Positions 1 to 64,000 of a stretch of DNA of 64,000 bases are shown here, in pieces. How positions within the stretch are numbered: position 1 is the first letter of the stretch; each line of letters starts with the position of its first letter. Under the pieces are notes generated by a model. The model was not told the origin of the DNA. It saw only the letters and a list, made by a program, of their open reading frames with translations, and made no database searches. This DNA comes from Longispora fulva (GTDB taxonomy: Bacteria; Actinomycetota; Actinomycetes; Mycobacteriales; Micromonosporaceae), in assembly GCF_015751905.1 (NCBI RefSeq), contig NZ_JADOUF010000001.1:868001-932000 (forward strand), given 5' to 3'. The translations under genes and the position numbers were made by a program.

Positions 1-1
1 G

Positions 2-1003
2 GCGCTCCTCGCCCGGATCAGCGCCGAACCCGTCGACGCCGGATCCCTCGAGCGGCTCCTCGAACAGGTCCGCGACACCTTCGGCATGACCGCCGCCGCG
101 CTCCTGGAGACCGACGGTGGCACCGAGCGGACCGTCGCGGCCGTCGGCGGGATCCCCAGCGCGACGCCCAGCCTGTCCGTGTCCGCCAGCGCCACCCTGC
201 GCCTGGTCGCCGACGGCCCGCCCGTGATCGCCGCCGACCAACGGCTTCTGACCCGGCTGGCCGCCGCGGCTGCCCGGACCCTGCAGGCCGAACGCCTCGC
301 GGCCGAGGCCGCAGGAGCCCGCGAACTCGCGGAGGTCGACCGACTGCGCGCGGCACTCCTCGCCGCCGTCGGCCACGACCTGCGCACCCCCCTCGCCGGC
401 ATCAAGGCCGCCACCTCCAGCCTCCGCGAACCCGACATCACCCTCACCGGCGCCGAGCAGGCCGAACTCCTGGCCACTGTCGAGGAGTCCGCCGACCGGA
501 TGGACGTCCTCGTGGAGAACCTCCTGGCGATGAGCCGGCTCCAGGCCGGCGTGCTGTCGGCGGACCTGCGGCCCGCGGCTCTCGACGAGATCGTCGCCGT
601 GGCGATCCTGCACACGCCCGGCGCCCCGGTGCAGGTCGACGTGCCCGACGACCTGCCCCTCGCCCTGGTCGACCCCGGGCTCCTCGAACGGGTCGTGGCC
701 AACCTGATCGCCAACGCCCGGCGGGCGAACCCGCCCGGCGGCAGGATCAGCGTGCACGGCCGGCACGTGGGCGCACGCCTGGAGCTGGCGGTCGTCGATC
801 ACGGACCTGGCGTGCCCGCCGACCAACGCGAGCGGATGTTCGCCCCGTTCCAACGCCTCGACGACCACACCACCGACGGGGGGCTCGGCCTCGGCCTGGC
901 GATCGCCCGCGGCTTCACCGAGGCGATGGGCGGCACCATCACCCCCACCGACACCCCCGGCGGAGGCCTGACCATGACCATGACCCTGAGGGCTGCGCCG
1001 TGA
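2..1003 (+). CDS. kdpD: KdpD-type sensor histidine kinase, C-terminal part (cut by window edge)
   Basis: The reading frame is open from the first bases of the window, so only the C-terminal part is present. It carries the phosphoacceptor block VGHDLRTPLAG (His codon near 374), an N box (NLIANARRANPP), and the ATP-lid blocks DHGPGV and GLGLGLAIA. The stretch before the His box resembles the GAF-like region of KdpD. In this family the kinase senses potassium limitation or turgor and phosphorylates KdpE to induce the Kdp potassium ATPase. The stop codon overlaps the GTG start of the next gene (GTGA), so the two are translationally coupled. The kdpFABC genes are not in this window; they may lie upstream. 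Confidence 0.9.
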   Translation, partial: ALLARISAEPVDAGSLERLLEQVRDTFGMTAAALLETDGGTERTVAAVGGIPSATPSLSVSASATLRLVADGPPVIAADQRLLTRLAAAAARTLQAERLAAEAAGARELAEVDRLRAALLAAVGHDLRTPLAGIKAATSSLREPDITLTGAEQAELLATVEESADRMDVLVENLLAMSRLQAGVLSADLRPAALDEIVAVAILHTPGAPVQVDVPDDLPLALVDPGLLERVVANLIANARRANPPGGRISVHGRHVGARLELAVVDHGPGVPADQRERMFAPFQRLDDHTTDGGLGLGLAIARGFTEAMGGTITPTDTPGGGLTMTMTLRAAP

Positions 1004-1674
1004 CGCGGGTGCTCGTCGTCGACGACGACCGCCCCCTGCTCCGGGCGCTGCGCATCAGCCTGACCGCCGCCGGCTACGACGTCACGATCGCCCCCGACGG
1101 AACCTCCGCGCTCACCATGGCCTCCGGCAACCCGCCGGACGTGGCCATCGTCGACCTCGGCCTGCCGGACATGGACGGCATCGCCGTCGTGGAAGGACTC
1201 CGCGGCTGGTCGACCGCGCCCATCATCGTCCTGTCGGCCCGGCACACCGAACAGGCCAAGATCGCGGCGCTGGACGTCGGAGCCGACGACTACGTCACCA
1301 AACCCTTCGGCATGGGCGAACTCCTCGCCCGGATCCGCGCCGCCCTGCGCCGCACGGCCCCCACCAGCCAGCAGCCGATCGTCGTCACCGACGCGTTCAC
1401 CGTCGACCTGACCACCAAACAGGTCACCAACGCCGCCGGCCCGGTCCGCCTCACACCCACCGAATGGCATCTCCTGGAGATGCTCGTGCGCAATCCCGGC
1501 ATGCTCGTCACCCAGCGCCAACTGCTCCAGGAGGTGTGGGGGCCGCGCTATGAGACCGAGACGAACTACCTTCGGGTGTACCTGGCCAACCTGCGGCGCA
1601 AACTCGAACCCGACCCCACCCGGCCCCGCTACCTGCGCACCGAACCGGGCATCGGCTACCGGTTCACGCCGTGA
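1000..1674 (+). CDS. kdpE: KdpE-type response regulator
   Basis: This is a 224-residue OmpR/PhoB-class regulator. The receiver domain (about 1-115) has the acidic cluster DDD at 8-10, the phosphoacceptor Asp52 in IVDLGLPD and Lys101 in VTKP. A winged-helix DNA-binding domain follows (LTPTEWHLLEMLVRNPG...VWGPRYETETNYLRVYLANLRRKL is the typical KdpE-like pattern, here summarised by its ends). The start is a GTG that overlaps the kinase stop. By family it activates kdpFABC when phosphorylated by KdpD. It converges on an ABC exporter operon with a gap of only 21 nt and no clear terminator between them. Confidence 0.92.
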   Translation: MTRVLVVDDDRPLLRALRISLTAAGYDVTIAPDGTSALTMASGNPPDVAIVDLGLPDMDGIAVVEGLRGWSTAPIIVLSARHTEQAKIAALDVGADDYVTKPFGMGELLARIRAALRRTAPTSQQPIVVTDAFTVDLTTKQVTNAAGPVRLTPTEWHLLEMLVRNPGMLVTQRQLLQEVWGPRYETETNYLRVYLANLRRKLEPDPTRPRYLRTEPGIGYRFTP

Positions 1675-1695
1675 CGCCCCGGCGTTCCGGGTGCC

Positions 1696-2487
1696 CTACC
1701 GCGAGGGGTCGCGGGCGTACAAGCGCTTCGCCCACAGGTACCCGACGAGTGCGATGCCGGCGCACCACCCGGCTGAGACGACGGCGTTGGTGCCGATCGG
1801 CCCGCCGGTCAGGAGCCCGCGCAGGGTCTCGGTGACCGGGGTGAACGGCTGGTACTCGGCGAACTGGCGCAGTCCGGTCGGCATCGAGGCCGCAGGGACG
1901 AAGCCGCTGCCGAAGAACGGCAACAGGATCAGCGGCATGGGCAGGTTGCTGGCCGTCTCGACGCTCTCGCTGACCAGTCCGAGGGCGACGGACAGCCAGG
2001 TGAGCGCGAACGTGAACATCGCGAGCAACCCGACGGCCCCCGCCCAGGCGAGCGGCCCGGCCGGCGGTCGGAAACCGATCAGCAGCGCGACGCCGGTGAC
2101 GATGGCCAGACTCAGCATGGTCTGGATCATGCTGCCCAGGACGTGTCCGGTGAGCACCGAGGAGCGGGTGATCGCCATCGTGCGGAACCGGGCGATGATC
2201 CCCTCCGTCATGTCCGTGGCGACCGAGATCGCCGTGCCCTGCGCCGCGCTGGCGACGGTCATCAGCAGGATGCCGGGGACGACGTAGTTGACGTAGTCGG
2301 CGCGGCCACCGCCGGGCGCGCCGAGGCCGGAGCCGAGCGTGCCGCCGAACACGTAGACGAACAGCAGCAGGAGGATCACGGGGACGCCGGCGAGCATCAG
2401 GGTCATCGACGGGTACCGGCGCATGTGTCGCAGGTTGCGCCGCAACATCGTGGCCGAGTCGCGCAGGGTGTAGGTGAGAGTGCTCAT
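1696..2487 (-). CDS. ABC-2 type (DrrB-like) exporter permease
   Basis: This 263-residue membrane protein has six hydrophobic segments and belongs to the ABC-2/DrrB permease family that exports drugs or lipids. Its N-terminus (residues 1-25) is the short cytoplasmic amphipathic stretch usual in DrrB proteins, followed by a first membrane segment (MLAGVPVILLLLFVYVF). Its ATG overlaps the TGA of the ATPase gene (ATGA), showing that the two are made together as half-transporter partners. It is the last gene of a four-gene minus-strand operon that begins with an RHH-type regulator. The substrate cannot be read from sequence. Confidence 0.85.
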   Translation of the reverse strand: MSTLTYTLRDSATMLRRNLRHMRRYPSMTLMLAGVPVILLLLFVYVFGGTLGSGLGAPGGGRADYVNYVVPGILLMTVASAAQGTAISVATDMTEGIIARFRTMAITRSSVLTGHVLGSMIQTMLSLAIVTGVALLIGFRPPAGPLAWAGAVGLLAMFTFALTWLSVALGLVSESVETASNLPMPLILLPFFGSGFVPAASMPTGLRQFAEYQPFTPVTETLRGLLTGGPIGTNAVVSAGWCAGIALVGYLWAKRLYARDPSR

Positions 2488-3440
2488 CGCGATGCCTCAA
2501 CTTCCTGGGAGTGTCCGGTGAGGGCGAGGAAGACGTCGTCGAGGTCGGGAGTGTGCACCGACAGCGCCTCGACCGTGATCGCCGCGGAGTCGAGCCGGTC
2601 GAGGAGCCCGCGCAGCAGCAGGACGCTGCCATCGCTGGGGACCTGCAACGTCAGCTCGTCCTCGTCGAAGGTGGACCCGTCGAGCACCCGGGCGGCCGCC
2701 GCGAGCGCCGCCGCGTCGGCGAACTGGAGACTGATGTGGCCGCCGGGGATCAGCCGCTTGAGCTCGGCCGCGGTGCCCTGGGCCACCAGCGTGCCGTGGT
2801 CGAGGACCGCGATCTGATCGGCGAGCTGATCGGCCTCCTCCAGGTACTGGGTGGTGAGGAAGATCGTCACCCCGTCGGCGACCAGGCCCCGGATCGTCTG
2901 CCACATCGCGCGCCGGCTACGCGGGTCGAGGCCCGTGGTCGGCTCGTCGAGGAACACGATCCGGGGATCACCGACCAGACCCATCGCCAGATCCAGCCGG
3001 CGGCGCATGCCCCCCGAATACGTGGCCGCCATCTTGCCGGCGGCCTCCACCAGGTCGAACTTCGCCAGCAGTTCCTGCGCGCGCACTCGGCCCTCGCGGC
3101 GGGGCAGGTGGTGCAGATCGGCCATGAGGTGCAGGTTCTCCCGACCGGTGAGCAGGCCGTCGACGGCGGAGAACTGGCCGGTGACGCCGATCGCCGCCCG
3201 GACGGCGTCCGGCGCGCTGGCCACATCGTGCCCGGCGACCCGGACCTCGCCGCCGTCCGCGCCGATCAGGGTGGACAGGATCTGCACCGTGGTGGTCTTG
3301 CCGGCGCCGTTCGGGCCGAGCAGGGCGAAGACGCTGCCCTCGGCGACGGTGAGGTCGATGCCGTCGAGGACGAGGTGCTTGCCGTAGGACTTGCGGAGGC
3401 CCTTCGCGGTGACCGCGGGTGGGGCCGTGGTGGTGGTCAT
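2484..3440 (-). CDS. ABC exporter ATP-binding protein (DrrA-like)
   Basis: The 318-residue protein has Walker A (GPNGAGKTTT), an LSGG-type signature written here as YSGGMRRRLDLAMGL, Walker B (IVFLDEPTTGLD) and the DrrA-family C-terminal regulatory stretch of about 90 residues. It would power the downstream ABC-2 permease. The reading frame stays open far upstream into a repetitive, low-complexity region, but the ATG at 3440 is the credible start: it has a GAGAG ribosome site and the conserved N-terminus (AVTAKGLRKSYGKHLVLDG) begins just after it. It shares ATGA with the permease. Upstream lies a repeat-rich spacer of about 380 nt separating it from the DUF4097 gene. Confidence 0.88.
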   Translation of the reverse strand: MTTTTAPPAVTAKGLRKSYGKHLVLDGIDLTVAEGSVFALLGPNGAGKTTTVQILSTLIGADGGEVRVAGHDVASAPDAVRAAIGVTGQFSAVDGLLTGRENLHLMADLHHLPRREGRVRAQELLAKFDLVEAAGKMAATYSGGMRRRLDLAMGLVGDPRIVFLDEPTTGLDPRSRRAMWQTIRGLVADGVTIFLTTQYLEEADQLADQIAVLDHGTLVAQGTAAELKRLIPGGHISLQFADAAALAAAARVLDGSTFDEDELTLQVPSDGSVLLLRGLLDRLDSAAITVEALSVHTPDLDDVFLALTGHSQEVEASR

Positions 3441-3822
3441 GGTTTCTCTCGATTCCTGGGTGGAGGCGTGCAGGGTCGCCGGGACGGCGTCGGCCGTGCC
3501 GGGAGCTGCCACGCGGTGGGCGTTGGCTGCCGCCGTCGTCGCGGCGGCGGAGGCGTGCGGGTGGTGCGCCGGGTGGCGTTGTCCGCCGCTGCTGCAGCGG
3601 AGACCGGTAGGTGGTGCCAGGTGGTGGTGTCGGCAGCTGTCGTCGTGCCGGCGGAGGCCTTTTGAGTGCTGCCGGGTGGTGCCAAGAGGTGGCGCCGGTG
3701 GCCCGTCGTGGGCGGCGACCTGCGGGAGGTGCCGGGAGTCGCCAGGTGGTGGCAGGGGAGGCCTGCGGGTGGTGTCGGCCGTCGTTGCTGTGGCGGAGAC
3801 CTGCTGGTGTGTCGGGCGGTGG
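3441..3822. repeat. Degenerate G/T-rich tandem repeats between two genes of an operon
   Basis: This 382-nt gap between the ABC ATPase and the DUF4097 gene holds no credible gene. On the plus strand it is built of imperfect units about 35-60 nt long that start with GCGGAGACCTGC or GCGGAGGCC and continue with GGTGGTGYCGG. Copies can be seen near 3546, 3598, 3650, 3712, 3758 and 3795. The composition differs from the surrounding coding DNA. It may act as a transcript spacer or attenuator, or simply be a minisatellite; there is no direct evidence for a function. Confidence 0.55.
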
Positions 3823-4668
3823 CTAGCTGTGGTGGATGATGATGTCGCCGAAGGACGTCCGGGCGTGGATCTCGATGGTCTCGCCCTGCTCCGGCGCTGG
3901 GGCGTCGACGGCCTGGAGGCTGTTGCGGACGTGGCCGAACTGGGTGTGCACGTCCAGTAGCGCGGCCGTGCCGGCGCGGACGCCGACCTCGAGTTCGCCG
4001 AACGCCGTCTTGAGCGACACGGTGCCGCGCACGGTCTCGCCGATCCGGATGACGCCGTTGGCGGTGGTGGCCGTGACGTCGGCGTGCGCGGAGTCGACGG
4101 TGATGTCGCCGTTGGCGGCCTTGACCCGCAGGTCACCGGTGACGGTGCCGACCCAGGTGTCGCCGTTGGAGTTCTTCACGGTCGCCGTTCCGTCGACGTG
4201 TTGCAGGCGCACTCTGCCGGTCCCGGTGCTGACCTCGGCGTTTCCGGCCACTCGGCGCAGGGTGATCGCGCCGGCGGACGTGTTCAGGTCCACCGTCGCC
4301 GTGTCCTCGAGGTGCAGGTCGCCGGCCCCAGCCTTGATCCGGCACTCGCCGAGCCGGCCCTCGGCGCGGAATGCGGCGAGGCCCGCGTCGGCGTGCAGGT
4401 GGGAGCCGGACGGCAGGGCGATATCCACGTCGACCGAACCGATCTTGCCGAACAGGCCGAGTCGCTGCTTCGGCCCCTTCACCAGCAGCCGGCCGGCGGT
4501 GAATTCCACCTGGGTCTGCTCGGCGGACCGGACGTCGGCGTCCTTCGCCGGGTTGGACGGACGCACCTCGACGGTGGTGTCGGCACGGTCGCTGGCCGTG
4601 AGCCGGACGTCGCCGTATCCGAGGTCGATGGTGACGGAGATCGGTTCCGGGGTGTCGAAAGTGGGCAT
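3823..4668 (-). CDS. DUF4097 family beta-strand repeat protein
   Basis: The 281-residue protein consists of short repeating beta strands (LHLEDTATVDLNTSAGAI, VKAANGDITVDSAHADVT and similar), as in the DUF4097 adhesin-like family. There is no signal peptide or membrane segment. In many actinomycetes this gene lies between a HicB/RHH-type regulator and a DrrAB-like ABC exporter, as here, but its role is not established. The ATG at 4668 has an AGGAG site. An equally good in-frame ATG lies exactly 36 nt upstream at 4704, because the initiation region is duplicated (see the repeat at 4651-4733); starting there would add 12 residues. Confidence 0.8.
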   Translation of the reverse strand: MPTFDTPEPISVTIDLGYGDVRLTASDRADTTVEVRPSNPAKDADVRSAEQTQVEFTAGRLLVKGPKQRLGLFGKIGSVDVDIALPSGSHLHADAGLAAFRAEGRLGECRIKAGAGDLHLEDTATVDLNTSAGAITLRRVAGNAEVSTGTGRVRLQHVDGTATVKNSNGDTWVGTVTGDLRVKAANGDITVDSAHADVTATTANGVIRIGETVRGTVSLKTAFGELEVGVRAGTAALLDVHTQFGHVRNSLQAVDAPAPEQGETIEIHARTSFGDIIIHHS

Positions 4669-4733
4669 GGCGGCACGCTCCTGACGGGTGTCGAAAGTAG
4701 GCATGGCGGCGATCTCCTGACAGGTGTCGAAGG
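4651..4733 (-). repeat. 36-nt tandem repeat duplicating a ribosome site and start codon
   Basis: Two full units (4651-4686 and 4687-4722) and the beginning of a third (4723-4733) follow each other at exactly 36 nt. Each full unit contains, on the minus strand, a CAGGAG ribosome site, an ATG and the codons for MPTFDT. Because 36 is divisible by three the frame is kept, so translation could start from either copy and give proteins differing by one 12-residue unit. Third positions differ between copies, so the duplication is not brand new. Confidence 0.85.
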
Positions 4734-4744
4734 GCCGGGAGCGG

Positions 4745-5248
4745 CTAGCGCACCCAGCCGGTGAAGTGGTCCGCGCCACGGGGAGCGCGCTGGGGCTGCC
4801 CGAAGGATCCGGACGCCGCGGCGGAGGCTGCCCGCACCAGCCAGGCGTTGACGGACAGCCCCTCGCGGCCCGCCGCCTCTTCGATCCGGGCCTTGAGCTG
4901 GTCGGACAGTCGGAAGTTGATCCGCGAACCGGAGCCCTCGTCCAGGTCGGCGACGATGGGCGGAACGCCGGTCGCGCGGCCGGGCGCCTCGGGAGCGGGC
5001 TCGGCCGGGGGCGGGGTGACGACGAAACTGGGCTCACGGCCGCGAAGGCGCAGCTCGACCGAGCCGGGGGCCAGGTCGAGTGTGATCTCGTCAGCCGCGG
5101 CCGACAGCGCGTCGAGGAGTGCGAGCCGGAACGCCGACTCCAGGGGCGCCGACAGCCGCTCGGCGAGGGCCCGGGCTTCCTGGCCCCCGAGGTCGGCGGC
5201 GGCCGCGAGCTCCCGGCAGACGTTGTCGACATACGACGTGATGTTCAT
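4745..5248 (-). CDS. RHH/HicB-like DNA-binding regulator heading the exporter operon
   Basis: The 167-residue protein has an N-terminal helical part (residues 1-60), a proline-rich linker near 75-90 (VTPPPAEPAPEAPG) and a ribbon-helix-helix-like C-terminal segment, RINFRLSDQLKARIEEAA then EGLSVNAWLVRA, as in HicB/Arc-type antitoxins. No toxin gene lies next to it; DUF4097 and ABC exporter genes follow on the same strand. By context it is probably an autoregulator of this operon. The chosen ATG at 5248 has no clear ribosome site and sits directly against a cluster of GGCACCAT repeats, so initiation may be leaderless or may use an upstream start at 5278. Confidence 0.7.
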   Translation of the reverse strand: MNITSYVDNVCRELAAAADLGGQEARALAERLSAPLESAFRLALLDALSAAADEITLDLAPGSVELRLRGREPSFVVTPPPAEPAPEAPGRATGVPPIVADLDEGSGSRINFRLSDQLKARIEEAAGREGLSVNAWLVRAASAAASGSFGQPQRAPRGADHFTGWVR

Positions 5249-5309
5249 GGCACCATCATGGCACCATGATGGTGCCATCGCAAGCCACTATGGCTCACGC
5301 TGGCACCAT
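5249..5309. promoter_or_regulatory. Cluster of GGCACCAT repeats, likely autoregulatory operator
   Basis: GGCACCAT occurs at 5249-5256, 5260-5267 and 5302-5309, and its reverse complement at 5269-5276. The second copy and the inverted copy form a 17-bp palindrome centred on 5268, and the first two are spaced 11 bp apart, about one helical turn. Ribbon-helix-helix proteins commonly bind such short multiple sites. The block ends at the start codon of the RHH-type gene, so binding could stop transcription or initiation of the whole operon (inference). Confidence 0.6.
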
Positions 5310-5404
5310 CGGCCCGAATTTTGTCCCTATATCAGCCCGGTGGCTTTGTTTTGGCCACCGAATCGACCCGCCCGGCGTGGTCCCGGTCGGCTCGGTTAGG
5401 TGGC

Positions 5405-7480
5405 TCAGGCGCGCCGGAGTCGGATCAGCGCGCTGGCGTAGTCGCCCGGCGGCAGGGGCTGGATGATGCCGTGGGTCATGAGGGTGTGGCCGTGGTGGAC
5501 GTGACCGGTGGTCTCGTCCCGGTAGAGCGCGCCGGGTTCGAGGCCGGCCAGGCGCAGCGCGAGGGGCTGGTGCGGCGGCCGTGAGGTCAACCGCCAGGTG
5601 AGTACGACGACCCGGTCGCCGTATAGGTACTGCACCGCGTCCTGGCCCAGCCGGTACAGCTCGCCGTGCTGGACGACGGGCCGGATGTCCTTGTACGCGG
5701 CGATCAGCGTCCTGGCCTCGGCGAGGTCCGGTGCGGTCCAGTGCAGCAGGTCCCCGCCGAGGCCGAGCACCCCGCTCATGGCGACGTGGAAGCGGAAGGC
5801 CAGCGGGACGACCCTGCCGGTGTGCGGGTTGGGGCTGTCGGTGACCCAGGCGGCCATGGTGCGGGCGGGGTAGAGCTGGCTGTAGCCGTGCTGGATGGCG
5901 ATCCGGTCGACGGCGTCGGTGTTGTCGGAGATCCACGCCTGGTCGGTGCGGGCGAGGATGCCCAGGTCGACGCGCCCGCCGCCACCGGCGCATGTCTCGA
6001 TCCGCAGGCCGGCGTGCGCGGCGCGGAGCCGGTCGATGATGGCGTACACGTTGGTGATGTGGTCGATCCACAGCCGTTCACCGTCGGCGCCCCGTTGCGG
6101 CCAGCCCGGTTCGGTGAACGCCCGGTTCATGTCCCACTTGAGCATCTCGATGTCGTGCTGGCCGACGAGTTCGTCGAGCCACTTGTAGGCCCAGTCGGCG
6201 ACGTCGTCGCGGGCGAAGTTGAGGACGAGCTGGTGGCGCATGGTGGTGCGGGTGCGGTGCGGCATGTGCAGTACCCAGTCGGGGTGGGCGCGGTAGAGGT
6301 CGCTGTCGGGGTTGACCATCTCCGGTTCGACCCAGATCCCGAACCTCATGCCGAGGCGGCGGACCTCTGTAGCCAGCGGGCCGAGGCCGTGCGGGAACCG
6401 GGTCGGGTTGGGGGTCCAGTCGCCGAGCCCGGAGCGGGCGTCGCGCCGGCCGCCGAACCAGCCGTCGTCCATGACGAACAGCTCGACGCCCAGGTCGGCG
6501 GCCGCGGTGGCGAGCCTGCGCTGGTTGTCCTCGTCCACGTCGAAGCCGGTCGCCTCCCACGAGTTGTACGTGACCGGCCGCAGCTCCTCGGCCTGGGGGA
6601 GGACGTGTCGGGCCTGATAGGAGTGCCACTGCCGGCTGGCCGCCCCGAAGCCCCCGCTGGTGTACAGGCCGGCGAACACCGGGGTGCGGTGCCGCTGGCC
6701 GGGGCGCAGGGTCCAGTTGATGCCCTCGTGCCCGGCCCCGCCGGTCCAGCTGGCCCGGCCGTCGGGGTCGTGGTGCACGGCGATCCGCCAGCTGCCGCTC
6801 CACGCCAATGCCGCGCTCCACACCTCCCCGTGCTCCTCGGTGGCGTCCCCGGCGTCGAGCATCACCCAGGGGTTGGCCTGGTGGCTGGTGTGCCCGCGCC
6901 TGCTGGTCAGCACAGTCTCCGCGCGGGCGAGGGGGACCCGTTCCAGCTGGCTCTCGGCGGACCAGCCGCCGGTGATGTGGCTGAGCCGATACCCGTCGCG
7001 GGGTGGTGCCGTCCACGCCGCGGCGTCGCAGCGCAGCACCTCGATCGGGTGGTCGGCGCTGGTGTTGTGCAGGGTGGCCCAGCGTTCGATCACGTCGCTG
7101 TCGTCGTGCACCCGGTAGTGCAGGGTGATCTCCAGTGGATAGTGGTCGTCGCGGAACCGCAGCGACAGCCGGCCGCCGTCGACCTCCTGGCTGAGGTAGT
7201 GCCACTGCACGCCCCGGGCCCCGCCGTCGAACCGCACCTGCAGCGACGGCGGCCCGAACCGGGCTGGACCCTCCGCCGGGTACTCCTCGTCGATCACCCC
7301 GTCGAAGCTGCTGTCCCCGCCGGCGGGCACGGAAACGGACAGCGCCTGCTCGAGGGTGAGGCGCGGTCCCCACGCCACGTGGCGCGGGCTGTCGTCGGCG
7401 GCGAGCCGCAGCGCGTAGCCGCTCGACGGCGTGCTCAGCAGCCACAGTCGGCTGTCCGGGTCGTGGACCAGGGGGTTCAT
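5405..7480 (-). CDS. Alpha-galactosidase, glycoside hydrolase family 36
   Basis: The 691-residue cytoplasmic enzyme has the usual GH36 layout: an N-terminal beta-sandwich (about 1-300), a TIM barrel starting around NSWEATGFDVDE, and a C-terminal beta domain. Landmarks are VMDDGWFGGR near 336-345, the nucleophile Asp450 in LKWDMNR and the likely acid/base Asp519 in WISDN. Length matches the bacterial family and there is no signal peptide. It should release galactose from alpha-galactosides such as melibiose or raffinose-type sugars after import. It is divergent from a ROK regulator with which it shares an operator and overlapping promoters, and it faces the ABC importer cluster downstream of that regulator. 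Ribosome site GAGGAG precedes the ATG. Confidence 0.93.
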   Translation of the reverse strand: MNPLVHDPDSRLWLLSTPSSGYALRLAADDSPRHVAWGPRLTLEQALSVSVPAGGDSSFDGVIDEEYPAEGPARFGPPSLQVRFDGGARGVQWHYLSQEVDGGRLSLRFRDDHYPLEITLHYRVHDDSDVIERWATLHNTSADHPIEVLRCDAAAWTAPPRDGYRLSHITGGWSAESQLERVPLARAETVLTSRRGHTSHQANPWVMLDAGDATEEHGEVWSAALAWSGSWRIAVHHDPDGRASWTGGAGHEGINWTLRPGQRHRTPVFAGLYTSGGFGAASRQWHSYQARHVLPQAEELRPVTYNSWEATGFDVDEDNQRRLATAAADLGVELFVMDDGWFGGRRDARSGLGDWTPNPTRFPHGLGPLATEVRRLGMRFGIWVEPEMVNPDSDLYRAHPDWVLHMPHRTRTTMRHQLVLNFARDDVADWAYKWLDELVGQHDIEMLKWDMNRAFTEPGWPQRGADGERLWIDHITNVYAIIDRLRAAHAGLRIETCAGGGGRVDLGILARTDQAWISDNTDAVDRIAIQHGYSQLYPARTMAAWVTDSPNPHTGRVVPLAFRFHVAMSGVLGLGGDLLHWTAPDLAEARTLIAAYKDIRPVVQHGELYRLGQDAVQYLYGDRVVVLTWRLTSRPPHQPLALRLAGLEPGALYRDETTGHVHHGHTLMTHGIIQPLPPGDYASALIRLRRA

Positions 7481-7512
7481 GCTGCTCCTCGCGGGTCGAT
7501 GGGTACCAAAAC

Positions 7513-7573
7513 AGCCTATGTTTCGGGCTCGTGAAATTCAATTCTTGACGAAGTTAATTTATGTGCCTAGTGT
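7513..7573. promoter_or_regulatory. Divergent promoters sharing an inverted-repeat operator
   Basis: Toward the ROK gene: -35 TTGACG (7545-7550), 17-bp spacer, -10 TAGTGT (7568-7573), putting the predicted transcript start at or next to the ATG at 7581, so the mRNA is probably leaderless. Toward GH36 on the minus strand: -35 TTGAAT (7536-7541), 17-bp spacer, -10 TAGGCT (7513-7518). An inverted repeat with arms at 7534-7544 and 7550-7560 (AAATTCAATTC / GAAGTTAATTT, 9 of 11 paired) covers both -35 boxes. This is a good candidate operator for the ROK repressor. Confidence 0.65.
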
Positions 7574-7580
7574 TCGGCCT

Positions 7581-8744
7581 ATGAGCCCCAGACGCCCGCC
7601 GATCACCACCCAGGCATCCACCGCCGTGTTCACCCAGGTCCTCACCCAGGGCCCGGTGTCCCGGGTCGACCTCGCCCGGCGCACTGGGCTGTCCTCCGCC
7701 GCGATCACCAAGGCGGCCCGGCCATTCCTGGACGCCGGCTACCTGGAGGAACTCGAGGCCGGCGAGCGCACTGCGCCGGGGGCCGGCCGACCGGCCAGCC
7801 CCCTGGTCGTACGGGCCGACAGGGAGTTCTTCGTCGGCGTGAAGATCACCACCGAGGACCTGATCGGGGTCGTCGGGGACCTGCGGACCCAGATCCGCGC
7901 TTCCGCGCACCACCAGCTCGCCGCAGGCGACGTCGAACACGTCGTCGGAGCCCTGGCCGAGCTGGTCGACGAGCTGCTGGCCCGCTCGCCGGAGTACCGC
8001 GAACGCACCCACGTCATGGGCGTCGCGGTCTCCGGCGACGTGGACCGCGCGACCGGCACGGTGCGGTACTCGCCGTTCCTCGGCTGGCGCGACGTACCCC
8101 TCGCGGAGCTGCTCGCCGAGGCCACGGGCCTGAAAGTGGTGCTGGAAAACGACGTCAAGGCGCTGACCGTCGCCGAACAGTGGTTCGGCGAGGGCGTGGG
8201 ACTGTCCTCGTTCGCACTGGTCACCGTCGGCACCGGTATCGGTTGCGGACTCGTGATCGGCGGGAACCTCGTCGCCGGCGCGCACGGCGTCGCCGGCGAA
8301 CTCGGCCACCTGGCCGTCGCCGCGGAGCCGGCCTGCCACTGCGGCGGCACCGGGTGCGTGGAGGCGATCGCGAGCACCGACGCGATCGTCGCCCGCGCCC
8401 GCCTCGTCACCGGCTCGCCGGCCCTGAGCATGGAACAGGCGGTGACGGGCGCGCGCGGGGGCGACCCGCTACTGCGGGGAGTCTTCGACCGGGCCGGGCA
8501 CGCGATCGGACTCGGCCTGACCGCCGTGGCCAACCTCGTGGGCCCGGAACGCATCGTGGTCTCCGGGGAGGGCCTGGCGGCCTACGACCTGTTCGAACCC
8601 CAGATTCGCGAGACGTTCGCCCGGCAGGCGTTCGGGGCCGCGGCCGACTGCGCGTTGATCATCCGGCCGCTGCCCTTCGAGGAATGGGCACGCGGTGCCG
8701 CCTCGGTGGCGGTGCAGAGCCTGTTCTCGGGCCACGCCCATTAA
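7581..8744 (+). CDS. ROK family transcriptional repressor of the galactoside cluster
   Basis: The 387-residue protein has an N-terminal winged helix-turn-helix (SRVDLARRTGLSSAAITKAARPFLDAGYL, ends shown in part) and a C-terminal ROK sugar-binding domain. The ROK glycine-rich segment VTVGTGIGCGLVIGG and the zinc-binding CHCGGTGCVEA are present. Such proteins repress sugar genes until a sugar or sugar phosphate binds. It lies between the divergent GH36 gene and a co-directional ABC sugar importer, so galactose, melibiose or raffinose-type sugars are plausible inducers (inference). The ATG at 7581 is preferred because the conserved N-terminus starts there and a -10 box ends 7 nt upstream; the frame stays open further upstream across the operator. 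Confidence 0.88.
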   Translation: MSPRRPPITTQASTAVFTQVLTQGPVSRVDLARRTGLSSAAITKAARPFLDAGYLEELEAGERTAPGAGRPASPLVVRADREFFVGVKITTEDLIGVVGDLRTQIRASAHHQLAAGDVEHVVGALAELVDELLARSPEYRERTHVMGVAVSGDVDRATGTVRYSPFLGWRDVPLAELLAEATGLKVVLENDVKALTVAEQWFGEGVGLSSFALVTVGTGIGCGLVIGGNLVAGAHGVAGELGHLAVAAEPACHCGGTGCVEAIASTDAIVARARLVTGSPALSMEQAVTGARGGDPLLRGVFDRAGHAIGLGLTAVANLVGPERIVVSGEGLAAYDLFEPQIRETFARQAFGAAADCALIIRPLPFEEWARGAASVAVQSLFSGHAH

Positions 8745-8878
8745 CTGAATTGGGATCGCATCCTGCCAAAGCGCGGGTGTGACCGGCGGAAACGTCCATA
8801 TCATTGCGGATACCCAAGACCCGGGTGATCCGTCGAACAGACACGCCCATTCTGGGTCACCTGAACGGAGAACCCCCC

Positions 8879-10138
8879 GTGAGTACCACCTTTTCCCGCC
8901 GCCGTTTTCTCAGCACATCGCTCCTGTTCGCAGGAGGCGCGATCGTGGCCGGATGCGGTGCGGACCCCAAGAAGGCTCCCGGCACCCAGGTCACGCTGAA
9001 CCAGTGGTACCACGCGTACGGGGAGAAAGGCACCCAGGAGGCGGTCAAGCGCTACGCCGCCGAATACACGAAGAACAACCCGGACGTGGCCATCAACGTC
9101 ACCTGGGTCGCCGGCGAGTACGAGACCAAGCTCAACTCCGCGCTGCTCACCGCCGGCGCGCCCGACGTCTTCGAGATCGGCGACTTCCGCCACCAGATGG
9201 TCAAGAACGGCAACCTCGCGCCACTCGACGACGTGATCGGATCCGCCAAGGGCCAGTACAGCAAGGCCGCGCTGGACCTGGTCACGGTCGACGGCAAGAT
9301 CTACGGCATCAAGATGATCGACGACATCATGATGCTGTACTACCGCAAGTCGGTCCTCGCCGCCGCGGGCATCACCCCGCCGCAGACGTTCGCCGACCTG
9401 CTCGCAGCGGCCAGGAAGCTGACCACGCCCAAGCAGAAGGGCCTGTTCGTCGGCAACGACGGCATCGGCGACGTGCCGTACCTGCTGCTGTGGTCGGCCG
9501 GTGGCGACCTCCTCAGCGGCGGCAGGGTCGCGTTCGACTCCCCGGCCGCCCGCGAGGCGCTCGGCGGGCTGCGCCAACTGCACGACGCCGGAGTCCTCCT
9601 GGAGGGCTTCAGCACCGACTGGTACGACCCGGGCGCGATCGTGCAGAACGCCGCTGCGATGCACTGGTGTGGACTGTGGGCGCTGCCGGCCGTCAGCAAG
9701 GAACTCGGCGACGACTTCGGCGTGGTGCCGTGGCCGGCGTTCAACGCCTCCGGGGCCCCCGCCGCGCGACTCGGCGGCTGGTACGAACTGGTCAACGCCA
9801 AGAGCCAGCACGTCGACGAGGCCAAGAAGTACGTCCAGTGGCTGTGGGTCCAGCAGGAGGAACTGCAGAAGGACTGGTGCGTCAAGTACGGGTTCCACGT
9901 CCCGCCCAAGTCCGGCGTCGCCGCGAGGACCACCGAACTCAGCCAGGGCCCGGCCCGGGCGGCCGTGGAGATCTCCCAGAAGTACGGCCACTCCTTCCCC
10001 TCGCTGTGGAACACCGCGACCGGCACGGCGTTCGGCGAGGCTGCCTCGAAGATCGCCAAGCAGAAGGCCGACCCCGCCGCGGCTCTGGCCGACGCCGCCG
10101 CCCGGTGCCAGGCCGAGATCGACAAGCAGCTCGGCTGA
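8879..10138 (+). CDS. Sugar ABC transporter substrate-binding lipoprotein
   Basis: This 419-residue extracellular binding protein of the family-1 type captures sugars for an ABC importer. The N-terminus combines a twin-arginine motif (SRRRFLST) with a lipobox (IVAGC, Cys about 26), so it is likely exported folded by Tat and lipid-anchored. The mature part has the usual WYHAYGEKGTQEAVKRYAAEY opening and a tryptophan-rich C-terminal half. Start is GTG at 8879 with GGAG upstream. Two permease genes follow in an operon; no ATPase gene is present, so a shared MsiK-type ATPase encoded elsewhere probably energises it (established for many actinomycete sugar importers). Confidence 0.9.
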   Translation: MSTTFSRRRFLSTSLLFAGGAIVAGCGADPKKAPGTQVTLNQWYHAYGEKGTQEAVKRYAAEYTKNNPDVAINVTWVAGEYETKLNSALLTAGAPDVFEIGDFRHQMVKNGNLAPLDDVIGSAKGQYSKAALDLVTVDGKIYGIKMIDDIMMLYYRKSVLAAAGITPPQTFADLLAAARKLTTPKQKGLFVGNDGIGDVPYLLLWSAGGDLLSGGRVAFDSPAAREALGGLRQLHDAGVLLEGFSTDWYDPGAIVQNAAAMHWCGLWALPAVSKELGDDFGVVPWPAFNASGAPAARLGGWYELVNAKSQHVDEAKKYVQWLWVQQEELQKDWCVKYGFHVPPKSGVAARTTELSQGPARAAVEISQKYGHSFPSLWNTATGTAFGEAASKIAKQKADPAAALADAAARCQAEIDKQLG

Positions 10139-10141
10139 ACG

Positions 10142-11098
10142 ATGAAGACCGCTACCCGTCCCCTCCAAGCCCCGACCGAGGCCATCACCCGGCCCCGGCG
10201 GCGCACCGACAGATCCGCGATCCTGGCCTTCGTGGCCCTGACCGCGCCCATGGTCCTCGGGCTCGGGTTGTTCAAGTACGTGGCGATCGGCTGGAGCTTC
10301 CTGCTCAGCCTGAGCGAGGCGCGCGGAACCATCACCATCGGATCGTGGGTCGGACTCGACAACTACGAGTTCCTGCTCCGCGATCCCGGGTTCCGCTCCT
10401 CGCTGGTCACCATCGTGCTGTTCGCCGTGTTCATCGTGCCGGTCACCTTCGCCGGCGCCCTGGGCCTCGCCATACTCCTGCACCGGATACGGCGCGGCCG
10501 TGCCCTTTTCCGGACCACCTTCCTGATCCCCGCGGCGGTGTCCTACGTGGCCGCGGCGCTCGTATGGAAGATGAGCCTGTTCAACGGCCTGCCCTCGGGG
10601 ATCGCCAACACGGTCCTCCTGCTGTTCGGCCAGGACGCCGTCCCGTGGGTGGCGACCCAGGACCCGCCGCTGTACTGGGTGGTCCTGGTGACCCTGCGCC
10701 TGTGGCTGCAGGTCGGCTTCTACATGGTGCTGTTCCTCGCCGGACTGCAGGCGATCCCGCCGCACCTGTACGAGGCCGCGTCGCTGGACGGGGCCGCCGG
10801 TTGGGCGATGTTCCGGCACATCACCCTGCCCATGCTGCGCAACACGTCCGTGGCGGTGCTCATGCTGCTGCTGATCAACGCGCTGCAGGCGTTCGACGAG
10901 TTCTACAACATCTTCAGCAGCGGCCTGGGGGCCAGCGCCACCGCCCCCGTCCGCCCCCCTCTGGTCTACCTGTACGGCGTCGCGCTCGGCGACCAGAACT
11001 ACGGCGTCGGATCCGCGGGGGCGTTCCTGCTCACCCTGATCATCGTCGCCATCACCCTGGTCCAGGGCCGCGTGGTCGGCTTCGGGCGAAAGGACTGA
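10142..11098 (+). CDS. Sugar ABC transporter permease (MalF/UgpA-like)
   Basis: The 318-residue integral membrane protein has about six membrane segments and the EAA loop characteristic of binding-protein-dependent permeases (EAASLDGAAGWAMFRHITLPML, first residues EAASLDGA), which contacts the ATPase. It begins 3 nt after the binding-protein stop, so the genes are cotranscribed. It should form the translocation channel with the next gene product. The N-terminal 25 residues are basic and cytoplasmic. Confidence 0.92.
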   Translation: MKTATRPLQAPTEAITRPRRRTDRSAILAFVALTAPMVLGLGLFKYVAIGWSFLLSLSEARGTITIGSWVGLDNYEFLLRDPGFRSSLVTIVLFAVFIVPVTFAGALGLAILLHRIRRGRALFRTTFLIPAAVSYVAAALVWKMSLFNGLPSGIANTVLLLFGQDAVPWVATQDPPLYWVVLVTLRLWLQVGFYMVLFLAGLQAIPPHLYEAASLDGAAGWAMFRHITLPMLRNTSVAVLMLLLINALQAFDEFYNIFSSGLGASATAPVRPPLVYLYGVALGDQNYGVGSAGAFLLTLIIVAITLVQGRVVGFGRKD

Positions 11099-11100
11099 CC

Positions 11101-11919
11101 ATGATCCGCGTCCTCGTCCGCTACCTCGGCCTCGGCCTGCTCAGCACCCTGTTCCTGCTGCCGTTCTACATCATGCTGCGTAACTCGCTCATGACCACCC
11201 GGCAGGTCACCTCGACGGACTGGCAGTGGCTGCCCGTCCCGTTCACCCTCGACAACTTCACCGAACTGTTCACCGACACATCCGTCCCCATGGGCGGCGC
11301 ACTGGCCAACTCGCTGCTGATCGCCACCGTCACCGCCCCCGTCTCCACCATGCTGGCGGCCATGGCCGGCTACGCGCTGGCCCGCATCCAGGTCCCCGGC
11401 AGGGGAGTGGTCACGGCCTTCATCGTCGCCACCCTGATGATCCCCGGATCGGTCACCTTCGTGCCCACCTTCGTGGTCATCGACGCGCTCGGCGGAGTGA
11501 ACACCCGGTGGGGGATCATCGCCCCGGGCCTGTTCAACGCCTTCGCCGTCCTGCTGTTCCGCAGCTTCTACCTGCGGTTCCCCTCCGAGATCGAAGAGGC
11601 CGGCCGGCTCGACGGGCTGGGCCACGTGGGCGTCTTCCGGCGCCTGGCCCTGCCCAACTCCACGACCATGATCGCCGCCATGGGGGCGCTGTCGTTCATC
11701 GACAGCTGGAACGCCTTCCTGTGGCCCCTGGTCATCGGCCAGGACCCCTCCACGTGGACCGTGCAGATCGCCCTGTCGACGTTCCTCACCGCGCAGACCG
11801 TCAACCTGCCCGGACTGTTCGCCGGCGCGGTCGTCTCCATCCTGCCCCTGGTGGTCATGTTCCTCGTCGCCCAGCGCTACATCGTGCAGGGCATCACCAT
11901 GAGCGGCCTGAAGGACTGA
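11101..11919 (+). CDS. Sugar ABC transporter permease (MalG/UgpE-like)
   Basis: The 272-residue partner permease has about six membrane segments and an EAA loop (EIEEAGRLDGLGHVGVFRRL). The ATG at 11101 directly follows the stop of the first permease, and the conserved N-terminus (MIRVLVRYLGLGLLSTLFLL) supports it even though the frame is open much further upstream in the antisense-like phase of the earlier genes. Together with the preceding two genes it makes a complete importer apart from the ATPase. Confidence 0.92.
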   Translation: MIRVLVRYLGLGLLSTLFLLPFYIMLRNSLMTTRQVTSTDWQWLPVPFTLDNFTELFTDTSVPMGGALANSLLIATVTAPVSTMLAAMAGYALARIQVPGRGVVTAFIVATLMIPGSVTFVPTFVVIDALGGVNTRWGIIAPGLFNAFAVLLFRSFYLRFPSEIEEAGRLDGLGHVGVFRRLALPNSTTMIAAMGALSFIDSWNAFLWPLVIGQDPSTWTVQIALSTFLTAQTVNLPGLFAGAVVSILPLVVMFLVAQRYIVQGITMSGLKD

Positions 11920-11987
11920 CCGCTCCACGACCCGGCGGTCGCCGTCGCCCGCCACAGCCTCCCCCCTCAGCACGAAAGGATCCGGTC

Positions 11988-14900
11988 ATGAGACCCATCC
12001 CCCTACGGCAGCGCATCCTCGCCGGAGCGTTGACGGCAGTTCTCGTACCCCTCGCGGTCGTGCTCGTCAGCGGCCCCGCCAGCGCGGCCAGCTACGAGGC
12101 GGAATCGACCGCCAACACCCTCCTCGGCCGCGCCGGGGTCCGCGACTGCGCGCCCTGTTCCGGCAGCAAGAAGGTCGGTGACGTCTACGGGGGCGGCGCC
12201 CTGGAGTTCCGGGGCATCACGGCCGGCGCGGCCGGCGGATTCCGGGTCCGGATCCACTACACCGCCGGCGACGCGCGCTCCGCCCAGGTCAGCGTGAACG
12301 GCGGCCAGGCGAGCACTGTCGCCTTCGCGCCCACGGGCGGCTGGAACGTCGTCGGGATCAGCGAGCTCACCCTCACCCTCGCCGCCGGCGCCAACGTCAT
12401 CAAGGTCGACAGCGGCACCGGCTACGGCCCCGACCTCGACAGCGTCGAGATCGACCCGCTGTCCGCCCCGACCGCCTACGAGGCCGAGGCCTCCGCCAAC
12501 ACCCTCGCCGGGGCCGCGGTGCGGTCCAGCTGCGGCGCGTGCTCGGGCGGTAACAAGGTCGGCTACATCGGCGGCACCGGCACGCTGCGGTTCAACGGCG
12601 TCACCGCGCCGGCCACGGGCGACTACCAGCTTCGAGTGTTCTACGCCACGGCCGACCAGCGCCAGGCGACCATCAGCGTCAACAGCGCCACAGGCGTGCC
12701 GGTCACCTTCAACTCCAGCGGCGGATGGGACAAGGTCGCCACCAGCGACCTGACCGTCAGCCTCACCGCCGGCAGCAACACGATCACCGTGGCCAACCCC
12801 GCGGGATTCGCGCCGGACATCGACAAGATCGAGCTGACGGGTACCGGCCCGGCCCCGAGCCCCTCGCCGTCGCCCACCCCGACCGCCACCCCCACCCCTA
12901 GCGGCGGCATCGACATCAGCGCTGACAACATCCGGATCAACTACAGCCTGGCCACGGGCCGCGCCGACGTCTACTACTCGGGCGTCCGCCGGATCACCGG
13001 CATGTACAGCGGCGCCGACATCGGCTCGACATTCGTGTCCACGAAGGACGCCGGTGCCTCCTGCGCCTACGCCAACCTGGTAGTCACCTGTGCCCGCCCG
13101 GGCCAACCGACCCTGAGGCAGAAGTTCGTCTTCCAGGGGCCCGACCGCTTCCTCATCCAGCTCGAGGCCTCGTCCTCCTCCAGCATCACGGTCAACAAGA
13201 TGACCCCGATGCTGGTGGACACCACCGGCGGCGTCGACATCGGGACCGCCGGTGACAACCGCGTCCTGCTGGTACCGGTCGACAACGACTCCTGGGTCCG
13301 CTACGAGTCCAAGCCGGTCGACACCGTCACCACCGCCAGCCGCAGCTTCGAGGTCACCTCGTTCTACGACGACACCAGCCGCAACGGCTTCGTGTTCGGC
13401 TCCGTCGACCACGACACCTGGAAGTCGGCGACCGTCGCCGCCGGCGGCTCCGGGAAGCTCAACCGCCTGGAGGTTACCGCAGGCATTACCGACTTCGGGT
13501 ACGACTACGGCACGGCCGACAACAGGTTCCAGTTCAACCGGGAGAAGCGCGCGCACAATCCCGTCACGGGCACCACCGTGTCCTCGCCGCGGATGCTGAT
13601 TGGCTACTTCGCCGACTGGCGCACTGGCATGGAGACCTTCGCCCGCGCCAACGCCACGGCCGTGCCGTCGCGCACCTGGGACAAGGGCACCCCGTTCGGA
13701 TTCAACTCCTGGGGCGGGCTGGGCGCGCGCGTCGCCGACCCCACCCTGGTGACCCAGACCAGTGACTTCCTCGCGAGTCAGGTGCCCGGATGGCGCAACA
13801 CCGCCACCGGTGCGGCGAAGCCCTACGTCGGCATCGACTCGTACTGGGACGCGCTGCTGCAGCCGCAGTGGGCGTTCGAGGACCCTAACACCGACTGGAG
13901 CAAGCTGCAGGCCTACGTCGACAAGGTCCACGCCAACGGCCAGGAGCCGGCGCTGTACTTCCAGCCCTTCGTCAACTTCTGGGACCACTACGACGAACCG
14001 GTCGGTGGCACCAAGCTCTGCGACACCTGTCAGAACCAGACCCTGAGGCAGATGAGCCTCAAGGTGAACAACCAGCCCATCATCAACGACGGTGCCATCG
14101 CGCTCGATCCCACCAACCCCGGAGTCCTCAACCGCGCCCGGATGGCGCTGACCAAGTTCCACGACCTCGGCGTGCGCTATGTCAAGATCGACTTTCTGAC
14201 CCATGGCACGCTCGAGGCCGACGGCTGGTACGACACCACCGTCAAGACCGGCCTGCAGGCCTTCCACAAGGGGATGGCCCAGGTGATGAGCTACGCCGGC
14301 CCGGACACGTTCATCGACGCGGCGATCTCCCCGCTGTTCATGGCCCAGTACGCCCAGGCGCGCCGGATCTCCTGCGACGCGCACGGCAGCATGAACAACT
14401 GGCACGAGACCGATCCCGACCGGTACCAGAAGAGCACCGAGTACATGCTCAACTCGCTCACCTACGGTTGGTGGCTCGACGAGCTGTACACCTACAACGA
14501 CGCCGACCACATCCAGTTCGGCAACTACGTCTACGAGAACAACAACAACGCCAAACTGATCGGAGTCTGGCCGGAGAACTACAACCGGGCCCGGGTCACC
14601 TCCGCCGTCATCACCGGCGTGTACCTGATCAGCGACGACTACTCGGCCACCGGAGACCCCGAACTCAAGAACCGGGCGAAGAAGTTCCTGCAGAACCCGC
14701 AGATCAACGCCATCGCCCAGCTCGGCCGCTCGTTCCAACCCGTGGAGGCCGACACCGGCTTCAAGGCCAACAGCCTCTACGTCCTGCGACAGGGCAACAC
14801 CACCTACCTGGCGGTGTTCAACTTCGACAAGACCGGCGCGCGCACGTTCACCGTCGACGCCACCAGGCTCGGCCTGAACGCCGGCACCACCTACAACCTC

Positions 14901-14996
14901 ACGGAACTGTGGTCAGGAGCCACCAGCACGATGAGCGGCTCCACGTCGATCCCGGTCCCCACCGAGGACGCGAAGATCTTCAAGATCACAGGCTGA
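11988..14996 (+). CDS. Large secreted clan GH-D (GH36/GH27-like) glycosidase with two CBM35-type domains
   Basis: The 1002-residue protein starts with a Sec signal peptide (to about residue 35, ...GPASAAS). Two CBM35/CBM6-like modules follow (about 36-160 and 164-285, each beginning YEAE(S/A)xANTL and ending in a D(L/I)DxVE/IE element). A Pro/Ser/Thr linker (about 287-305) leads to a catalytic part of about 700 residues. It contains FGFNSWGG, YVKIDF with candidate nucleophile Asp735, and RRISCD with candidate acid/base Asp797, the arrangement of clan GH-D alpha-galactosidases and raffinose-synthase-like enzymes. It probably trims alpha-linked galactose or related sugars from polymers outside the cell, delivering ligands to the importer encoded just upstream. 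The exact family is not certain. Ribosome site GAAAGGA precedes the ATG. Confidence 0.75.
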   Translation: MRPIPLRQRILAGALTAVLVPLAVVLVSGPASAASYEAESTANTLLGRAGVRDCAPCSGSKKVGDVYGGGALEFRGITAGAAGGFRVRIHYTAGDARSAQVSVNGGQASTVAFAPTGGWNVVGISELTLTLAAGANVIKVDSGTGYGPDLDSVEIDPLSAPTAYEAEASANTLAGAAVRSSCGACSGGNKVGYIGGTGTLRFNGVTAPATGDYQLRVFYATADQRQATISVNSATGVPVTFNSSGGWDKVATSDLTVSLTAGSNTITVANPAGFAPDIDKIELTGTGPAPSPSPSPTPTATPTPSGGIDISADNIRINYSLATGRADVYYSGVRRITGMYSGADIGSTFVSTKDAGASCAYANLVVTCARPGQPTLRQKFVFQGPDRFLIQLEASSSSSITVNKMTPMLVDTTGGVDIGTAGDNRVLLVPVDNDSWVRYESKPVDTVTTASRSFEVTSFYDDTSRNGFVFGSVDHDTWKSATVAAGGSGKLNRLEVTAGITDFGYDYGTADNRFQFNREKRAHNPVTGTTVSSPRMLIGYFADWRTGMETFARANATAVPSRTWDKGTPFGFNSWGGLGARVADPTLVTQTSDFLASQVPGWRNTATGAAKPYVGIDSYWDALLQPQWAFEDPNTDWSKLQAYVDKVHANGQEPALYFQPFVNFWDHYDEPVGGTKLCDTCQNQTLRQMSLKVNNQPIINDGAIALDPTNPGVLNRARMALTKFHDLGVRYVKIDFLTHGTLEADGWYDTTVKTGLQAFHKGMAQVMSYAGPDTFIDAAISPLFMAQYAQARRISCDAHGSMNNWHETDPDRYQKSTEYMLNSLTYGWWLDELYTYNDADHIQFGNYVYENNNNAKLIGVWPENYNRARVTSAVITGVYLISDDYSATGDPELKNRAKKFLQNPQINAIAQLGRSFQPVEADTGFKANSLYVLRQGNTTYLAVFNFDKTGARTFTVDATRLGLNAGTTYNLTELWSGATSTMSGSTSIPVPTEDAKIFKITG

Positions 14997-15004
14997 GAGG
15001 GGTA

Positions 15005-15041
15005 CCGGGTGGCCGGCGGCGTACTGTCGCCGGCCACCCGG
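15005..15041. terminator. Bidirectional terminator hairpin
   Basis: A 14-bp perfect stem (15005-15018 with 15028-15041) and a 9-nt loop lie between the convergent glycosidase and hydrolase genes. There is no U-run, as is common for actinomycete terminators. Confidence 0.8.
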
Positions 15042-15042
15042 C

Positions 15043-15852
15043 TCATGCCGCGTCGGGGTGTAGCCAGTCATAGATCTCCTGGTACACGTCGACACCGGGA
15101 ATATGTCCGCCGCTGTACACGTGGCCTCGCGCGGTCGCGATGTGCGCGAGGAGGTGATCGGAGTGCTCTGCGGAAACGTGGGCGTCGTCGGTTCCCCGCC
15201 AGACGCCGACCGGCACGGTGATGGTCTCCAACTCGAAGCCCCACGGCCGGGCGAGAGCGAGACTGTCGTCGACCCAGCCGTCCGTACCGTCGACGAACGT
15301 CGCCCGCAGTCGCGCCATCGCGTCGGGATCGTCGAGGGCCGGGGGACCAGGTGTGCCGGGCAGTTCCGGACCGCCGTCGTTGACGCGTCCCATGATGTCC
15401 GCCGAGACCTCGGCAAGCCGGGACCGCAACTCCGCCTCCTCGCGCGGCGGCGTGTCGGGATCTGCCGGCTTCACGCCGGAGAGCACCGCGCACGCGGTGA
15501 CGCGGTCAGTGAGCAGCGCAGCGCAGGCGAGGGCGTGCGGTCCGCCTCCGGAGCCGCCGAAGACCGCGAACTGGTTCCAACCGTGGGCGTCGGCGAGCGC
15601 GCGCACGTCGTTCGCCGCGTCGGCCACCGTGCGGCCGGGGCTGCGGGTCGAACCGCCGTAGCCGGGCCGGTCGTACGCGAGAACCCTGAGTTCGCTCCGC
15701 CGCATCGCCTCGATCAGGGTGGGCCACTTCCAGCGGGTGCTGGGCGATCCGCTGTGGAACACGACCGGGTATCCGTCCGCCTGGCCGTACTCGCAGTAGC
15801 GCAGGACCGTTCCGTCCGGGCGGGTCAGCTGCGAGGATTCGGGAAGAGTCAT
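15043..15852 (-). CDS. Alpha/beta hydrolase
   Basis: This 269-residue alpha/beta-hydrolase-fold protein has the oxyanion-region HSGSPST, the nucleophile elbow GGSGGG (FGGSGGGPHALACAA), a late Asp in WRGTDDAHV and the catalytic His in SGGHIPG. It lacks a signal peptide, so it is cytoplasmic. The substrate is unknown; similar proteins are annotated as esterases or as epoxide or haloalkane hydrolases. The start at 15852 is chosen because the conserved sequence begins there; its ribosome site is weak. It is the last of the minus-strand genes on this side of the accessory region, 76 nt after the XRE regulator. Confidence 0.8.
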   Translation of the reverse strand: MTLPESSQLTRPDGTVLRYCEYGQADGYPVVFHSGSPSTRWKWPTLIEAMRRSELRVLAYDRPGYGGSTRSPGRTVADAANDVRALADAHGWNQFAVFGGSGGGPHALACAALLTDRVTACAVLSGVKPADPDTPPREEAELRSRLAEVSADIMGRVNDGGPELPGTPGPPALDDPDAMARLRATFVDGTDGWVDDSLALARPWGFELETITVPVGVWRGTDDAHVSAEHSDHLLAHIATARGHVYSGGHIPGVDVYQEIYDWLHPDAA

Positions 15853-15928
15853 GCGGAGTATCCAAGCGCTTCGGTGTATCGCTCGCAACGCCCGCCGGGA
15901 ATCGCCGGCCGCCGGGCCAGTGGCCCTG

Positions 15929-16999
15929 TCAGCTTGCCGTTTGCTCGATCTCGGCGAGCATAAGCCGCAGCGACTGGCTGTGCTTTTCCGGCGGCAGCCT
16001 GTCGAGGGCCTGCCGCGCGTAGGCGATTCCGCCCGCAGGATCGCCAGCACGGTTCATCATCAGCCCCCGGTGAAGCTCGATGTGCGTGGCGAACCGGGGC
16101 AGCGTCGCGGGCCGCGTCCGGTCGGCCTTCTCCTGGGCTTCGATCGCCCGCTGCTCTTCCCCCAGCCGGGACAGCAGGAGGCTGCTGATCGTGGCCATGC
16201 GCCACTCCGGGATCGCGAAATCAGAGATCTGCTCGGACGACCCGACGATGTCGAAGGTCCGCCTGGCCTCGTCGAGCGTCGCCAGGCTCGCTCGTTTCTC
16301 CCCGCGCAGTCCTTGAACGTGAGCGAGTCCGAGCAGTGCGTTCAAGCGCCCGAGGGAGGGCTGGTCGCTGAGTTCGAGGGCGTGCCTGGCCAGGGTGGAG
16401 GCGATCGGAAGCGCTGCTCCCTCATAGGCGAGTGCCAGGGAGGCCCGCCCTCTGACCCATACGCTGGCGTTCGTGTGTCCGGAACGATCCGCCACCTGCC
16501 CGGCCAACCTGTACCAGGAGATCGCTTCTGTGGATCCCTTCGTGGTCTTGCCGTACACCGTCATGACCCGGGCCGCGATCGCCCACAGCTCGGGCGACTC
16601 CAGATTCTGCTGAAGGACGACGAGGTCCCCGGCGAGCCGGTTCTGCAACTCGCCCGCACCGAGTGTCATGTAGTCGTATCCGTAGCCTTCCACTCGCTCG
16701 CGCCAGTCACCTTCCTGTTCGCGACCGTCGAGTGCGGCGGCAAAGCCATGCCGCAATAACTCCGACGCGGCGATCGGTGCGATGACGCTCGCGGCCAGTC
16801 CAGTCAGAATTCCATGGCGATCCACACACTCTCCCAGCTCTCGCTCGTACGCCAAGATGACATCGGGGTAGGCGCGCTTGACGCCGGTCTCGACGTTCCC
16901 GAGGTGACTTTTGCTGTAGTTCGTGCGACGCGCCATGGAGGACAAGCTGATCCCAGCCGCTTCCCTCGCGGCACGCAGGCTCTGTCCTACGGCGTCCAT
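15929..16999 (-). CDS. XRE-type regulator with TPR-like C-terminal domain
   Basis: The 356-residue protein begins with an XRE helix-turn-helix (SLRAAREAAGISLSSMARR, recognition helix near SKSHLGNVETG) and continues with about 280 residues of helical TPR-like repeats (WRERVEGYGYDYMTLGAGEL, ARHALELSDQPSLGRLNALLGLA in part). This architecture is frequent in actinomycetes for regulators next to nucleotide or sugar enzymes. The ATG at 16999 has no strong ribosome site; a TTG 9 nt upstream is an alternative. It starts 13 nt after the inositol-monophosphatase-like gene ends, so the two are likely cotranscribed. Confidence 0.78.
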   Translation of the reverse strand: MDAVGQSLRAAREAAGISLSSMARRTNYSKSHLGNVETGVKRAYPDVILAYERELGECVDRHGILTGLAASVIAPIAASELLRHGFAAALDGREQEGDWRERVEGYGYDYMTLGAGELQNRLAGDLVVLQQNLESPELWAIAARVMTVYGKTTKGSTEAISWYRLAGQVADRSGHTNASVWVRGRASLALAYEGAALPIASTLARHALELSDQPSLGRLNALLGLAHVQGLRGEKRASLATLDEARRTFDIVGSSEQISDFAIPEWRMATISSLLLSRLGEEQRAIEAQEKADRTRPATLPRFATHIELHRGLMMNRAGDPAGGIAYARQALDRLPPEKHSQSLRLMLAEIEQTAS

Positions 17000-17012
17000 G
17001 GAGACCAATGGA

Positions 17013-17831
17013 TCACAGCACAGCCCCCTCTGGCCACACCCTTGACTCCGCGCGTCGAATCGACTCAATGATCTGTGCGACGATCGCCGCGCTCCCGGCG
17101 ATGGTGGCTTGGGAGTCGAACGTGTGTGGGGAACCATCTCTGTCCACGACAACCGCCCCGGCCTCGCGCGCGATCACCACGCCGGCCGACGTGTCCCATG
17201 GGTTGTTCGACATGGTGACCGACGCGTCCACCTTGCCATCGGCGAGCCAGGCCAGATCGGTTGCCGCCGTGCCGAGCATGCGCATCCTGAGTGCCTGTCC
17301 CGCAAGATCCTCGGTCAAGGCGAGGCGTAGCCGGTTCTTCTCCTGTGATCCCGTACCCACCGCGTAATCGCCCATGGCGATCACCGCGTCGTTGAGGTTC
17401 GCAATGCCGCTGACCTCGAGCTTCCTGGTCCCATGGAATGCTCCTTCGCCGTCCACGGCGTGGTAGCAACTCCCCAGAAAGGGAAGTTTGATCACTCCGA
17501 GCACTGCTCTGTTTGAGTGGACCAGTCCCAACGACACCGCACAGAGTGGCAGGCCTCGGACGAAGTTCACGGTTCCGTCGATCGGGTCCAGCGCCCACAG
17601 CAACTCGCCCTCGGCGTTGGTCCGCCCTTCCTCCTCCCCGAGGAAACCGATGTGGGGAGTCTTCTGGGCCAGAAACGAGCGCACCGCACTTTCCACCATG
17701 AAGTCCACGTCTGAGGCGAAGTCGCGATCACCCTTGGCGTGGAGTGTGCGCGGTTCGTGGTCGCGCACCAGGTCACTCGCTATGTTTACCGCTTCCAATG
17801 CCGCTGCGAGTAGTGGCGTGAATGTGCTCAT
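17013..17831 (-). CDS. Inositol-monophosphatase family phosphatase
   Basis: The 272-residue enzyme has the metal and substrate motifs of the IMPase/FBPase fold: GEEEG, WALDPIDGTVNF and PWDTSAGVVIAREAG. By family it dephosphorylates small phosphorylated metabolites such as inositol phosphate, histidinol phosphate or 3'-phosphoadenosine phosphate; the actual substrate cannot be told. Its ATG at 17831 overlaps the stop of the DUF5919 gene (ATGA), indicating coupling, and an XRE regulator gene follows. The three genes look like one operon. Confidence 0.85.
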   Translation of the reverse strand: MSTFTPLLAAALEAVNIASDLVRDHEPRTLHAKGDRDFASDVDFMVESAVRSFLAQKTPHIGFLGEEEGRTNAEGELLWALDPIDGTVNFVRGLPLCAVSLGLVHSNRAVLGVIKLPFLGSCYHAVDGEGAFHGTRKLEVSGIANLNDAVIAMGDYAVGTGSQEKNRLRLALTEDLAGQALRMRMLGTAATDLAWLADGKVDASVTMSNNPWDTSAGVVIAREAGAVVVDRDGSPHTFDSQATIAGSAAIVAQIIESIRRAESRVWPEGAVL

Positions 17832-18709
17832 GTCGGGGTGCCTCGCTCCCACAGGGACATCATGACCTGCTCGAAGGTCGCGAAGAGGCCATCACCGTTG
17901 CTACCCCGCTGTAGCACGAACGTTGGCGAGTCCACGCCTCTGGCGGCAGGCAGATATGGCTGCATCACACACAGCGAACCGTCGACAATGAAGATGTTGA
18001 AACGGACGGTCTCGTCATAGGTTCCGATGAGCATCCGCTCGCGCGCATCCGCCGACATTCTCGACCGTGCACGTTTCAGAGTCTGGATATTCAGATCCGT
18101 GAGCCCCGACAGATGTCCTGGCGTGTAGCCTTCCTCCTCCTCGCGGCGCTTGATCGCCTCACCCGCAGGGTCAAGGAACAGGCAGTGCACCTCCGAGCCA
18201 GTTTCGACCAGGTGCCGTAGGCACTGTTCTGGATACTGTTGGCAGACGAGGTTCAACGACAACCCCACGGCCCGCACGGTGTGGGCCTGGTCGAAGAGCG
18301 AGTGTGGCGGGTAGTGCGACAGGAATTCCGAACGGGTCGCATAGGCCGAAGAAGCGTCCACCCTGCGACCTTCCTGGTCGGCTTCCGAAGGCGTCCTGTT
18401 GCTCCGCATAGTCGCGGATCCGTTGACGTTTCGCTGCACAGGAGCCAGGCCGGAAGGCGGGAGAGCGAAAAGCTGGTCGGCCCTCCATTCCGGGAACATC
18501 ACTTCTAGGACCCGGCAGTGGTGTGGGTACGGCAGGCCGACGAGCTGTCCCGACCCCCACCTGTGCAACTGGGCCCGGCTCGGCCAGGTCCTCTTCAAGG
18601 TGGAGTCGATAGTCCCAGCCGCCCTGTCGTACTCGGTGCAAAAGGTCTGATAGGTCTGCCAGTGGTTGAGCTTGAGCAGCGCACGCAACAGCGTCGGCTC
18701 TGACGGCAT
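17828..18709 (-). CDS. DUF5919 domain protein (putative regulator/sensor)
   Basis: The 293-residue protein has an N-terminal region with an HTH-like WPSRAQLHRWGSG segment (about 35-60) followed by a conserved C-terminal domain of about 150 residues that I recognise as DUF5919 (NLVCQQYPEQ, VHCLFLDPAG, YDETVRFNIFIVDG, QPYLPAARGVDSPTF, SLWERG). The biochemical role of the domain is not known to me; a ligand-responsive regulator is plausible. The ATG has a strong AGGAGG site. It heads the DUF5919/IMPase/XRE operon and is divergent from two very small genes. Confidence 0.75.
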   Translation of the reverse strand: MPSEPTLLRALLKLNHWQTYQTFCTEYDRAAGTIDSTLKRTWPSRAQLHRWGSGQLVGLPYPHHCRVLEVMFPEWRADQLFALPPSGLAPVQRNVNGSATMRSNRTPSEADQEGRRVDASSAYATRSEFLSHYPPHSLFDQAHTVRAVGLSLNLVCQQYPEQCLRHLVETGSEVHCLFLDPAGEAIKRREEEEGYTPGHLSGLTDLNIQTLKRARSRMSADARERMLIGTYDETVRFNIFIVDGSLCVMQPYLPAARGVDSPTFVLQRGSNGDGLFATFEQVMMSLWERGTPT

Positions 18710-18959
18710 CGTGCCCTCCTGCGCGGGTCGGCGGTCCGGCGGGTGCGGGTCAACCCTAGACCCGGAAAGCGACACAGACGAGACACCATTCGACACAGAT
18801 GACGGGGAAAGGCACATCCGCGGAGTCGTGACGAGACTGTCGTCGGACACATCCTGTGTGCAGGGCGCTCCCCGTCGATGGTGCCCATATCGACGGGCGG
18901 TGGTGGTTCCAAGCCATCGGCGGGGAGTTGCCCACTCACGTGCGAGAGGGGATGGCGGG
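18710..18959. promoter_or_regulatory. Divergent promoter region with a 9-bp direct repeat
   Basis: This 250-nt gap separates the DUF5919 operon from the small genes on the plus strand. CGACACAGA occurs at 18770-18778 and again at 18791-18799, 21 bp apart (two helical turns), which could be a regulator site. I see no confident -35/-10 pair and no coding sequence. Confidence 0.3.
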
Positions 18960-19139
18960 ATGGACAACGCGGGTGTGATGTCGGTGGACGAGGCCCGGGA
19001 GATCATGCGGGCGCACACGGAGTCGCCGGGGGGTTGGTGTCTGGGGTGCCGCACACCTCAGACAGAAGACGTCCTGTGGCCGTGCGAGCGCCGGAGATTC
19101 GCGTACCAGATGTTGATCGCACGGGGGTCGCTGGCATGA
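18960..19139 (+). CDS. Small cysteine-knuckle protein
   Basis: This 59-residue protein carries WCLGC and, 13 residues later, PCERR, a possible metal-binding knuckle. An analogous Cys-x2-Cys arrangement occurs twice in the 211-residue protein encoded at 52110-52745, in the related island at 50.7-54.4 kb. GAGAGGGG lies upstream of the ATG, and its stop overlaps the next start (ATGA). Function unknown. Confidence 0.5.
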   Translation: MDNAGVMSVDEAREIMRAHTESPGGWCLGCRTPQTEDVLWPCERRRFAYQMLIARGSLA

Positions 19140-19282
19140 GCGGCGAGCGCGTGGCCGGGTCGCCGCAGGTTTCTCCGATCACGGCGCTGATCCGGCTACT
19201 GGCGGAGCTCGTGCTGGACGTGCACAAGCCGACGGAAGGCGTGGACGTGTGTCGGATGCGCCGTGGCCTCGGGGACAGGTGA
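19136..19282 (+). CDS. Small hypothetical protein, translationally coupled
   Basis: A 48-residue product (begins MSGERVAGSPQVSPITALI) whose ATG overlaps the stop of the cysteine-knuckle gene. It has one amphipathic helical stretch (TALIRLLAELVLDVHK) and no recognised domain. The coupling is the main evidence that it is real; function unknown. Confidence 0.4.
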   Translation: MSGERVAGSPQVSPITALIRLLAELVLDVHKPTEGVDVCRMRRGLGDR

Positions 19283-19338
19283 ATCGTTTCCCTGCTGGCC
19301 GGCCGACACCGCGAGGAACGCTCTGAAAGTGGTGAACG

Positions 19339-19698
19339 ATGGGTGAGTACTACTCCTCGGCGGCCCGGGTCAGCGAGCCCCGCGTGGCCGCGCACCGGGC
19401 CTCGACTCCGATGTTCTCCGATCCGCACCCGCCCCGCCGGTTCGCGCTGCGGCGCTGGCAGGACGACACGGGCGTCAGCGGCCTGGGGATCGTGGCCTAC
19501 GGCGTCGCGTGGCCGGACGACAAGGTCGTCATGCGGTGGCTGGGGACCACCACCGGCGTGGCCCAGGTGTGCGTGTTCGATTCGCTGGACGACCTGATGC
19601 GTATTCACGGGCACGGCGGTCGATCGGAGATCGTGTGGGTGGACCCGTACACGGTCGCCTCCTCCGGCGAGGTCCGCGTCGGCGGATACATCGACTGA
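19339..19698 (+). CDS. Unknown protein with LMRIHGHGG motif (paralog of 51458-51742)
   Basis: The 119-residue soluble protein has a core FALRRWQDDTGVSGLGIVAYG...VMRWLGTTTGV...SLDDLMRIHGHGG. The same core recurs in the gene at 51458-51742 (FALRRWADPTGVSGTGIVAHG, RWIGTTTGV, MLRVHGHGG), so these are paralogs in two accessory islands of opposite orientation. The C-terminal tails differ. A decayed third copy of the 3' end lies just downstream at 19797-19858. Function unknown; it travels with cysteine-knuckle proteins and, in the other island, with a PP2C-like phosphatase. Confidence 0.65.
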   Translation: MGEYYSSAARVSEPRVAAHRASTPMFSDPHPPRRFALRRWQDDTGVSGLGIVAYGVAWPDDKVVMRWLGTTTGVAQVCVFDSLDDLMRIHGHGGRSEIVWVDPYTVASSGEVRVGGYID

Positions 19699-19742
19699 CC
19701 CCGGAGCGGCCCTGGGCGGGATTCGACAGGCGGGCGGGTAAT

Positions 19743-19787
19743 CCTGGAGGAGGGCTGGAGCTCGCCCGCGAAGATAGACCATCACAG
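19743..19787 (+). promoter_or_regulatory. Conserved upstream element with 11-bp spaced TGGAG repeats (copy 1)
   Basis: TGGAG occurs at 19745 and 19756, exactly 11 bp apart, followed by TCGCC, GCGAAG, GAC and TCAC blocks. The same order of blocks appears at 21089-21143 before another gene. It is probably a promoter with activator or operator repeats, or a mobile repeat; I cannot assign a -10 box with confidence. Confidence 0.45.
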
Positions 19788-19796
19788 CACGTCGGC

Positions 19797-19858
19797 CATG
19801 GCGGCATACCCAGGTCGGCTCCGTGAGAAGCGAGGTCAAGTGCCCTCCACGACTTCTG
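19797..19858 (+). pseudogene. Decayed 3' end of a third LMRIHGHGG-type gene
   Basis: DNA here aligns with the 3' end of the intact gene at 51458-51742: the CATGGCGGC / CCAGGTC / GGCTCCGTG / GAAGCGA / GTCAAGTGCCCTCCACG blocks match in order, with a six-base deletion and single-base changes. The corresponding intact protein end is HGGHTEVAW then SEVRCPP. No upstream part of the gene remains. Confidence 0.6.
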
Positions 19859-20029
19859 CAGCGGCCCTGGGCGTCTCGGCACGCCCGGGGCGGCTTGGTA
19901 CCTCGCCACCAACACCGGCGGGCGGGGGCGGCGGACTTCATCGCCGTCGTCAAGGTTCGGCGTTACTCGGAAAAATCCGCGCAGCTCCAGCACCTGCTGG
20001 TATCAGGCGGACCGGTCAGGAGGATTTGA
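19823..20029 (+). other. Short chimeric ORF ending on the PfkB start (possible gene remnant)
   Basis: A 68-codon frame starts inside the decayed 3' end (SEVKCPP) and continues into an unrelated conserved-looking tail (ADFIAVVKVRRYSEKSAQLQ). Its TGA overlaps the PfkB ATG (TGATG). The tail looks like the C-terminus of a lost gene that once was coupled to the kinase. Its identity is unknown, and it could also be translated as is. Confidence 0.3.
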
Positions 20030-20895
20030 TGGACGGGCTGTTCGTCGGGTTGGCCACGGTCGACCTCGGCTACTTGGTGGCCGACTACCCCAGTGAGGAC
20101 ACGAAGAGCACGGCGCTGGACCAAGTGACCGCAGCGGGAGGCCCGGCTACGAACGCGGCGGTTGCGTTCGCGTTCCTGTCCGGCCAGGCCCGGCTGGTCA
20201 CCGTTCTGGGCCAGCACTGGATCACGGGCCTGGTACGCGATGACCTGACCCGGCACCACGTCGAGGTCGCCGATCTCACGCCCGCCGAGCAGGCCGCCCC
20301 GCCCACGTCCTCGATCATCGTGTCGCAGAGCAACGCCAGCCGGACCATCGTGTCCCTCGACGCAACTCGCACCCAGGCCCCCGCACCGACCGACCCTGGC
20401 GCCCTGCTCGGCACCGCAGGGATCGTCCTGGTGGACGGGCATCTGGTCGAGCCGTGCTCGGCGATCGCCCGCGCGGCGCGGGCCACGGGCACGCCCGTGG
20501 TGTTTGACGGCGGCCGGTGGAAGGACACTCACGCCGAACTGCTCCGTCACGTCGATGTGGCGATCTGCTCCAGCCGCTTCGCTCCTCCCGGTGCCGCCGA
20601 TGCCCACGACTTCCTGCTCGACCTTGGCGTCAGATTCGTGGCAACCACGAATGGCGAGGGCCCGATTCGCTGGTCGACCCCGAACGATCAGGGTGTCATC
20701 AAGCCGCCGTCCGTCGTCGCCGTCGACACGCTCGGGGCCGGCGACATCTTCCACGGCGCGTTCTGCCACTACTTCGCCGCCGGACGAGACTTCCTCGGGG
20801 CTCTGGAAAACGCCGCGACCGTGGCTGCAGCGTCTTGCGAGCAGTTCGGCACCAGGGCCTGGATGGTCACCGGACGAGAAAGGTTCCCCGGCTAG
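20029..20895 (+). CDS. PfkB family carbohydrate kinase
   Basis: The 288-residue kinase of the ribokinase/PfkB fold has GGPATNAAVAFAFL (substrate lid region) and the ATP-site signature DTLGAGDIFHGAF with the catalytic Asp. It should phosphorylate a sugar or nucleoside; the substrate is unknown. The ATG at 20029 has an AGGAGG site and overlaps the stop of a short upstream frame. Just after the stop lies a decayed 3' fragment of a PP2C-like gene, so the local gene order has been rearranged. Confidence 0.85.
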   Translation: MDGLFVGLATVDLGYLVADYPSEDTKSTALDQVTAAGGPATNAAVAFAFLSGQARLVTVLGQHWITGLVRDDLTRHHVEVADLTPAEQAAPPTSSIIVSQSNASRTIVSLDATRTQAPAPTDPGALLGTAGIVLVDGHLVEPCSAIARAARATGTPVVFDGGRWKDTHAELLRHVDVAICSSRFAPPGAADAHDFLLDLGVRFVATTNGEGPIRWSTPNDQGVIKPPSVVAVDTLGAGDIFHGAFCHYFAAGRDFLGALENAATVAAASCEQFGTRAWMVTGRERFPG

Positions 20896-20900
20896 CCGCT

Positions 20901-21078
20901 ACGGCCAACCGGCATTCTGGGAAGCCGCCCGCGAACTGATCCAGACGAGCGGCGGACGCTCCCTCAGCGCCATGCAGTTGAGGAAGGCGAACCGGACGGC
21001 AGCCGTTGGCGTAGGAGCAAACGCCACGACGACAAAGACGTCGCCTATGCCACCGTCAGTGGTCTGTGACGTCCGCCG
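20901..21078 (+). pseudogene. Fragment of a PP2C-like phosphatase gene
   Basis: This stretch matches the last third of the intact gene at 50664-51482. It can be read as YGQPxxWEAARELIQTSG and, after frameshifts and a deletion, as KRHDDK, AYAT and SGL followed by TGA and GTCCGCCG. The match runs to about 10 nt beyond the stop codon. Everything upstream of the YGQP segment is missing, replaced by the PfkB gene. It is a non-functional duplicate in inverted orientation relative to the intact copy. Confidence 0.75.
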
Positions 21079-21088
21079 AGTGGGCGTT

Positions 21089-21143
21089 CCTGGAGTGAAC
21101 CTGGAGGTGGGCTGGAGGTCGCCCCGCGAAGGTGGACTCTCAC
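21089..21143 (+). promoter_or_regulatory. Conserved upstream element with 11-bp spaced TGGAG repeats (copy 2)
   Basis: TGGAG occurs at 21091, 21102 and 21113, spaced exactly 11 bp, followed by GTCGCC, GCGAAGGTGGAC and TCTCAC. It resembles the element at 19743-19787 over about 40 bp. Direct heptamer-like repeats at 11-bp spacing are the kind of sites SARP activators bind, but this is inference. It lies 25-75 nt upstream of a secreted peptidoglycan-binding protein gene. Confidence 0.5.
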
Positions 21144-21167
21144 CGGCACACAGGACGGAGCGACCCC

Positions 21168-22034
21168 ATGGAGCTTCCCACCAGGCGTTGGCTGCTGACT
21201 CAGGGCGCGCTCGTCGCCGCTACGATCGCCGCCCCCACTGCATGGGCCACGTCAGCCAGCGCGGCCCTCCCCGCCGTCGACATGGAACTCGTCCTCCTCG
21301 CCGCCCAGGTCGACCCGCCGAAGCCGGACACCGGCACCACCCCCGGAGCCAAGGCCCACGTCCTCCCGGTCGAGCGGGCACTGAACACCATCGGCCTGCT
21401 CGCCACGTCCGCCGTCGACGGGCACTACGGTTCGTCGACGATCGCGGCGTACGCGGCGTGGCAGCGCCAACTGGGCTACTCCGGGATCGACGCGAACGGC
21501 CTGCCCGGGGTCACGTCGCTGACCAGGCTGGGGGAGACCCGGTTCACCGTGGTCCACCCGGTCCGGGCCGGCTCGCGGACCGACTCCTACGGCGGCAGGC
21601 TGGTCAACACCCGCACCGCGACCATGCTCGCCGCCGCCGACGCGTCCCCGGCGTGGGACATCACGCTCAGCCAGGGTTCCTACACGACCGAAGATCCCAC
21701 CTCGGCGGGTACGCATGACGGCGGCGGCGTCGTCGACATCAGCGTGACGGGAATGTCCACGGCGCGCCGCTGGCAGCTGGTGCAAGCGCTGCGCACGGTG
21801 GGCTTCGCGGCGTGGCTGCGCACCCCGGAGCAGGGGTTCCCGTTCCACATCCACGCGGTGGCCGTGAGCGACCCGGACCTGTCGGGCCCGGCGCAGCGCC
21901 AGGTCCACGACTACTACTTCGGCCGCAACGGGCTGGCCAACCACGCCGTGGACGACACTCCGCCGGACTACCAGGTGCCGTTCACCTGGTGGGAGAAGGC
22001 CCAGCGGGGTCAGCCGGCCATCGCCGCCCGGTAG
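21168..22034 (+). CDS. Secreted peptidoglycan-binding protein with M15-like C-terminal domain
   Basis: The 288-residue protein begins with a Tat-type signal (PTRRWLLTQGALVAATIAAP, cleaved near SASAA). A PG_binding_1-like helical domain follows (about 60-125: VERALNTIGLL...DGHYGSSTIAAYAAWQRQLGY in part). The C-terminal part has a His in GTHDGGG, an Asp in VVDIS and HIHA, spaced like the zinc ligands of M15 D-Ala-D-Ala carboxypeptidase-like enzymes. It may hydrolyse cell-wall peptides, but activity is not proven. Its last 25 nt overlap the 3' end of the convergent isomerase gene. Confidence 0.75.
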   Translation: MELPTRRWLLTQGALVAATIAAPTAWATSASAALPAVDMELVLLAAQVDPPKPDTGTTPGAKAHVLPVERALNTIGLLATSAVDGHYGSSTIAAYAAWQRQLGYSGIDANGLPGVTSLTRLGETRFTVVHPVRAGSRTDSYGGRLVNTRTATMLAAADASPAWDITLSQGSYTTEDPTSAGTHDGGGVVDISVTGMSTARRWQLVQALRTVGFAAWLRTPEQGFPFHIHAVAVSDPDLSGPAQRQVHDYYFGRNGLANHAVDDTPPDYQVPFTWWEKAQRGQPAIAAR

Positions 22035-22840
22035 CCCTCGACCGCCTCGGCGAGCACCTCGGCCCCTGGCCGGGCCCACACCTCCTCGTGGAACACCTCG
22101 ACCTCCACCGGCCCGGTGTACCCGGCAGCGTCCACCGCCCGGACGAACCGCGCCATGTCCACGCACCCCGTCCCCGGCAGGCCGCGCCCGAGCAGCACCC
22201 CGGCCGGGAGCGGCGTGATCCAGTCGGCGAGCTGGAAGCAGGCGATCCGGTCGGCGGCCCGGGCGATCTGTCGCCACACGTCCGGGTCCCACCACACGTG
22301 GTACGTGTCGACGACGACGCCCACCGCCGCGACCGGGAACAGTTCGGCCATGTCGAGGGCCTGGCCCAGGGTGGACACCGCGCACCGGTCGGAGGCGAAC
22401 ATCGGGTGCAGGGGTTCGATGGCGAGCCGGACCCCGGCGGCGAGCGCGTCGGGCACCAGCCGGCCGATCGCCTCGGTGATCCGGTCGCGGGTGCCGTCGA
22501 GGTCGCGGGAGCCGGGTGGGAGGCCTCCGCTGACGAGGACGAGTTCCGGCGCGCCGATCGTGGCGGCCTCCTCGATCGCGCGGCGGTTGTCGTCGTACCA
22601 GTCGGGGGTGGTGAAGAATCCGCCCCGGCACAGGCTGGTCACGGTCAGGCCGGCGTCGCGGAGCAGGCTGGCGGCCCCGGTGGGTCCGGGCGCGACGAGG
22701 TCCTCCCGCCACAGGCCCACCTGGGTCACGCCGGCCTCGACGCACCCGGCGACGAGGTCGGGCAGCGGCCAGTGCTTGGTGGTGGCGGAGTTCAACGCGA
22801 ACCGTTCGAGCCCGCCGGCGGGCACCACCCGCCCGGTCAC
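22010..22840 (-). CDS. Sugar phosphate isomerase/epimerase family protein (TIM barrel)
   Basis: The 276-residue protein has the AP-endonuclease-2/xylose-isomerase-like barrel: early QVGLWRE, LVLVSGGL, the metal-site strands LAIEPLHP and VVVDTYHVWWD, and the late EVEVFHEE. It should isomerise or epimerise a sugar-like metabolite using a divalent metal. It starts with GTG overlapping the DUF993 stop (GTGA). It is the third gene of the LacI-operator-controlled operon. Its 3' end overlaps the convergent secreted protein gene. Confidence 0.8.
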   Translation of the reverse strand: MTGRVVPAGGLERFALNSATTKHWPLPDLVAGCVEAGVTQVGLWREDLVAPGPTGAASLLRDAGLTVTSLCRGGFFTTPDWYDDNRRAIEEAATIGAPELVLVSGGLPPGSRDLDGTRDRITEAIGRLVPDALAAGVRLAIEPLHPMFASDRCAVSTLGQALDMAELFPVAAVGVVVDTYHVWWDPDVWRQIARAADRIACFQLADWITPLPAGVLLGRGLPGTGCVDMARFVRAVDAAGYTGPVEVEVFHEEVWARPGAEVLAEAVEGYRAAMAG

Positions 22841-24123
22841 TGGGCGCACCCGTGCACGGCGAAGAACGCCCGGGCCCGCTGCTCCGCGAGGTCCGTGTCC
22901 GGCAGCAGGCCGGCGGCGTCGGCGAGCCGGACGAGCTTCGCGAGGTGCGCCGCCGACCGCCCCGACTGCAACCCCCCGACCATGCTGAAGTGCGACTGGT
23001 GGCCGGCGAGCCAGGCGAGGAACACGATGCCGGTCTTGTAGTAGTAGGTGGGCGGGCCGAACAGGTGCCGGGCCAGCGGCACGGTCGGCGCGAGGATCCG
23101 GTCGTACTCCGCGGTGTCGCCGGCGTCCAGCGCCGCGAGGGCTGAGGCGGCCGCCGGGGCGATGGTCGCGAAGACGCCGAGCAGGGCGTCGGAGTGGCCG
23201 AGGTCGTCGCCCTTGATGAGTTCGGGGTAGTGGAAGTCGTCGCCGGTGTAGAGGCGCACCCCCGCCGGCAGGGCACGTCGCAGGGCCACCTCCCGGTCCG
23301 CGTCGAGGAGGGACACCTTGATGCCGTCGACCTTCTCCGGGTACTCGCCCACCAGCGCGAGCACCGTCGCGGTCGCCTCGTCGAGGTCGGTGGAGCCCCA
23401 GTAGCCGGCGAGGGCGGGGTCGAACATGTCGCCGAGCCAGTGCAGGACGACCGGGCCGGACGCCTGGCGGAGCAGGTCGGAGTACACGGAAAGGTAGTCC
23501 TCGGGGCCGCGCGCCGCGGCGGCCAGGTGCCGGCTGCACATCAGGACGGGGACGGCCCCGGCGTCCTGGGTGTCGGCCAGCTGCTCGGCGTAGGCGCGGC
23601 CGATCATGTCGAGCTGCGCCACGCCGATCATGTCCAGGCCCGTACGGGCGTGGGTCCGCGCCTGGCGGGCGCTGCGGGTCAGGGGGTCGATGTCCGACGC
23701 GGTCCTGCCGGCGGGTTCCCGACGGAAGGAGTCGGCGCCGAGCCGGTCGCGGCTGGCGCGCAGGGACTCCGGGGACACGTCGAGCTGGTCGGTGGCGACC
23801 CCGGCGACGATCCGGCCGCCGGCGGCGCGGGCCTCGGCGGCGCTGCGGCGGATGAGTTCCCGGGTGGCCGGGTAGTCCAGGCCCATGCCGCGCTGGGCGG
23901 TGTCCATGGCCTCGGCGACGCCGAACCCGTAGGACCACAGGTGGTGGCGGAACGCCAGTGTGGCGTCCCAGTCGAGGGTGGCGGGCGCGCCGGGGACGTT
24001 GTCGGCGGTGGGGTCGGCGACGACGTGTGCCGCCGCGTACACGTCTCGGGATCGTGCTGGGCCCATGGTCGGCCACCGTGGGCCGCCGGTGAGCTGGAAC
24101 GGGCCGTCGGGCAAGGTGATCAT
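22837..24123 (-). CDS. DUF993 family protein (aldolase-like barrel)
   Basis: The 428-residue protein matches what I recognise as the DUF993 family, which resembles the dihydrodipicolinate-synthase barrel. Conserved-looking segments are HHLWSYGFGVAEAMDTAQRG, VVLHWLGDMFDPALAGYWG and GIKVSLLD with a Lys in the position of a Schiff-base lysine, and DDFHYPELI. An aldolase or lyase acting on a sugar-derived keto acid is plausible (inference). Its ATG overlaps the oxidoreductase stop, and its stop overlaps the isomerase start, so the three genes are tightly coupled. Confidence 0.78.
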   Translation of the reverse strand: MITLPDGPFQLTGGPRWPTMGPARSRDVYAAAHVVADPTADNVPGAPATLDWDATLAFRHHLWSYGFGVAEAMDTAQRGMGLDYPATRELIRRSAAEARAAGGRIVAGVATDQLDVSPESLRASRDRLGADSFRREPAGRTASDIDPLTRSARQARTHARTGLDMIGVAQLDMIGRAYAEQLADTQDAGAVPVLMCSRHLAAAARGPEDYLSVYSDLLRQASGPVVLHWLGDMFDPALAGYWGSTDLDEATATVLALVGEYPEKVDGIKVSLLDADREVALRRALPAGVRLYTGDDFHYPELIKGDDLGHSDALLGVFATIAPAAASALAALDAGDTAEYDRILAPTVPLARHLFGPPTYYYKTGIVFLAWLAGHQSHFSMVGGLQSGRSAAHLAKLVRLADAAGLLPDTDLAEQRARAFFAVHGCAQ

Positions 24124-25265
24124 GACAGCTCCGGGATCTCGACGCGGCGGCCCTCGCGGGCGGAGACCAGGCCAAGCTCGGCGAGCTGCACGCCCCGGAC
24201 GCCGGCCATGAAGTCCCACGGGAACGGCGTGGCGTCGACCACGTGCCGCAGGAAGTGCTCCCACTGCACCTTGAAGCCGTTGTCGAACTCCTCGTTGTCG
24301 GGCACGGTCTGCCACTGGTCGCGGAACGGCTCGGTGACCGGCAGGTCCGGGTTCCACACCGGCTTGGGGGTGGTGGCCCGCGACTGGATCCGGCAGTTGC
24401 GCAGACCGGCGACGGCGCTGCCGTGGGTGCCATCGACCTGGAACTCGACGAGTTCGTCGCGGAACACCCGGGTGGTCCACGAGGAATTGATCTGGGCGAC
24501 GATGCCGCCGTCGAGCTCGAAGATGCCGTAGGCGGCGTCGTCGGCGGTTGCCTTGTACTCCGCACCGGCCTCGTCGACCCGGGTCGGCACGTGGGTGGCG
24601 ATGTGCGCCGTCACGGACCGGACCGGGGCGAACAGCTGCTCGAGGACGTAGTGCCAGTGCGGGAACATGTCCACGACGATCCCGCCACCGTCGGCGGCCC
24701 GGTAGTTCCAGCTCGGCCGCTGGGCCGGCTGCCAGTCGCCCTCGAAGACCCAGTAGCCGAACTCGCCGCGCACGCTGAGGATCCGGCCGAAGAACCCGCC
24801 GTCGATCAGCCGCTTGAGTTTGCGCAGCCCGGGCAGGAACAGCTTGTCCTGCACCACGCCGTTCCTGAGCCCCTGGGCCCGGATCAGCGCGGCCAGGTCG
24901 AGGCTGGACTCGGTGGACTCGGTCAGCGGCTTCTCGGTGTACACGTGCTTGCCGGCCGCGATGGCCTTGCGGATCGCGCCCTCACGCTCGGAGGTGACCT
25001 GGGCGTCGAAATAGATGTGCGTGTCGTCCCGGGCGAGCGCGGCGTCCAGGTTCGTCGTGTACGCCAGGCCGTGCTTCGCCGCGAGTTCGGCGAGCTTGCG
25101 TTCGCTGCGGCCGACCAGGACTGGCTCGGGCCAGATCCGGCTGCCGTCGGCGGCGGGAAGGCCGCCCTGCTCCCGGATGGCGAGGATCGACCGCACCAGG
25201 TGCTGGCGGTACCCCATCCGGCCGGTCACGCCGTTCATCACGATGCCGATCGACCTGCGTTCCAT
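24120..25265 (-). CDS. Gfo/Idh/MocA family oxidoreductase
   Basis: The 381-residue dehydrogenase has an N-terminal Rossmann domain with GIVMNGVTGRMG as the dinucleotide loop, the conserved EKPLTES (Lys-Pro of the catalytic motif, near 112) and a C-terminal alpha/beta domain with DMFPHWHYVLEQL holding the catalytic His. It should oxidise a hydroxyl of a sugar or cyclitol with NAD(P). The chosen ATG at 25265 follows AAAGGGG; a GTG two codons upstream is possible. It heads the operon and lies directly behind two LacI-family operator boxes, so expression is probably relieved by a sugar-derived inducer. Confidence 0.85.
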   Translation of the reverse strand: MERRSIGIVMNGVTGRMGYRQHLVRSILAIREQGGLPAADGSRIWPEPVLVGRSERKLAELAAKHGLAYTTNLDAALARDDTHIYFDAQVTSEREGAIRKAIAAGKHVYTEKPLTESTESSLDLAALIRAQGLRNGVVQDKLFLPGLRKLKRLIDGGFFGRILSVRGEFGYWVFEGDWQPAQRPSWNYRAADGGGIVVDMFPHWHYVLEQLFAPVRSVTAHIATHVPTRVDEAGAEYKATADDAAYGIFELDGGIVAQINSSWTTRVFRDELVEFQVDGTHGSAVAGLRNCRIQSRATTPKPVWNPDLPVTEPFRDQWQTVPDNEEFDNGFKVQWEHFLRHVVDATPFPWDFMAGVRGVQLAELGLVSAREGRRVEIPELS

Positions 25266-25274
25266 GATCACCCC

Positions 25275-25317
25275 TTTGGTAAGCGCTTTCCAAAGGCAAA
25301 GGTAAACGCTTTCCGGG
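25275..25317 (-). promoter_or_regulatory. Pair of LacI-family operators
   Basis: A nearly perfect 20-bp palindrome at 25275-25294 (core GGTAAGCGCTTTCC, one mismatch) and a second weaker box at 25298-25317 (core GGTAAACGCTTTCC) match the GGAAAGCGCTTTCC consensus of LacI/GalR regulators. Their centres are 23 bp apart. They sit just upstream of the oxidoreductase start. No LacI-type gene is in this window. Confidence 0.8.
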
Positions 25318-25329
25318 GTGGCCGCAAGT

Positions 25330-25372
25330 AGGGGTGCACCGCCCGACCGAGCAGGTCGGGCGGTGCACCCCT
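25330..25372. terminator. Strong terminator hairpin
   Basis: A 19-bp perfect stem (25330-25348 with 25354-25372) with a 5-nt loop lies 23 nt past the GH59 stop on the minus strand and insulates that gene from the LacI-controlled operon that begins immediately after it. Confidence 0.9.
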
Positions 25373-25395
25373 GGTCAATCCGGACAACCGGACCG

Positions 25396-27819
25396 CTACG
25401 GCACCTGCACCAGGGTCCACTGCTGGTTGGCGCCGTTGTTCGACGTCCACTGCAGGACCTGTGCGCCGTCAGCCATGGAGCCCCCGGACACGTCGGCGAG
25501 CATCGAACTGTTGCGGTTCGTCAGCGTGGTGTAGCCGCCGCTCGTGGTGAGCGTCCACTGCTGGTTGGCGCCGCCGTTGGCCGTCCACTGGTTGAGCTGG
25601 GTGCCCGCCGTGGTGGAGAACCCGGGAACGTCCAGGACCTTGCCGCTGCCGACATTCGTGAGCACCGAGTACCCGCCGGTGGTGGCGATCCTCCACAGCT
25701 GCCCGGTCGCGCCAGTGTCGGTGGACTGGGTGATCAGCGCGCCGTCGGCCGCCGAGTTCCCGGTCACTGTGAGGGCCTTGCCACTGTTGCGGTTGATCAG
25801 CTTGTACTTCGGATCGGGCGTGGTCTGCCCGGGGGTGATCGCGAAGTTGTCGTACTGGGCGTTGATGTAGTCGCTCATCCCCAGCGCGACCTGCCCGGCG
25901 GAGTACGTGCCGTCCGTGACCGTGCCGACCGTGGTGCCGTCGACCTGGGCGGTGATCGTGGTGCCCTGGAAGCCCAGGGACAGCTTGTGCCACTGGTTGG
26001 TGCCCAGCGCCGTGGCCGTGCCGCTCTTCAGCGTCGTGAACGTCCAGCTGGAGTCGCTCTTCTGGATGGACCAGGCCCCGGTGTTGGAGACCCGCAGATG
26101 GTAGGCGTTGAGCCCGTTGTTGTTCTTGTTCTGCGCGCCGACCCTGCCGAGCAGCTCGACGCTACCGGCCTGTTCGAGCAGCACGTCGGAGCTGACGGTG
26201 TAGTTCGTCCAGTCCAGTTCACCCATCATCGTGTACGGGTAGAGGAACGGCTCGTCCGTCCACCGGATCGGGGCCTTGGGGGCCATCTGGCGGACACAGG
26301 TGCCGGTGCGGCCGGCCGCGCAGCCGAGGGTCTCGAAGGAGCCGTTCATGTCGGTGAAGTACTTCGGGGACCGGTTGTTGGTGTAGCCGTCGAAGGTGTC
26401 GGAGTAGGGCAGGTTCAGCGGCGCCCGCGCCGGGGACACCGCGGTGCCCTTGCCCTGGCCGGTGGTGGTGGTCAGGCTGTAGACGTAGCCGGGCTTGAGG
26501 GTGACGGTGTAGCCGCCGCCTGCCGGGGTCACGTCGGGCTGCCGCACGAAGTGGTCCGCGGCGACGTCCGAGCGCATGTTGGTCGCCCACACGTGCACCG
26601 CCCCGGTGGACAGGCCGCCGGCGATGGTGAACGTCGCGGTCTGGTCGGCGGTGGCGTCCATGGTCTCGACGACCGTGCTGTAGTCGGTGCCGTTGGGCGA
26701 TTTGAGGGCGACGTAGCTGCCGTTGGCGCGGTTGCCGCCGAGGTAGCCGGTGGCGGGGTCGATGTACTGCCAGCCGGGCTGGGCGAACTGGGCGGTGTGC
26801 GCCAGCGCCCACGTGGTCTTGCCGAGGCTGTAGGCCCCGGACCAGGGCTGGTCGGCCAGGGCCAGACCGTCGGTGGAGAAGTACAGGTTCTGGTACAGAG
26901 CCGCCACGATGGGCCAGTTGATGAACGCGGTCATCTTCCCGTCGATGTAGCCCCGGTTCACCCCGCGGGCGACGGCGGCGGCACCGGTGTTGTAGTCCTG
27001 CGAACCGCTCTCACTGGCCCACAGCGGCTTGCCCAGCCCGACGGCGTTGGCCGAGCTCGGGCAGTTGGTCTGGTTGCCGAGGTAGCCGCAGGCGTAGTGC
27101 GAGCCGACGACGTCCACGGCGTTGCGGAACGCGGTGTCCGACACCATGGCGTCCACGTCGCCGCCGAATCCGAAGTTGTCGTTGGCCACCACCTTGGTCG
27201 CCAACCCAGCCGTGGTCAGGCCGCTCTTGAGGTTGATGAACCACTGCTTGTCGTAGCCGCGTTCGTTCCAGCCGCCGATGTAGTCGATGGTCAGGTTGTG
27301 GTCGGACTTCGCGTGCTGGATCCACTTGACCAGGTAGCCGATCATGTCCTGGGACCAGAAGTTGCCGTTGCCGATCCAGCCCGGGGCTCCCCACGACAAC
27401 GCGACGAGCTTGATGTTGGGGTTACGCGCCTTGGCCTGTTCCATCAGCCACCACTCGTACCCGCGCTGGTAGTTCTCGTCGGTGGCGGAGTGCATGTGGC
27501 TGGGCTCGGCGCCGTCGGTGGAGTTGGTGTCCCCGCCGACCTCGACCTTCAGGATCGACAGGCTCGCGCCGTACCCGGGCTTGAACAGGTAGTCCAGGAT
27601 CTGCGAACGCTGCGGTTCCGGGTAGTCGAACAGCAGGCGCGAGTTACCGCCGCCGCCGCTGATCGCGCCCACGCCGTCGAACACCCGGCCGGCCGCCGTG
27701 CCGTTGATCGTGATCGACGTCGCGGCCTGCGCCGCCGTCGGGGCCCAGACGGCCGCCAGGGAGGTCACGAAGGCGAGCGCCACCAGCGCCGCCAGGGTGG
27801 GCCAATTTCGGAAATTCAT
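25396..27819 (-). CDS. Secreted GH59 galactosylceramidase-like beta-galactosidase with ricin-B lectin domain
   Basis: The 807-residue protein has a signal peptide (to about residue 32, TAAQAAT) and the GH59 hallmark RVFDGVGAISGGGGNSRLL and DGAEPSHMH. The acid/base Glu186 is in GGWNERGYD and the nucleophile Glu270 in LWASESG. A lectin-like beta sandwich follows, then a C-terminal ricin-B type trefoil with repeated QW motifs (GQLWRI, NQQWTL twice). Animal GH59 removes galactose from galactocerebroside; bacterial members act on beta-galactosides of plant or other glycans. It is exported and probably polymer-bound by the lectin. The ATG has GGAGAG upstream. The GH95 gene lies 37 nt upstream on the same strand. 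Confidence 0.88.
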   Translation of the reverse strand: MNFRNWPTLAALVALAFVTSLAAVWAPTAAQAATSITINGTAAGRVFDGVGAISGGGGNSRLLFDYPEPQRSQILDYLFKPGYGASLSILKVEVGGDTNSTDGAEPSHMHSATDENYQRGYEWWLMEQAKARNPNIKLVALSWGAPGWIGNGNFWSQDMIGYLVKWIQHAKSDHNLTIDYIGGWNERGYDKQWFINLKSGLTTAGLATKVVANDNFGFGGDVDAMVSDTAFRNAVDVVGSHYACGYLGNQTNCPSSANAVGLGKPLWASESGSQDYNTGAAAVARGVNRGYIDGKMTAFINWPIVAALYQNLYFSTDGLALADQPWSGAYSLGKTTWALAHTAQFAQPGWQYIDPATGYLGGNRANGSYVALKSPNGTDYSTVVETMDATADQTATFTIAGGLSTGAVHVWATNMRSDVAADHFVRQPDVTPAGGGYTVTLKPGYVYSLTTTTGQGKGTAVSPARAPLNLPYSDTFDGYTNNRSPKYFTDMNGSFETLGCAAGRTGTCVRQMAPKAPIRWTDEPFLYPYTMMGELDWTNYTVSSDVLLEQAGSVELLGRVGAQNKNNNGLNAYHLRVSNTGAWSIQKSDSSWTFTTLKSGTATALGTNQWHKLSLGFQGTTITAQVDGTTVGTVTDGTYSAGQVALGMSDYINAQYDNFAITPGQTTPDPKYKLINRNSGKALTVTGNSAADGALITQSTDTGATGQLWRIATTGGYSVLTNVGSGKVLDVPGFSTTAGTQLNQWTANGGANQQWTLTTSGGYTTLTNRNSSMLADVSGGSMADGAQVLQWTSNNGANQQWTLVQVP

Positions 27820-27856
27820 CGGGTTCTCTCCAGGGAAGGGGTGTGCCACGGGGGAG

Positions 27857-30691
27857 TTAGGCGGTGCCGATGTTGAGTTCGGCGACGGAGGTCCACGGAT
27901 TGCCGTTGACCTCGCTGAGCGCCCGCAGCCGCACGTACCGGCCGGTCTTGGCCGTGAAGGTCACCGTCTGTTCGGTGGTGTTGTTGGCGAACGTGCCGGT
28001 CTTCACGGCGGTGCCCCAGGTGGTGCCGTCGGTGGAGACGTAGACCTCGTAGTTGGCGATCCGGCCGTTGGCCTGGGACTGGCGGGGCAGGTAGTACAGG
28101 TTCGTGACGGAGTAGCTGGCTCCGAGGTCGATCTGGATCTCGTGCGGCATCTGTGCGACCGGGTTCGACCACTTCGTGTGCCAGAAGGTGGCCGGGCTAC
28201 CGTCGAGAACGTTCGTGCCCGGAGCGTTCTCGTTCGTGGTCTCCTGGCTGTCCACGTAACGGACGGACATCTGTGACTGCGGGATCCGGCCGCCAGTCGG
28301 GGCGGGGGTGACGGTGACGAACCCGCCCGGTTGCAGGTTGACCGCCTGGCTCCAGGTGCCGAACTTCACCGTGGTCGTGGAGCCGGTGGTGCTGTGGATG
28401 GTGGCGGTGGTGACCTTGCCGTTGAGCCAGGTGAGGTCGACGGTGAACCCGCCGCGCGCGCCGAGGCCGGTCGCGCTGCCGGCCGCCGCCCACGCGGTGG
28501 GGAGTGCCGGCAGGAGTTCGATCAGGCCGGCACGGCTGTAGAGCAGCATCTCGACCATGGCCGTGGGGGTGCCGAAGTTGGCGTCGATCTGGAAGATGGG
28601 GTTGCTGCCGCCGCCGTAGATGTCGAAGAAGTTCTGCGAGGTTCCGGGGCTGCCGTTGATCGACGGCTTCAAGTTGACCAGCAGCATCTGGTACGCCTTG
28701 GCGGAGTCCTTCAGTCGCGCCCAGCAGGCCGAGCGCCACGCGGTGGCCCAGCCGTAGCCGCCCTCGCCCCGGGCGGTGAGCAGGTTGCGTACCCCGGTGA
28801 GGAGCGCCGCGGGGCTCCCGTCGGCGGTGATCCGGTCGCCGGGGAACAGTCCGACGAGGGGGGACAGGTGCCGGTGCTGGGTCTCGCCGAGGTTGTCCGG
28901 CGACATCCACTCCTCGAGCCAGCCGGTGGTGGGGCTGACGACGGGCAGGTAGAGCTGGTTCTGCAGGCCGGTGACGGTCTGGGCGTAGCCGGCGTCGACG
29001 CCGAGCGCCGCGGCGGCCTTGCGGTAGGAGTCGAACAGGGCCCAGACGAGTTCCTGGGCGTAGGTGATGCCCTTGACGTAGGGGCCGTGTTCGGGGGACC
29101 AGTCGGTGTCGTCGATGAGGACCGTGGCCCCGTTGACGGTGGTGGTGATCAGGCGCGCCTCCCAGAACTGGACGGCGCCCTTCAACAACGGATAGATCTT
29201 GTTCAGGTACGCTGCGTCGCCGGTGTACTGGTAGTGCTCCCACAGGTTCATGCACAGCCAGGCGTTGCCGGCCGGGTGCCAGTCCCAGCCCATGCCGCCG
29301 TAGATGTTGGTCGAGATCGCCGTGGTCCAGCCGGCGATCTTTCCGTTGGAGTTGCGGTAGTGGTTGCGGGAGTCGTTGAACAGGTTCCTCGTCTGGGTGG
29401 TCCAGGACGACACCTGCGAGACGCAGTAGTCGGCGAGCGCGGTGAAGGTGGGGCCCAGGCCGGCGCGGTCGGCCAGCCAGTAGTTCATCTGCAGGTTGAT
29501 GTCGGTGTGGTAGTCGCCCATCCACGGCGGCGCGTTGTCGGACAGCCACAGGCCCTGCAGGTTGATCGGCACGCTGCCCCGCGAGGACGTGATCGCCAGG
29601 TACCGGCCGAACTGCAGGTAGCTGGCCTCCAGCTCGGGGTCGGCCGGCGCGCCGGACGCCGCGCGGGCCTGGAGCCGAGCCCAGGTGTCCTGGGACTTCT
29701 GGGCCGCCGACGACGTGCCGAGGTTGACGGTGGAGGTGTTGTAGAGGGCCTGGTAGTCGCCCGTGTGCGTGGCCAGCAGGGTCGTCCCGGCGATCCCCCG
29801 GGCGGCGGTCGCCTTCGACACGGCCACGGTCCTGGGGTCCACGGCCGGATTCTTGAACGCCTTCGACGCGTCGGGGGTGTAGTTCGTGCCCCCGGAGACG
29901 ATGATCACGACCTCGGTGCAGTTGGTGAAGGTGACCGTGGCGCCGCTGGTCGCGACGGTTCCGCCGGTGCCGGTCGCGGTGACCGCCGCGGCGTACTGGA
30001 GCCCGTTGCCGAGGGCGGCGGCGAACGAGGCCGTCTTCGCCGTGGCGTCGGCGGTGGTCGTCTCGCCGTGCGTGCCGTTGAGCGTGACCGAACCGGTGTA
30101 GGCCCCGCCGCCGCCCTGGGTCAGCCGGATCACGACGACGTCGTCGGGGTAGCTGGCGTACATCTCCCGGCGGTACGTCACACCCTGATACGTGTACGTC
30201 GTGGTGACGAAGCCGTTGCTGAGGTCCAGGGCACGCTGGTAGCCGCTGACCGCCGACGTGGTGTGCGCCGGCACCGCGACGTACACCTTGGCCAGCATCG
30301 TGAACGTGCCGAAGCTGGTCGCGTCGTACGGGAACTGGCCGCCGCCGTCGAGGCTGGCGTTCAGCCCGCCGGTCCACAGTGTCGAGTCGGTCAGGTACAG
30401 GCACTCCCGGGCCGGGTCGCCGCCCAGCAGTCCGCCGATCCGGCCGTTGCCCACCGGCAGTCCCTGCGTGATGATCGCCGACTCGGCGGCCGGGGTCGGA
30501 TACCACAGCCGGGTCGCCGACGCGTCCGGGACGAGGGACAGGGCCGCGGGCCGGGCGACCTGCGCCTGGGCCTCGAACGGCCGCAGGCCGCCGAGCACCG
30601 CGGCGACGCCGGCCGCGCCCGTGAACTTCAGCAGCGACCGGCGTGACGCCCCGGGGCCCGTGGGGCCGACGGGGTCGGGTGAGGGGGACAT
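27857..30691 (-). CDS. Secreted GH95 alpha-L-fucosidase with C-terminal F5/8-type (CBM32-like) domain
   Basis: The 944-residue protein starts with a Tat signal (SRRSLLKFTGAAG). It has the GH95 N-terminal domain (LWYPTPA, LPVGNGRIGG, DSTLWTGG) and catalytic helical barrel segments (GDYHTDINLQMNYW, DWSPEHGPYVKG, GWLEEWMSPDN, YGGGSNPIFQIDANFG). A discoidin-like module covers about the last 130 residues (SQETTNENAPGTNVLDGSP in part, ending VRLRALSEVNG). GH95 enzymes remove alpha-1,2-linked fucose or, in some members, alpha-L-galactose by inversion. It should act outside the cell on fucosylated plant or host glycans. AGGAGG precedes the ATG, and it is likely cotranscribed with GH59. Confidence 0.9.
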   Translation of the reverse strand: MSPSPDPVGPTGPGASRRSLLKFTGAAGVAAVLGGLRPFEAQAQVARPAALSLVPDASATRLWYPTPAAESAIITQGLPVGNGRIGGLLGGDPARECLYLTDSTLWTGGLNASLDGGGQFPYDATSFGTFTMLAKVYVAVPAHTTSAVSGYQRALDLSNGFVTTTYTYQGVTYRREMYASYPDDVVVIRLTQGGGGAYTGSVTLNGTHGETTTADATAKTASFAAALGNGLQYAAAVTATGTGGTVATSGATVTFTNCTEVVIIVSGGTNYTPDASKAFKNPAVDPRTVAVSKATAARGIAGTTLLATHTGDYQALYNTSTVNLGTSSAAQKSQDTWARLQARAASGAPADPELEASYLQFGRYLAITSSRGSVPINLQGLWLSDNAPPWMGDYHTDINLQMNYWLADRAGLGPTFTALADYCVSQVSSWTTQTRNLFNDSRNHYRNSNGKIAGWTTAISTNIYGGMGWDWHPAGNAWLCMNLWEHYQYTGDAAYLNKIYPLLKGAVQFWEARLITTTVNGATVLIDDTDWSPEHGPYVKGITYAQELVWALFDSYRKAAAALGVDAGYAQTVTGLQNQLYLPVVSPTTGWLEEWMSPDNLGETQHRHLSPLVGLFPGDRITADGSPAALLTGVRNLLTARGEGGYGWATAWRSACWARLKDSAKAYQMLLVNLKPSINGSPGTSQNFFDIYGGGSNPIFQIDANFGTPTAMVEMLLYSRAGLIELLPALPTAWAAAGSATGLGARGGFTVDLTWLNGKVTTATIHSTTGSTTTVKFGTWSQAVNLQPGGFVTVTPAPTGGRIPQSQMSVRYVDSQETTNENAPGTNVLDGSPATFWHTKWSNPVAQMPHEIQIDLGASYSVTNLYYLPRQSQANGRIANYEVYVSTDGTTWGTAVKTGTFANNTTEQTVTFTAKTGRYVRLRALSEVNGNPWTSVAELNIGTA

Positions 30692-31081
30692 GCGGTTGCC
30701 TCCTGAGGGGTTATACGCGCTATGAGGGGTAATGATCAGAGGACTCGCACCTGCTGGGATCGCACCGCCGGACGAGGTGAAGCATGTCTAGTGATGTTGA
30801 TTAATGAGTGAACTGGCTCAGCTTCTCGCCAGATCTGACAATTGTCAACACAATCCCTGCAAGACTTGTGCCAATGTGCCGCGCGCGGTCCACGGCCTGG
30901 CCGGTATGCATTTGCCCAGAGATCGGGCGACCGAAAAGGACAGACAGGCATGCCGGCGGCGGGAATGGTCGCGGGAGGATCGGCCGCTGACCAGCGCTGG
31001 CCGCACCGCGTTTCCTGGCCGGATCGGGTCAGGCGGCGCTGGACGTTGGAGCCCAGACATCCGATCACTGGGCAGCGAGAA
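30692..31081. other. Non-coding gap with a TGACAATTGTCA palindrome
   Basis: No credible gene is present in this gap upstream of GH95. A perfect 12-bp palindrome, TGACAATTGTCA, lies at 30836-30847 and on the minus strand contains TTGACA, which could be the -35 box of the GH95/GH59 promoter, but I cannot place a matching -10. AT content is locally higher than in the flanks (30780-30860), consistent with a promoter region. Confidence 0.35.
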
Positions 31082-31117
31082 CCCCGGTGGCCCCATTGAT
31101 CTCGGGCGCCACCGGGG
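31082..31117. terminator. Terminator hairpin
   Basis: A 10-bp perfect stem (31082-31091 with 31108-31117) lies about 35 nt beyond the stop of the sigma-CAP fusion gene on the minus strand. Confidence 0.65.
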
Positions 31118-31152
31118 CCAGGGAGAGGCGTGGGCCGCGGCCCACGCGGAGG

Positions 31153-32679
31153 TCACTTCGTGCCGAACATCTGCGTCCAGTAGTACCGGTAGGACCCGCC
31201 GGTCGCCCGGCCGACGCCCATCGCCGTGGACGCGCAGTTGAGAATGTTCGCCCGGTGCCCCGGCGAGTTCATCCACTGGTCCATCGTGCCCTTCGCCGTG
31301 GCGTTGCCCGCCGCGATGTTCTCCGCCGAGGGCGTCGGGTACCCGGCGGCCTTGGCCCGGTCCCACGGCGTCACACCATCGGGGGTGTTGTGCGCGAAGT
31401 AGCCGCGGGCCACCATGTCCGCGCTGTGGTCGGCGGCGGCCTTGGCGAGTCTCGTGTCGTACCGCACCGGTTGGCAGCCGGCCTCGGCGCGGCGTTGGTT
31501 GACCAGGGCGAGGACCTGCGCCTCCAGATCGCTGACGCCCGGCGGCCGGGTCGCGGCGACCGTCGGCGGCGCCTTCGTCGGCGACGGTGCGGGCGTCGGG
31601 CTGGCCATCGGGGTGGGGGAGGGGCCCGGTGCCGGGCTGACACTGGGGTTCGCCTCGGCCTCGGGCACCGGCACCGCACCGGCCTGCGACATAGCGTCCG
31701 TCCGGGGGCCGCCGGCGTTCAGCGCGTACGCCAGACCGCCGCCCACCAGCGCGAGCGCCGTCAGCGCGGCGACGCCGACCAGGAGCGCGCGGCCGGCCCG
31801 CCCGCGCCCGGCGGCCGGCCAACGGTCGGGAGCGGTGTCCGGCCACGGGCCCGGGGCGGTGCCAGGGGTCGTGCCCGCCCAGCCGGGTCGCTCCGCCCCG
31901 CCTGGGCCGATGTCCCCGGCGGCCCAGGCGGCCCCGGTGTCCGCGGCGGCATACAGCGCGGCGAGTATGTTCATCGACCGGACCCCGGCGCTGAGCGCGT
32001 GACACTCCGGACAACGGTCCACGTGCCGCCTGACGGCCACGGCCAGCGGCACGATCCGCACCCGACGGCGGTGCACCACGGCGTCCAGCGCCGGACAGCG
32101 CTCCGCGAGCCGGCCGAGGAGCCCCACCCACAACGCACTGCTGTACGCCCGATGGGCCTCGCGGGTGAGTGCCGTCGCCCGTCTGCGGCCGACGCCCAGG
32201 ACCTCGCCGATGTCCGCGGCGGACAGCCTCCAGACTGCGGCGAGTTCCAGCACGGTCCGATGGTGGGGCGCGAGCCCGCGCAGCGCCGACCAGGCGAGCG
32301 AGAGCGCCTGCCGTTGCTCGGCCACACCTTCCGGACCGGCCCCCGGAACGCCGCCCGGGACGGACCGCAGAACGTGGTCCGGCGGTCGGGGCATCGCGAA
32401 GTCCAGCGGGAGGCCCGCGCGGCGGGCCGGGTCGAGGGCCCGGCGGTGGACGTCGCCCAGGAGCCACGCCATCACGGCGGACGGCAGGGGGAAATGTGCG
32501 GCCCTTTCCTGCCACGCTTGGCGGAACGTCTCGCGGACGATGTCGTCGGCGAGGCGCCGGTCTCCGGTCAGGCGGTGGACGAAGCCCACCATCGCCGGGT
32601 GGTGCCGGGTGTGGAGTTCCTCGAAGGCTGTCCGGTCCCCGGAGGACGCGGCGGCGGCCAGTGACGCGTCGGTCTGCAT
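31153..32679 (-). CDS. ECF sigma factor fused to zinc-knuckle, transmembrane helix and extracellular CAP domain
   Basis: The 508-residue protein joins parts usually found in separate proteins. Residues 15-80 are sigma region 2 (FEELHTRHHPAMVGFVHRL, DDIVRETFRQAW). Residues 125-180 are region 4 (LRGLAPHHRTVLELAA, SAADIGEVLGVGRRRATALT). Residues 205-230 carry the anti-sigma zinc pattern His219-x3-Cys223-x2-Cys226. A hydrophobic helix spans about 297-320, followed by a Pro/Ser/Thr stalk (335-380). Residues 384-508 form an SCP/CAP domain with His418, His430, SAENIAAG (Glu453) and NSPGHRANIL (His475). It would place a sigma factor at the membrane with an outside domain, suggesting regulated release or contact-dependent signalling (inference). 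The frame is continuous with an even codon pattern, and the ATG has GAGAGG upstream. Confidence 0.85.
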   Translation of the reverse strand: MQTDASLAAAASSGDRTAFEELHTRHHPAMVGFVHRLTGDRRLADDIVRETFRQAWQERAAHFPLPSAVMAWLLGDVHRRALDPARRAGLPLDFAMPRPPDHVLRSVPGGVPGAGPEGVAEQRQALSLAWSALRGLAPHHRTVLELAAVWRLSAADIGEVLGVGRRRATALTREAHRAYSSALWVGLLGRLAERCPALDAVVHRRRVRIVPLAVAVRRHVDRCPECHALSAGVRSMNILAALYAAADTGAAWAAGDIGPGGAERPGWAGTTPGTAPGPWPDTAPDRWPAAGRGRAGRALLVGVAALTALALVGGGLAYALNAGGPRTDAMSQAGAVPVPEAEANPSVSPAPGPSPTPMASPTPAPSPTKAPPTVAATRPPGVSDLEAQVLALVNQRRAEAGCQPVRYDTRLAKAAADHSADMVARGYFAHNTPDGVTPWDRAKAAGYPTPSAENIAAGNATAKGTMDQWMNSPGHRANILNCASTAMGVGRATGGSYRYYWTQMFGTK

Positions 32680-32785
32680 CTGGTACCTCTCGGCTCGTGC
32701 GGCCCGCCGAACACTACGTTCGGGGCGGGCCGCGGTGGCCTGGTCCAGCGCGGATTTAGGTACCAGCTAAGGAAGACTTGAGGTA

Positions 32786-32816
32786 CGGGGCGGCCCGGCT
32801 GGCCGGACCGCCCCGG
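32786..32816 (-). terminator. Probable terminator hairpin
   Basis: An imperfect stem made of CGGGGCGG and CCGCCCCG arms (with an inner CCGG pairing) lies 5-35 nt past the M14 carboxypeptidase stop on the minus strand. Confidence 0.5.
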
Positions 32817-32820
32817 TGGA

Positions 32821-34464
32821 TCAGAACTGCAGCGACCACACGTCGATCTTGCCGACGTCGTTGCTCGCCACGTCCTGGACCCGCAGCTTCCAGACCCCGT
32901 TCGCCGCGGCGGGCACCGTGGCCGAGTAGGTCTTGAGCACGTCGTCGGCCGAGTCGTTGTTCGGGAAGTCCTCCAGCACGACCACGGTGCCGTCCGGCTT
33001 GACCAGGCTGATCACCAGGTCGCCGCGGTAGGTGTGCTTGATGTCCACGTTCACCGACACCGACGTCGCGCCGGTGACCCCGGAGACCGTGATGGGGCTC
33101 TCCACCGTCGTGTTGTCGCTGATCGTCACGTCCGTGGTGTTCTCGAACCGCGGCCCGGGAGCGGTCCCGCAGTACTGCTGCTGCTTGCCGATCGCCCGGT
33201 AGGGGCAGTCGGCGTACTCGGCCAGCTTCAGCACCGCCTCCTTGTTCCGGGAGGTCTGCGCGGGGATCACCTCGTCGGGCGGGTAGAAGCCGCCGCCGCC
33301 GGAGGACGGGTACATCTCGAAGGTGTACGCGAAGATCTTCTGGTCGGCCCACAGCCAGTCGATGACGATCCCGTCGGCGATGTAGAGGTCACTGGCCTGC
33401 TCGGGCGTGTAGTTGTTCGTCGACGCCATCTGCTGGCCGATCGTGGCGAACGTGCTCCGCTGGTCGGGGTTCATCACCCCGTCGGTGTCGGCGGTCTGGT
33501 AGCCGTAGGGCCACAGCACCAGCTCGGAGTACGTGTGGAAGTCGATGGCGACCGAGATCTGCTGCTTTCCGCCGACCACCCGGGTCTTCACCCAGTCGGC
33601 GTACTTCTTCGTCTCCGGGGCGGAGAACGCCGACGGTCCGCGGTAGGTCTCGCTGGAGGTGCTGCTGGACGAGCCGCCGCAGCAGCCCCACTTGTACGGC
33701 CAGTTGCGGTTGAGGTCCGTGCCCACGTTCGACGAACCGGCGTTGGGCTGACGGTTCTTCCGCCAGGACCGGTAGGCGCCGGTGGCGATGTCGTACTCGC
33801 CGCCGTCGGGGTTCACGTCCGGCATGATCCAGAACTCGCGGCTGTTCACCAGGTCGGTGATCCGGGGGTCGGTGCCGTAGTTGTCGGCCAGCAGGTGCAT
33901 CAGGTAGATGGCCATCTCGACGGTCAGGTGCTCGCGGGCGTGCTGGTGGGCGTTGAAGAGGATCTCCGGCTCGTCCTCGTCCACGTCCACGTTGTCGGAG
34001 ATCTTGACCAGGATCAGGTCACGGCCCTCGTAGGAGGTGCCGTAGCTGAGCTTCTTGAAGATCGCGGGCTTGGCCGCCGCGAGATTGTTCACCTCCGTGG
34101 TCAGTTCGGCGTAGTCGTGGTAGTTGGAGTCGGCGGGCGGGAAGCCGGCCAGCCCGGGGGCGATCTCCTCGGCCTGGGGCGCCTTCTCGACGGTGAAGCC
34201 GAGCCGGCTGATCGCGGCGATCTCGGTTCGGGTCGCGGTGACGTAGACCCGGCCGTGCTCGACGTTGTCGACGGACGCGCCGGTCCGGGCGATCGCGTTC
34301 ACGTCGGCGTTGGTCTTCGGGCCGGTCAGCACGTACTCGGCGGAGGGGTTGTCGTCGGACTGGCGAAGCGGATCCGCACCGGCGGGGTTCGCCATGGCCA
34401 GGCCGAGGACGAGGACGACGCTCGCCAGGAGCCAACGGGCCCGGCGGAGGAAGAGGGGTTTCAT
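32821..34464 (-). CDS. Secreted zinc carboxypeptidase (M14) with P-domain
   Basis: The 547-residue protein has a signal peptide (about 1-30), a propeptide (about 40-105, [17 protein letters not shown]...[13 protein letters not shown]) and an M14 catalytic domain. The zinc ligands are His175 and Glu178 (HAREH) and His310 (IDFHTYSEL), and the catalytic Glu383 is in [16 protein letters not shown] and NRNWPYKWG are typical of carboxypeptidase T-like enzymes. The last 110 residues form a proprotein-convertase P-like beta domain ([15 protein letters not shown]). It should remove C-terminal residues from peptides outside the cell. The ATG at 34464 begins a typical basic-hydrophobic signal sequence. 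Confidence 0.92.
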
Positions 34465-34564
34465 CGCGCCTCCAAGGGTGCAACGGTGGGAACCACTTCA
34501 CACGCCCCAGAGGGTAAAAATCAATCAAAGTCGATATATTGGCAGGCTTGTGGCTGGTCCTGGC

Positions 34565-35701
34565 TCATCGGCGATCCCGGCGCCGACGTTGTTCGCGGCG
34601 CGGCTCGGACCCGAGATCCGCGGTCTTGTACGTGATCAGGGGAACCGTGGTGGCCACGGGCGTGGCGAGGGAGTGCTCGACGAGGTCGGCGATCACCTGC
34701 TCGATCCGCTTGTACGCCGTCGGCGCCTCCTCGAACAGCAACTGCCGGTCCCCGCACACCACCAGCGACCCCACCGGGGTGCGGCGCAGCTCCTCGACCG
34801 TGTGCTTGGCCCGGCCCCGGCGCAGCGCGTCGGCCCGGGACATCTTACGGCCGGCGCCATGCGCCACCGAGTGATTGGCGTCCGGCCCGGCGTGCGCGGC
34901 GACGAGATAGGAGGGTGTGCCACGGGTACCGGCGATGAGCACGTCGCGGCCGTCACCCGGCGCCGCCCCCTTCCGGTGCAGGTAGACGCCATCGCGGACC
35001 TCGACCAGGTTGTGGCACTGGTCGACGATCGGCTCCGTGGGCACGGCCCCGAGGGCGAGGGCGACCCGGGCGGCGATGAGCCGTCGGTTGAGCGATCCCC
35101 AGCGCACGGCCTGATCGTGCTCCACGAGATACGCGGCCGGATCCTCCGCCGGGCCCGCGCCGTGCACGTCGGTGTGCGCCCGCAGGATCCGCTCGCCGAG
35201 CCCGCGCGAGCCGCTGTGCACGATGAGGACGACGTCCCCGTCCGCCAGCCCCAGCCGGCCCGCGTGCCCGGGATCGAGGACGGTCCTGACCTGGGCGAGT
35301 TCCACGAAGTGATTGCCGCGCCCGACGGTGCCGAGACCGTCGAGATGGTCGGCGGGAATGTCGCCGTCCAGCACGTCCCAGGCCGGGTCGTCGGCGTCCG
35401 GCTCCTCGTCGAGGTCGGGGAACCGGGCGGCGAGCCGTTCGGGGACGACGCGCTTGAGTCTGATCGGGAACACGGCGATGCCGCAGCCGATGTCGGAACC
35501 CACCAGCAGCGGGTACAACACGGTCGACGCCATGGCCGCGCCGATGGGGGCGCCCTTGCCCGGGTGCAGGTCGGGCATCCCAGCGACGTGGACCATGCCG
35601 TCGAGGGCGGCCACCTGGTGGCACTGGTCGACGGCGTCGGACTCGATCCAGCTCGCGGGGGAGGCGAAGACGGTGACGGTGGCGGGGCGGTGCTCGGACA
35701 A
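34565..35701 (-). CDS. RtcB family RNA-splicing ligase (short, RtcB2-like form)
   Basis: The 378-residue protein has the RtcB metal and guanylate sites: Cys73 in GSDIGCG, Asn130-His131 in GRGNHFVEL, His162 in HSGSRGLG, His242 in LHRKGAAP and the candidate guanylated His281 in SVAHGAGRKMSR. It joins 3'-phosphate (or cyclic phosphate) and 5'-OH RNA ends with GTP and Mn2+. The length and divergence match the shorter release-factor-H-coupled type rather than the canonical form of about 480 residues, but no prfH or archease gene is adjacent. It stands alone between a peptidase and an alpha-galactosidase. Confidence 0.88.
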   Translation of the reverse strand: MSEHRPATVTVFASPASWIESDAVDQCHQVAALDGMVHVAGMPDLHPGKGAPIGAAMASTVLYPLLVGSDIGCGIAVFPIRLKRVVPERLAARFPDLDEEPDADDPAWDVLDGDIPADHLDGLGTVGRGNHFVELAQVRTVLDPGHAGRLGLADGDVVLIVHSGSRGLGERILRAHTDVHGAGPAEDPAAYLVEHDQAVRWGSLNRRLIAARVALALGAVPTEPIVDQCHNLVEVRDGVYLHRKGAAPGDGRDVLIAGTRGTPSYLVAAHAGPDANHSVAHGAGRKMSRADALRRGRAKHTVEELRRTPVGSLVVCGDRQLLFEEAPTAYKRIEQVIADLVEHSLATPVATTVPLITYKTADLGSEPRREQRRRRDRR

Positions 35702-35950
35702 GGAGGCTCCAGGGCAGGCTGATCGGACAACGGGGCGCGGCGCGGGGTGACCGGGCCGGGGCCGTGGGGAGGGGGCTGTCCGTCAGAACGTCATGGGCAT
35801 ACCTTGCCCTGGACCGGCCGGCGCGGGCAATCGGGTTTCCCCGAAACCGCTGGCCGGGCCGCGCGGCGCGGCGGCGGCTGTCCAGCGGGTGGCCTTCGTG
35901 TCTGCAAACGCCCTGTGATGCCGCGTGCAAGAAGCTGCTCTGAGATGGCC

Positions 35951-35996
35951 TTGTGCGCACAACTTATGTCAGTTATATATGTGACATACATAACTG
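35951..35996 (+). promoter_or_regulatory. Promoter and 27-bp palindromic operator of the GH27 gene
   Basis: -35 TTGTGC (35951-35956), 17-bp spacer, -10 TATATA (35974-35979). A 27-bp palindrome spans 35970-35996, with perfect outer arms CAGTTAT and ATAACTG, inner TATGT/ACATA and a G at the centre; only two outer positions mismatch. It covers the -10 box and the predicted transcript start, as expected for a repressor site. The remainder of the 316-nt gap (35702-36017) shows nothing else. Confidence 0.7.
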
Positions 35997-36017
35997 CCAT
36001 GCGTTAGGAGTCCCTCC

Positions 36018-37706
36018 ATGAGACGCAGAGTCACCCGCCTCGTCGTCGCCATCGGCCTGATGTCGATGGTGATGACCGCGGTGCCGGCCTCGGCCGCACC
36101 GGTCTACCAGCCAGTGATCGCCGCCCCCTCGGTCACCGCCGCCAACGGCGCCAACCTGGCCCCCACCCCTCCCATGGGCTTCAACAACTGGGCCCGCTAC
36201 ACGTGCAACCTCAACGAGGCGCTGTTCGTCGCCACCGCCGACCGGCTGGTCTCCAGCGGGCTGGCGGCCAACGGATACCGCACCATCACCGTCGACGACT
36301 GCTGGATGACCGGAAGCCGTGACGCCGCGGGCAATCTGGTGACCAACAGTTCCCGGTTCCCGCACGGGATGAAGTGGCTGGCCGACTACGTCCACGGCAA
36401 GGGCCTGCAGTTCGGCATCTACGAGGACGCCGGCACATCCACCTGTGTGGGGCTGCCGGCAAGCTGGGGACACGAGCAGGCCGACGCGAACCTGTTCGCC
36501 TCGTTCGGCGTCGACTACGTCAAGCTCGACGGCTGCAACGTGCCGCCGGAGCCGGGCAAAACCCAGGAACAGACCTACCATGACGTCTACGCCAAGTGGA
36601 GTCAGGCGCTGGCCAACACCGGCCGCCGAATGGTGTTCTCCGAGTCGGCACCCGCCTACTTCTACATCGGAGTGTCCGACAAGCGCGACTGGTACAAGGT
36701 GCTGGAATGGACCCCGCAGTACGGCCAGCTGTGGCGGGAGGGCGACGACATGGGCCTCGCCGAGTACAGCGCGGCGACCCAGTGGAGCACCATCGTGCGC
36801 AACTACGACTACAACCTGCCGCTGGCCCGGTTCGCGGGACCGAACGCCTGGAACGATCCCGACTTCCTGATCCCCGGCTCGGGCATCACCCCGGACGAGG
36901 CCCGCAGCCAGATGAGCCTGTGGTCGATGATGGCCGCACCACTGATCCTGAGCACGGACGTGACCGCCCTCGGCGCCGCGGAGCTGGCCATCGTGGGCAA
37001 CCCCGACGTGGTCGCCGTCGACCAGGACCCGCTCGGCGCGCAGGGGACGCTGGTCTCCCGCAACGGCAACACCGACATCCTCGCCCGGCAGCTGGCCAAC
37101 GGCGACAGGGCGGTGGCGTTGTTCAACCGCGGCGGAAGTTCCGCGACCATCTCCACCACCACCGCGACCGTCGGACTACCCGGCGGCACCGGATGCACCT
37201 ACGCGGTCAAGGACCTGTGGACCGGGCAGAGCAGCTCAGGCACCACGATCTCGGCCACCGTGCCCGCCCACGGTACCGCGATGTTCCGCGTCACCCCCGG
37301 CGCGACCTGCGCCGGCGCTCAGCCGACCGGCCAGATCACGGTCACCTCGGGCAAGTGCCTCGATGACACGGCGAGTGGCACCACCGACGGCACGCCGATC
37401 ACCCTGTACACCTGCCATGGCGGAGCCAACCAGCGCTTCACGTTCCCCGGCGACGGCACTGCGCGCACGCTCGGCAAGTGCCTGACCGCGGCGGGCACCA
37501 CCGACGGCGCCGCCATCACCCTGTCCACCTGCACCGGCAGCGCCACACAGTCGTGGTCGTACCGGCGCAACGGGAACCTCGTCAACGCCGCGTCCAACAA
37601 ATGCCTGGACGTCTACGGCGGGGCGACCACCACTGACGGTGCCCGCCTGGCGGTCTGGGTCTGCGGCTACAACCAGCACAACCAGACCTGGTCCCTGCCC
37701 TCCTGA
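36018..37706 (+). CDS. Secreted GH27 alpha-galactosidase with ricin-B lectin domain
   Basis: The 562-residue protein has a signal peptide (to about 27, ASAAP), a GH27 barrel with TPPMGFNNW, DDCWM, the nucleophile Asp171 in YVKLDGCN and the acid/base Asp244 in WREGDDM, then a C-terminal beta domain and a ricin-B type lectin module (about 435-562, GKCLDD, NQRFTF, NKCLDVYGG). It should release terminal alpha-galactose from galactomannan or oligosaccharides outside the cell. AGGAG lies upstream of the ATG. A palindromic operator covers its promoter, and a ROK regulator gene follows after two terminator hairpins. Confidence 0.93.
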   Translation: MRRRVTRLVVAIGLMSMVMTAVPASAAPVYQPVIAAPSVTAANGANLAPTPPMGFNNWARYTCNLNEALFVATADRLVSSGLAANGYRTITVDDCWMTGSRDAAGNLVTNSSRFPHGMKWLADYVHGKGLQFGIYEDAGTSTCVGLPASWGHEQADANLFASFGVDYVKLDGCNVPPEPGKTQEQTYHDVYAKWSQALANTGRRMVFSESAPAYFYIGVSDKRDWYKVLEWTPQYGQLWREGDDMGLAEYSAATQWSTIVRNYDYNLPLARFAGPNAWNDPDFLIPGSGITPDEARSQMSLWSMMAAPLILSTDVTALGAAELAIVGNPDVVAVDQDPLGAQGTLVSRNGNTDILARQLANGDRAVALFNRGGSSATISTTTATVGLPGGTGCTYAVKDLWTGQSSSGTTISATVPAHGTAMFRVTPGATCAGAQPTGQITVTSGKCLDDTASGTTDGTPITLYTCHGGANQRFTFPGDGTARTLGKCLTAAGTTDGAAITLSTCTGSATQSWSYRRNGNLVNAASNKCLDVYGGATTTDGARLAVWVCGYNQHNQTWSLPS

Positions 37707-37707
37707 T

Positions 37708-37792
37708 CTTCGGCGCGCCTGACCACAGGCGCGCCCCGAAGACCGGCACCCGGCCGGGTGACGATGTCCAGCGCGGACGTTGTCACCCGGCC
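37708..37792 (+). terminator. Two tandem terminator hairpins
   Basis: The first hairpin (37708-37742) pairs CTTCGGCGCGCCTG with CAGGCGCG and CCGAAG across a two-base bulge. The second (37752-37792) has an 11-bp perfect stem (37752-37762 with 37782-37792) and is followed by CTTTCC. Together they end the GH27 transcript. The remaining gap to 37994 holds no gene. Confidence 0.75.
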
Positions 37793-37994
37793 CTTTCCTG
37801 TCCCCACCGACGACTCCGACACCGCCGCCCGCCCAGGGGCCCCGCCGCGGAGCCTGCGCATTGTCGTTGCCGTTGTTGTCGCGGTCACCCCCCGGCGGGC
37901 ATCGAGCCAGGCGGAGGCGCAGGTCAGGGGTCGTGTAGTTTTCGTAATCGCATCAATAACCGGCAGGAAACTCACCCAAGGAGGGGCCGCCGCC

Positions 37995-39218
37995 GTGCCC
38001 GAGCCGCTGCCCGGCATCGCCAGGGATCAGACGATGTTGCGCCGCGTCAACGAGCTGAGCGTGTTGTCCGTGCTCCGCGACGGGGTGCCGCGGGTGTTGA
38101 GCGAGATCGCCGAGCGGACCGGCCTGTCCTGGCGCACCACCAGCGTGGTCACCGAGTCCCTGGAGCAGCACGGCTGGTTGGCCTCGGGCGACGCGGACGT
38201 CAAGCGGCCGGGGAGGCCGGCACGCCGGTACCGGTTCCTGGCCGAGGCCGGGCACGTGGCCGGCATCGACATCGGTGCGCACGCGATCGGCGTCTCCATC
38301 GCCGACCTGGCCGGGACGATCGTGGCCACCCACCGGGTGAAGGCGTCACCGCGGGACTCGGCCGACAAGCGACTGAACGCGACACAGGCCACCGTGCGTG
38401 CCGCGCTGGCCGCAGCCGGGCTCAGCGAAGCCGACGTGTGGTCCGCCGCGGTCGCGTCCACCGGCATCATCGCGCGCGACGGCATCGTGACCAAGTCCGT
38501 CGTCCTGCCCGGCTGGACCGGCCTGGACCTGGCCACACCCATGTCGGACCTGCTGGGCTGCCCGGTCACCGTGGCCAACGACTGCAACCTCGCGACCCTG
38601 GCCGAACGCTGGCGCGGCCACCACGCCGACACCATGATCTACCTCCTCACGGGCGTGCGGCTCGGTACCGGTCTGATCGTCTCCGGCCAGCTGCACCGCG
38701 GTTCCGCCGGCGCCGCCGGGGAGATCGGCGAGATCCGCGAACTCGGCTGGCACGACGCCGCCGAGCGGCTGGCCGCTGCGGCACCCGGACAGCACCGCGA
38801 CCGCGACCGGGCCGCCGCACTCGTCTTCGCCGCCGCCCGCCACGACGACACGACCGCGGTGGCGGCCGTCGACCGGTTCGCCGCCGACGTCGCCGGTGGC
38901 CTGATCGCGATGACGCTGACGCTGGACCCCGATCTCGTCGTGATCGGCGGAAGCTTCGTGCACGCCGCGGACCTGCTACTACCGCGCCTGCGCCAGCACC
39001 TGGAACGCGCGTGCCCCCATCCGCCCAGGCTGGAAGCCTCCCAACTGGGTGACGAGGCGGTCGGACTCGGCGCGGTACGGCTGGCCCTGGACGCCGTCGA
39101 GACCCGCATCGCCAACCTCGACAGCACCATCCAGCTGTCACCTGCCGCGATCAGCGGCAACCGCCTCCTCCCGGCGTCGCCGGCGCAGGGAATTCCACGA
39201 ACCCTTCCCAACGACTGA
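37995..39218 (+). CDS. ROK family transcriptional regulator
   Basis: The 407-residue protein has an N-terminal winged helix (LSEIAERTGLSWRTTSVV) and a ROK domain (GIDIGAHAIGVSIADL, VANDCNLATLAE, GVRLGTGLIVSGQLHRGSAGAAGEIGE). The Cys-rich zinc motif of many ROK proteins is missing. Start is GTG at 37995 with CAAGGAGGGG upstream; the frame is open further up but that part overlaps the GH27 terminators. By position it may control GH27, whose promoter carries a large palindrome (inference). Confidence 0.85.
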   Translation: MPEPLPGIARDQTMLRRVNELSVLSVLRDGVPRVLSEIAERTGLSWRTTSVVTESLEQHGWLASGDADVKRPGRPARRYRFLAEAGHVAGIDIGAHAIGVSIADLAGTIVATHRVKASPRDSADKRLNATQATVRAALAAAGLSEADVWSAAVASTGIIARDGIVTKSVVLPGWTGLDLATPMSDLLGCPVTVANDCNLATLAERWRGHHADTMIYLLTGVRLGTGLIVSGQLHRGSAGAAGEIGEIRELGWHDAAERLAAAAPGQHRDRDRAAALVFAAARHDDTTAVAAVDRFAADVAGGLIAMTLTLDPDLVVIGGSFVHAADLLLPRLRQHLERACPHPPRLEASQLGDEAVGLGAVRLALDAVETRIANLDSTIQLSPAAISGNRLLPASPAQGIPRTLPND

Positions 39219-39251
39219 TTCCGCGACACATTCCAGGGAGACAGCGCGGAA
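39219..39251. terminator. Possible bidirectional terminator
   Basis: TTCCGCG (39219-39225) and CGCGGAA (39245-39251) can pair between the convergent ROK and sensor genes; the 19-nt loop makes it weak. Confidence 0.4.
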
Positions 39252-39286
39252 ACGCCCCTAGGTGATCGCCGCTGGCCTTCGCGTCG

Positions 39287-40861
39287 TCAGCAGCGGTTCG
39301 GATCGATGGGATCGGGCTTGTGCACCGCCGCGCCGGGGTAGCTGAGCCGGACGAACTCGATCCGCCCCTGACAGGTGAGCCGGAGAATGGGGATCGCCTT
39401 GTTCACCGGGTTGCCGATCTCGTCGAAGGCGATCGGCCCGCTGGAACCGGACAGCGGACTGGAGGTGTTGATGTTGTACAGGCCGTTCTGCACGCCCCCG
39501 AGTTCCACGTTCTCCGGGTGCTCGACATTGCGCTGCACGGCCGCTGCGGCCGCCTTCACCGCGTCGTAGGCCATCATGGCCTGGCCGTCCTCCAGCATCG
39601 TGCGGTCGGTGTCGGTGAGCTCGGGGGTCTTGATCCCCATGGTGGACAGGAACGTCTCGAATCCCGCCGCCGCCGGGTTCGCCTGCTCGGGGCTCACCAG
39701 TCGGTCCCGGTTCCACACCTTCCACTGGTCGGGATGCGCGAGGCCGGTGTACACCAGCCGGACGGCGTTGCGCTTCATCGCCGAAATGATCTTGCCGTCC
39801 ACCGGGTCGGCCGGGTTGAGGTGGATCTGGCTGGCGTCGTCGCCGCTGAGGACCGTGATGGTCCGCACCGGTCCGGTCGGGCCGTCCGTGCAGCTGCGGT
39901 CGTTGAAGGCGGCGAGCAGTTGGCGCAGCTGGGTGCCGCGGCCGGCGAAGTACACGCCGCGGTAGCCGCCGTTGCAGATCTCGTTGACCACGCCGGGCAT
40001 CCGGTTGGCGACCGACTCGCGGTTGAACTTCGAGGGCTGGCTACCGGGCCGCAGCGCCTTGAAGTGGGCGACGAGGGTGCTGACGTAGTCGTCGTCGGCG
40101 TTGTCGTCGTGAACGAGAAGGACGTCCGGGCCCAGGTAGTTGAGGCCGGCGGCCATCTCGTCGTGGTTGGTGGGGGACACCCGTGCCAGGCCGTAGATGC
40201 CGCCCTTGTCCTTCAGGTCGACGTCCTTGCCGTCGGGGGTGACCTTGTCGGTGGGCCCGCCGCCGTGGATGTTGTCGGCGGTGATGACGGCCGCGACCAT
40301 CGGGATCCCGTGCCGGGAGAGCTCACCCATCGCCGCCCGGGTCTGGGCCTTGCTCTGCCCCAGGCCGGCCACGGCGCGCAGCCTGCCCTGTTCGGCGAGC
40401 CTGACGAGCGTGGCCACCGGCCCCGCCCAGTGTTCGTTGCTCTCGCCGAAGTTCGCGATCAGCAGCCGGATCCTCGGCTTCGCCCCGCTCGCGTTGGCCT
40501 CGCGCTGGGCCGCCGCCGCGCCGAGCATCTCGTGCTGGATCGAGGCCAGGCTGAAGCTGCCGGTTTCGGCGGTCGGGATGGGCTGGGCGAACGCGATCGT
40601 GACCGCGTCCTTGTCCGTCACGTCGGCGTTCTGCCGGCGGATCGTCTCGGACACCCCGGCCAGGGTCGGGTGGAACACGAACCCGCCGTCGGTGACGCCC
40701 ACGCAGGCCCGCTCGGGGCCGACGCGGTCGATGTCCGCGCCGCACTCCCCGCCTCTGGCCACCAGGATCCTGGTGACGACCACGACCGAGATCATGACGA
40801 GTACGCCCGCCACGCCGAGCAGCAGCTTCCGGCGGAGCGACCACGGAACATTGCCGGTCAT
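39287..40861 (-). CDS. Membrane-anchored periplasmic-binding-fold protein (Leu/Ile/Val-binding type)
   Basis: The 524-residue protein has a single N-terminal membrane segment (about 13-34) and then a two-lobed type-1 periplasmic-binding fold resembling branched-chain amino-acid receptors (TIAFAQPIP, LLIANFGES, VAGLGQSKAQT, GLARVSPTNHDE, VYFAGRGTQLRQLLAAF, MMAYDAVKAAAAAV). There is no lipobox and no permease gene nearby. Its ATG overlaps the stop of a P-loop ATPase gene (ATGA). This points to a receptor that reports on an external ligand to a cytoplasmic ATPase rather than to a transporter (inference). Ligand unknown. Confidence 0.7.
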   Translation of the reverse strand: MTGNVPWSLRRKLLLGVAGVLVMISVVVVTRILVARGGECGADIDRVGPERACVGVTDGGFVFHPTLAGVSETIRRQNADVTDKDAVTIAFAQPIPTAETGSFSLASIQHEMLGAAAAQREANASGAKPRIRLLIANFGESNEHWAGPVATLVRLAEQGRLRAVAGLGQSKAQTRAAMGELSRHGIPMVAAVITADNIHGGGPTDKVTPDGKDVDLKDKGGIYGLARVSPTNHDEMAAGLNYLGPDVLLVHDDNADDDYVSTLVAHFKALRPGSQPSKFNRESVANRMPGVVNEICNGGYRGVYFAGRGTQLRQLLAAFNDRSCTDGPTGPVRTITVLSGDDASQIHLNPADPVDGKIISAMKRNAVRLVYTGLAHPDQWKVWNRDRLVSPEQANPAAAGFETFLSTMGIKTPELTDTDRTMLEDGQAMMAYDAVKAAAAAVQRNVEHPENVELGGVQNGLYNINTSSPLSGSSGPIAFDEIGNPVNKAIPILRLTCQGRIEFVRLSYPGAAVHKPDPIDPNRC

Positions 40862-42687
40862 CGGTTCTCCTCCTCGATGCGGCGGCCCAGGGCGAGCCCC
40901 CGGAATCTCTCCGCCTCGCCGAAGAACACCCCGTAGCCGTCGGGCCGCAGGCTCGCCAGTTCCTCGTACTCGTCGGCGATCGCGTCGAACAGGTCCGGAC
41001 CGGACCGGACGAACGGGTCCGCGGCCAGCCAGTGCGCCGCCATCAGCCGGGCCACGATCAGTACCCGGTGCGGCTCGTCGGCCGCCCACCGCGACAGCTC
41101 GGCGACCCCGGAGATGTCGGCCGGCCGCCGGCGGCGGTGCGGTGCCAGCGTGATCCGCCGGACCAGGGCGATCCAGTCTGCGGGCGCCTTCGTGTCCAGC
41201 TCGGCCTCGACGGAGCACACGACCGGGCGGAGCCTGCCCAGGGCCAGCTCGTGGAAGCGGGCCGCGTCCGGCCGGGCCTGCGAGCCGTGCAGTGCCAGCA
41301 GCCGGGTGTGGGTCTTCTGCCAGCCGTCAGGGTCGTCGTCGCCGCGTGAGCGCAGCTGGACCAGCAGCAGGGCCCGCAGCCAGGGATGCAGCTGATCCTC
41401 CGCCAGCCAGAACCGTTCACTGAGCAGGGTACGGAGCTGACGGATCTGTCCGGCCGTGGCGTCGCGCAGTGCCGCGTTCAACGACGTCGGAGAGCAGTCC
41501 TCGGCCGCGGCGGCACTGATCAGCGCCGAACGCATCGACTCCGGGAAGTCGTCCAGGATCGTCTCCAGACTCCGCACCGCCGGGGAGTCCGGCAGCAACA
41601 GCCGCTCGGGATCGCCGTTGAGTTCCAGTAGGACGCTGACGGCGCCAGGGAGTCCGCCGGTCACGGCCAGGCCCGACCGGCGCGACAGGCCGGAGCGCTC
41701 GGCCCAGTCGGTGACCTCCCGTGCGGTGAGGTCACGCAACTCGACCGGGCAGAACCACGCGTGGCCCTGGCCGAGCCGGGAGTCGTCCCAGGTCAGTCGG
41801 TCGGGGTCGACCGGGGTCGCCAGGTTGAGGCGGTCGGGCCGGCGCCCGGTGGCCGCGGCCAGCAGCAGCTGGTCGGGTGGTTCGGCACCGACGGCGGACG
41901 CCCGCAGCCGCGCCAGCAGTCGGAGCAGATCGGTGCCGGCTCCGAGGTGGGCGTTGTCGAGCAGCGCGACGCTGGCCACCGTCCGGTCCGGGCCCCGGAA
42001 GACGTTGCCGTAGGCCGAGCGCAGGTCGGCGAGGAAGGCCCGGCCGAGAGCCTCGGTGGCCTCGTCCCGTTCGCGCTGGGTGCCGTCGTGCAGCTGCCGG
42101 TTGAGCTCGACGAGCCGGTCGGCGGCCGGCCCGTCGTCGCCCCACCAGCGTTTGCCGGGCGCCCGCCACAACCGCAGGGTCAGCTCGAAGGCGCTGAGCA
42201 CCGCGTCGGGCACCGGGGCCGGGCCGGGCACCGCCGCCTGGAGCACCTGTCCGAGGAGCTGGCGTACGTCGGGCGGCAGGCGGCGGTAGCGCTTCACGCT
42301 GTCCAGCAGGGTGTGCACGGCCTGCCGGGCGGCGTCCTGGGTCAGCCCGGTCAGGTTGAGTTGCGCGGCGAGCTGCCCGATCAGAAATCTCGGGAACTTG
42401 AGCCGGCCCAGGCCCCGGTGCCCTTCGCTGAGTTGGAAGACGATCGCGCCCAACAGGCCGACGACGGAGTCGTTGCGGCGCGAGTCGAGGTCGAGGAACG
42501 CGCACGGCCAGCCGGACGCCAGCCGGCGCAGCTCGTGCAGCACCGCCGTCTTTCCGCTGCCCCGACGCCCGATGAGCAGCAGCAGCGGCAGGGGGCGGAT
42601 CGGTCGCCGCCGGATGCCCCAGGCGGCGAAGGATTCGAGGATCGACGACCGGCCGTACAAGCGAATGTCAGGGGCCACACTGTCCAT
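40858..42687 (-). CDS. P-loop ATPase (STAND/AAA_16-like) coupled to the binding-fold protein
   Basis: The 609-residue cytoplasmic protein has Walker A (IGRRGSGKT, 39-47) and a Walker-B-like strand (VALLDNAH, about 225). A domain of about 350 residues follows, with winged-helix-like and helical features (LRDLTAREVTDWAERSG, QLHPWLRALLLVQLRSRG in part) as in STAND signalling ATPases. There is no membrane segment. It is translated first and coupled to the membrane-anchored receptor gene. The pair has no obvious permease, kinase or output gene nearby. Function unknown; a switch or scaffold controlled by the receptor is one possibility. Confidence 0.65.
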   Translation of the reverse strand: MDSVAPDIRLYGRSSILESFAAWGIRRRPIRPLPLLLLIGRRGSGKTAVLHELRRLASGWPCAFLDLDSRRNDSVVGLLGAIVFQLSEGHRGLGRLKFPRFLIGQLAAQLNLTGLTQDAARQAVHTLLDSVKRYRRLPPDVRQLLGQVLQAAVPGPAPVPDAVLSAFELTLRLWRAPGKRWWGDDGPAADRLVELNRQLHDGTQRERDEATEALGRAFLADLRSAYGNVFRGPDRTVASVALLDNAHLGAGTDLLRLLARLRASAVGAEPPDQLLLAAATGRRPDRLNLATPVDPDRLTWDDSRLGQGHAWFCPVELRDLTAREVTDWAERSGLSRRSGLAVTGGLPGAVSVLLELNGDPERLLLPDSPAVRSLETILDDFPESMRSALISAAAAEDCSPTSLNAALRDATAGQIRQLRTLLSERFWLAEDQLHPWLRALLLVQLRSRGDDDPDGWQKTHTRLLALHGSQARPDAARFHELALGRLRPVVCSVEAELDTKAPADWIALVRRITLAPHRRRRPADISGVAELSRWAADEPHRVLIVARLMAAHWLAADPFVRSGPDLFDAIADEYEELASLRPDGYGVFFGEAERFRGLALGRRIEEENR

Positions 42688-42741
42688 TGTGGTGATCTAC
42701 GCCACAATCCTGCGCCGGTTGTCGGATTCTGCACTGTCGCG

Positions 42742-43626
42742 TCACCGATGCGGGGGAACCGGCGAGCCGCGTCGCGCATCGGGCGGGACACCGTCACCGG
42801 GAACACCGGCCATCGCCCGCCGCAGAGCCGTCGACGCCGTGTGCGCCACCCGCCGCAGGACCGGCTCGACGCTGGCGAAGCTGAAGGAGGCGCGCGGCCC
42901 GGCCACCCCGATCGCCGCGACCGGACCGCCGGGCGCGCTGTCGATCGTGGTGGCCATCCCGACCTGGTCCTCGGCGTGCTCGCCGTGGTCGTAGGCGACG
43001 CCCCGGGTGCGGATCGACGCCAACTCCACGGTCAGGTCGGCGGGGTCGGTGATGGTCCTGGTCGTGAACGCCGGAAGCGGGGTCGTGCCGAGGACCTGGT
43101 GGATGTCGTGATGGTGGGCCAGCAGCGCCTTGCCCATGGCGGTCGCGTGCGCCGGGGCGTGGTTGGCGAGTTGCGGCCTGCTCGTGCGGGTCTGGAGGTG
43201 TTCGAGGTGGAACACCATCGTGCCGCGCAGGACGGCGAGGCTCGCGGAGTGCCGGGTGTGGTGGAACAGCTCCATGACGTGCGGGGCGAGCACCGTGCGC
43301 AGGAGCGCGTGGGTGGGGGTGGCCGCGGCGTCCAGGAGGCGCCACGTGCGGTCGCTGATGTCGTACAGGTTGCCGTAGCGCACCACCGCGCCCTCGGCCG
43401 CCAGGGCCGTGACCAGGCGGTGCACCGTCGCTTTCGGGAGTTGGAGGAGACGGGACATCTCCGAGATGCCCAGCGGGCGGCCCTCGCGGAGGAGGCAGGT
43501 GGCGAGCCTGATGATCCTGCCGACGATGGAGGTGGTGGCGGTCGCACTGGTGGACACGTAGGGGATAACGACGGGAACGCCTTCCCGACGCGGGTCGGAG
43601 TCCTGAGTGGACTCCGACCCGGACAT
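42742..43626 (-). CDS. IclR family transcriptional regulator
   Basis: The 294-residue protein has an N-terminal winged helix-turn-helix (about 34-95, GISEMSRLLQLPKATVHRLVTAL) and an IclR effector domain (AMGKALLAH, GVAYDHGEHAEDQVGMA, GVAGPRASFSF). The first 30 residues are a non-conserved extension. It begins 3 nt after the stop of the geranyl-diphosphate methyltransferase gene without a clear ribosome site of its own, so it is read as the last gene of the 2-MIB operon. It may control that operon or a linked pathway (inference). Confidence 0.85.
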   Translation of the reverse strand: MSGSESTQDSDPRREGVPVVIPYVSTSATATTSIVGRIIRLATCLLREGRPLGISEMSRLLQLPKATVHRLVTALAAEGAVVRYGNLYDISDRTWRLLDAAATPTHALLRTVLAPHVMELFHHTRHSASLAVLRGTMVFHLEHLQTRTSRPQLANHAPAHATAMGKALLAHHHDIHQVLGTTPLPAFTTRTITDPADLTVELASIRTRGVAYDHGEHAEDQVGMATTIDSAPGGPVAAIGVAGPRASFSFASVEPVLRRVAHTASTALRRAMAGVPGDGVPPDARRGSPVPPHR

Positions 43627-43629
43627 CGG

Positions 43630-44475
43630 TCAGATCCGGTCGGCGACGATCATCAGATAGTGGAAGCTGCCTTCCTTGTACGCCGTGAGGAACGACTCCT
43701 CGACCCCGGTGGCCACCGAGGACCGCGCACGCAGCTCCCAGTACGGGATGGTCAGTGCCGTGAGGTCGATGACCTCGATCGGGGCGAGACTGTTGGCCGC
43801 CATCGCCCGGAAGTACTCACCCCGGGAGTGCACGTTGCACGTGTAGCGCTCGTCGATCTGGATCACCGCCTTGGACCGGCCGCCGGTCAGGTCGTTCCAG
43901 CAACCGGTGACCGTGACGTAGCGCCCGCCGAAGGCCAGGGACCTGGAGTGCTCGGCGAACAGCTCGAACAGGTCGACGTACATCGTCGACTCGTTGTTCC
44001 ACGCCGCACGCACCGAGCCGTCCGGCAGCCCGTTGTCGAGCATGTTGCGGAAGTGGAACCGGACCTGGTCGCCCACGCCGCGCTCAGCAGCCTGGGCGTT
44101 GGCGAAGTCCACCTGCTGCTGGGAGATCGACACCCCGTCGACCTGGCAGCCGAACCGCTGGTTCGCCATGAACGACGTGCCCCCGCGCCCCGACCCGGCG
44201 TCGAGCAGCCGGTCGGCCGGGCCGATGTCACCGAGATTGTCGAGCAGGAACGTGGACTGGGCGCTCTCCAGCCTGTGCAGCTCGGCGATCACCCGCTCCT
44301 CGCTGGGCGCGCTGTCCCCGAGCAGCGTCGGGTCGACGGCGCCGATCCCGTAGTGGTGGTGGAACAGGCCGTCCACCTCGCCGAGGCGGATGTTGACCGG
44401 GTCGCGTTCCTCGTCCCAGTACCGGGCGATCGAACGCTGGTAGGGGGTGCGCAGCACGGTGTCGGTCATGGTCAT
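43630..44475 (-). CDS. gppmt: Geranyl diphosphate 2-C-methyltransferase
   Basis: The 281-residue SAM-dependent enzyme has motif I LLDAGSGRGGTSF (about 90-102), VDGVSISQQQVDFA, FRNMLDNGLPDGSVRAAW and a conserved C-terminal ITxIP-like segment (LTIPYWELRARS). It methylates geranyl diphosphate at C2 to give 2-methyl-GPP, the substrate of 2-methylisoborneol synthase encoded directly upstream. Two in-frame ATGs (44475 and 44469) are available; AGGAGG fits the first. The pairing with the synthase and the encapsulin gene makes the assignment firm. Confidence 0.94.
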   Translation of the reverse strand: MTMTDTVLRTPYQRSIARYWDEERDPVNIRLGEVDGLFHHHYGIGAVDPTLLGDSAPSEERVIAELHRLESAQSTFLLDNLGDIGPADRLLDAGSGRGGTSFMANQRFGCQVDGVSISQQQVDFANAQAAERGVGDQVRFHFRNMLDNGLPDGSVRAAWNNESTMYVDLFELFAEHSRSLAFGGRYVTVTGCWNDLTGGRSKAVIQIDERYTCNVHSRGEYFRAMAANSLAPIEVIDLTALTIPYWELRARSSVATGVEESFLTAYKEGSFHYLMIVADRI

Positions 44476-44494
44476 GATGTCCTCCTCGTACGGA

Positions 44495-45826
44495 TCAGGC
44501 TTCGGAGTGGTACCGGCGGGTGGTGGCGTGCCATTCGCGGCTACCGCCGCACCATGCCCAGGTGTCGGCGAAGAACCGGCGCAGGTTCGGCGTGCCGACC
44601 AGACTGAGCGCGCCCGCCTCGGCGACGAAGCCGCGCATCAGCTCGTTGTGGATCTCGATCGTGCGGCGGATCGCCTCCTTCCGCGTGCAGCCCTCCTCCG
44701 CCACGATGGCCTCGGGCAGGCTGAGGTCGTCGTCGGCCTCCTTGCCGGCGGAGTTCAGGTCGTTGATCAGCACCGCGGCCAGACCGGCCATCGTGAACGC
44801 GCGGCGCACCCTCGGGTGGTAGAACTCCTCGGCCGACAGCTCGTAGCCGGCCAGCGCGTCGACGAGGATCATCGGCGGCAGATAACTGTTGTGGTGGCGG
44901 TGCACGAGGTACTCCCACACCGCCGGCCGCGCGCCGCTGACCCGCCAGCTCGCGTTCTGCCCGAGCGTGGTGAACAGGATCGCCATCTGGTGCTGGAACC
45001 GGCCCATCTGCGCGCCCGTCGTGTACCGGGCGAGGTTGCGCATCCCGGACCGGAAGGCCCGGGCGATCGGCTCGTCACGGACGAAGTCATCGAGCTGGGG
45101 CTGGTAGGCCCCGGGCAGCGCGGCGGGATCGACCATCCCGTAGATCAACCCCAGCCGGGCGCTGGTCAGCCGCGGGTCGGCTCCCATCTCCTCCTCGTCG
45201 AGGTAGTAGTCGTCGGCGGCCCACTCGGCCACGACCACCTGGGTGGCGGCCAACAACCGGTCAGGGTCGTCCACCGCCGGATGGGTGAGCATCATCAGCC
45301 GGCCGAAATTGCAGGACCGCAGGTGGTCGAGCCGACCGGCGTAGATGCCCATCTCCTCGGCCCAGATGACGAGCCGGTCGTTGACCAGCTCGCCGAGCGC
45401 CGGGTCGTCGCGGGCCGGACCGGGGCAGAACAGCTCCGGCAGGTCGTCGTCGCCCTTCGCCGCAGTCGCCCCGGTCGCGGGTTCCGGCTGGTTCGGCCTC
45501 AGCCAGGCGGCCGAGGTGCCCAGGCCGGTCGGCCGGCCGTGGAAGGCCGGGAACGGTATGGCCGTCCCCAGCCCGACCGCGGCCAGGTCGACCACCGGAG
45601 CCGGACCGACCGTGGCCAGGCCGACCGCCGGAGCCAGTCCGGCCGCGGCGAGATCGACCACCGGGGCGGCTCCCACGCCGGCCCCGGCGAGGCCCGCCGT
45701 GGCCGGCGTGGAGTCGCCGAGCAGATCGGCCAGGGTGGCCGACGGTGCCGAGCTGGTGTCGGACAACAGCGCCCGGGCGAGCGCGACCAGACTCTCGGTC
45801 GCGGGCGGGCGGGAAATCACGGGCAA
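44495..45826 (-). CDS. 2-methylisoborneol synthase
   Basis: The 443-residue terpene cyclase has the acidic metal motif DDYYLDEEE (205-213) and the NSE motif NDLNSAGKE (355-363), and it cyclises 2-methyl-GPP to 2-methylisoborneol. The first 120 residues are Ala/Pro-rich, predicted disordered and repetitive: the block APVVDLAAxGL occurs at 54-64 and again at 76-86. In related systems this N-terminal region directs the enzyme into a family 2B encapsulin shell, and a shell gene lies immediately upstream here. The gene sits 33 nt after the shell gene and 19 nt before the methyltransferase. Confidence 0.95.
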   Translation of the reverse strand: MPVISRPPATESLVALARALLSDTSSAPSATLADLLGDSTPATAGLAGAGVGAAPVVDLAAAGLAPAVGLATVGPAPVVDLAAVGLGTAIPFPAFHGRPTGLGTSAAWLRPNQPEPATGATAAKGDDDLPELFCPGPARDDPALGELVNDRLVIWAEEMGIYAGRLDHLRSCNFGRLMMLTHPAVDDPDRLLAATQVVVAEWAADDYYLDEEEMGADPRLTSARLGLIYGMVDPAALPGAYQPQLDDFVRDEPIARAFRSGMRNLARYTTGAQMGRFQHQMAILFTTLGQNASWRVSGARPAVWEYLVHRHHNSYLPPMILVDALAGYELSAEEFYHPRVRRAFTMAGLAAVLINDLNSAGKEADDDLSLPEAIVAEEGCTRKEAIRRTIEIHNELMRGFVAEAGALSLVGTPNLRRFFADTWAWCGGSREWHATTRRYHSEA

Positions 45827-45859
45827 CGGGTACCTCCCTCGTGCGAGCGGCCGGGTCGG

Positions 45860-47263
<1,404 letters not shown>

Positions 47264-47754
47264 GCGTCTCCTCTGGTGTGTGGGTGTTCCGGGAGCTGCC
47301 GCCAGCGATGCGGGCGCGGCGCGAGGCGCGGACATCCCCGGACGTCGATCGTGTGCCGTCCGGCGGGATGCCGCGTTCCACGGGGACAAGTCTCGCCAAG
47401 ATGGCATTTCTCCAGCAACGAGGCGTTCCACGAGACGAAACGCCAGTGGCCGCCCCGAAGCGATCCGGGGCGGCCACACGTTGTGGGGTGGGGCGTCGGA
47501 CCGGCCATGGCGGCCCGCCAACGGTCAGGTCGTGCCGCTCAGCCGGCCGGTCAGCCCGACGGGCACGGCGCCGAACGCGTAGCGGATGGTGCGGGGACGG
47601 CGTTGGGGACCGCCCCCGCACCGGACCACCGTCGCAGTGGCCGCTGCAACGGGGCCGCAACGGCGCTGGCGTGAGACTGCTCTCACCGCGGCCGGGGAAC
47701 GCTTTCCAGCCTCCGGGACTCTGCACGTTCGACGACTCGGAGGGGGGAGCCGCG
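47264..47754. other. Divergent intergenic region with a long perfect hairpin
   Basis: No credible gene lies in this 491-nt gap between the encapsulin and SARP genes. A 12-bp perfect stem (47446-47457 with 47466-47477) with an 8-nt loop looks like a terminator, but neither flanking gene ends here. A smaller inverted repeat GGCGTT/AACGCC lies at 47422-47444. Promoters for both directions must be here; I cannot assign them. Confidence 0.5.
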
Positions 47755-50520
47755 ATGACCGCGTCCGCGCGGTACACGGTGCTGGGCCAGCTGCGCGCGT
47801 TCGACCCGGTGCGGGAGCTGGAGCTCGGCCCCCGCCGGCAACGCAGCGTCTTCGCGCAGCTGCTCCTGCGCGCCAACCGGGTGGTGTCCCGCGACGAGCT
47901 GGTCGACGGGGTGTGGGGCGGCCAACCCCCGCCGAGCGTGACCAACGTGGTGCAGACCTACGTCCGCCGGCTGCGCGGCGTGCTCGAACCCGACCGCCAG
48001 CCCCGCGAGCCGGCCAGGATCCTCACCTCCGTCGACGGCGGCTACCTGCTGCGGGTCGGCGCCGGCCAGCTCGACCTCGACGACTTCGACGGCGACGTGG
48101 CCGCCGCCCGCCGGCTCGGCCGGCTCGGCGACCGGGCCGGGGCGGCCGGCACCCTGCGGACCGCGCTCGACCGCTGGCTGGGCGTCCCGCTCGCGGACGT
48201 CACCGGCCCGTTCGTGGACGTCGAGCGGGCCCGGCTGGAGGAGCACCGGCTCGCAGCCTACGAGGAATGGGCCCAACTGGAGATCGACCTCGGCCGGCAC
48301 TGCGACCTCATCGGCGAGCTGACCTCCGCCGCGGACCGGCACCCGCACCGCGAACGGCTGCTGGAACTGCTGATGCTCGCGCTGTACCGGTCGGGCCGCC
48401 AGACCGAGGCCCTCGCCGCGTACCGTGACGCGCACCGCCGGACCGCCGGCCTCCTCGGCCTGGACCCGGGGCCGGCACTCCAGGAACTGCACCGGTCGAT
48501 CCTCGCCGCCGATCCGGCGCTGATCCCCACGCCCGCCGCGCTCGCCCAGCTGCCCCGCCCGCCCGCCGGGTTCGCCGGCCGGGAAACCGAACTCGCCGGG
48601 CTGGCCGGCGCGGCGGGGCCCGGCGCGCTGACCGTGGTCACCGGGCCGGCCGGCGTGGGCAAGACCGCCCTGGTGCTGCACTGGGCGCACCGGACAGCCG
48701 AGTTTCCCCAGGGCCGGCTCTTCGCCGACCTGCGCGGATTCGACCCGGCCGGCCCGGCGGACCCCGGACCGGTGCTGTACGGCTTCCTGCTCGCCCTCGG
48801 CGTCCCCGCCGAACGGATCCCGGCCGACCCGCACGCCCGGTCGGCGCTGTACAGGTCCCTGCTGGCCGACCGCCGGCTCCTCGTCGTCCTGGACAACGCC
48901 CGCGACGCCCGGCAGGTGCTGCCGCTGCTGCCCGGGGCCGGCGGGTCGGCGACCGTGGTGACCAGCCGCAACCGGCTGGACGCACTGACCGCCCGAGAGG
49001 GCGCCCGGCCGGTCCGGCTCGACGTGCTCGACCTCGCCGACGCACTCGCCCTGCTGGCCGACCCGGTCGGGGCCGACCGGATCGGTGCCGCCCCAGTCGA
49101 CGCGCACGCCCTGGTCGAGCTGTGCGACCGGCTCCCGCTGGCGCTGCGGATCGCCGGCAGCCGGCTCGCCGAACACCCGCGGTGGCCGGTGGGCGCCGTC
49201 GTCGACGAACTGCGCTGCGAGCGGCGTCGCCTGGCGGCCCTCGCCGCCGAGGACGCCGGGGTCGCCGCGACCCTCTCCCTGAGCTACCGGGCCCTACCGG
49301 CCGAGACGGCCCGGCTGTTCCGACTACTGGGCCTGCACCCCGGCGCGGACGTGGACGCGTCGGCGGCCGGCGCGCTGCTCGGCGCGGCCCCAGCAGCCGG
49401 TGCCGCGGCCCTGCACGTGCTGGCCACGGCGCACCTGGTCGAGGAACGGTCCCCGGGACGGTACGCCCGGCACGACCTGGTCCGGCTGTACACCCGCCAG
49501 CTCGCCGCCACCGACCTGACCGCAGACGGGCGGACCCGGGCCACCGCCCGACTCCTCGACTACTACCTGGACACCACCCGCCGCACCCGGGCACACTGGC
49601 GACCCGACCAGCCGTGGCCGCCGGGCCTGGCGGTCGAGCACCCGCCGGCCGAGCCCCGGACGTTCGCCGATCGGGCGGCCATGATGGCCTGGTTCGACGC
49701 CGAGGACCGCACGCCCGGCGCACTGGTCGCCCTCGCCGCCGACGTGGGCGAACACGCCCGCGCCTGGTGGCTGGCCCGCGAACTGTGGCCATTCTTCTAC
49801 GGCCGGCGCAACAGCGCCGAGTGGGCCGACACGCTGCGCACCGGGCTGGCCGCCGCCGGCGCGCTCGACGACGACCGGGGCCGGATGGCGATGCTCGGGC
49901 ACCTCGGCACCGCGCTGAACGACCAGCGGTCCTTCGAGGAGTCCGTCGACTGCCACCGGCGGGCCTCGGCGTTGGCGCACCGGCTCGGTGACCGGGCCGC
50001 GGAGGCCGGCCTGCTGCTGAACCTGGGCGTGACGTACGCGCTGGCGGGCAGGCCGCACGACGCCGCCCGGCAGTACCAGCGGGTGGTGATCGCGGCCCGG
50101 GACCTCGGCGCGGACGCCCTGGCGGGCCGGGCGCTGGCCAACCTGGCGGAGGTGGCGCTGCGCCAGGACCGGCCCAGGGCCGCGTTGACGCACGTCGCCG
50201 ACGCGCTCGCGGCCGCAGGCGAGGACGCGGTGTGGGGCCAGCGCGCCGACCTGCTGCTCTACCGGGGCCAGGCGCACCGGGCACTCGGCGAGCCCGGCCC
50301 GGCCGTCGAGGCGTTCCGGCACACCCTGGACGCGGCCCGGGCCAGCGGTCAGCGCCGCACCGAAGCCGAAGCGCTCTACGAGCTGGGTCTGCTGGAGCCG
50401 GCGGAGCGGGACCGGCACTGGCGGGCGGCGCAGACCTTGGCCGCCGAACTGGGTCTGCCCCTCGCGGCCGAGCTGGCGGCCCGCCTGGCTCCTGACAGGC
50501 CGAGGGGCCTGTTCGGATAG
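47755..50520 (+). CDS. AfsR/SARP family regulator with NB-ARC ATPase and TPR domains
   Basis: The 921-residue protein contains an OmpR-type winged helix (about 15-100, RQRSVFAQLLLRANRVVSRDELVD in part), a bacterial transcriptional activation domain (about 105-255), and an NB-ARC ATPase with Walker A GPAGVGKTAL near 298 and RRLLVVLDNA as Walker B. A C-terminal TPR region follows from about 710. This is the AfsR layout; such proteins activate secondary metabolism, often by binding 11-bp spaced repeats. Start ATG 47755 has GGAGGGGGGAG. It is divergent from the 2-MIB/encapsulin operon and is a good candidate for its activator (inference). Confidence 0.9.
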   Translation: MTASARYTVLGQLRAFDPVRELELGPRRQRSVFAQLLLRANRVVSRDELVDGVWGGQPPPSVTNVVQTYVRRLRGVLEPDRQPREPARILTSVDGGYLLRVGAGQLDLDDFDGDVAAARRLGRLGDRAGAAGTLRTALDRWLGVPLADVTGPFVDVERARLEEHRLAAYEEWAQLEIDLGRHCDLIGELTSAADRHPHRERLLELLMLALYRSGRQTEALAAYRDAHRRTAGLLGLDPGPALQELHRSILAADPALIPTPAALAQLPRPPAGFAGRETELAGLAGAAGPGALTVVTGPAGVGKTALVLHWAHRTAEFPQGRLFADLRGFDPAGPADPGPVLYGFLLALGVPAERIPADPHARSALYRSLLADRRLLVVLDNARDARQVLPLLPGAGGSATVVTSRNRLDALTAREGARPVRLDVLDLADALALLADPVGADRIGAAPVDAHALVELCDRLPLALRIAGSRLAEHPRWPVGAVVDELRCERRRLAALAAEDAGVAATLSLSYRALPAETARLFRLLGLHPGADVDASAAGALLGAAPAAGAAALHVLATAHLVEERSPGRYARHDLVRLYTRQLAATDLTADGRTRATARLLDYYLDTTRRTRAHWRPDQPWPPGLAVEHPPAEPRTFADRAAMMAWFDAEDRTPGALVALAADVGEHARAWWLARELWPFFYGRRNSAEWADTLRTGLAAAGALDDDRGRMAMLGHLGTALNDQRSFEESVDCHRRASALAHRLGDRAAEAGLLLNLGVTYALAGRPHDAARQYQRVVIAARDLGADALAGRALANLAEVALRQDRPRAALTHVADALAAAGEDAVWGQRADLLLYRGQAHRALGEPGPAVEAFRHTLDAARASGQRRTEAEALYELGLLEPAERDRHWRAAQTLAAELGLPLAAELAARLAPDRPRGLFG

Positions 50521-50663
50521 ACCAGCGGGGCTACCATGCCTCGCGCTGGGCGGGGTCGCTGCCGGAGATGAGAACGCCGTCCCTGTAGAACTCTGGTACG
50601 AACACGTTCCGGGGATGCTCTGGAACGGTTCCAGTCAGTCAGGGGTGAGCGTTCCGGCGGACG

Positions 50664-51482
50664 TCACAGACCACTGAAGGTGGCATAGGCGATGGCTTTG
50701 TCGTCGTGGCGTTTGCTCCTGTGCCAGCGGCTGCCGTCTGGGTCGCTTTCCTCAGCTGCGTGGACCGCGTCGATGAGGGAGCGTGCTCCGCTCGTCTGGA
50801 TCAGTTCGCGGGCGGCTTCCCAGGAGCCCGGTTGGCCGTGGCGGTCAATGCCGTCCGTCGCACCGTCTGAAGCGAGGAGGACGGCGGATACCTGATCGGA
50901 TCTCCAACTGCGTCGAACGGCCTGATAGGCGGCTTCTGGCACTGCCTCGGCGATCCAGTAGCCGTCTGGCGTGTTGCGTGCCTGCCGTTCTGCTCGTTGA
51001 AGCTCGGCCATGAGCTGAACATGTCGGTCGTCGTAGCCGTTGCCCGCGAGGAAATGGCGGTTGATGGCCTCTCGCTGTTCCGTGGCGACGGCCGCTAACC
51101 GATTATCTGAGAGCACTTCGACAGATCCATCTTTCAGGTACACCACGGCGGCACTGTCGCCCAGGATGAGCACGTCAAGCGTGCCTGCTGTCCAACGCGC
51201 CAAGGTCACGGTGCTCGATGGTGCCCGCTGCGGCTGGAGTTCGGCCTCCATGGCCAGTGACGCAATTGCGTTTGCCACGATGTCAGCCAGGTCCCCGCTG
51301 TCCAGTTGATCGGCGATGCGCTTGCCCAGTTGTCCGGCATACCAGCCGCCGTCTGGCACGGATGGGTCAAAGGACGACGCGCCGTCCAGGAGCACGAGCC
51401 CTGATGAGGTCTCGAAAACGTGGTCCTGACAACGGCTGGTTGATCCGCTGCGGACCGCTATGTGTGTGCGCGTGGAGGGCAC
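50664..51482 (-). CDS. PP2C-like protein phosphatase
   Basis: The 272-residue protein has PP2C motifs: VLLDGASSFD, TVTLARWTAGTLDVLILGDS, AVLLASDGATDG and HDDKAIAYATF, with Asp residues in the metal positions. The early motif is DGASSF instead of DGMGG, so activity on phosphoproteins is likely but atypical. I chose the GTG at 51482 (preceded by GGGAAG); an ATG at 51509 would overlap the upstream gene by 52 nt. A broken copy of its last third lies at 20901-21078 in the opposite orientation. It ends the GntR-island operon. Confidence 0.7.
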   Translation of the reverse strand: MPSTRTHIAVRSGSTSRCQDHVFETSSGLVLLDGASSFDPSVPDGGWYAGQLGKRIADQLDSGDLADIVANAIASLAMEAELQPQRAPSSTVTLARWTAGTLDVLILGDSAAVVYLKDGSVEVLSDNRLAAVATEQREAINRHFLAGNGYDDRHVQLMAELQRAERQARNTPDGYWIAEAVPEAAYQAVRRSWRSDQVSAVLLASDGATDGIDRHGQPGSWEAARELIQTSGARSLIDAVHAAEESDPDGSRWHRSKRHDDKAIAYATFSGL

Positions 51483-51742
51483 CTGACTTCGCTTCCCACG
51501 GAGAGCCACGCGACCTCGGTGTGTCCGCCGTGCCCGTGCACGCGCAACATGTCCTCCATCGAGTCGTACGAGCAGCTACTCGTCACCCCTGTCGTGGTGC
51601 CGATCCAGCGCAGCTCGATCCGGCCGTCGAACCACTGCACGCCGTGCGCGACGATGCCTGTGCCGCTGACTCCTGTGGGATCGGCCCAGCGGCGCAGGGC
51701 GAACGGACGCGGTGCGGGGATCGCCTCGACCGGCGCGCTCAC
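51458..51742 (-). CDS. Unknown protein with LRVHGHGG motif (paralog of 19339-19698)
   Basis: The 94-residue soluble protein has the core PFALRRWADPTGVSGTGI, IELRWIGTTTGV and MLRVHGHGG that is shared with the gene at 19339-19698, about 55-60 percent identical by eye over that core. Start is a GTG overlapping the stop of the preceding gene (GTGA). It lies between an unknown gene and the PP2C-like gene. Its 3' end also matches the decayed fragment at 19797-19858. Confidence 0.65.
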   Translation of the reverse strand: MSAPVEAIPAPRPFALRRWADPTGVSGTGIVAHGVQWFDGRIELRWIGTTTGVTSSCSYDSMEDMLRVHGHGGHTEVAWLSVGSEVRCPPRAHT

Positions 51743-52113
51743 GAGGTCACCCTCAGCAGTTCCCAGGCCTCCGGATAGCCGACATGGTCGAGCGGTACCA
51801 CCATGTACGTCGAGTGCCTGTCGAGTTCCTGGTCGCCGTGGTCGGTGCGCAGACTGGTGACCGAGCCGCCGTGCAGAGTGAGCCGTGCCCATCCCCAGGA
51901 CCCGCCCTCAACTGCCCAGTCCTCACCGTCGTGGCAGAGCTTGTAACCCTGCCCCAACTCCAGCCAGTACGGCTGTTCGCCGTCGCACTCGACCCGCAGA
52001 CCGCCGACCATCCTGGCGCGGCACGTGTCGTAGTCGTACTCGGTGACCAGCCGGCCCAGGCTGCTCGCGGTCAGCCATGCGTGTGCGTTGAGGGCAGCGC
52101 CGTTGACGGTCAT
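51739..52113 (-). CDS. Unknown soluble protein in the GntR island
   Basis: The 124-residue product is beta-rich and tryptophan-rich (WLELGQGYKLCHDGEDWAVE, GSWGWARLTLHGG, MVVPLDHVGYPEAWELL). I do not recognise a family. The ATG overlaps the stop of the cysteine-knuckle gene (ATGA), and the stop overlaps the next start (GTGA), so it is clearly part of the operon. There is no counterpart in the island at 19-21 kb. Confidence 0.55.
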   Translation of the reverse strand: MTVNGAALNAHAWLTASSLGRLVTEYDYDTCRARMVGGLRVECDGEQPYWLELGQGYKLCHDGEDWAVEGGSWGWARLTLHGGSVTSLRTDHGDQELDRHSTYMVVPLDHVGYPEAWELLRVTS

Positions 52114-52745
52114 GCCGCAGCCTTCCCCCACCGACCGGGAGCGCCCCGGTGCGGCGGTGTCGCGAAGTAGTCGCGACCAGCATCCCCAGGCGCGCGACGG
52201 GTCCTGTGCCCTGGTGCCGTCAGTCGTAGCCTGTCGGCAGGCTCAGAAGGCCGGGACGACGGGCGGCGTCCGTTGATGACCCGCTGAACCAGATGGCGGG
52301 CACGGCACCAGTACAGGGTGCCGCAGGCGCGACACATTTCCGACTCGTCGGGGCGGTGGTCCCACAGCAGGCGAACTGCGAGTGCCCAATCAAGCGGGTC
52401 GACACCCGGCGGCGCGGGAGCGGCGTGATGGCTGGGCGGCCCCGTCGGATGTTCGAGGGCGGCGGCCAGGTGCCGGGGCGGCACCGTCGACAGCACCAAA
52501 GTCGGCCCGTTCACCGGGATCAGCTCTGACGTGCCCGGCAGGGACACGCCGAGCCGCGTGAGAGCGGTGATGGCGAAGTCGGCCGGTTCGCATGGACTAG
52601 GCACGAGGCACACGCGGCACGTCCCCGAACGGGGGTCGAGCACGTGCTCGGCCAACACGTCGCGCGCCTCAGCGGCGCTCGGCGCGATGGTTCCGGGTAT
52701 CGGTTCGTGATAGACAGTGTGTGAGTTGCGCGGGTGAAGCTCCAT
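52110..52745 (-). CDS. Cysteine-knuckle protein of the GntR island
   Basis: The 211-residue protein carries two Cys-x2-Cys-x5/6-Cys knuckles (CRVCLVPSPC near 43-52 and CRACGTLYWC near 139-148), each typical of small zinc-binding modules, and ends in a basic disordered tail. The first 80 residues include DVLAEHVLDP and FAITALTRLG. It resembles in style the 59-residue knuckle protein at 18960-19139 of the related island. Coupled to the next gene by ATGA; function unknown. Confidence 0.55.
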   Translation of the reverse strand: MELHPRNSHTVYHEPIPGTIAPSAAEARDVLAEHVLDPRSGTCRVCLVPSPCEPADFAITALTRLGVSLPGTSELIPVNGPTLVLSTVPPRHLAAALEHPTGPPSHHAAPAPPGVDPLDWALAVRLLWDHRPDESEMCRACGTLYWCRARHLVQRVINGRRPSSRPSEPADRLRLTAPGHRTRRAPGDAGRDYFATPPHRGAPGRWGKAAA

Positions 52746-52841
52746 GAGGCGATCCCTTCGTCACTCAGATAACCGGGGTGGGCGCCCACGGCGACCAACC
52801 AGTCGCCCGCCCCGGCATCTTCTGTCGTGTGTGCGCTCCGC

Positions 52842-53519
52842 TCAGCTCTCGTCTGTGGGAAGAGTCATCGTGAAAGTGAACGCCGCGTACCGATCGCGGG
52901 CGTACGTGATGTCCGAGACCATGACGACCTGGCCCGCTCGGTTGAAGTAGCGCTGACGGACGGTCTTGGTCGACGCGTCCGCGGGGATGCCGAGCCAAGC
53001 GCTGTGCCCAGGCGCCGGAACTTGATCTTCTAGCGTTTCCTCCAGGGTCACAGCCGCGATGTCCCTGTCGTCACCAGCCTCATAGGTGTCAGAGATGGAG
53101 ATGGGCGTCCCGCCTTCCCGGACGCTGGTGACCGTGTGAGCGACGTTGTCACTGGGCTTGATCCCGAAGATCTCGGCGAGCTGATCGCCTGCCAGTACGT
53201 GATCCCCGGTCCGCTCTACCGCGACAGCGAGGTCTGATTCGTTGCCGAATGAAGTCTCGGCGGATTCCTTCTGGCGTTCGGGGGACACCCGAATCAGTTG
53301 CGGGCGGACGGCGACAAAGCTGCCCTTCCTCGGCACGGTGTGCACGAGCCCCGACCGTCGCAGCAGGCCCATGGCCTGGCGAATGACGATCTCCGACACG
53401 CCGTGTTCTTCAGCCAACCGGTCAAGACTGGGCAGTTGAGCGCCCGGCGGAAGGTCGCCACGTCGGATGAGCTGCGTGAGCTTGCCGGCAATCGCCACGT
53501 ATGCGGGCGGTGACGCCAT
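52842..53519 (-). CDS. GntR family (HutC/UTRA-type) transcriptional regulator
   Basis: The 225-residue regulator has an N-terminal winged HTH (YVAIAGKLTQLIRRGDLPPG, LAEEHGVSEIVIRQAMGLL) and a UTRA-like effector domain (AEIFGIKPSDNVAHTVTSV, AWLGIPADASTKTVRQRYF, DITYARDRYAAFTFTM). AAGGAGG precedes the ATG at 53519. Two TGTATACA palindromes coincide with its own -35 and -10 boxes, so it most likely represses itself. The island's small genes lie downstream on the same strand, 96 nt away. Confidence 0.85.
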   Translation of the reverse strand: MASPPAYVAIAGKLTQLIRRGDLPPGAQLPSLDRLAEEHGVSEIVIRQAMGLLRRSGLVHTVPRKGSFVAVRPQLIRVSPERQKESAETSFGNESDLAVAVERTGDHVLAGDQLAEIFGIKPSDNVAHTVTSVREGGTPISISDTYEAGDDRDIAAVTLEETLEDQVPAPGHSAWLGIPADASTKTVRQRYFNRAGQVVMVSDITYARDRYAAFTFTMTLPTDES

Positions 53520-53547
53520 CGGTCCTCCTTGATACCAGAGGACCGCA

Positions 53548-53575
53548 GTGTATACACAGATTCTATGTATACACA
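53548..53575 (-). promoter_or_regulatory. GntR operator/promoter with two TGTATACA palindromes
   Basis: Perfect 8-bp palindromes TGTATACA lie at 53549-53556 and 53566-53573, 17 bp centre to centre. On the minus strand they overlap a -35 TTGTGT (53571-53576) and a -10 TATACA separated by about 16 bp. This arrangement is a textbook self-repression site for a GntR protein (inference). Confidence 0.75.
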
Positions 53576-53590
53576 AGCATGGCGGGCGGC

Positions 53591-54430
53591 CTACTCCTCG
53601 CGGAGCGTGTACCCGGCGGCGAGATCATGGAGGTTCCACCACGAGACGAAATCCTGATCGGTCGAAGCCAACTCCCAGCGCTCCGCCAAAGCGTCGTGGA
53701 ACAGGTCATCTCCCGTCTTTCCACCTCGGGGCTCGCCGATGTAGACCACGCGCCGCCCGCCAGCCTTCTCGAAGTCCTGGAGCGCGGTGGAAGCCATCCG
53801 GTCACCCCAGCCCGGGGGCCAGCACAGCAACAGCACGGCATCCGACTGAAGGTCCACATGGCACGTGTCCCGAACCTCGAACCAGGCGTCCCGCTGTCCG
53901 GCCGCACGGGGGAACGAGGCATTCCCGGCGGAGTTCGGGGGTTGGATGTCGTGTGCACTCACTTCGACGCCGACCTCGGCCAACTGGCGCGCCCAGTAGC
54001 CGCGCCCAGCGCCAAGGTCGATGATCCGGCGGCCTTCGGCGAAGTCCGAAACCCACTGGATCGTTTCCGGCGACGGCACGGCGTAGGCGTAGGCGGCCTG
54101 GAGTGTCATCTGCGCATAGGCGAGCCGCGTGGAACCGTTGGCTGATCCATTGTTGATCACCCGGCGGCCGTCAACACTCGTAACCGAGGGTCCAACGATG
54201 CTCCACAGCGGATTTCCCTCCTGTGGGGCGGTCATGTGGTGGACCAGCCGAAGGTCAAAGGATCCGTCAGCCTCGGCATCGCCGGTGCCGGAGAGTCCCG
54301 GGGCCATGTCCAGGTAGTCGGCGACCTTGGGGTACTCGGCCCTCAGCCGCGAGTCATCGTCGAGAAGTGCGGCCAGTTCAGCCCTTCGGGCGGGCGTGAG
54401 TTCGGGATGCATATGTCGATTCTCGCGCAT
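53591..54430 (-). CDS. Class I SAM-dependent methyltransferase-like protein
   Basis: The 279-residue protein has motif I IIDLGAGRGYWARQLAEVG near 133-151, VEVSAHDI as the acidic end of strand 2, and VLLLCWPPGWGDRMA as the motif IV-like loop. The target is unknown. The ATG at 54430 is preceded by GAGTGAGG; an internal ATG at 54412 is possible. It lies upstream of the GntR gene on the same strand, separated by the palindromic operator, so GntR could also block read-through from it. Confidence 0.75.
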   Translation of the reverse strand: MRENRHMHPELTPARRAELAALLDDDSRLRAEYPKVADYLDMAPGLSGTGDAEADGSFDLRLVHHMTAPQEGNPLWSIVGPSVTSVDGRRVINNGSANGSTRLAYAQMTLQAAYAYAVPSPETIQWVSDFAEGRRIIDLGAGRGYWARQLAEVGVEVSAHDIQPPNSAGNASFPRAAGQRDAWFEVRDTCHVDLQSDAVLLLCWPPGWGDRMASTALQDFEKAGGRRVVYIGEPRGGKTGDDLFHDALAERWELASTDQDFVSWWNLHDLAAGYTLREE

Positions 54431-54696
54431 TCGACCTCACTCATGCCCTCATGCCACGGCCCGTCCTCATCGCGGACCGTTCCCGCCCCACGCGGTGCCG
54501 CGACGACACCCTCCGACTCAGGTTCGCCGCCGCCCCGTCGGAGCAGGCGTCGTACCGGGAAAACGGGTTTCGTGGTGTGCCCGGCACCAGCCCAGCCGCA
54601 TTCAGAGCCATATCGCATATGTGACTTTTCCGTCGCCCCGAGTGACAGGATGAGATCGACCGCCACCCATCCCGCCGCCCAGGAGGGGAGATAACG

Positions 54697-55116
54697 ATGG
54701 AATCATCCGTTCTCGACGGGGCATCGACCGGTCGCCGGCAGCGACGCTACTTCGTCACGGTGCACGCCGCCGACCCGCGCGCCCTGCGGCACCTCGCCGA
54801 CTTCGAACTGGACCTGTTCCAGGCCACCGCCCGCCTCGCCACATCACGGCTGGCGACGGAACGGCTGACCACGGAACATCTCACCACCGAACACCTGACC
54901 AGGGAAAACCTGACCGCCGACCGGCCGGACGCCGAGCGGTTCGCCGGCGAGCCCACCGAGGGCGGCAGCGTCGAGGGGCTGGTCAGCCTCGAGGACGTCG
55001 CCCGCCTGGTGGAGGCCGGGTACCAGGTGACCGTCCAGGCCGAGGAGGCGTCCCGGAGCCGGGCCTCGGAGACCATCGGGCTGCGCGAGTGGCTCAGCGC
55101 GAACGGGGAGGTGTGA
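54697..55116 (+). CDS. Stand-alone M14-propeptide-like protein with five-residue repeats
   Basis: The 139-residue soluble protein begins with a strand-helix element (RRYFVTVHAADPRALRHLADFELDLFQA) and ends with EDVARLVEAGYQVTVQAEEA. Both mirror the propeptide of the secreted M14 enzyme at 32821-34464 ([17 protein letters not shown]... and ...[18 protein letters not shown]), described here by their ends. Between them sit eight five-residue units (residues 46-85: RLATS, RLATE, RLTTE, HLTTE, HLTRE, NLTAD, RPDAE, RFAGE), a 15-nt period at 54832-54951. It stops 1 nt before an M14 peptidase gene that lacks its own propeptide. A separate folding helper or inhibitor is the obvious hypothesis. AGGAGGGGAG precedes the ATG. 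Confidence 0.7.
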   Translation: MESSVLDGASTGRRQRRYFVTVHAADPRALRHLADFELDLFQATARLATSRLATERLTTEHLTTEHLTRENLTADRPDAERFAGEPTEGGSVEGLVSLEDVARLVEAGYQVTVQAEEASRSRASETIGLREWLSANGEV

Positions 55117-55117
55117 G

Positions 55118-56605
55118 ATGGCGTACCTGACGACGGCGGGCATCGAGGGTGCCCTGCGGTATCTGGCGAGTGGCTACCCGACGTTGTGCCAGCTGATCAC
55201 CATGCCCGAGCACAGCGTGGAGGGTCGCACCATCCGGGCCGTGAAGATCGGGAAGGGTGGCGGGGCCAACCGGCGCGGCGTGCTCTACATCGGCGGCGTG
55301 CACGCCCGTGAGCTGGTCAATCCGGACATGCTGGTGTCGCTGGGGTTCCAGATGTGCCAGTCCTACACCCAGGGCACGGACATCGTGCTGGGCGGGCGGA
55401 CGTACCAGGCCTCGACCGTGAAACTGATCATGGACGCGATGGACGTGTACCTGCTGCCCCTGGTCAACCCGGACGGCCGGACGTGGGTCCAGTCCCCGGC
55501 CGGGTACGCGATGTGGCGGAAGAACCGCCGGGTCAACCCGGGGGCGTCGTGCATGGGCGTGGACGTCAACCGCAACTACGACTTCCTGTTCTCCAGCGGG
55601 ATCGGCACCTCCACCGACGCGTGCAGCGACGTGTTCAGGGGCCCGTCGGCGTTCTCCGAGCCGGAGACCCGCAACGTGCGGTGGATGCTCGACTCGTTCC
55701 CGAACATCCGGGGCTTCATCGACGTGCACTCGTACTCGGAACTGGTCCTGCTGCCGTGGGGGGACGACAGCACCCAGACGAGCGACCCGGGGCAGAACTT
55801 CGCCAACCCCGCCTACAACGGGCTGCGCGGCAACCCGGGCGACACGGTGTACGCGGAGTACATGCAGCCCGACGACAACACCTGGTTCTTCAACGCCGGC
55901 AACGCGGTCCGCGACGCCATCGCCGCCGTGCGCGGGCGCAACTACCTGGTCGAGCACTCCGTCGGGTTGTACCCGACCTCCGGTACCTCCGACGACTACG
56001 TCTACGCCCGGCACCTGGTGGACACCGGCAAGACCAAGGTGTACGCGCTGACCATCGAGACCGCCCGGGAGTTCCAACCGGCGGCGGCGGAGGCCGCCCA
56101 GGTGATCAAGGAGGGGTGCTCGGCGCTGCTGCAGTTCAGCACGCAGGTGCTCTGCCTGGCCGACTCGCTCGCCGCGGACTCCGCCGTCGAGCTGGACATG
56201 ACGGCACTGCGGCACCTGCGCGACCACACCCTCGCCGGGTCGGTCGTCGGGCGACGCTACGTCAGTCAACTGGCCCAGCACACCCCGGCCATGGCGCAGC
56301 TGCTCGCCGGGGACCCGGAACTGCGCAACCAGTGCGTGGAGATCCTGCGCGACCTGCGGCCGGCGCTGTCGGCCGACGGCGGCACGGCGGTACCCGAAGA
56401 GGTGATCAAGCGGATCGACAAACTGGCGGCGAACCTGTCCCGCCGCAAGGACGCCGACCCGGACCTGGCCGCGGCCCTCGACGGGTTGCGGGCCGACCTG
56501 GAGGCGTTCCGGGGGCGGCCGATCGCGGAGGGACTGCACGAACTCGACCGGAAGGTGGCACTGCCAGGGCGGGTGGCCACGATGTCCGGCCGGCGCGCCC
56601 GGTGA
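55118..56605 (+). CDS. Cytoplasmic M14 family zinc carboxypeptidase
   Basis: The 495-residue protein has the M14 zinc site His62 and Glu65 (GGVHARELVNPD), the third ligand His204 (IDVHSYSELVLLPWG) and the catalytic Glu314 (ALTIETAREF), with VNPDGRTW and VDVNRNYDF in the expected places. Unlike secreted relatives it has neither signal peptide nor propeptide: the catalytic domain starts at once. After about residue 330 comes a helical extension of 165 residues without recognised domain (VELDMTALRHLRDHTLAG, IDKLAANLSRRKDADPDL). It follows a propeptide-like gene by 1 nt with GGGGAGG as ribosome site. The substrate may be intracellular peptides or modified side chains. Confidence 0.88.
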   Translation: MAYLTTAGIEGALRYLASGYPTLCQLITMPEHSVEGRTIRAVKIGKGGGANRRGVLYIGGVHARELVNPDMLVSLGFQMCQSYTQGTDIVLGGRTYQASTVKLIMDAMDVYLLPLVNPDGRTWVQSPAGYAMWRKNRRVNPGASCMGVDVNRNYDFLFSSGIGTSTDACSDVFRGPSAFSEPETRNVRWMLDSFPNIRGFIDVHSYSELVLLPWGDDSTQTSDPGQNFANPAYNGLRGNPGDTVYAEYMQPDDNTWFFNAGNAVRDAIAAVRGRNYLVEHSVGLYPTSGTSDDYVYARHLVDTGKTKVYALTIETAREFQPAAAEAAQVIKEGCSALLQFSTQVLCLADSLAADSAVELDMTALRHLRDHTLAGSVVGRRYVSQLAQHTPAMAQLLAGDPELRNQCVEILRDLRPALSADGGTAVPEEVIKRIDKLAANLSRRKDADPDLAAALDGLRADLEAFRGRPIAEGLHELDRKVALPGRVATMSGRRAR

Positions 56606-56609
56606 CCGC

Positions 56610-56637
56610 GGGTACCGCGCCGGCCGGCGCGGTACCC
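56610..56637. terminator. Perfect 28-bp palindrome, bidirectional terminator
   Basis: The arms 56610-56623 and 56624-56637 are perfectly complementary (14 bp). The palindrome lies between the convergent M14 gene and a small minus-strand gene. Confidence 0.75.
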
Positions 56638-56644
56638 GAAAAAC

Positions 56645-56776
56645 TCAGGGCTTGCAGTCGATCGCGATGCTGCCGGGCCCGGTGATGACCACCCGGTCCG
56701 GCGGGCAGCCGGGCGGGGCGTCCGGCGCCACCGGTCCACCGAACAACGCGAACAGTACCGCCCACACGATCCACAC
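56645..56776 (-). CDS. Small membrane or secreted peptide
   Basis: A 43-residue product starting at a GTG with GGAAGAGG upstream. It has a hydrophobic helix (MWIVWAVLFALFGGPVAP) and a short tail with two cysteines (PGCPP ... AIDCKP) that could form a disulfide outside the membrane. No family recognised. It faces a SARP gene and ends at a palindromic terminator, which supports it being expressed. Confidence 0.4.
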   Translation of the reverse strand: MWIVWAVLFALFGGPVAPDAPPGCPPDRVVITGPGSIAIDCKP

Positions 56777-56905
56777 CAGGGAACCTCTTCCATCGACCTC
56801 GCTGTCGGCACGATCATGGCCGGGCCGCACTGGAATCTGACTGGAACCGCCTCGCCGGGGACCCGTCACGCGGGGATACTTCGCGGTCGACGAGGGAGGT
56901 CCCTG

Positions 56906-58135
56906 ATGGAGTTTCGGCTGCTCGGCCGGGTGGAACTGGTCCGCGACGGCGTCGTCGTGCCCCTCGGCCGGGGCCAACGCACCGTGGTACTCGTCACGTT
57001 ACTGCTCGCCGAGAACCGGTCCGTGCCCGTGGACCGGCTGATCGACCTGCTCTGGGCCGACGGCCCGCCCCAGCACGCCAGGACCGTGCTGCACGGCCAC
57101 CTCTCCGCACTGCGCGGCACCCTCGGCGACCGCCTGGAAACCCAACCATCCGGGTACCGGCTGCACGCGCCGCCCGAGGAGGTCGACGCCTTCCGATTCC
57201 GCACCGCCCTCGACACCGCCAGGTCCGCCCCCGACGAGTCGGCGACCGCGACCCTGCGCGCCGCGCTGCGGATGTGGCGGGGACCGGCCCTGCAGGGGGC
57301 GCCGGACCAGCTCGCCGGGTGCGCCGCCCAGTGGGAGGACGCCCGTCTGGAGGCCACGGAACTGCTCGCCGGGGCGCTCGTCCGGCTCGGGCGACCCGGC
57401 GAGGCGATCGCGGAACTGTCCACGCCCGCCGACGCGCACCCGCTGCGGGAGACCCTGATCGCGCCGCTGGTCGCGGCGCTGTACGCCACCGGCCGGCAGG
57501 CCGACGCGCTCGGCCGATACGAGCGGACCCGCGCCGCGCTCGCCGACGCGCTCGGCGTCGACCCGGGGCCGGCACTGACCTCGCTGCACACGGCGATCCT
57601 GCGCGCCGAGCCGCTGCCCATCCTGGACACGGTCGGTCATCTCCCCGGCACGTCCAGGGAGCACGGCCACCCGCGGCCAGCCTCCGGCGCGCGACAGGAA
57701 CATGGCCAGCCGCTGCCCGCGCCCGGCGACCTTCCGCCGCCCACCCCCGGCGCGCTCCGGGAACGCGGCCTCGCGCTGGCCGCGCAGGGCCGGATCGACG
57801 AGGCCTCCGACTGCTTCCACCGGCTGCGCGCCCTGGGCCGGCGCCTGGCGGACCCCGACATCGAACGCTCGGCGCTGGCCAACCTGGCCGCCGCCGCCAT
57901 CGATCTGGGCGACTACCGCGCGGCCCGCCGGTCGGCGGTGGCCGCGGTCGTGCTGAGCCCGCGGTGCCGGACCGACGCGGACCGGGCGCTCGCGCTGGCG
58001 AACCTGGCGGTCGCCGAACAGGCCCTCGGCAGACCGGGCCCGGCCAGGGGGTACGCGGCGGCAGCTCTGCGCGCGCCCACCCTGCCGGCCCCGGTCGCCG
58101 AGAGCCTGCGGACCCAGCTCGGCGGAGGGCGCTGA
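56906..58135 (+). CDS. SARP-type transcriptional activator
   Basis: The 409-residue regulator has an OmpR-like winged helix (about 10-90, RGQRTVVLVTLLLAENRSVPVDRLID in part), a BTAD helical domain (about 95-245, ALYATGRQADALGRYERTRAALADALG in part ending DPGPAL) and a C-terminal TPR-like part, but no ATPase domain. SARPs activate secondary-metabolite and developmental genes. ATG 56906 has GAGGGAGG. Neighbouring genes are a BP74-like secreted protein and proteases; the target is not obvious. Confidence 0.88.
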   Translation: MEFRLLGRVELVRDGVVVPLGRGQRTVVLVTLLLAENRSVPVDRLIDLLWADGPPQHARTVLHGHLSALRGTLGDRLETQPSGYRLHAPPEEVDAFRFRTALDTARSAPDESATATLRAALRMWRGPALQGAPDQLAGCAAQWEDARLEATELLAGALVRLGRPGEAIAELSTPADAHPLRETLIAPLVAALYATGRQADALGRYERTRAALADALGVDPGPALTSLHTAILRAEPLPILDTVGHLPGTSREHGHPRPASGARQEHGQPLPAPGDLPPPTPGALRERGLALAAQGRIDEASDCFHRLRALGRRLADPDIERSALANLAAAAIDLGDYRAARRSAVAAVVLSPRCRTDADRALALANLAVAEQALGRPGPARGYAAAALRAPTLPAPVAESLRTQLGGGR

Positions 58136-58164
58136 GTCACCGGCACCGCCCACCACCGAGCAGG

Positions 58165-58599
58165 CTAGATCGCGACCTGCTCGATCTTGATGACCTTCTG
58201 GTGCCAGGGGCAGTACCGGTCGCTGGTGATCGTGCCGTTCTCGACATCGCGCGGGTCGGCGTCGCACACCTCCGTGGCCATGTCCACGAAGGCGAGGTCG
58301 TTCGGGTCCAGGTGCCAGGTGTATGGGGAGTTGTAGAAGTCCACGCCGCCGTTGCGGACGATCTTGCCGTTGATGATCGTGCGCGACTGGCCGGCCGGCG
58401 TGTTCAGGTTCTTGTACGCCGCGGCGACGTCGTCGGCGTCCACCAGCCGGACCTTGAACTGCGTGGTCCCGTTGGAGAACGTCGCGACGTAGTTGGTGGC
58501 GTGCACCCCGCCGTCGGCGTTGGCCGGGCCGGAGAACGCGACGAGGGCCATGCTGGTGCCCAGCGTGGCGACGGCGGCGAGCTTCTTGAAGCCGATCAT
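58165..58599 (-). CDS. Secreted BP74-like domain protein
   Basis: The 144-residue protein has a signal peptide (cleaved near GPANADG, about residue 28) followed by one domain with YNSPYTWHLDPNDLAFVDMA, EVCDADPRDVEN and DRYCPWHQKV. I recognise this pattern from the BP74 N-terminal domain family (Dictyostelium BP74 and bacterial relatives). Two conserved Cys probably form a disulfide. Role unknown; BP74 relatives have been linked to adhesion and calcium/calmodulin-type binding. CAAGGAG precedes the ATG. Confidence 0.75.
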   Translation of the reverse strand: MIGFKKLAAVATLGTSMALVAFSGPANADGGVHATNYVATFSNGTTQFKVRLVDADDVAAAYKNLNTPAGQSRTIINGKIVRNGGVDFYNSPYTWHLDPNDLAFVDMATEVCDADPRDVENGTITSDRYCPWHQKVIKIEQVAI

Positions 58600-58905
58600 G
58601 GTGCTCCTTGAGGAAGTCGGCGCGGTGGGCGCCGGTCATCAGGTCCGCACCAGCATCCGGTGCCGCGCTGACGGTCCCCTAACACCGCCATTACAGTCCC
58701 GGTCCAGCGACCGGCCACGGGACGTGACAGTGGATGTCCGCCGGGTGAGGAAGCCCTCGTCGACCCCCTCAGCCCCGAGCGGCGCGACCCCAGCCGGACC
58801 CTCGTTCTGCACCCGCGAGGGCTGAAGAGGCCCCGGACCGCTCCTACAGTCCGGAGACGCGGATCGATGTCTCGGTCCGCGTCCCCTCAGACAAGGCAGG
58901 AATCC
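58600..58905. promoter_or_regulatory. Divergent promoter region of BP74-like and M4 genes
   Basis: The 306-nt gap has no gene. A possible promoter for the M4 gene is -35 CTGAAG (58822-58827) and -10 TACAGT (58845-58850) with a 17-bp spacer. A second TACAGTCC lies at 58692-58699. Confidence 0.35.
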
Positions 58906-60858
58906 ATGAAGAACACGCGTGTGTTAGCGGCGGGGGTCGCTGTCGGCGCCGCCGTGGCCGTCGCGATCGCCTCGGCGGTGACCGCCTCCGGCGCGCCGTC
59001 GGCCCAGCCGTCCGCGCTGGTGGCCGACGTCGCCGCCCCCGACCCGTCGGCCGCCGTCGCCGGCGCCGAACGGGTGATCGCCGCCGACCCGGCCGCCGTG
59101 CACGGCGCGCCGGGGGAGAGCTACACGTCCCGGGGCGTCGTGAGCACCCCGCAGGGCCTGCAGTACGTGACCTACGACCGGCGGTACCAGGGCCTGGCGG
59201 TCGTCGGCGGCGACTTCACGGTCGTCACCGACGCGCACGGCAACGTCCGGTCCACCACGGCCGCGCAGACCAGGGCGATCACAGTCGCCACCACCCCGGC
59301 CGTCGCGGCGGGCCAGGCGACCGCGACGTCGCGGGCCCAGCTCCCGCACGTGGACGCCGTGACCGGCCAGCGGCTCGTCGTCCTGGCCTGGGGCGAGCCC
59401 AAACTGGCCTGGGAGACCATCGTGGTCGGTCTGACCGAACACGCCCCGAGCAGGCTGCACGTCTTCGTCGACGCGGCCACCGGCGCCGTGCTGCGCGCCG
59501 ACGACGAGGTGAAGGCCGGCGAGGGCACCGGCAAGTGGAACGGCCCGAACCCGCTGGCCATCGACACCACGCACTCGGGGAGCACGTACACGACGGCCGA
59601 CCCGAACCGGCCCGGGGTGAAGTGCACGGACATCGGCACCAAGCAGGTGTTCTCCGGTTCGGACGACACCTGGGGCAACGGTTCCGGCGGTGACCGGGAG
59701 ACCGGCTGCGTGGACGTGCTCTACGACGTGCAGCACGAGTGGGACATGCTGAAGAACTGGCTCGGCCGCAGCGGGATCGACGGCCGGGGCAACGGCTTCG
59801 AGGTGCGGGTCGGCCTGGGCGACGTCAACGCCTACTGGACCGGCGACCACATCGAGATCGGCCACAACAACAACAATGACTGGATCTCGTCGATGGACGT
59901 CGTCGGGCACGAGAACGGGCACGCGATCGACCAGTTCACCGGTGGCGGCACGGCCGGCGAGGCCGGGCTGGGCGAGGCGACCGGGGACATCTTCGGCGCG
60001 CTGACCGAGGCGTACGCCAACCAGTCCGCGCAGTACGACGCGCCCGACTACCTCGTCGGCGAGATGATCAACCTGACCGGCAACGGCCCGATCCGCAACA
60101 TGGCCGACCCGTCGAAGGTCGGCAATCACCCCAACTGCTACTCCTCGTCGATCCCGAACACCGAGGTGCACGCCGCCGCCGGCCCGATGAACCACTGGTT
60201 CTACCTGCTTGCCGAGGGCACCAACCCGGGCAACGGCAAGCCGACCAGCCCGACCTGCAACAACGGCGGCACCCTCACCGGGATCGGCATCCGGCAGGCC
60301 GGCCAGGTCTTCTACAACGCGATGCTGGCCAAGCCGTCCAACGTCAGCTACAAGCAGTACCGCACCCTGACCCTGAAGGCCGCCAAGGACATCGACTCGA
60401 CGTGCGGGTACTTCGCCAAGGCCAAGGCGGCGTGGGACGCGGTGAGCGTGCCGGCCCAGTCCGGTGACCCGACGTGCTCCGGCTCCACCCCGACGGCCTC
60501 GCCGTCGACCAGCCCGACCGCTTCCCCGACCGCGTCCCCGAGCACCAGCCCGACCGCCGGCCCGACGTCGAGCCCGACCGGGCAGCCGGGCGGCACGGTG
60601 ACCGTCACCAACCCGGGTCAGCAGACCGGGTTCGTGGGCTTCCAGGCGTTCCCGTTGCAGATCAGGGCCACGTCCAGCACCGGGGGCACCCTGACCTACT
60701 CGGCGACCGGACTGCCGCCGGGCCTGTCGATCAGCTCCTCCGGGGCGGTGAGCGGCCGGCCGACGACGGCGGGCACGTACACCGTGAAGGTCACCGCGAC
60801 CAACAGCGGCGGCGCGACCGGCAGCACCACGTTCAGCTACCAGATCTACGGCTTCTAG
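58906..60858 (+). CDS. Secreted M4 (thermolysin-like) metalloprotease with Ig-like C-terminal domain
   Basis: The 650-residue preproprotein has a signal peptide (about 1-30) and an FTP-type propeptide (about 55-200). The M4 catalytic domain carries the zinc motif HENGH (His335, Glu336, His339), the third ligand Glu357 in GEATGDIFG and the later catalytic His in EVHAAAGPMNHWFYLL. A Ser/Thr/Pro linker (about 525-560) leads to a putative Ig-like domain with the LPPGLSISSSG pattern. It should degrade extracellular protein. AGGAA precedes the ATG. It ends at a strong shared terminator. Confidence 0.92.
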   Translation: MKNTRVLAAGVAVGAAVAVAIASAVTASGAPSAQPSALVADVAAPDPSAAVAGAERVIAADPAAVHGAPGESYTSRGVVSTPQGLQYVTYDRRYQGLAVVGGDFTVVTDAHGNVRSTTAAQTRAITVATTPAVAAGQATATSRAQLPHVDAVTGQRLVVLAWGEPKLAWETIVVGLTEHAPSRLHVFVDAATGAVLRADDEVKAGEGTGKWNGPNPLAIDTTHSGSTYTTADPNRPGVKCTDIGTKQVFSGSDDTWGNGSGGDRETGCVDVLYDVQHEWDMLKNWLGRSGIDGRGNGFEVRVGLGDVNAYWTGDHIEIGHNNNNDWISSMDVVGHENGHAIDQFTGGGTAGEAGLGEATGDIFGALTEAYANQSAQYDAPDYLVGEMINLTGNGPIRNMADPSKVGNHPNCYSSSIPNTEVHAAAGPMNHWFYLLAEGTNPGNGKPTSPTCNNGGTLTGIGIRQAGQVFYNAMLAKPSNVSYKQYRTLTLKAAKDIDSTCGYFAKAKAAWDAVSVPAQSGDPTCSGSTPTASPSTSPTASPTASPSTSPTAGPTSSPTGQPGGTVTVTNPGQQTGFVGFQAFPLQIRATSSTGGTLTYSATGLPPGLSISSSGAVSGRPTTAGTYTVKVTATNSGGATGSTTFSYQIYGF

Positions 60859-60866
60859 AAGAACCA

Positions 60867-60898
60867 CCGGCCCGGTGAGCCCCCGCTCACCGGGCCGG
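60867..60898. terminator. Strong bidirectional terminator
   Basis: A 14-bp perfect stem (60867-60880 with 60885-60898) and a CCCC loop lie between the convergent M4 and pectate-lyase-fold genes. Confidence 0.9.
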
Positions 60899-60904
60899 CT
60901 CCGG

Positions 60905-62215
60905 TCACGGCCTCTTCTCGTCGGCCAGGTAGACGGCCCCGGCCAGACAGTCCCGGTACTCGTAACGCGGCGTCGCTCCCGTCCAGCTCAGGATCCCCGT
61001 GGACCGGTTGGCGAACCGCGAGCCGTCGTAGAGCACCTTGCCGGCCGTCGTCGGGGTGGCCGACGTCGTGACCTCGTGCCTGCCCATCAGCGCGCAGTCG
61101 ACGTAGCGCACCATCGGCCCTCGCGACCCGTTGAGGGTGAAGTCGTATGCGTGCGTGAGTGTCCCGGCGGCGAACCCCTGGAACGCCCGGGCCGTGTCGT
61201 CGCAGGACTCGAAGGTGATGTGCCCCTTGTACCAGGCCGAGTCGATCACCTTGTGCAGGTCGCAGCGCAGCTCGAACCGCACGCCCTGGGCGTACAGCCG
61301 CATCACCGAGTCGGCCCGGCTGGGCACGGCGCGTTCCAGCTTGAAGAACGTGCCGGCCTTGTGCTCGTCGATCAGGATGTAGGAACCGCCGATGAAGTTC
61401 ATCGAACCGCCCCGGTTGTTGCGGACGAACACCCCGGACTGGAACTCGACCTTGCACTCCCGGAACCAGTAGTTGAGGAACTGGTCCTGCTGGCTCACTA
61501 TCGGGGTCATCCCCATCACCAGGAACGCGTCGGAGTAGGTGCCGGACACCTGGCAGTGGTCCCAGCCCATCTCGCTGTTGAGGTTGGAGACCGAGGAGCC
61601 GTCCAGGCCGATGCCCCGGGTCCAGTCGCCGCGCCACTCCACGTCGGTGTACCAGGTGTCCTGCACGCCCAGGCCGGCCGCGTCGGAGTAGGAGTAGTTG
61701 AAGCTCGACGTCGGGTTGGTGCTGTGGAAGCTCAACCCCGAGATCCGGATGTTCTTGTACCGCCGCTTGTTCGTCCACAGCGTCGTGTCGTCGGCGGTGG
61801 GCGCGTAGGTGATCGTCGACACCCGCTTGCCGTAGCCGGTGATGCTGATCCCGTCCACGACCCCGTTCAGGTCGCCCCGCGCGTTCCTCTCGCCTCCGTC
61901 GACATTGGGCAGCAGGCAGTCCGGCTGGGTGATCAGGTAGTTGCCGGGCGGGATGACCAGCACCTTCCTGGGGATCTGGCTGGAGTACGACGTCGCCTGG
62001 AACGAGGCCAGCAGCTCCGCCGCGGCGGCCCGGAACGCGTCGTCGCTGGGCCGGACGCCGGTCGGGTCGGCATTGTGGTCCAGGACGTTCACGCTGCCCG
62101 GATCGGCCCCGGAGACCACCGCCGCGTACGCGGGGGCCTGCGCCAACCCGCCGACCACCGCGCCGGCGCCGACCCCGACCGCGCCGGTCAGAAAGGCGCG
62201 CCTGTTGTCCACCAC
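60905..62215 (-). CDS. Secreted pectate-lyase-superfamily (beta-helix) protein
   Basis: The 436-residue protein has a Tat-like signal (NRRAFLTGAVGVGAGAVVGG, to about residue 32) and an N-terminal VNVLDHNADPTGVRPSDDAFRAA segment (shown in part) typical of the Pectate_lyase_3 superfamily, followed by parallel beta-helix repeats (NIRISGLSFHST, GGSMNFIGGSYI). No catalytic residues can be assigned with confidence; it may be a polysaccharide lyase, an epimerase or a non-enzymatic binder. Start is GTG at 62215 with AGGAG upstream. Confidence 0.78.
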   Translation of the reverse strand: MVDNRRAFLTGAVGVGAGAVVGGLAQAPAYAAVVSGADPGSVNVLDHNADPTGVRPSDDAFRAAAAELLASFQATSYSSQIPRKVLVIPPGNYLITQPDCLLPNVDGGERNARGDLNGVVDGISITGYGKRVSTITYAPTADDTTLWTNKRRYKNIRISGLSFHSTNPTSSFNYSYSDAAGLGVQDTWYTDVEWRGDWTRGIGLDGSSVSNLNSEMGWDHCQVSGTYSDAFLVMGMTPIVSQQDQFLNYWFRECKVEFQSGVFVRNNRGGSMNFIGGSYILIDEHKAGTFFKLERAVPSRADSVMRLYAQGVRFELRCDLHKVIDSAWYKGHITFESCDDTARAFQGFAAGTLTHAYDFTLNGSRGPMVRYVDCALMGRHEVTTSATPTTAGKVLYDGSRFANRSTGILSWTGATPRYEYRDCLAGAVYLADEKRP

Positions 62216-62286
62216 TGGGTCTCCTGTCGTGCGAGGGATAGTTGATCAAGGGTAGTTGATCATGTCCAGCCCGGTTTCCGTCGCGG

Positions 62287-62450
62287 GTGGCCGCCGCGGT
62301 CCCCGCCCTGGCCCTGCTGCTGGCGGTCCCCGACGCAGCGGCGGTGGCCCGTGGTGACCCTGTCGATCACGATCCAGCACACCTGCGCCGAGGACCTGAC
62401 GGTCACCCTGCGCGGCCCGGACAACAGGACCTGTCCGGTAGGCCAGCAGG
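62287..62450 (+). pseudogene. Remnant of a secreted P-domain protein
   Basis: One frame gives a signal-peptide-like AAAVPALALLLAVPDAAA (from 62287). About 65 nt later another frame gives TLSITIQHTCAEDLTVTLRG, matching the P-domain pattern seen in the M14 enzyme at 32821 ([20 protein letters not shown]). The two are out of frame and the rest of the domain is missing, so this is a decayed or heavily truncated gene. Confidence 0.45.
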
Positions 62451-62602
62451 AGCGCCACCCGCACCCGCTGGTCCGGCGCACGCACGTTCACGGTGCCGTC
62501 GGTGACGTCGCAGGCCGGCCGGACGGAGCCTCAGAGCCCCGCCCGGGCGTCGTCCTCGGGGATGTCGATCGGGCTTCTGCCGGGTAACTTCGAGGAATGT
62601 GG

Positions 62603-62800
62603 ATGATATGGCTGGGAGTGCCCGCTGTGGCGATAGCGGTGTTCGCGGTTGTCCTCGACCGCCGGCGCGCACGGAGAGTGACTGACGGCGATGTCCAGGG
62701 TGCCGCGAGGGCCTCGCTGAGCAGGAACGAGCGGATCGACCTCGCGGCCGTCGAGGCCCAGGCGCGCAGCCGGGGAGCGGTGGTCCCCCCGGCGCTCTGA
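62603..62800 (+). CDS. Small single-span membrane protein
   Basis: The 65-residue protein has one N-terminal hydrophobic helix (MIWLGVPAVAIAVFAVVL) followed by a basic stop-transfer (DRRRARR) and a cytoplasmic helix (SRNERIDLAAVEAQARSRG). GAGGA lies a suitable distance upstream of the ATG at 62603; a second ATG at 62597 is too close to it. Function unknown. Confidence 0.55.
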   Translation: MIWLGVPAVAIAVFAVVLDRRRARRVTDGDVQGAARASLSRNERIDLAAVEAQARSRGAVVPPAL

Positions 62801-62849
62801 CCGGGCCCGCGCGCCGGGCGCACCAAGGGCCGACCAGCGGCAGGGCGCC

Positions 62850-63178
62850 GAAGTGTGCCCCTGCCGGAGCAGGCGCGACGCCTCCTCCGGGTAGCCGGTA
62901 CGGTCGCGGGCTGGCCACGGTCCAGGTTTCCGAACACGAGCGGCACATCGAGGCCGTGGCGGGCGCCGAACGCCCCGCCCACGCCCGGCGCCGGCCAGGC
63001 GCGCCGCCAGGCCCCAGCGGTCCGCCCACCGGCCCATCGTGCCGACTACCGCGTCCCCGGCGGCGCACAGCAAGGCCCGTTCCACGGTGGACAGCTCGGC
63101 GACCGTGGGCCGCAGCCCCAGCTCGGCGGCGCAGGCTGCGGCGGCGACGCCGCCCCCCTGGCGCCGCCGCCTCGCCAT
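62850..63178 (-). pseudogene. Remnant of a type-B carboxylesterase-like gene
   Basis: Minus-strand reading gives a helical stretch (TVERALLCAAGDAVVG, MGRWADRWGLAARLAGAG). After a one-base frameshift near 62970 it gives FGARHGLDVPLVFGNLD, the signature around the catalytic His of type-B carboxylesterases (compare the HGYEIEFVFG of acetylcholinesterase). No nucleophile-elbow part is present in this 480-nt gap. It is best read as the eroded 3' end of a lost gene. Confidence 0.5.
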
Positions 63179-63280
63179 CGCCCTGAGCAGAAGTGTGACG
63201 ACCCCGCCCCGGTGAACGGACCTCCCGGATGGCTACCCTGTAGCCGCACCGAACATCGACAATGGTCACGGGGAGTCACT

Positions 63281-63895
63281 TTGCGTCGTATGATTGTGCC
63301 TGCCCTGGTGGCCGCGCTGGCGCTGACCGGCTGCTCCGGTGGTCCGTCGAAGACCACGGACAAGAACGCCCAGCCGGGTACGACCCCGGCCGCCGCCACC
63401 TTCGCGCTGGACGACAGCCGGGACGCTGGCGCGCCGACCCTGACTGTGCAGAAGGGCATGTGCGGGAAGTTTGACATTGTCCGACTCGTCGCGATGTACC
63501 CGAAAATCGAGCCCGACGCCAGCAATTACGAGGACGGCTTCGCCTCCTGCACTCTGAGGTACGCCCAGGGCGAGCCCGAACGGCTGTCCATGTGGATCGA
63601 CATCTCCGACAAGACGTCCGCCCGCCTGGCCAGGTTCAACGTGCGCGGCACGTTCCTGGAGTCCGGCGAGAAGGGCGAGACGGCGGAGACCCTGGAGGAC
63701 TTCCCCGGAGTCGCGTACCTCGTGACGACGGTGAAGAACAAAACCCTCACCTACAGGGTGTCCGCGCAGGCCGGGAATCTCGTCGTCGACATGCACTTCT
63801 TCCTCGAATCGGACGCCCCTGCGCAGCCGAACGCCACGGTGCGCGCCGCCGCCATCGACGCGGCGAAGGGCACCGTCACCCGACTCCTGGCGTGA
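63281..63895 (+). CDS. Lipoprotein of unknown function
   Basis: The 204-residue protein has a lipoprotein signal (MIVPALVAALALTGCSGG, lipobox LTGC) and a mature domain of about 170 residues with KGMCGKFDI and FASCTLRYA, suggesting a disulfide. The likely start is TTG at 63281 because GGGGAG lies 6-7 nt before it; the ATG at 63290 would be too far from that site. A conserved-looking actinomycete lipoprotein, family not recognised. The last 100 nt of the window after it show nothing. Confidence 0.7.
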   Translation: MRRMIVPALVAALALTGCSGGPSKTTDKNAQPGTTPAAATFALDDSRDAGAPTLTVQKGMCGKFDIVRLVAMYPKIEPDASNYEDGFASCTLRYAQGEPERLSMWIDISDKTSARLARFNVRGTFLESGEKGETAETLEDFPGVAYLVTTVKNKTLTYRVSAQAGNLVVDMHFFLESDAPAQPNATVRAAAIDAAKGTVTRLLA

Positions 63896-64000
63896 CGACA
63901 CCGTTCGACCGCCTGAGTCCGGCGCGGTCGGCGGACCACATGGCGGGATCGCACGGGTTCGGTTGGCGGGGGCCGCGCGCGGCGGGTAACGTCAGGTGCC

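Follow-up and report, generated by a model that had tools for sequence, protein, structure and literature searches.

The window, that is, the whole 64-kb stretch of the Longispora fulva genome analysed here, carries at positions 31153-32679 of the minus strand a single open reading frame that starts with ATG, has a GAGAGG ribosome site 5' of this start and runs through 508 residues without an internal stop. Its product joins an ECF sigma factor, a zinc knuckle, a membrane helix and a CAP domain in one chain. The first-pass annotation had read the chain as sigma regions 2 and 4 followed by these parts, and Pfam and hydropathy agree with it. All parts given below lie on the minus strand. Sigma region 2 (residues 1-90, 32410-32679) matches PF04542 at residues 23-88 and passes the cut-off (E 1.3e-6, 28.5 bits). 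Region 4 (residues 121-185, 32125-32319) matches PF04545 at residues 132-175 (E 0.0016, 18.3 bits), which misses the cut-off of 24.1, and has a fold match to 3hug. In the zinc-binding anti-sigma-like (ZAS) domain (residues 186-235, 31975-32124), the HxxxCxxC motif is found exactly where it had been placed, at residues 219-226 (32002-32025), and C195 is a fourth invariant candidate zinc ligand beyond it. The four putative ligands C195, H219, C223 and C226 are invariant across the copies of the family, the window copy included, and PF13490 was matched below its cut-off only, in five of six relatives scanned.

The membrane helix (residues 299-317, 31729-31785, hydropathy 2.22), earlier put at about 297-320, is the most hydrophobic 19-residue stretch of the protein and has an Arg before it, with basic residues on the sigma side. 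Hydrophobicity is also raised, less strongly, just C-terminal to the knuckle (about residues 228-246), and the structure model has a helix at 295-321 with low confidence there. Outside the membrane comes a Pro/Ser/Thr/Ala-rich stalk (about residues 323-384, 31528-31713), a linker that measures 52-83 residues in all 13 copies measured and 73 in the window copy. The chain ends in the CAP (SCP) domain (residues 385-508, 31156-31527), which matches PF00188 at residues 390-505 (E 8.8e-30) and, under its cut-off, TIGR02909, the bacterial YkwD type. The conserved His and Glu residues noticed in the first pass are H418, H430, E453 and H475, all of them invariant in 12 other copies; some of these presumably form the CAP cleft.

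Sequence searches of the PDB led from the C-terminal part to the SCP-domain protein 4ifa, which is also a fold match, and from the N-terminal part to ECF sigma factors (CnrH, SigE, SigK, SigL and others). With its CAP fold and conserved His/Glu residues the protein belongs to the CAP superfamily, and with regions 2 and 4 and without regions 1 and 3 it has the general ECF sigma layout. By its sequence it also falls among ECF factors with a fused ZAS and membrane extension, the kind of ECF48, ECF52 and ECF53, with zinc binding predicted. ECF52 is characterised by an outside carbohydrate-binding module; the window protein shares the Pro-rich stretch and carries CAP outside instead.

An M14 carboxypeptidase with a proprotein-convertase P-domain (32821-34464, minus strand) lies directly upstream of the window gene, 141 bases away; it is not conserved as a neighbour of the sigma-CAP fusion. 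Downstream is a GH95-type glycosidase (27857-30691, minus strand) with an F5/8 domain and a weak TAT-signal match, and other frames nearby (25396-27849 and 36018-37706) look like secreted enzymes by eye. Between 30600 and 34600, neither a sigma-70 promoter nor a terminator was found by scanning. No gene family was shared across genera in the fusion flanks examined, two of which (L002 and L042) were short, and thus no separate anti-sigma gene is implied.

The genome of L. fulva contains a second full-length copy (G000:C1:3781172-3782596), which is 55% identical to the window protein by search, and the CAP domains of the two paralogues are 81% identical. A contig scan with the window protein alone as the query returned no relatives. 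The scan with a five-copy alignment and two peptide patterns gave 108 relatives, of which 80 were kept, and among these were 11 full-length fusions. The search of other actinomycetes that the first pass had proposed placed the same architecture in 11 named genomes from Longispora, Catellatospora, Catelliglobosispora and Hamadaea: eight of Catellatospora, one Hamadaea MAG, Catelliglobosispora koreensis and Longispora albida, whose frames were read. In the family sample of 101 genomes, the CAP type was present in at least 10 genomes and in four of 44 genera. This sample added two further copies (L166 and L173), giving 15 distinct copies with that of the window; the copy of genome G117 has the same contig position as L042 of Hamadaea. 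Only L. fulva, among the two Longispora genomes of the genus sample, has a second copy.

Could two genes have been read as one by assembly or gene calling? We give this virtually no credence. A full-length paralogue in the same genome and the copies in 11 named genomes argue against it, 13 copies drawn from 12 genomes share one fusion point, and no homologue split between residues 230 and 290, or elsewhere, was seen among the copies found. An artefact was therefore rejected on the 13 full-length copies compared, and nothing was found in its favour. The sigma-CAP fusion is, judged by these copies, real and old.

The cytoplasmic layout is much more widespread than the CAP domain. We read 19 other sigma-knuckle loci in the family sample; in 18 of them a hydrophobic helix comes after the knuckle, and CAP is absent from all 19. 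The usual C-terminal end is a short domain with Cys, Ig-like by eye, and these ends gave no Pfam family above cut-off in the eight chains scanned. A sample of the class, 197 genomes, yielded 18 new loci. Of the 14 that we read, 13 had knuckle and helix with varied outside parts, and none had a CAP-like one. One-chain sigma-knuckle-helix proteins occur across the Actinomycetes (L174-L191, L193 but not L177, L194-L205 and L208). At one of these loci (L195, G172:C1:4896826 and 4898512), the starts of two matches of the sigma-knuckle type are less than 2 kb apart on one strand; the pair belongs to another family of the order, and only its first match was read. These sister chains of Micromonosporaceae and other Actinomycetes share with the CAP fusions the cytoplasmic layout and the stalk. 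They differ in carrying outside the Ig-like Cys domain, another domain or a bare Pro-rich tail where the fusions carry CAP, and they form a separate side of the sigma-knuckle tree. Given how often sister chains bear other outside domains, the sigma-knuckle-helix layout is probably the common state, to which one lineage added CAP once. The variety of the outside domains suggests a plug-in sensor family in the Actinomycetes.

The trees speak for the two halves of the fusion having stayed together. In the sigma-knuckle tree, the 14 CAP-type rows stand on one side of a branch (100/100) and the 17 rows of the other type on the other. The window row was flagged for its long branch (1.38 vs 0.14 for the paralogue), which leaves its exact place unsure. 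For the CAP tree, 31 stand-alone loci were tried; 10 failed to parse, leaving 21. Here 13 fused CAP domains and one long-branch stray, a myxobacterial stand-alone row (L062), form a set at 97/93, and 20 of the 21 stand-alone domains lie apart from the fused ones. The fused CAP domains are not a strict clade; two changes are needed, and one suffices in only 2% of bootstrap trees.

The first-pass annotation missed that, as the alignment indicates, the window copy is a duplicate that diverges fast and has lost many family-invariant sigma residues, and that its upstream region lacks the GTAAT box of the family. The 12 other copies share 145 invariant columns, of which the window copy changes 33. 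These changes are concentrated in the sigma half: 14 of 35 invariant columns in region 2 and 16 of 36 in region 4, several of them in the final HTH helix. The knuckle domain has two of nine changed, with all four putative ligands kept, the linker, helix and stalk none of seven, and CAP one of 58. The difference between sigma (30 of 74 columns broken, residues 1-185) and CAP (1 of 58) is significant (Fisher p 2e-8), and when each other copy was left out in turn, it had at most three breaks in either sigma region. Pfam scores point in the same direction. For region 2 the window copy reaches 28.5 bits, compared to 47.5-53.4 in the six relatives scanned, and for the region 4 model PF08281 12.0 bits, compared to 22.4-25.7. 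All six relatives pass the region 2 cut-off, and two (L002 and L047) pass that of a region 4 model.

This divergence belongs to the window copy and not to its paralogue. With L. albida (L047) as the outgroup, residues 1-235 have 80 changes unique to the window copy vs 12 unique to the paralogue, and CAP has nine vs eight; the contrast between the N-terminal part and CAP is significant (Fisher p 0.003). When L041 was used as the outgroup, the counts were 62:10 and 11:5; this contrast was not significant (Fisher p 0.14), although the excess in the N-terminal part itself was. On the window-copy branch, omega was 0.71 (0.48-1.07) for residues 1-235 and 0.21 (0.09-0.40) for CAP; on the paralogue branch it was 0.30 (0.11-0.97) for residues 1-235. 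The window copy is derived, and the duplication behind it apparently took place within the Longispora lineage; the substitution pattern supports a sigma part that has been relaxed or redirected. From the omega interval of 0.48-1.07 and the intact frame, full decay of the sigma half is not proven. The GC3 of 0.89 and GC2 of 0.56 in residues 1-175 indicate an intact coding structure, in a check by which alone decay and change look the same.

The AlphaFold2 models reflect this difference. For the L. albida protein, pLDDT is 81-93 in residues 1-80, and its model matches CnrH (4cxf; Z 14.3, rmsd 9.9, 145 aligned) and region 2 of sigmaE (4lup; Z 14.1, rmsd 3.4, 89 aligned). The window model, which was built from the same 12 sequences, has low confidence over residues 60-112, with blocks of 39-44 at residues 61-110; the L. 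albida model is also low at 81-110, so that the two part at residues 61-80 (about 39 vs 83-85). The best rows of the window model are CAP folds and region 4. It matches the RslA-SigL region 4 complex (3hug; Z 8.8, rmsd 2.2, 80 aligned), 4ifa (Z 11.3, rmsd 2.6, 98 aligned) and GAPR-1 (1smb; Z 10.2, rmsd 2.5, 99 aligned), the last two with its CAP domain, and a whole sigma factor (5wur) only at Z 7.0 (rmsd 5.6, 116 aligned). Foldseek gave no PDB match at E of 0.001 or better for the window model, the best being an ECF sigma chain at 1.2e-3, compared to 20 such matches for the L. albida model. In both models the pTM is low (0.34 and 0.35), as is the confidence between domains, and neither shows the knuckle docked on the sigma regions.

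A redirected sigma half might still be a working one. The window copy could be a neofunctionalised sigma factor with a new promoter specificity and a new target set, free of decay, which we hold possible but not probable. The intact frame with its GC3 and GC2 values would agree with this, as would an omega of 0.71, which is not clearly 1. Core residues such as W56, W72, P138 and G162 are kept, and the stretch 58-78 of region 2, the recognition helix of region 4 and the promoter box have all changed together. However, I76D and L53R bring charge to positions that are hydrophobic in the 12 other copies. The scores of both sigma regions, far under those of the relatives, and the loss of model confidence at residues 61-80 also speak against a working factor.

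Upstream of the gene the family has a two-box element, GTAAT-N18/19-ACNTA, which is present before all 14 distinct non-window copies. The spacer is N18 in 12 of them (ten named loci, the paralogue and L166) and N19 in the two Hamadaea copies (L042 and L173). In an alignment of ten upstream regions, GTAAT and ACNTA are kept in the nine non-window rows and the spacer varies between lineages. The window copy retains ACGTA, a remnant of the downstream (-10-like) box, at 32715-32719 on the minus strand, and has CAGGC at the site of the GTAAT (-35-like) box (32738-32742, minus strand); the two-box pattern has no match in the 64-kb window. The element is absent from the 200 bases before the starts, picked by script, of all 19 non-CAP relatives checked, a count that leaves out L172, a duplicate of L042.

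The recurrence of the element before the CAP-fusion gene is not chance, and across all genomes searched the upstream region of that gene is the sole place where it recurs. GTAAT-N18-ACNTA was sought in 25 genomes, and eight had a match. With N17-19, 12 genomes of 6.8-9.6 Mb each gave 53 matches (3 to 12 per genome), of which 12 were those of the family gene itself, compared to 37 for the reversed control. No regulon follows from these counts. A match just before an ECF-like frame (by eye) of L. fulva (C1:4913072, L132 1501-1528) has only 7 bases to the ATG and was treated as chance. In Catellatospora, a second conserved match, a GTAAT...CACGTGA or CACATGA...ACATA stretch, was seen before a gene that looks transporter-like by eye (L138, L139, L142 and L163, near 1501). 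The natural reading is that the element may be an autoregulated promoter of the ECF type; against this, the usual ECF box spacing is somewhat shorter than 18-19.

We know of no agreed general function for the CAP domain. It could be a working wall-associated effector, and the fused sigma factor would then only tune the supply of the protein itself, with nothing sensed outside; we consider this unlikely. With 58 invariant columns among its 124 residues, CAP is better conserved than any other part of the family, and the confinement of the two-box element to the fusion gene would suit such a loop. Stand-alone bacterial CAP proteins have also been tied to envelope traits: a YkwD gene is among the high-lipid mutants of Rhodobacter in a table of PMC5442454, and a passage of PMC11784157 links the CAP protein BB0689 of Borrelia to osmotic resistance. 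However, the unrelated outside domains on the sister chains fit interchangeable sensors better, and the known fused member, SCO4117 of Streptomyces coelicolor, affects many genes according to a passage of PMC5826349.

On balance we lean towards a family of single-chain transmembrane CAP-ECF switches, of which the window copy would be a derived duplicate whose sigma part was either relaxed or redirected. In the family, the zinc knuckle domain would hold back sigma regions 2 and 4 at the membrane in an inactive state, and the CAP end, on its Pro-rich stalk in the cell wall, would sense or gate a wall or lipid event. A cut by a site-1 protease and then one by an M50 protease would set the sigma part free, which may transcribe its own gene from the GTAAT-N18-ACNTA promoter together with some other targets. 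We infer both the role of CAP as a sensor and the proteolysis that frees the sigma part. Such a one-protein mechanism, proposed in the first pass, is plausible by analogy with SCO4117, with IutY and with the outside receptor of RsiV. The first pass was right about the arrangement of sigma factor, knuckle, tether and outside domain in one chain, which is kept as a fusion; the layout is not without precedent, since ECF48, ECF52 and ECF53 share it and SCO4117 has been studied (passages of PMC5826349 and PMC8999054). M50 protease genes are present in the L. fulva genome as in all 14 control genomes, and their presence is therefore permissive only. For the CAP-fusion family, we found no signal, no protease site and no regulon.

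In the window copy, selection would guard the surface CAP domain, the membrane anchor and the zinc ligands and be relaxed or redirected on the sigma part and its promoter. Because of this pattern, we suggest that the copy is probably a poor or altered sigma factor and is now mainly a membrane-held CAP protein. There is a slim chance that it acts as a decoy: CAP would be the surface receptor that drives the one-protein switch, and the window copy, keeping this receptor, the anchor and the zinc ligands with its sigma function lost, would damp the paralogue by competing with it for either the signal or the protease that frees the sigma part. Under the switch that we favour, the paralogue at G000:C1:3781172-3782596 is a better test case than the window copy, whose sigma half has diverged and whose upstream region lacks the GTAAT box. 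The L. fulva pair, in which one sigma half is preserved and the other is not, would make a natural experiment on the purpose of the fused sigma factor. A bacterial CAP domain that shares a polypeptide with a transcription factor could also report directly on what CAP binds.

The known kind to which the family belongs is that of the single-chain membrane ECF sigma factors, and CAP as the outside domain is the difference. To our knowledge, one such chain, IutY of Pseudomonas putida (ECF243), has no CAP domain. RsiV and SigV of Bacillus subtilis are two proteins, in contrast to the one chain of the CAP fusions, and the outside fold of RsiV differs from CAP. IutY resembles the fusions in having the sigma factor and the membrane anti-sigma part in one chain, and its release by Prc and RseP has, according to the review, been characterised experimentally; it differs in serving Gram-negative cell-surface signalling in iron starvation and in having no zinc knuckle (passages of PMC8999054). 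In RsiV, the outside part of the anti-sigma factor is a direct receptor of lysozyme that triggers activation, as a passage of PMC4183432 describes.

The stand-alone membrane or secreted CAP proteins of the YkwD type have the same bacterial type of CAP, with neither a sigma nor a zinc part. CAP domains occur in all kingdoms, and their precise mode of action is called elusive in a passage of PMC8857485. Searches with CAP and sigma terms returned no report of a sigma-CAP fusion from the passages of open-licence literature that they covered, and the fusion is not described in the passages concerned of PMC5442454, PMC4541274, PMC11784157, PMC5826349 and PMC9205884.

Closest in layout are ECF48, ECF52 and ECF53, which have zinc-finger, membrane-spanning C-terminal extensions and for which proteolytic release is expected (a passage of PMC8999054). 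Likened by description, ECF48 and ECF53 join the sigma factor to a C-terminal zinc-finger membrane part resembling an anti-sigma factor, as the CAP fusions do, and the same passage of PMC8999054 does not mention CAP for them. SCO4117, a member of ECF52, is also actinobacterial and has the same order of sigma factor, zinc finger, membrane region, Pro-rich stretch and outside domain. Its proteolytic release was proposed earlier, and a strain with the sigma-only form showed activated expression of the SCO4117 gene; putative autoregulation is a further likeness (passages of PMC5826349). The descriptions in PMC5826349, seen as passages, set the two apart in the outside domain, a carbohydrate-binding module in SCO4117 and CAP in the window family, and in the putative motif, CSGYN-17-SRHA for SCO4117 and GTAAT-N18-ACNTA for the CAP fusions.
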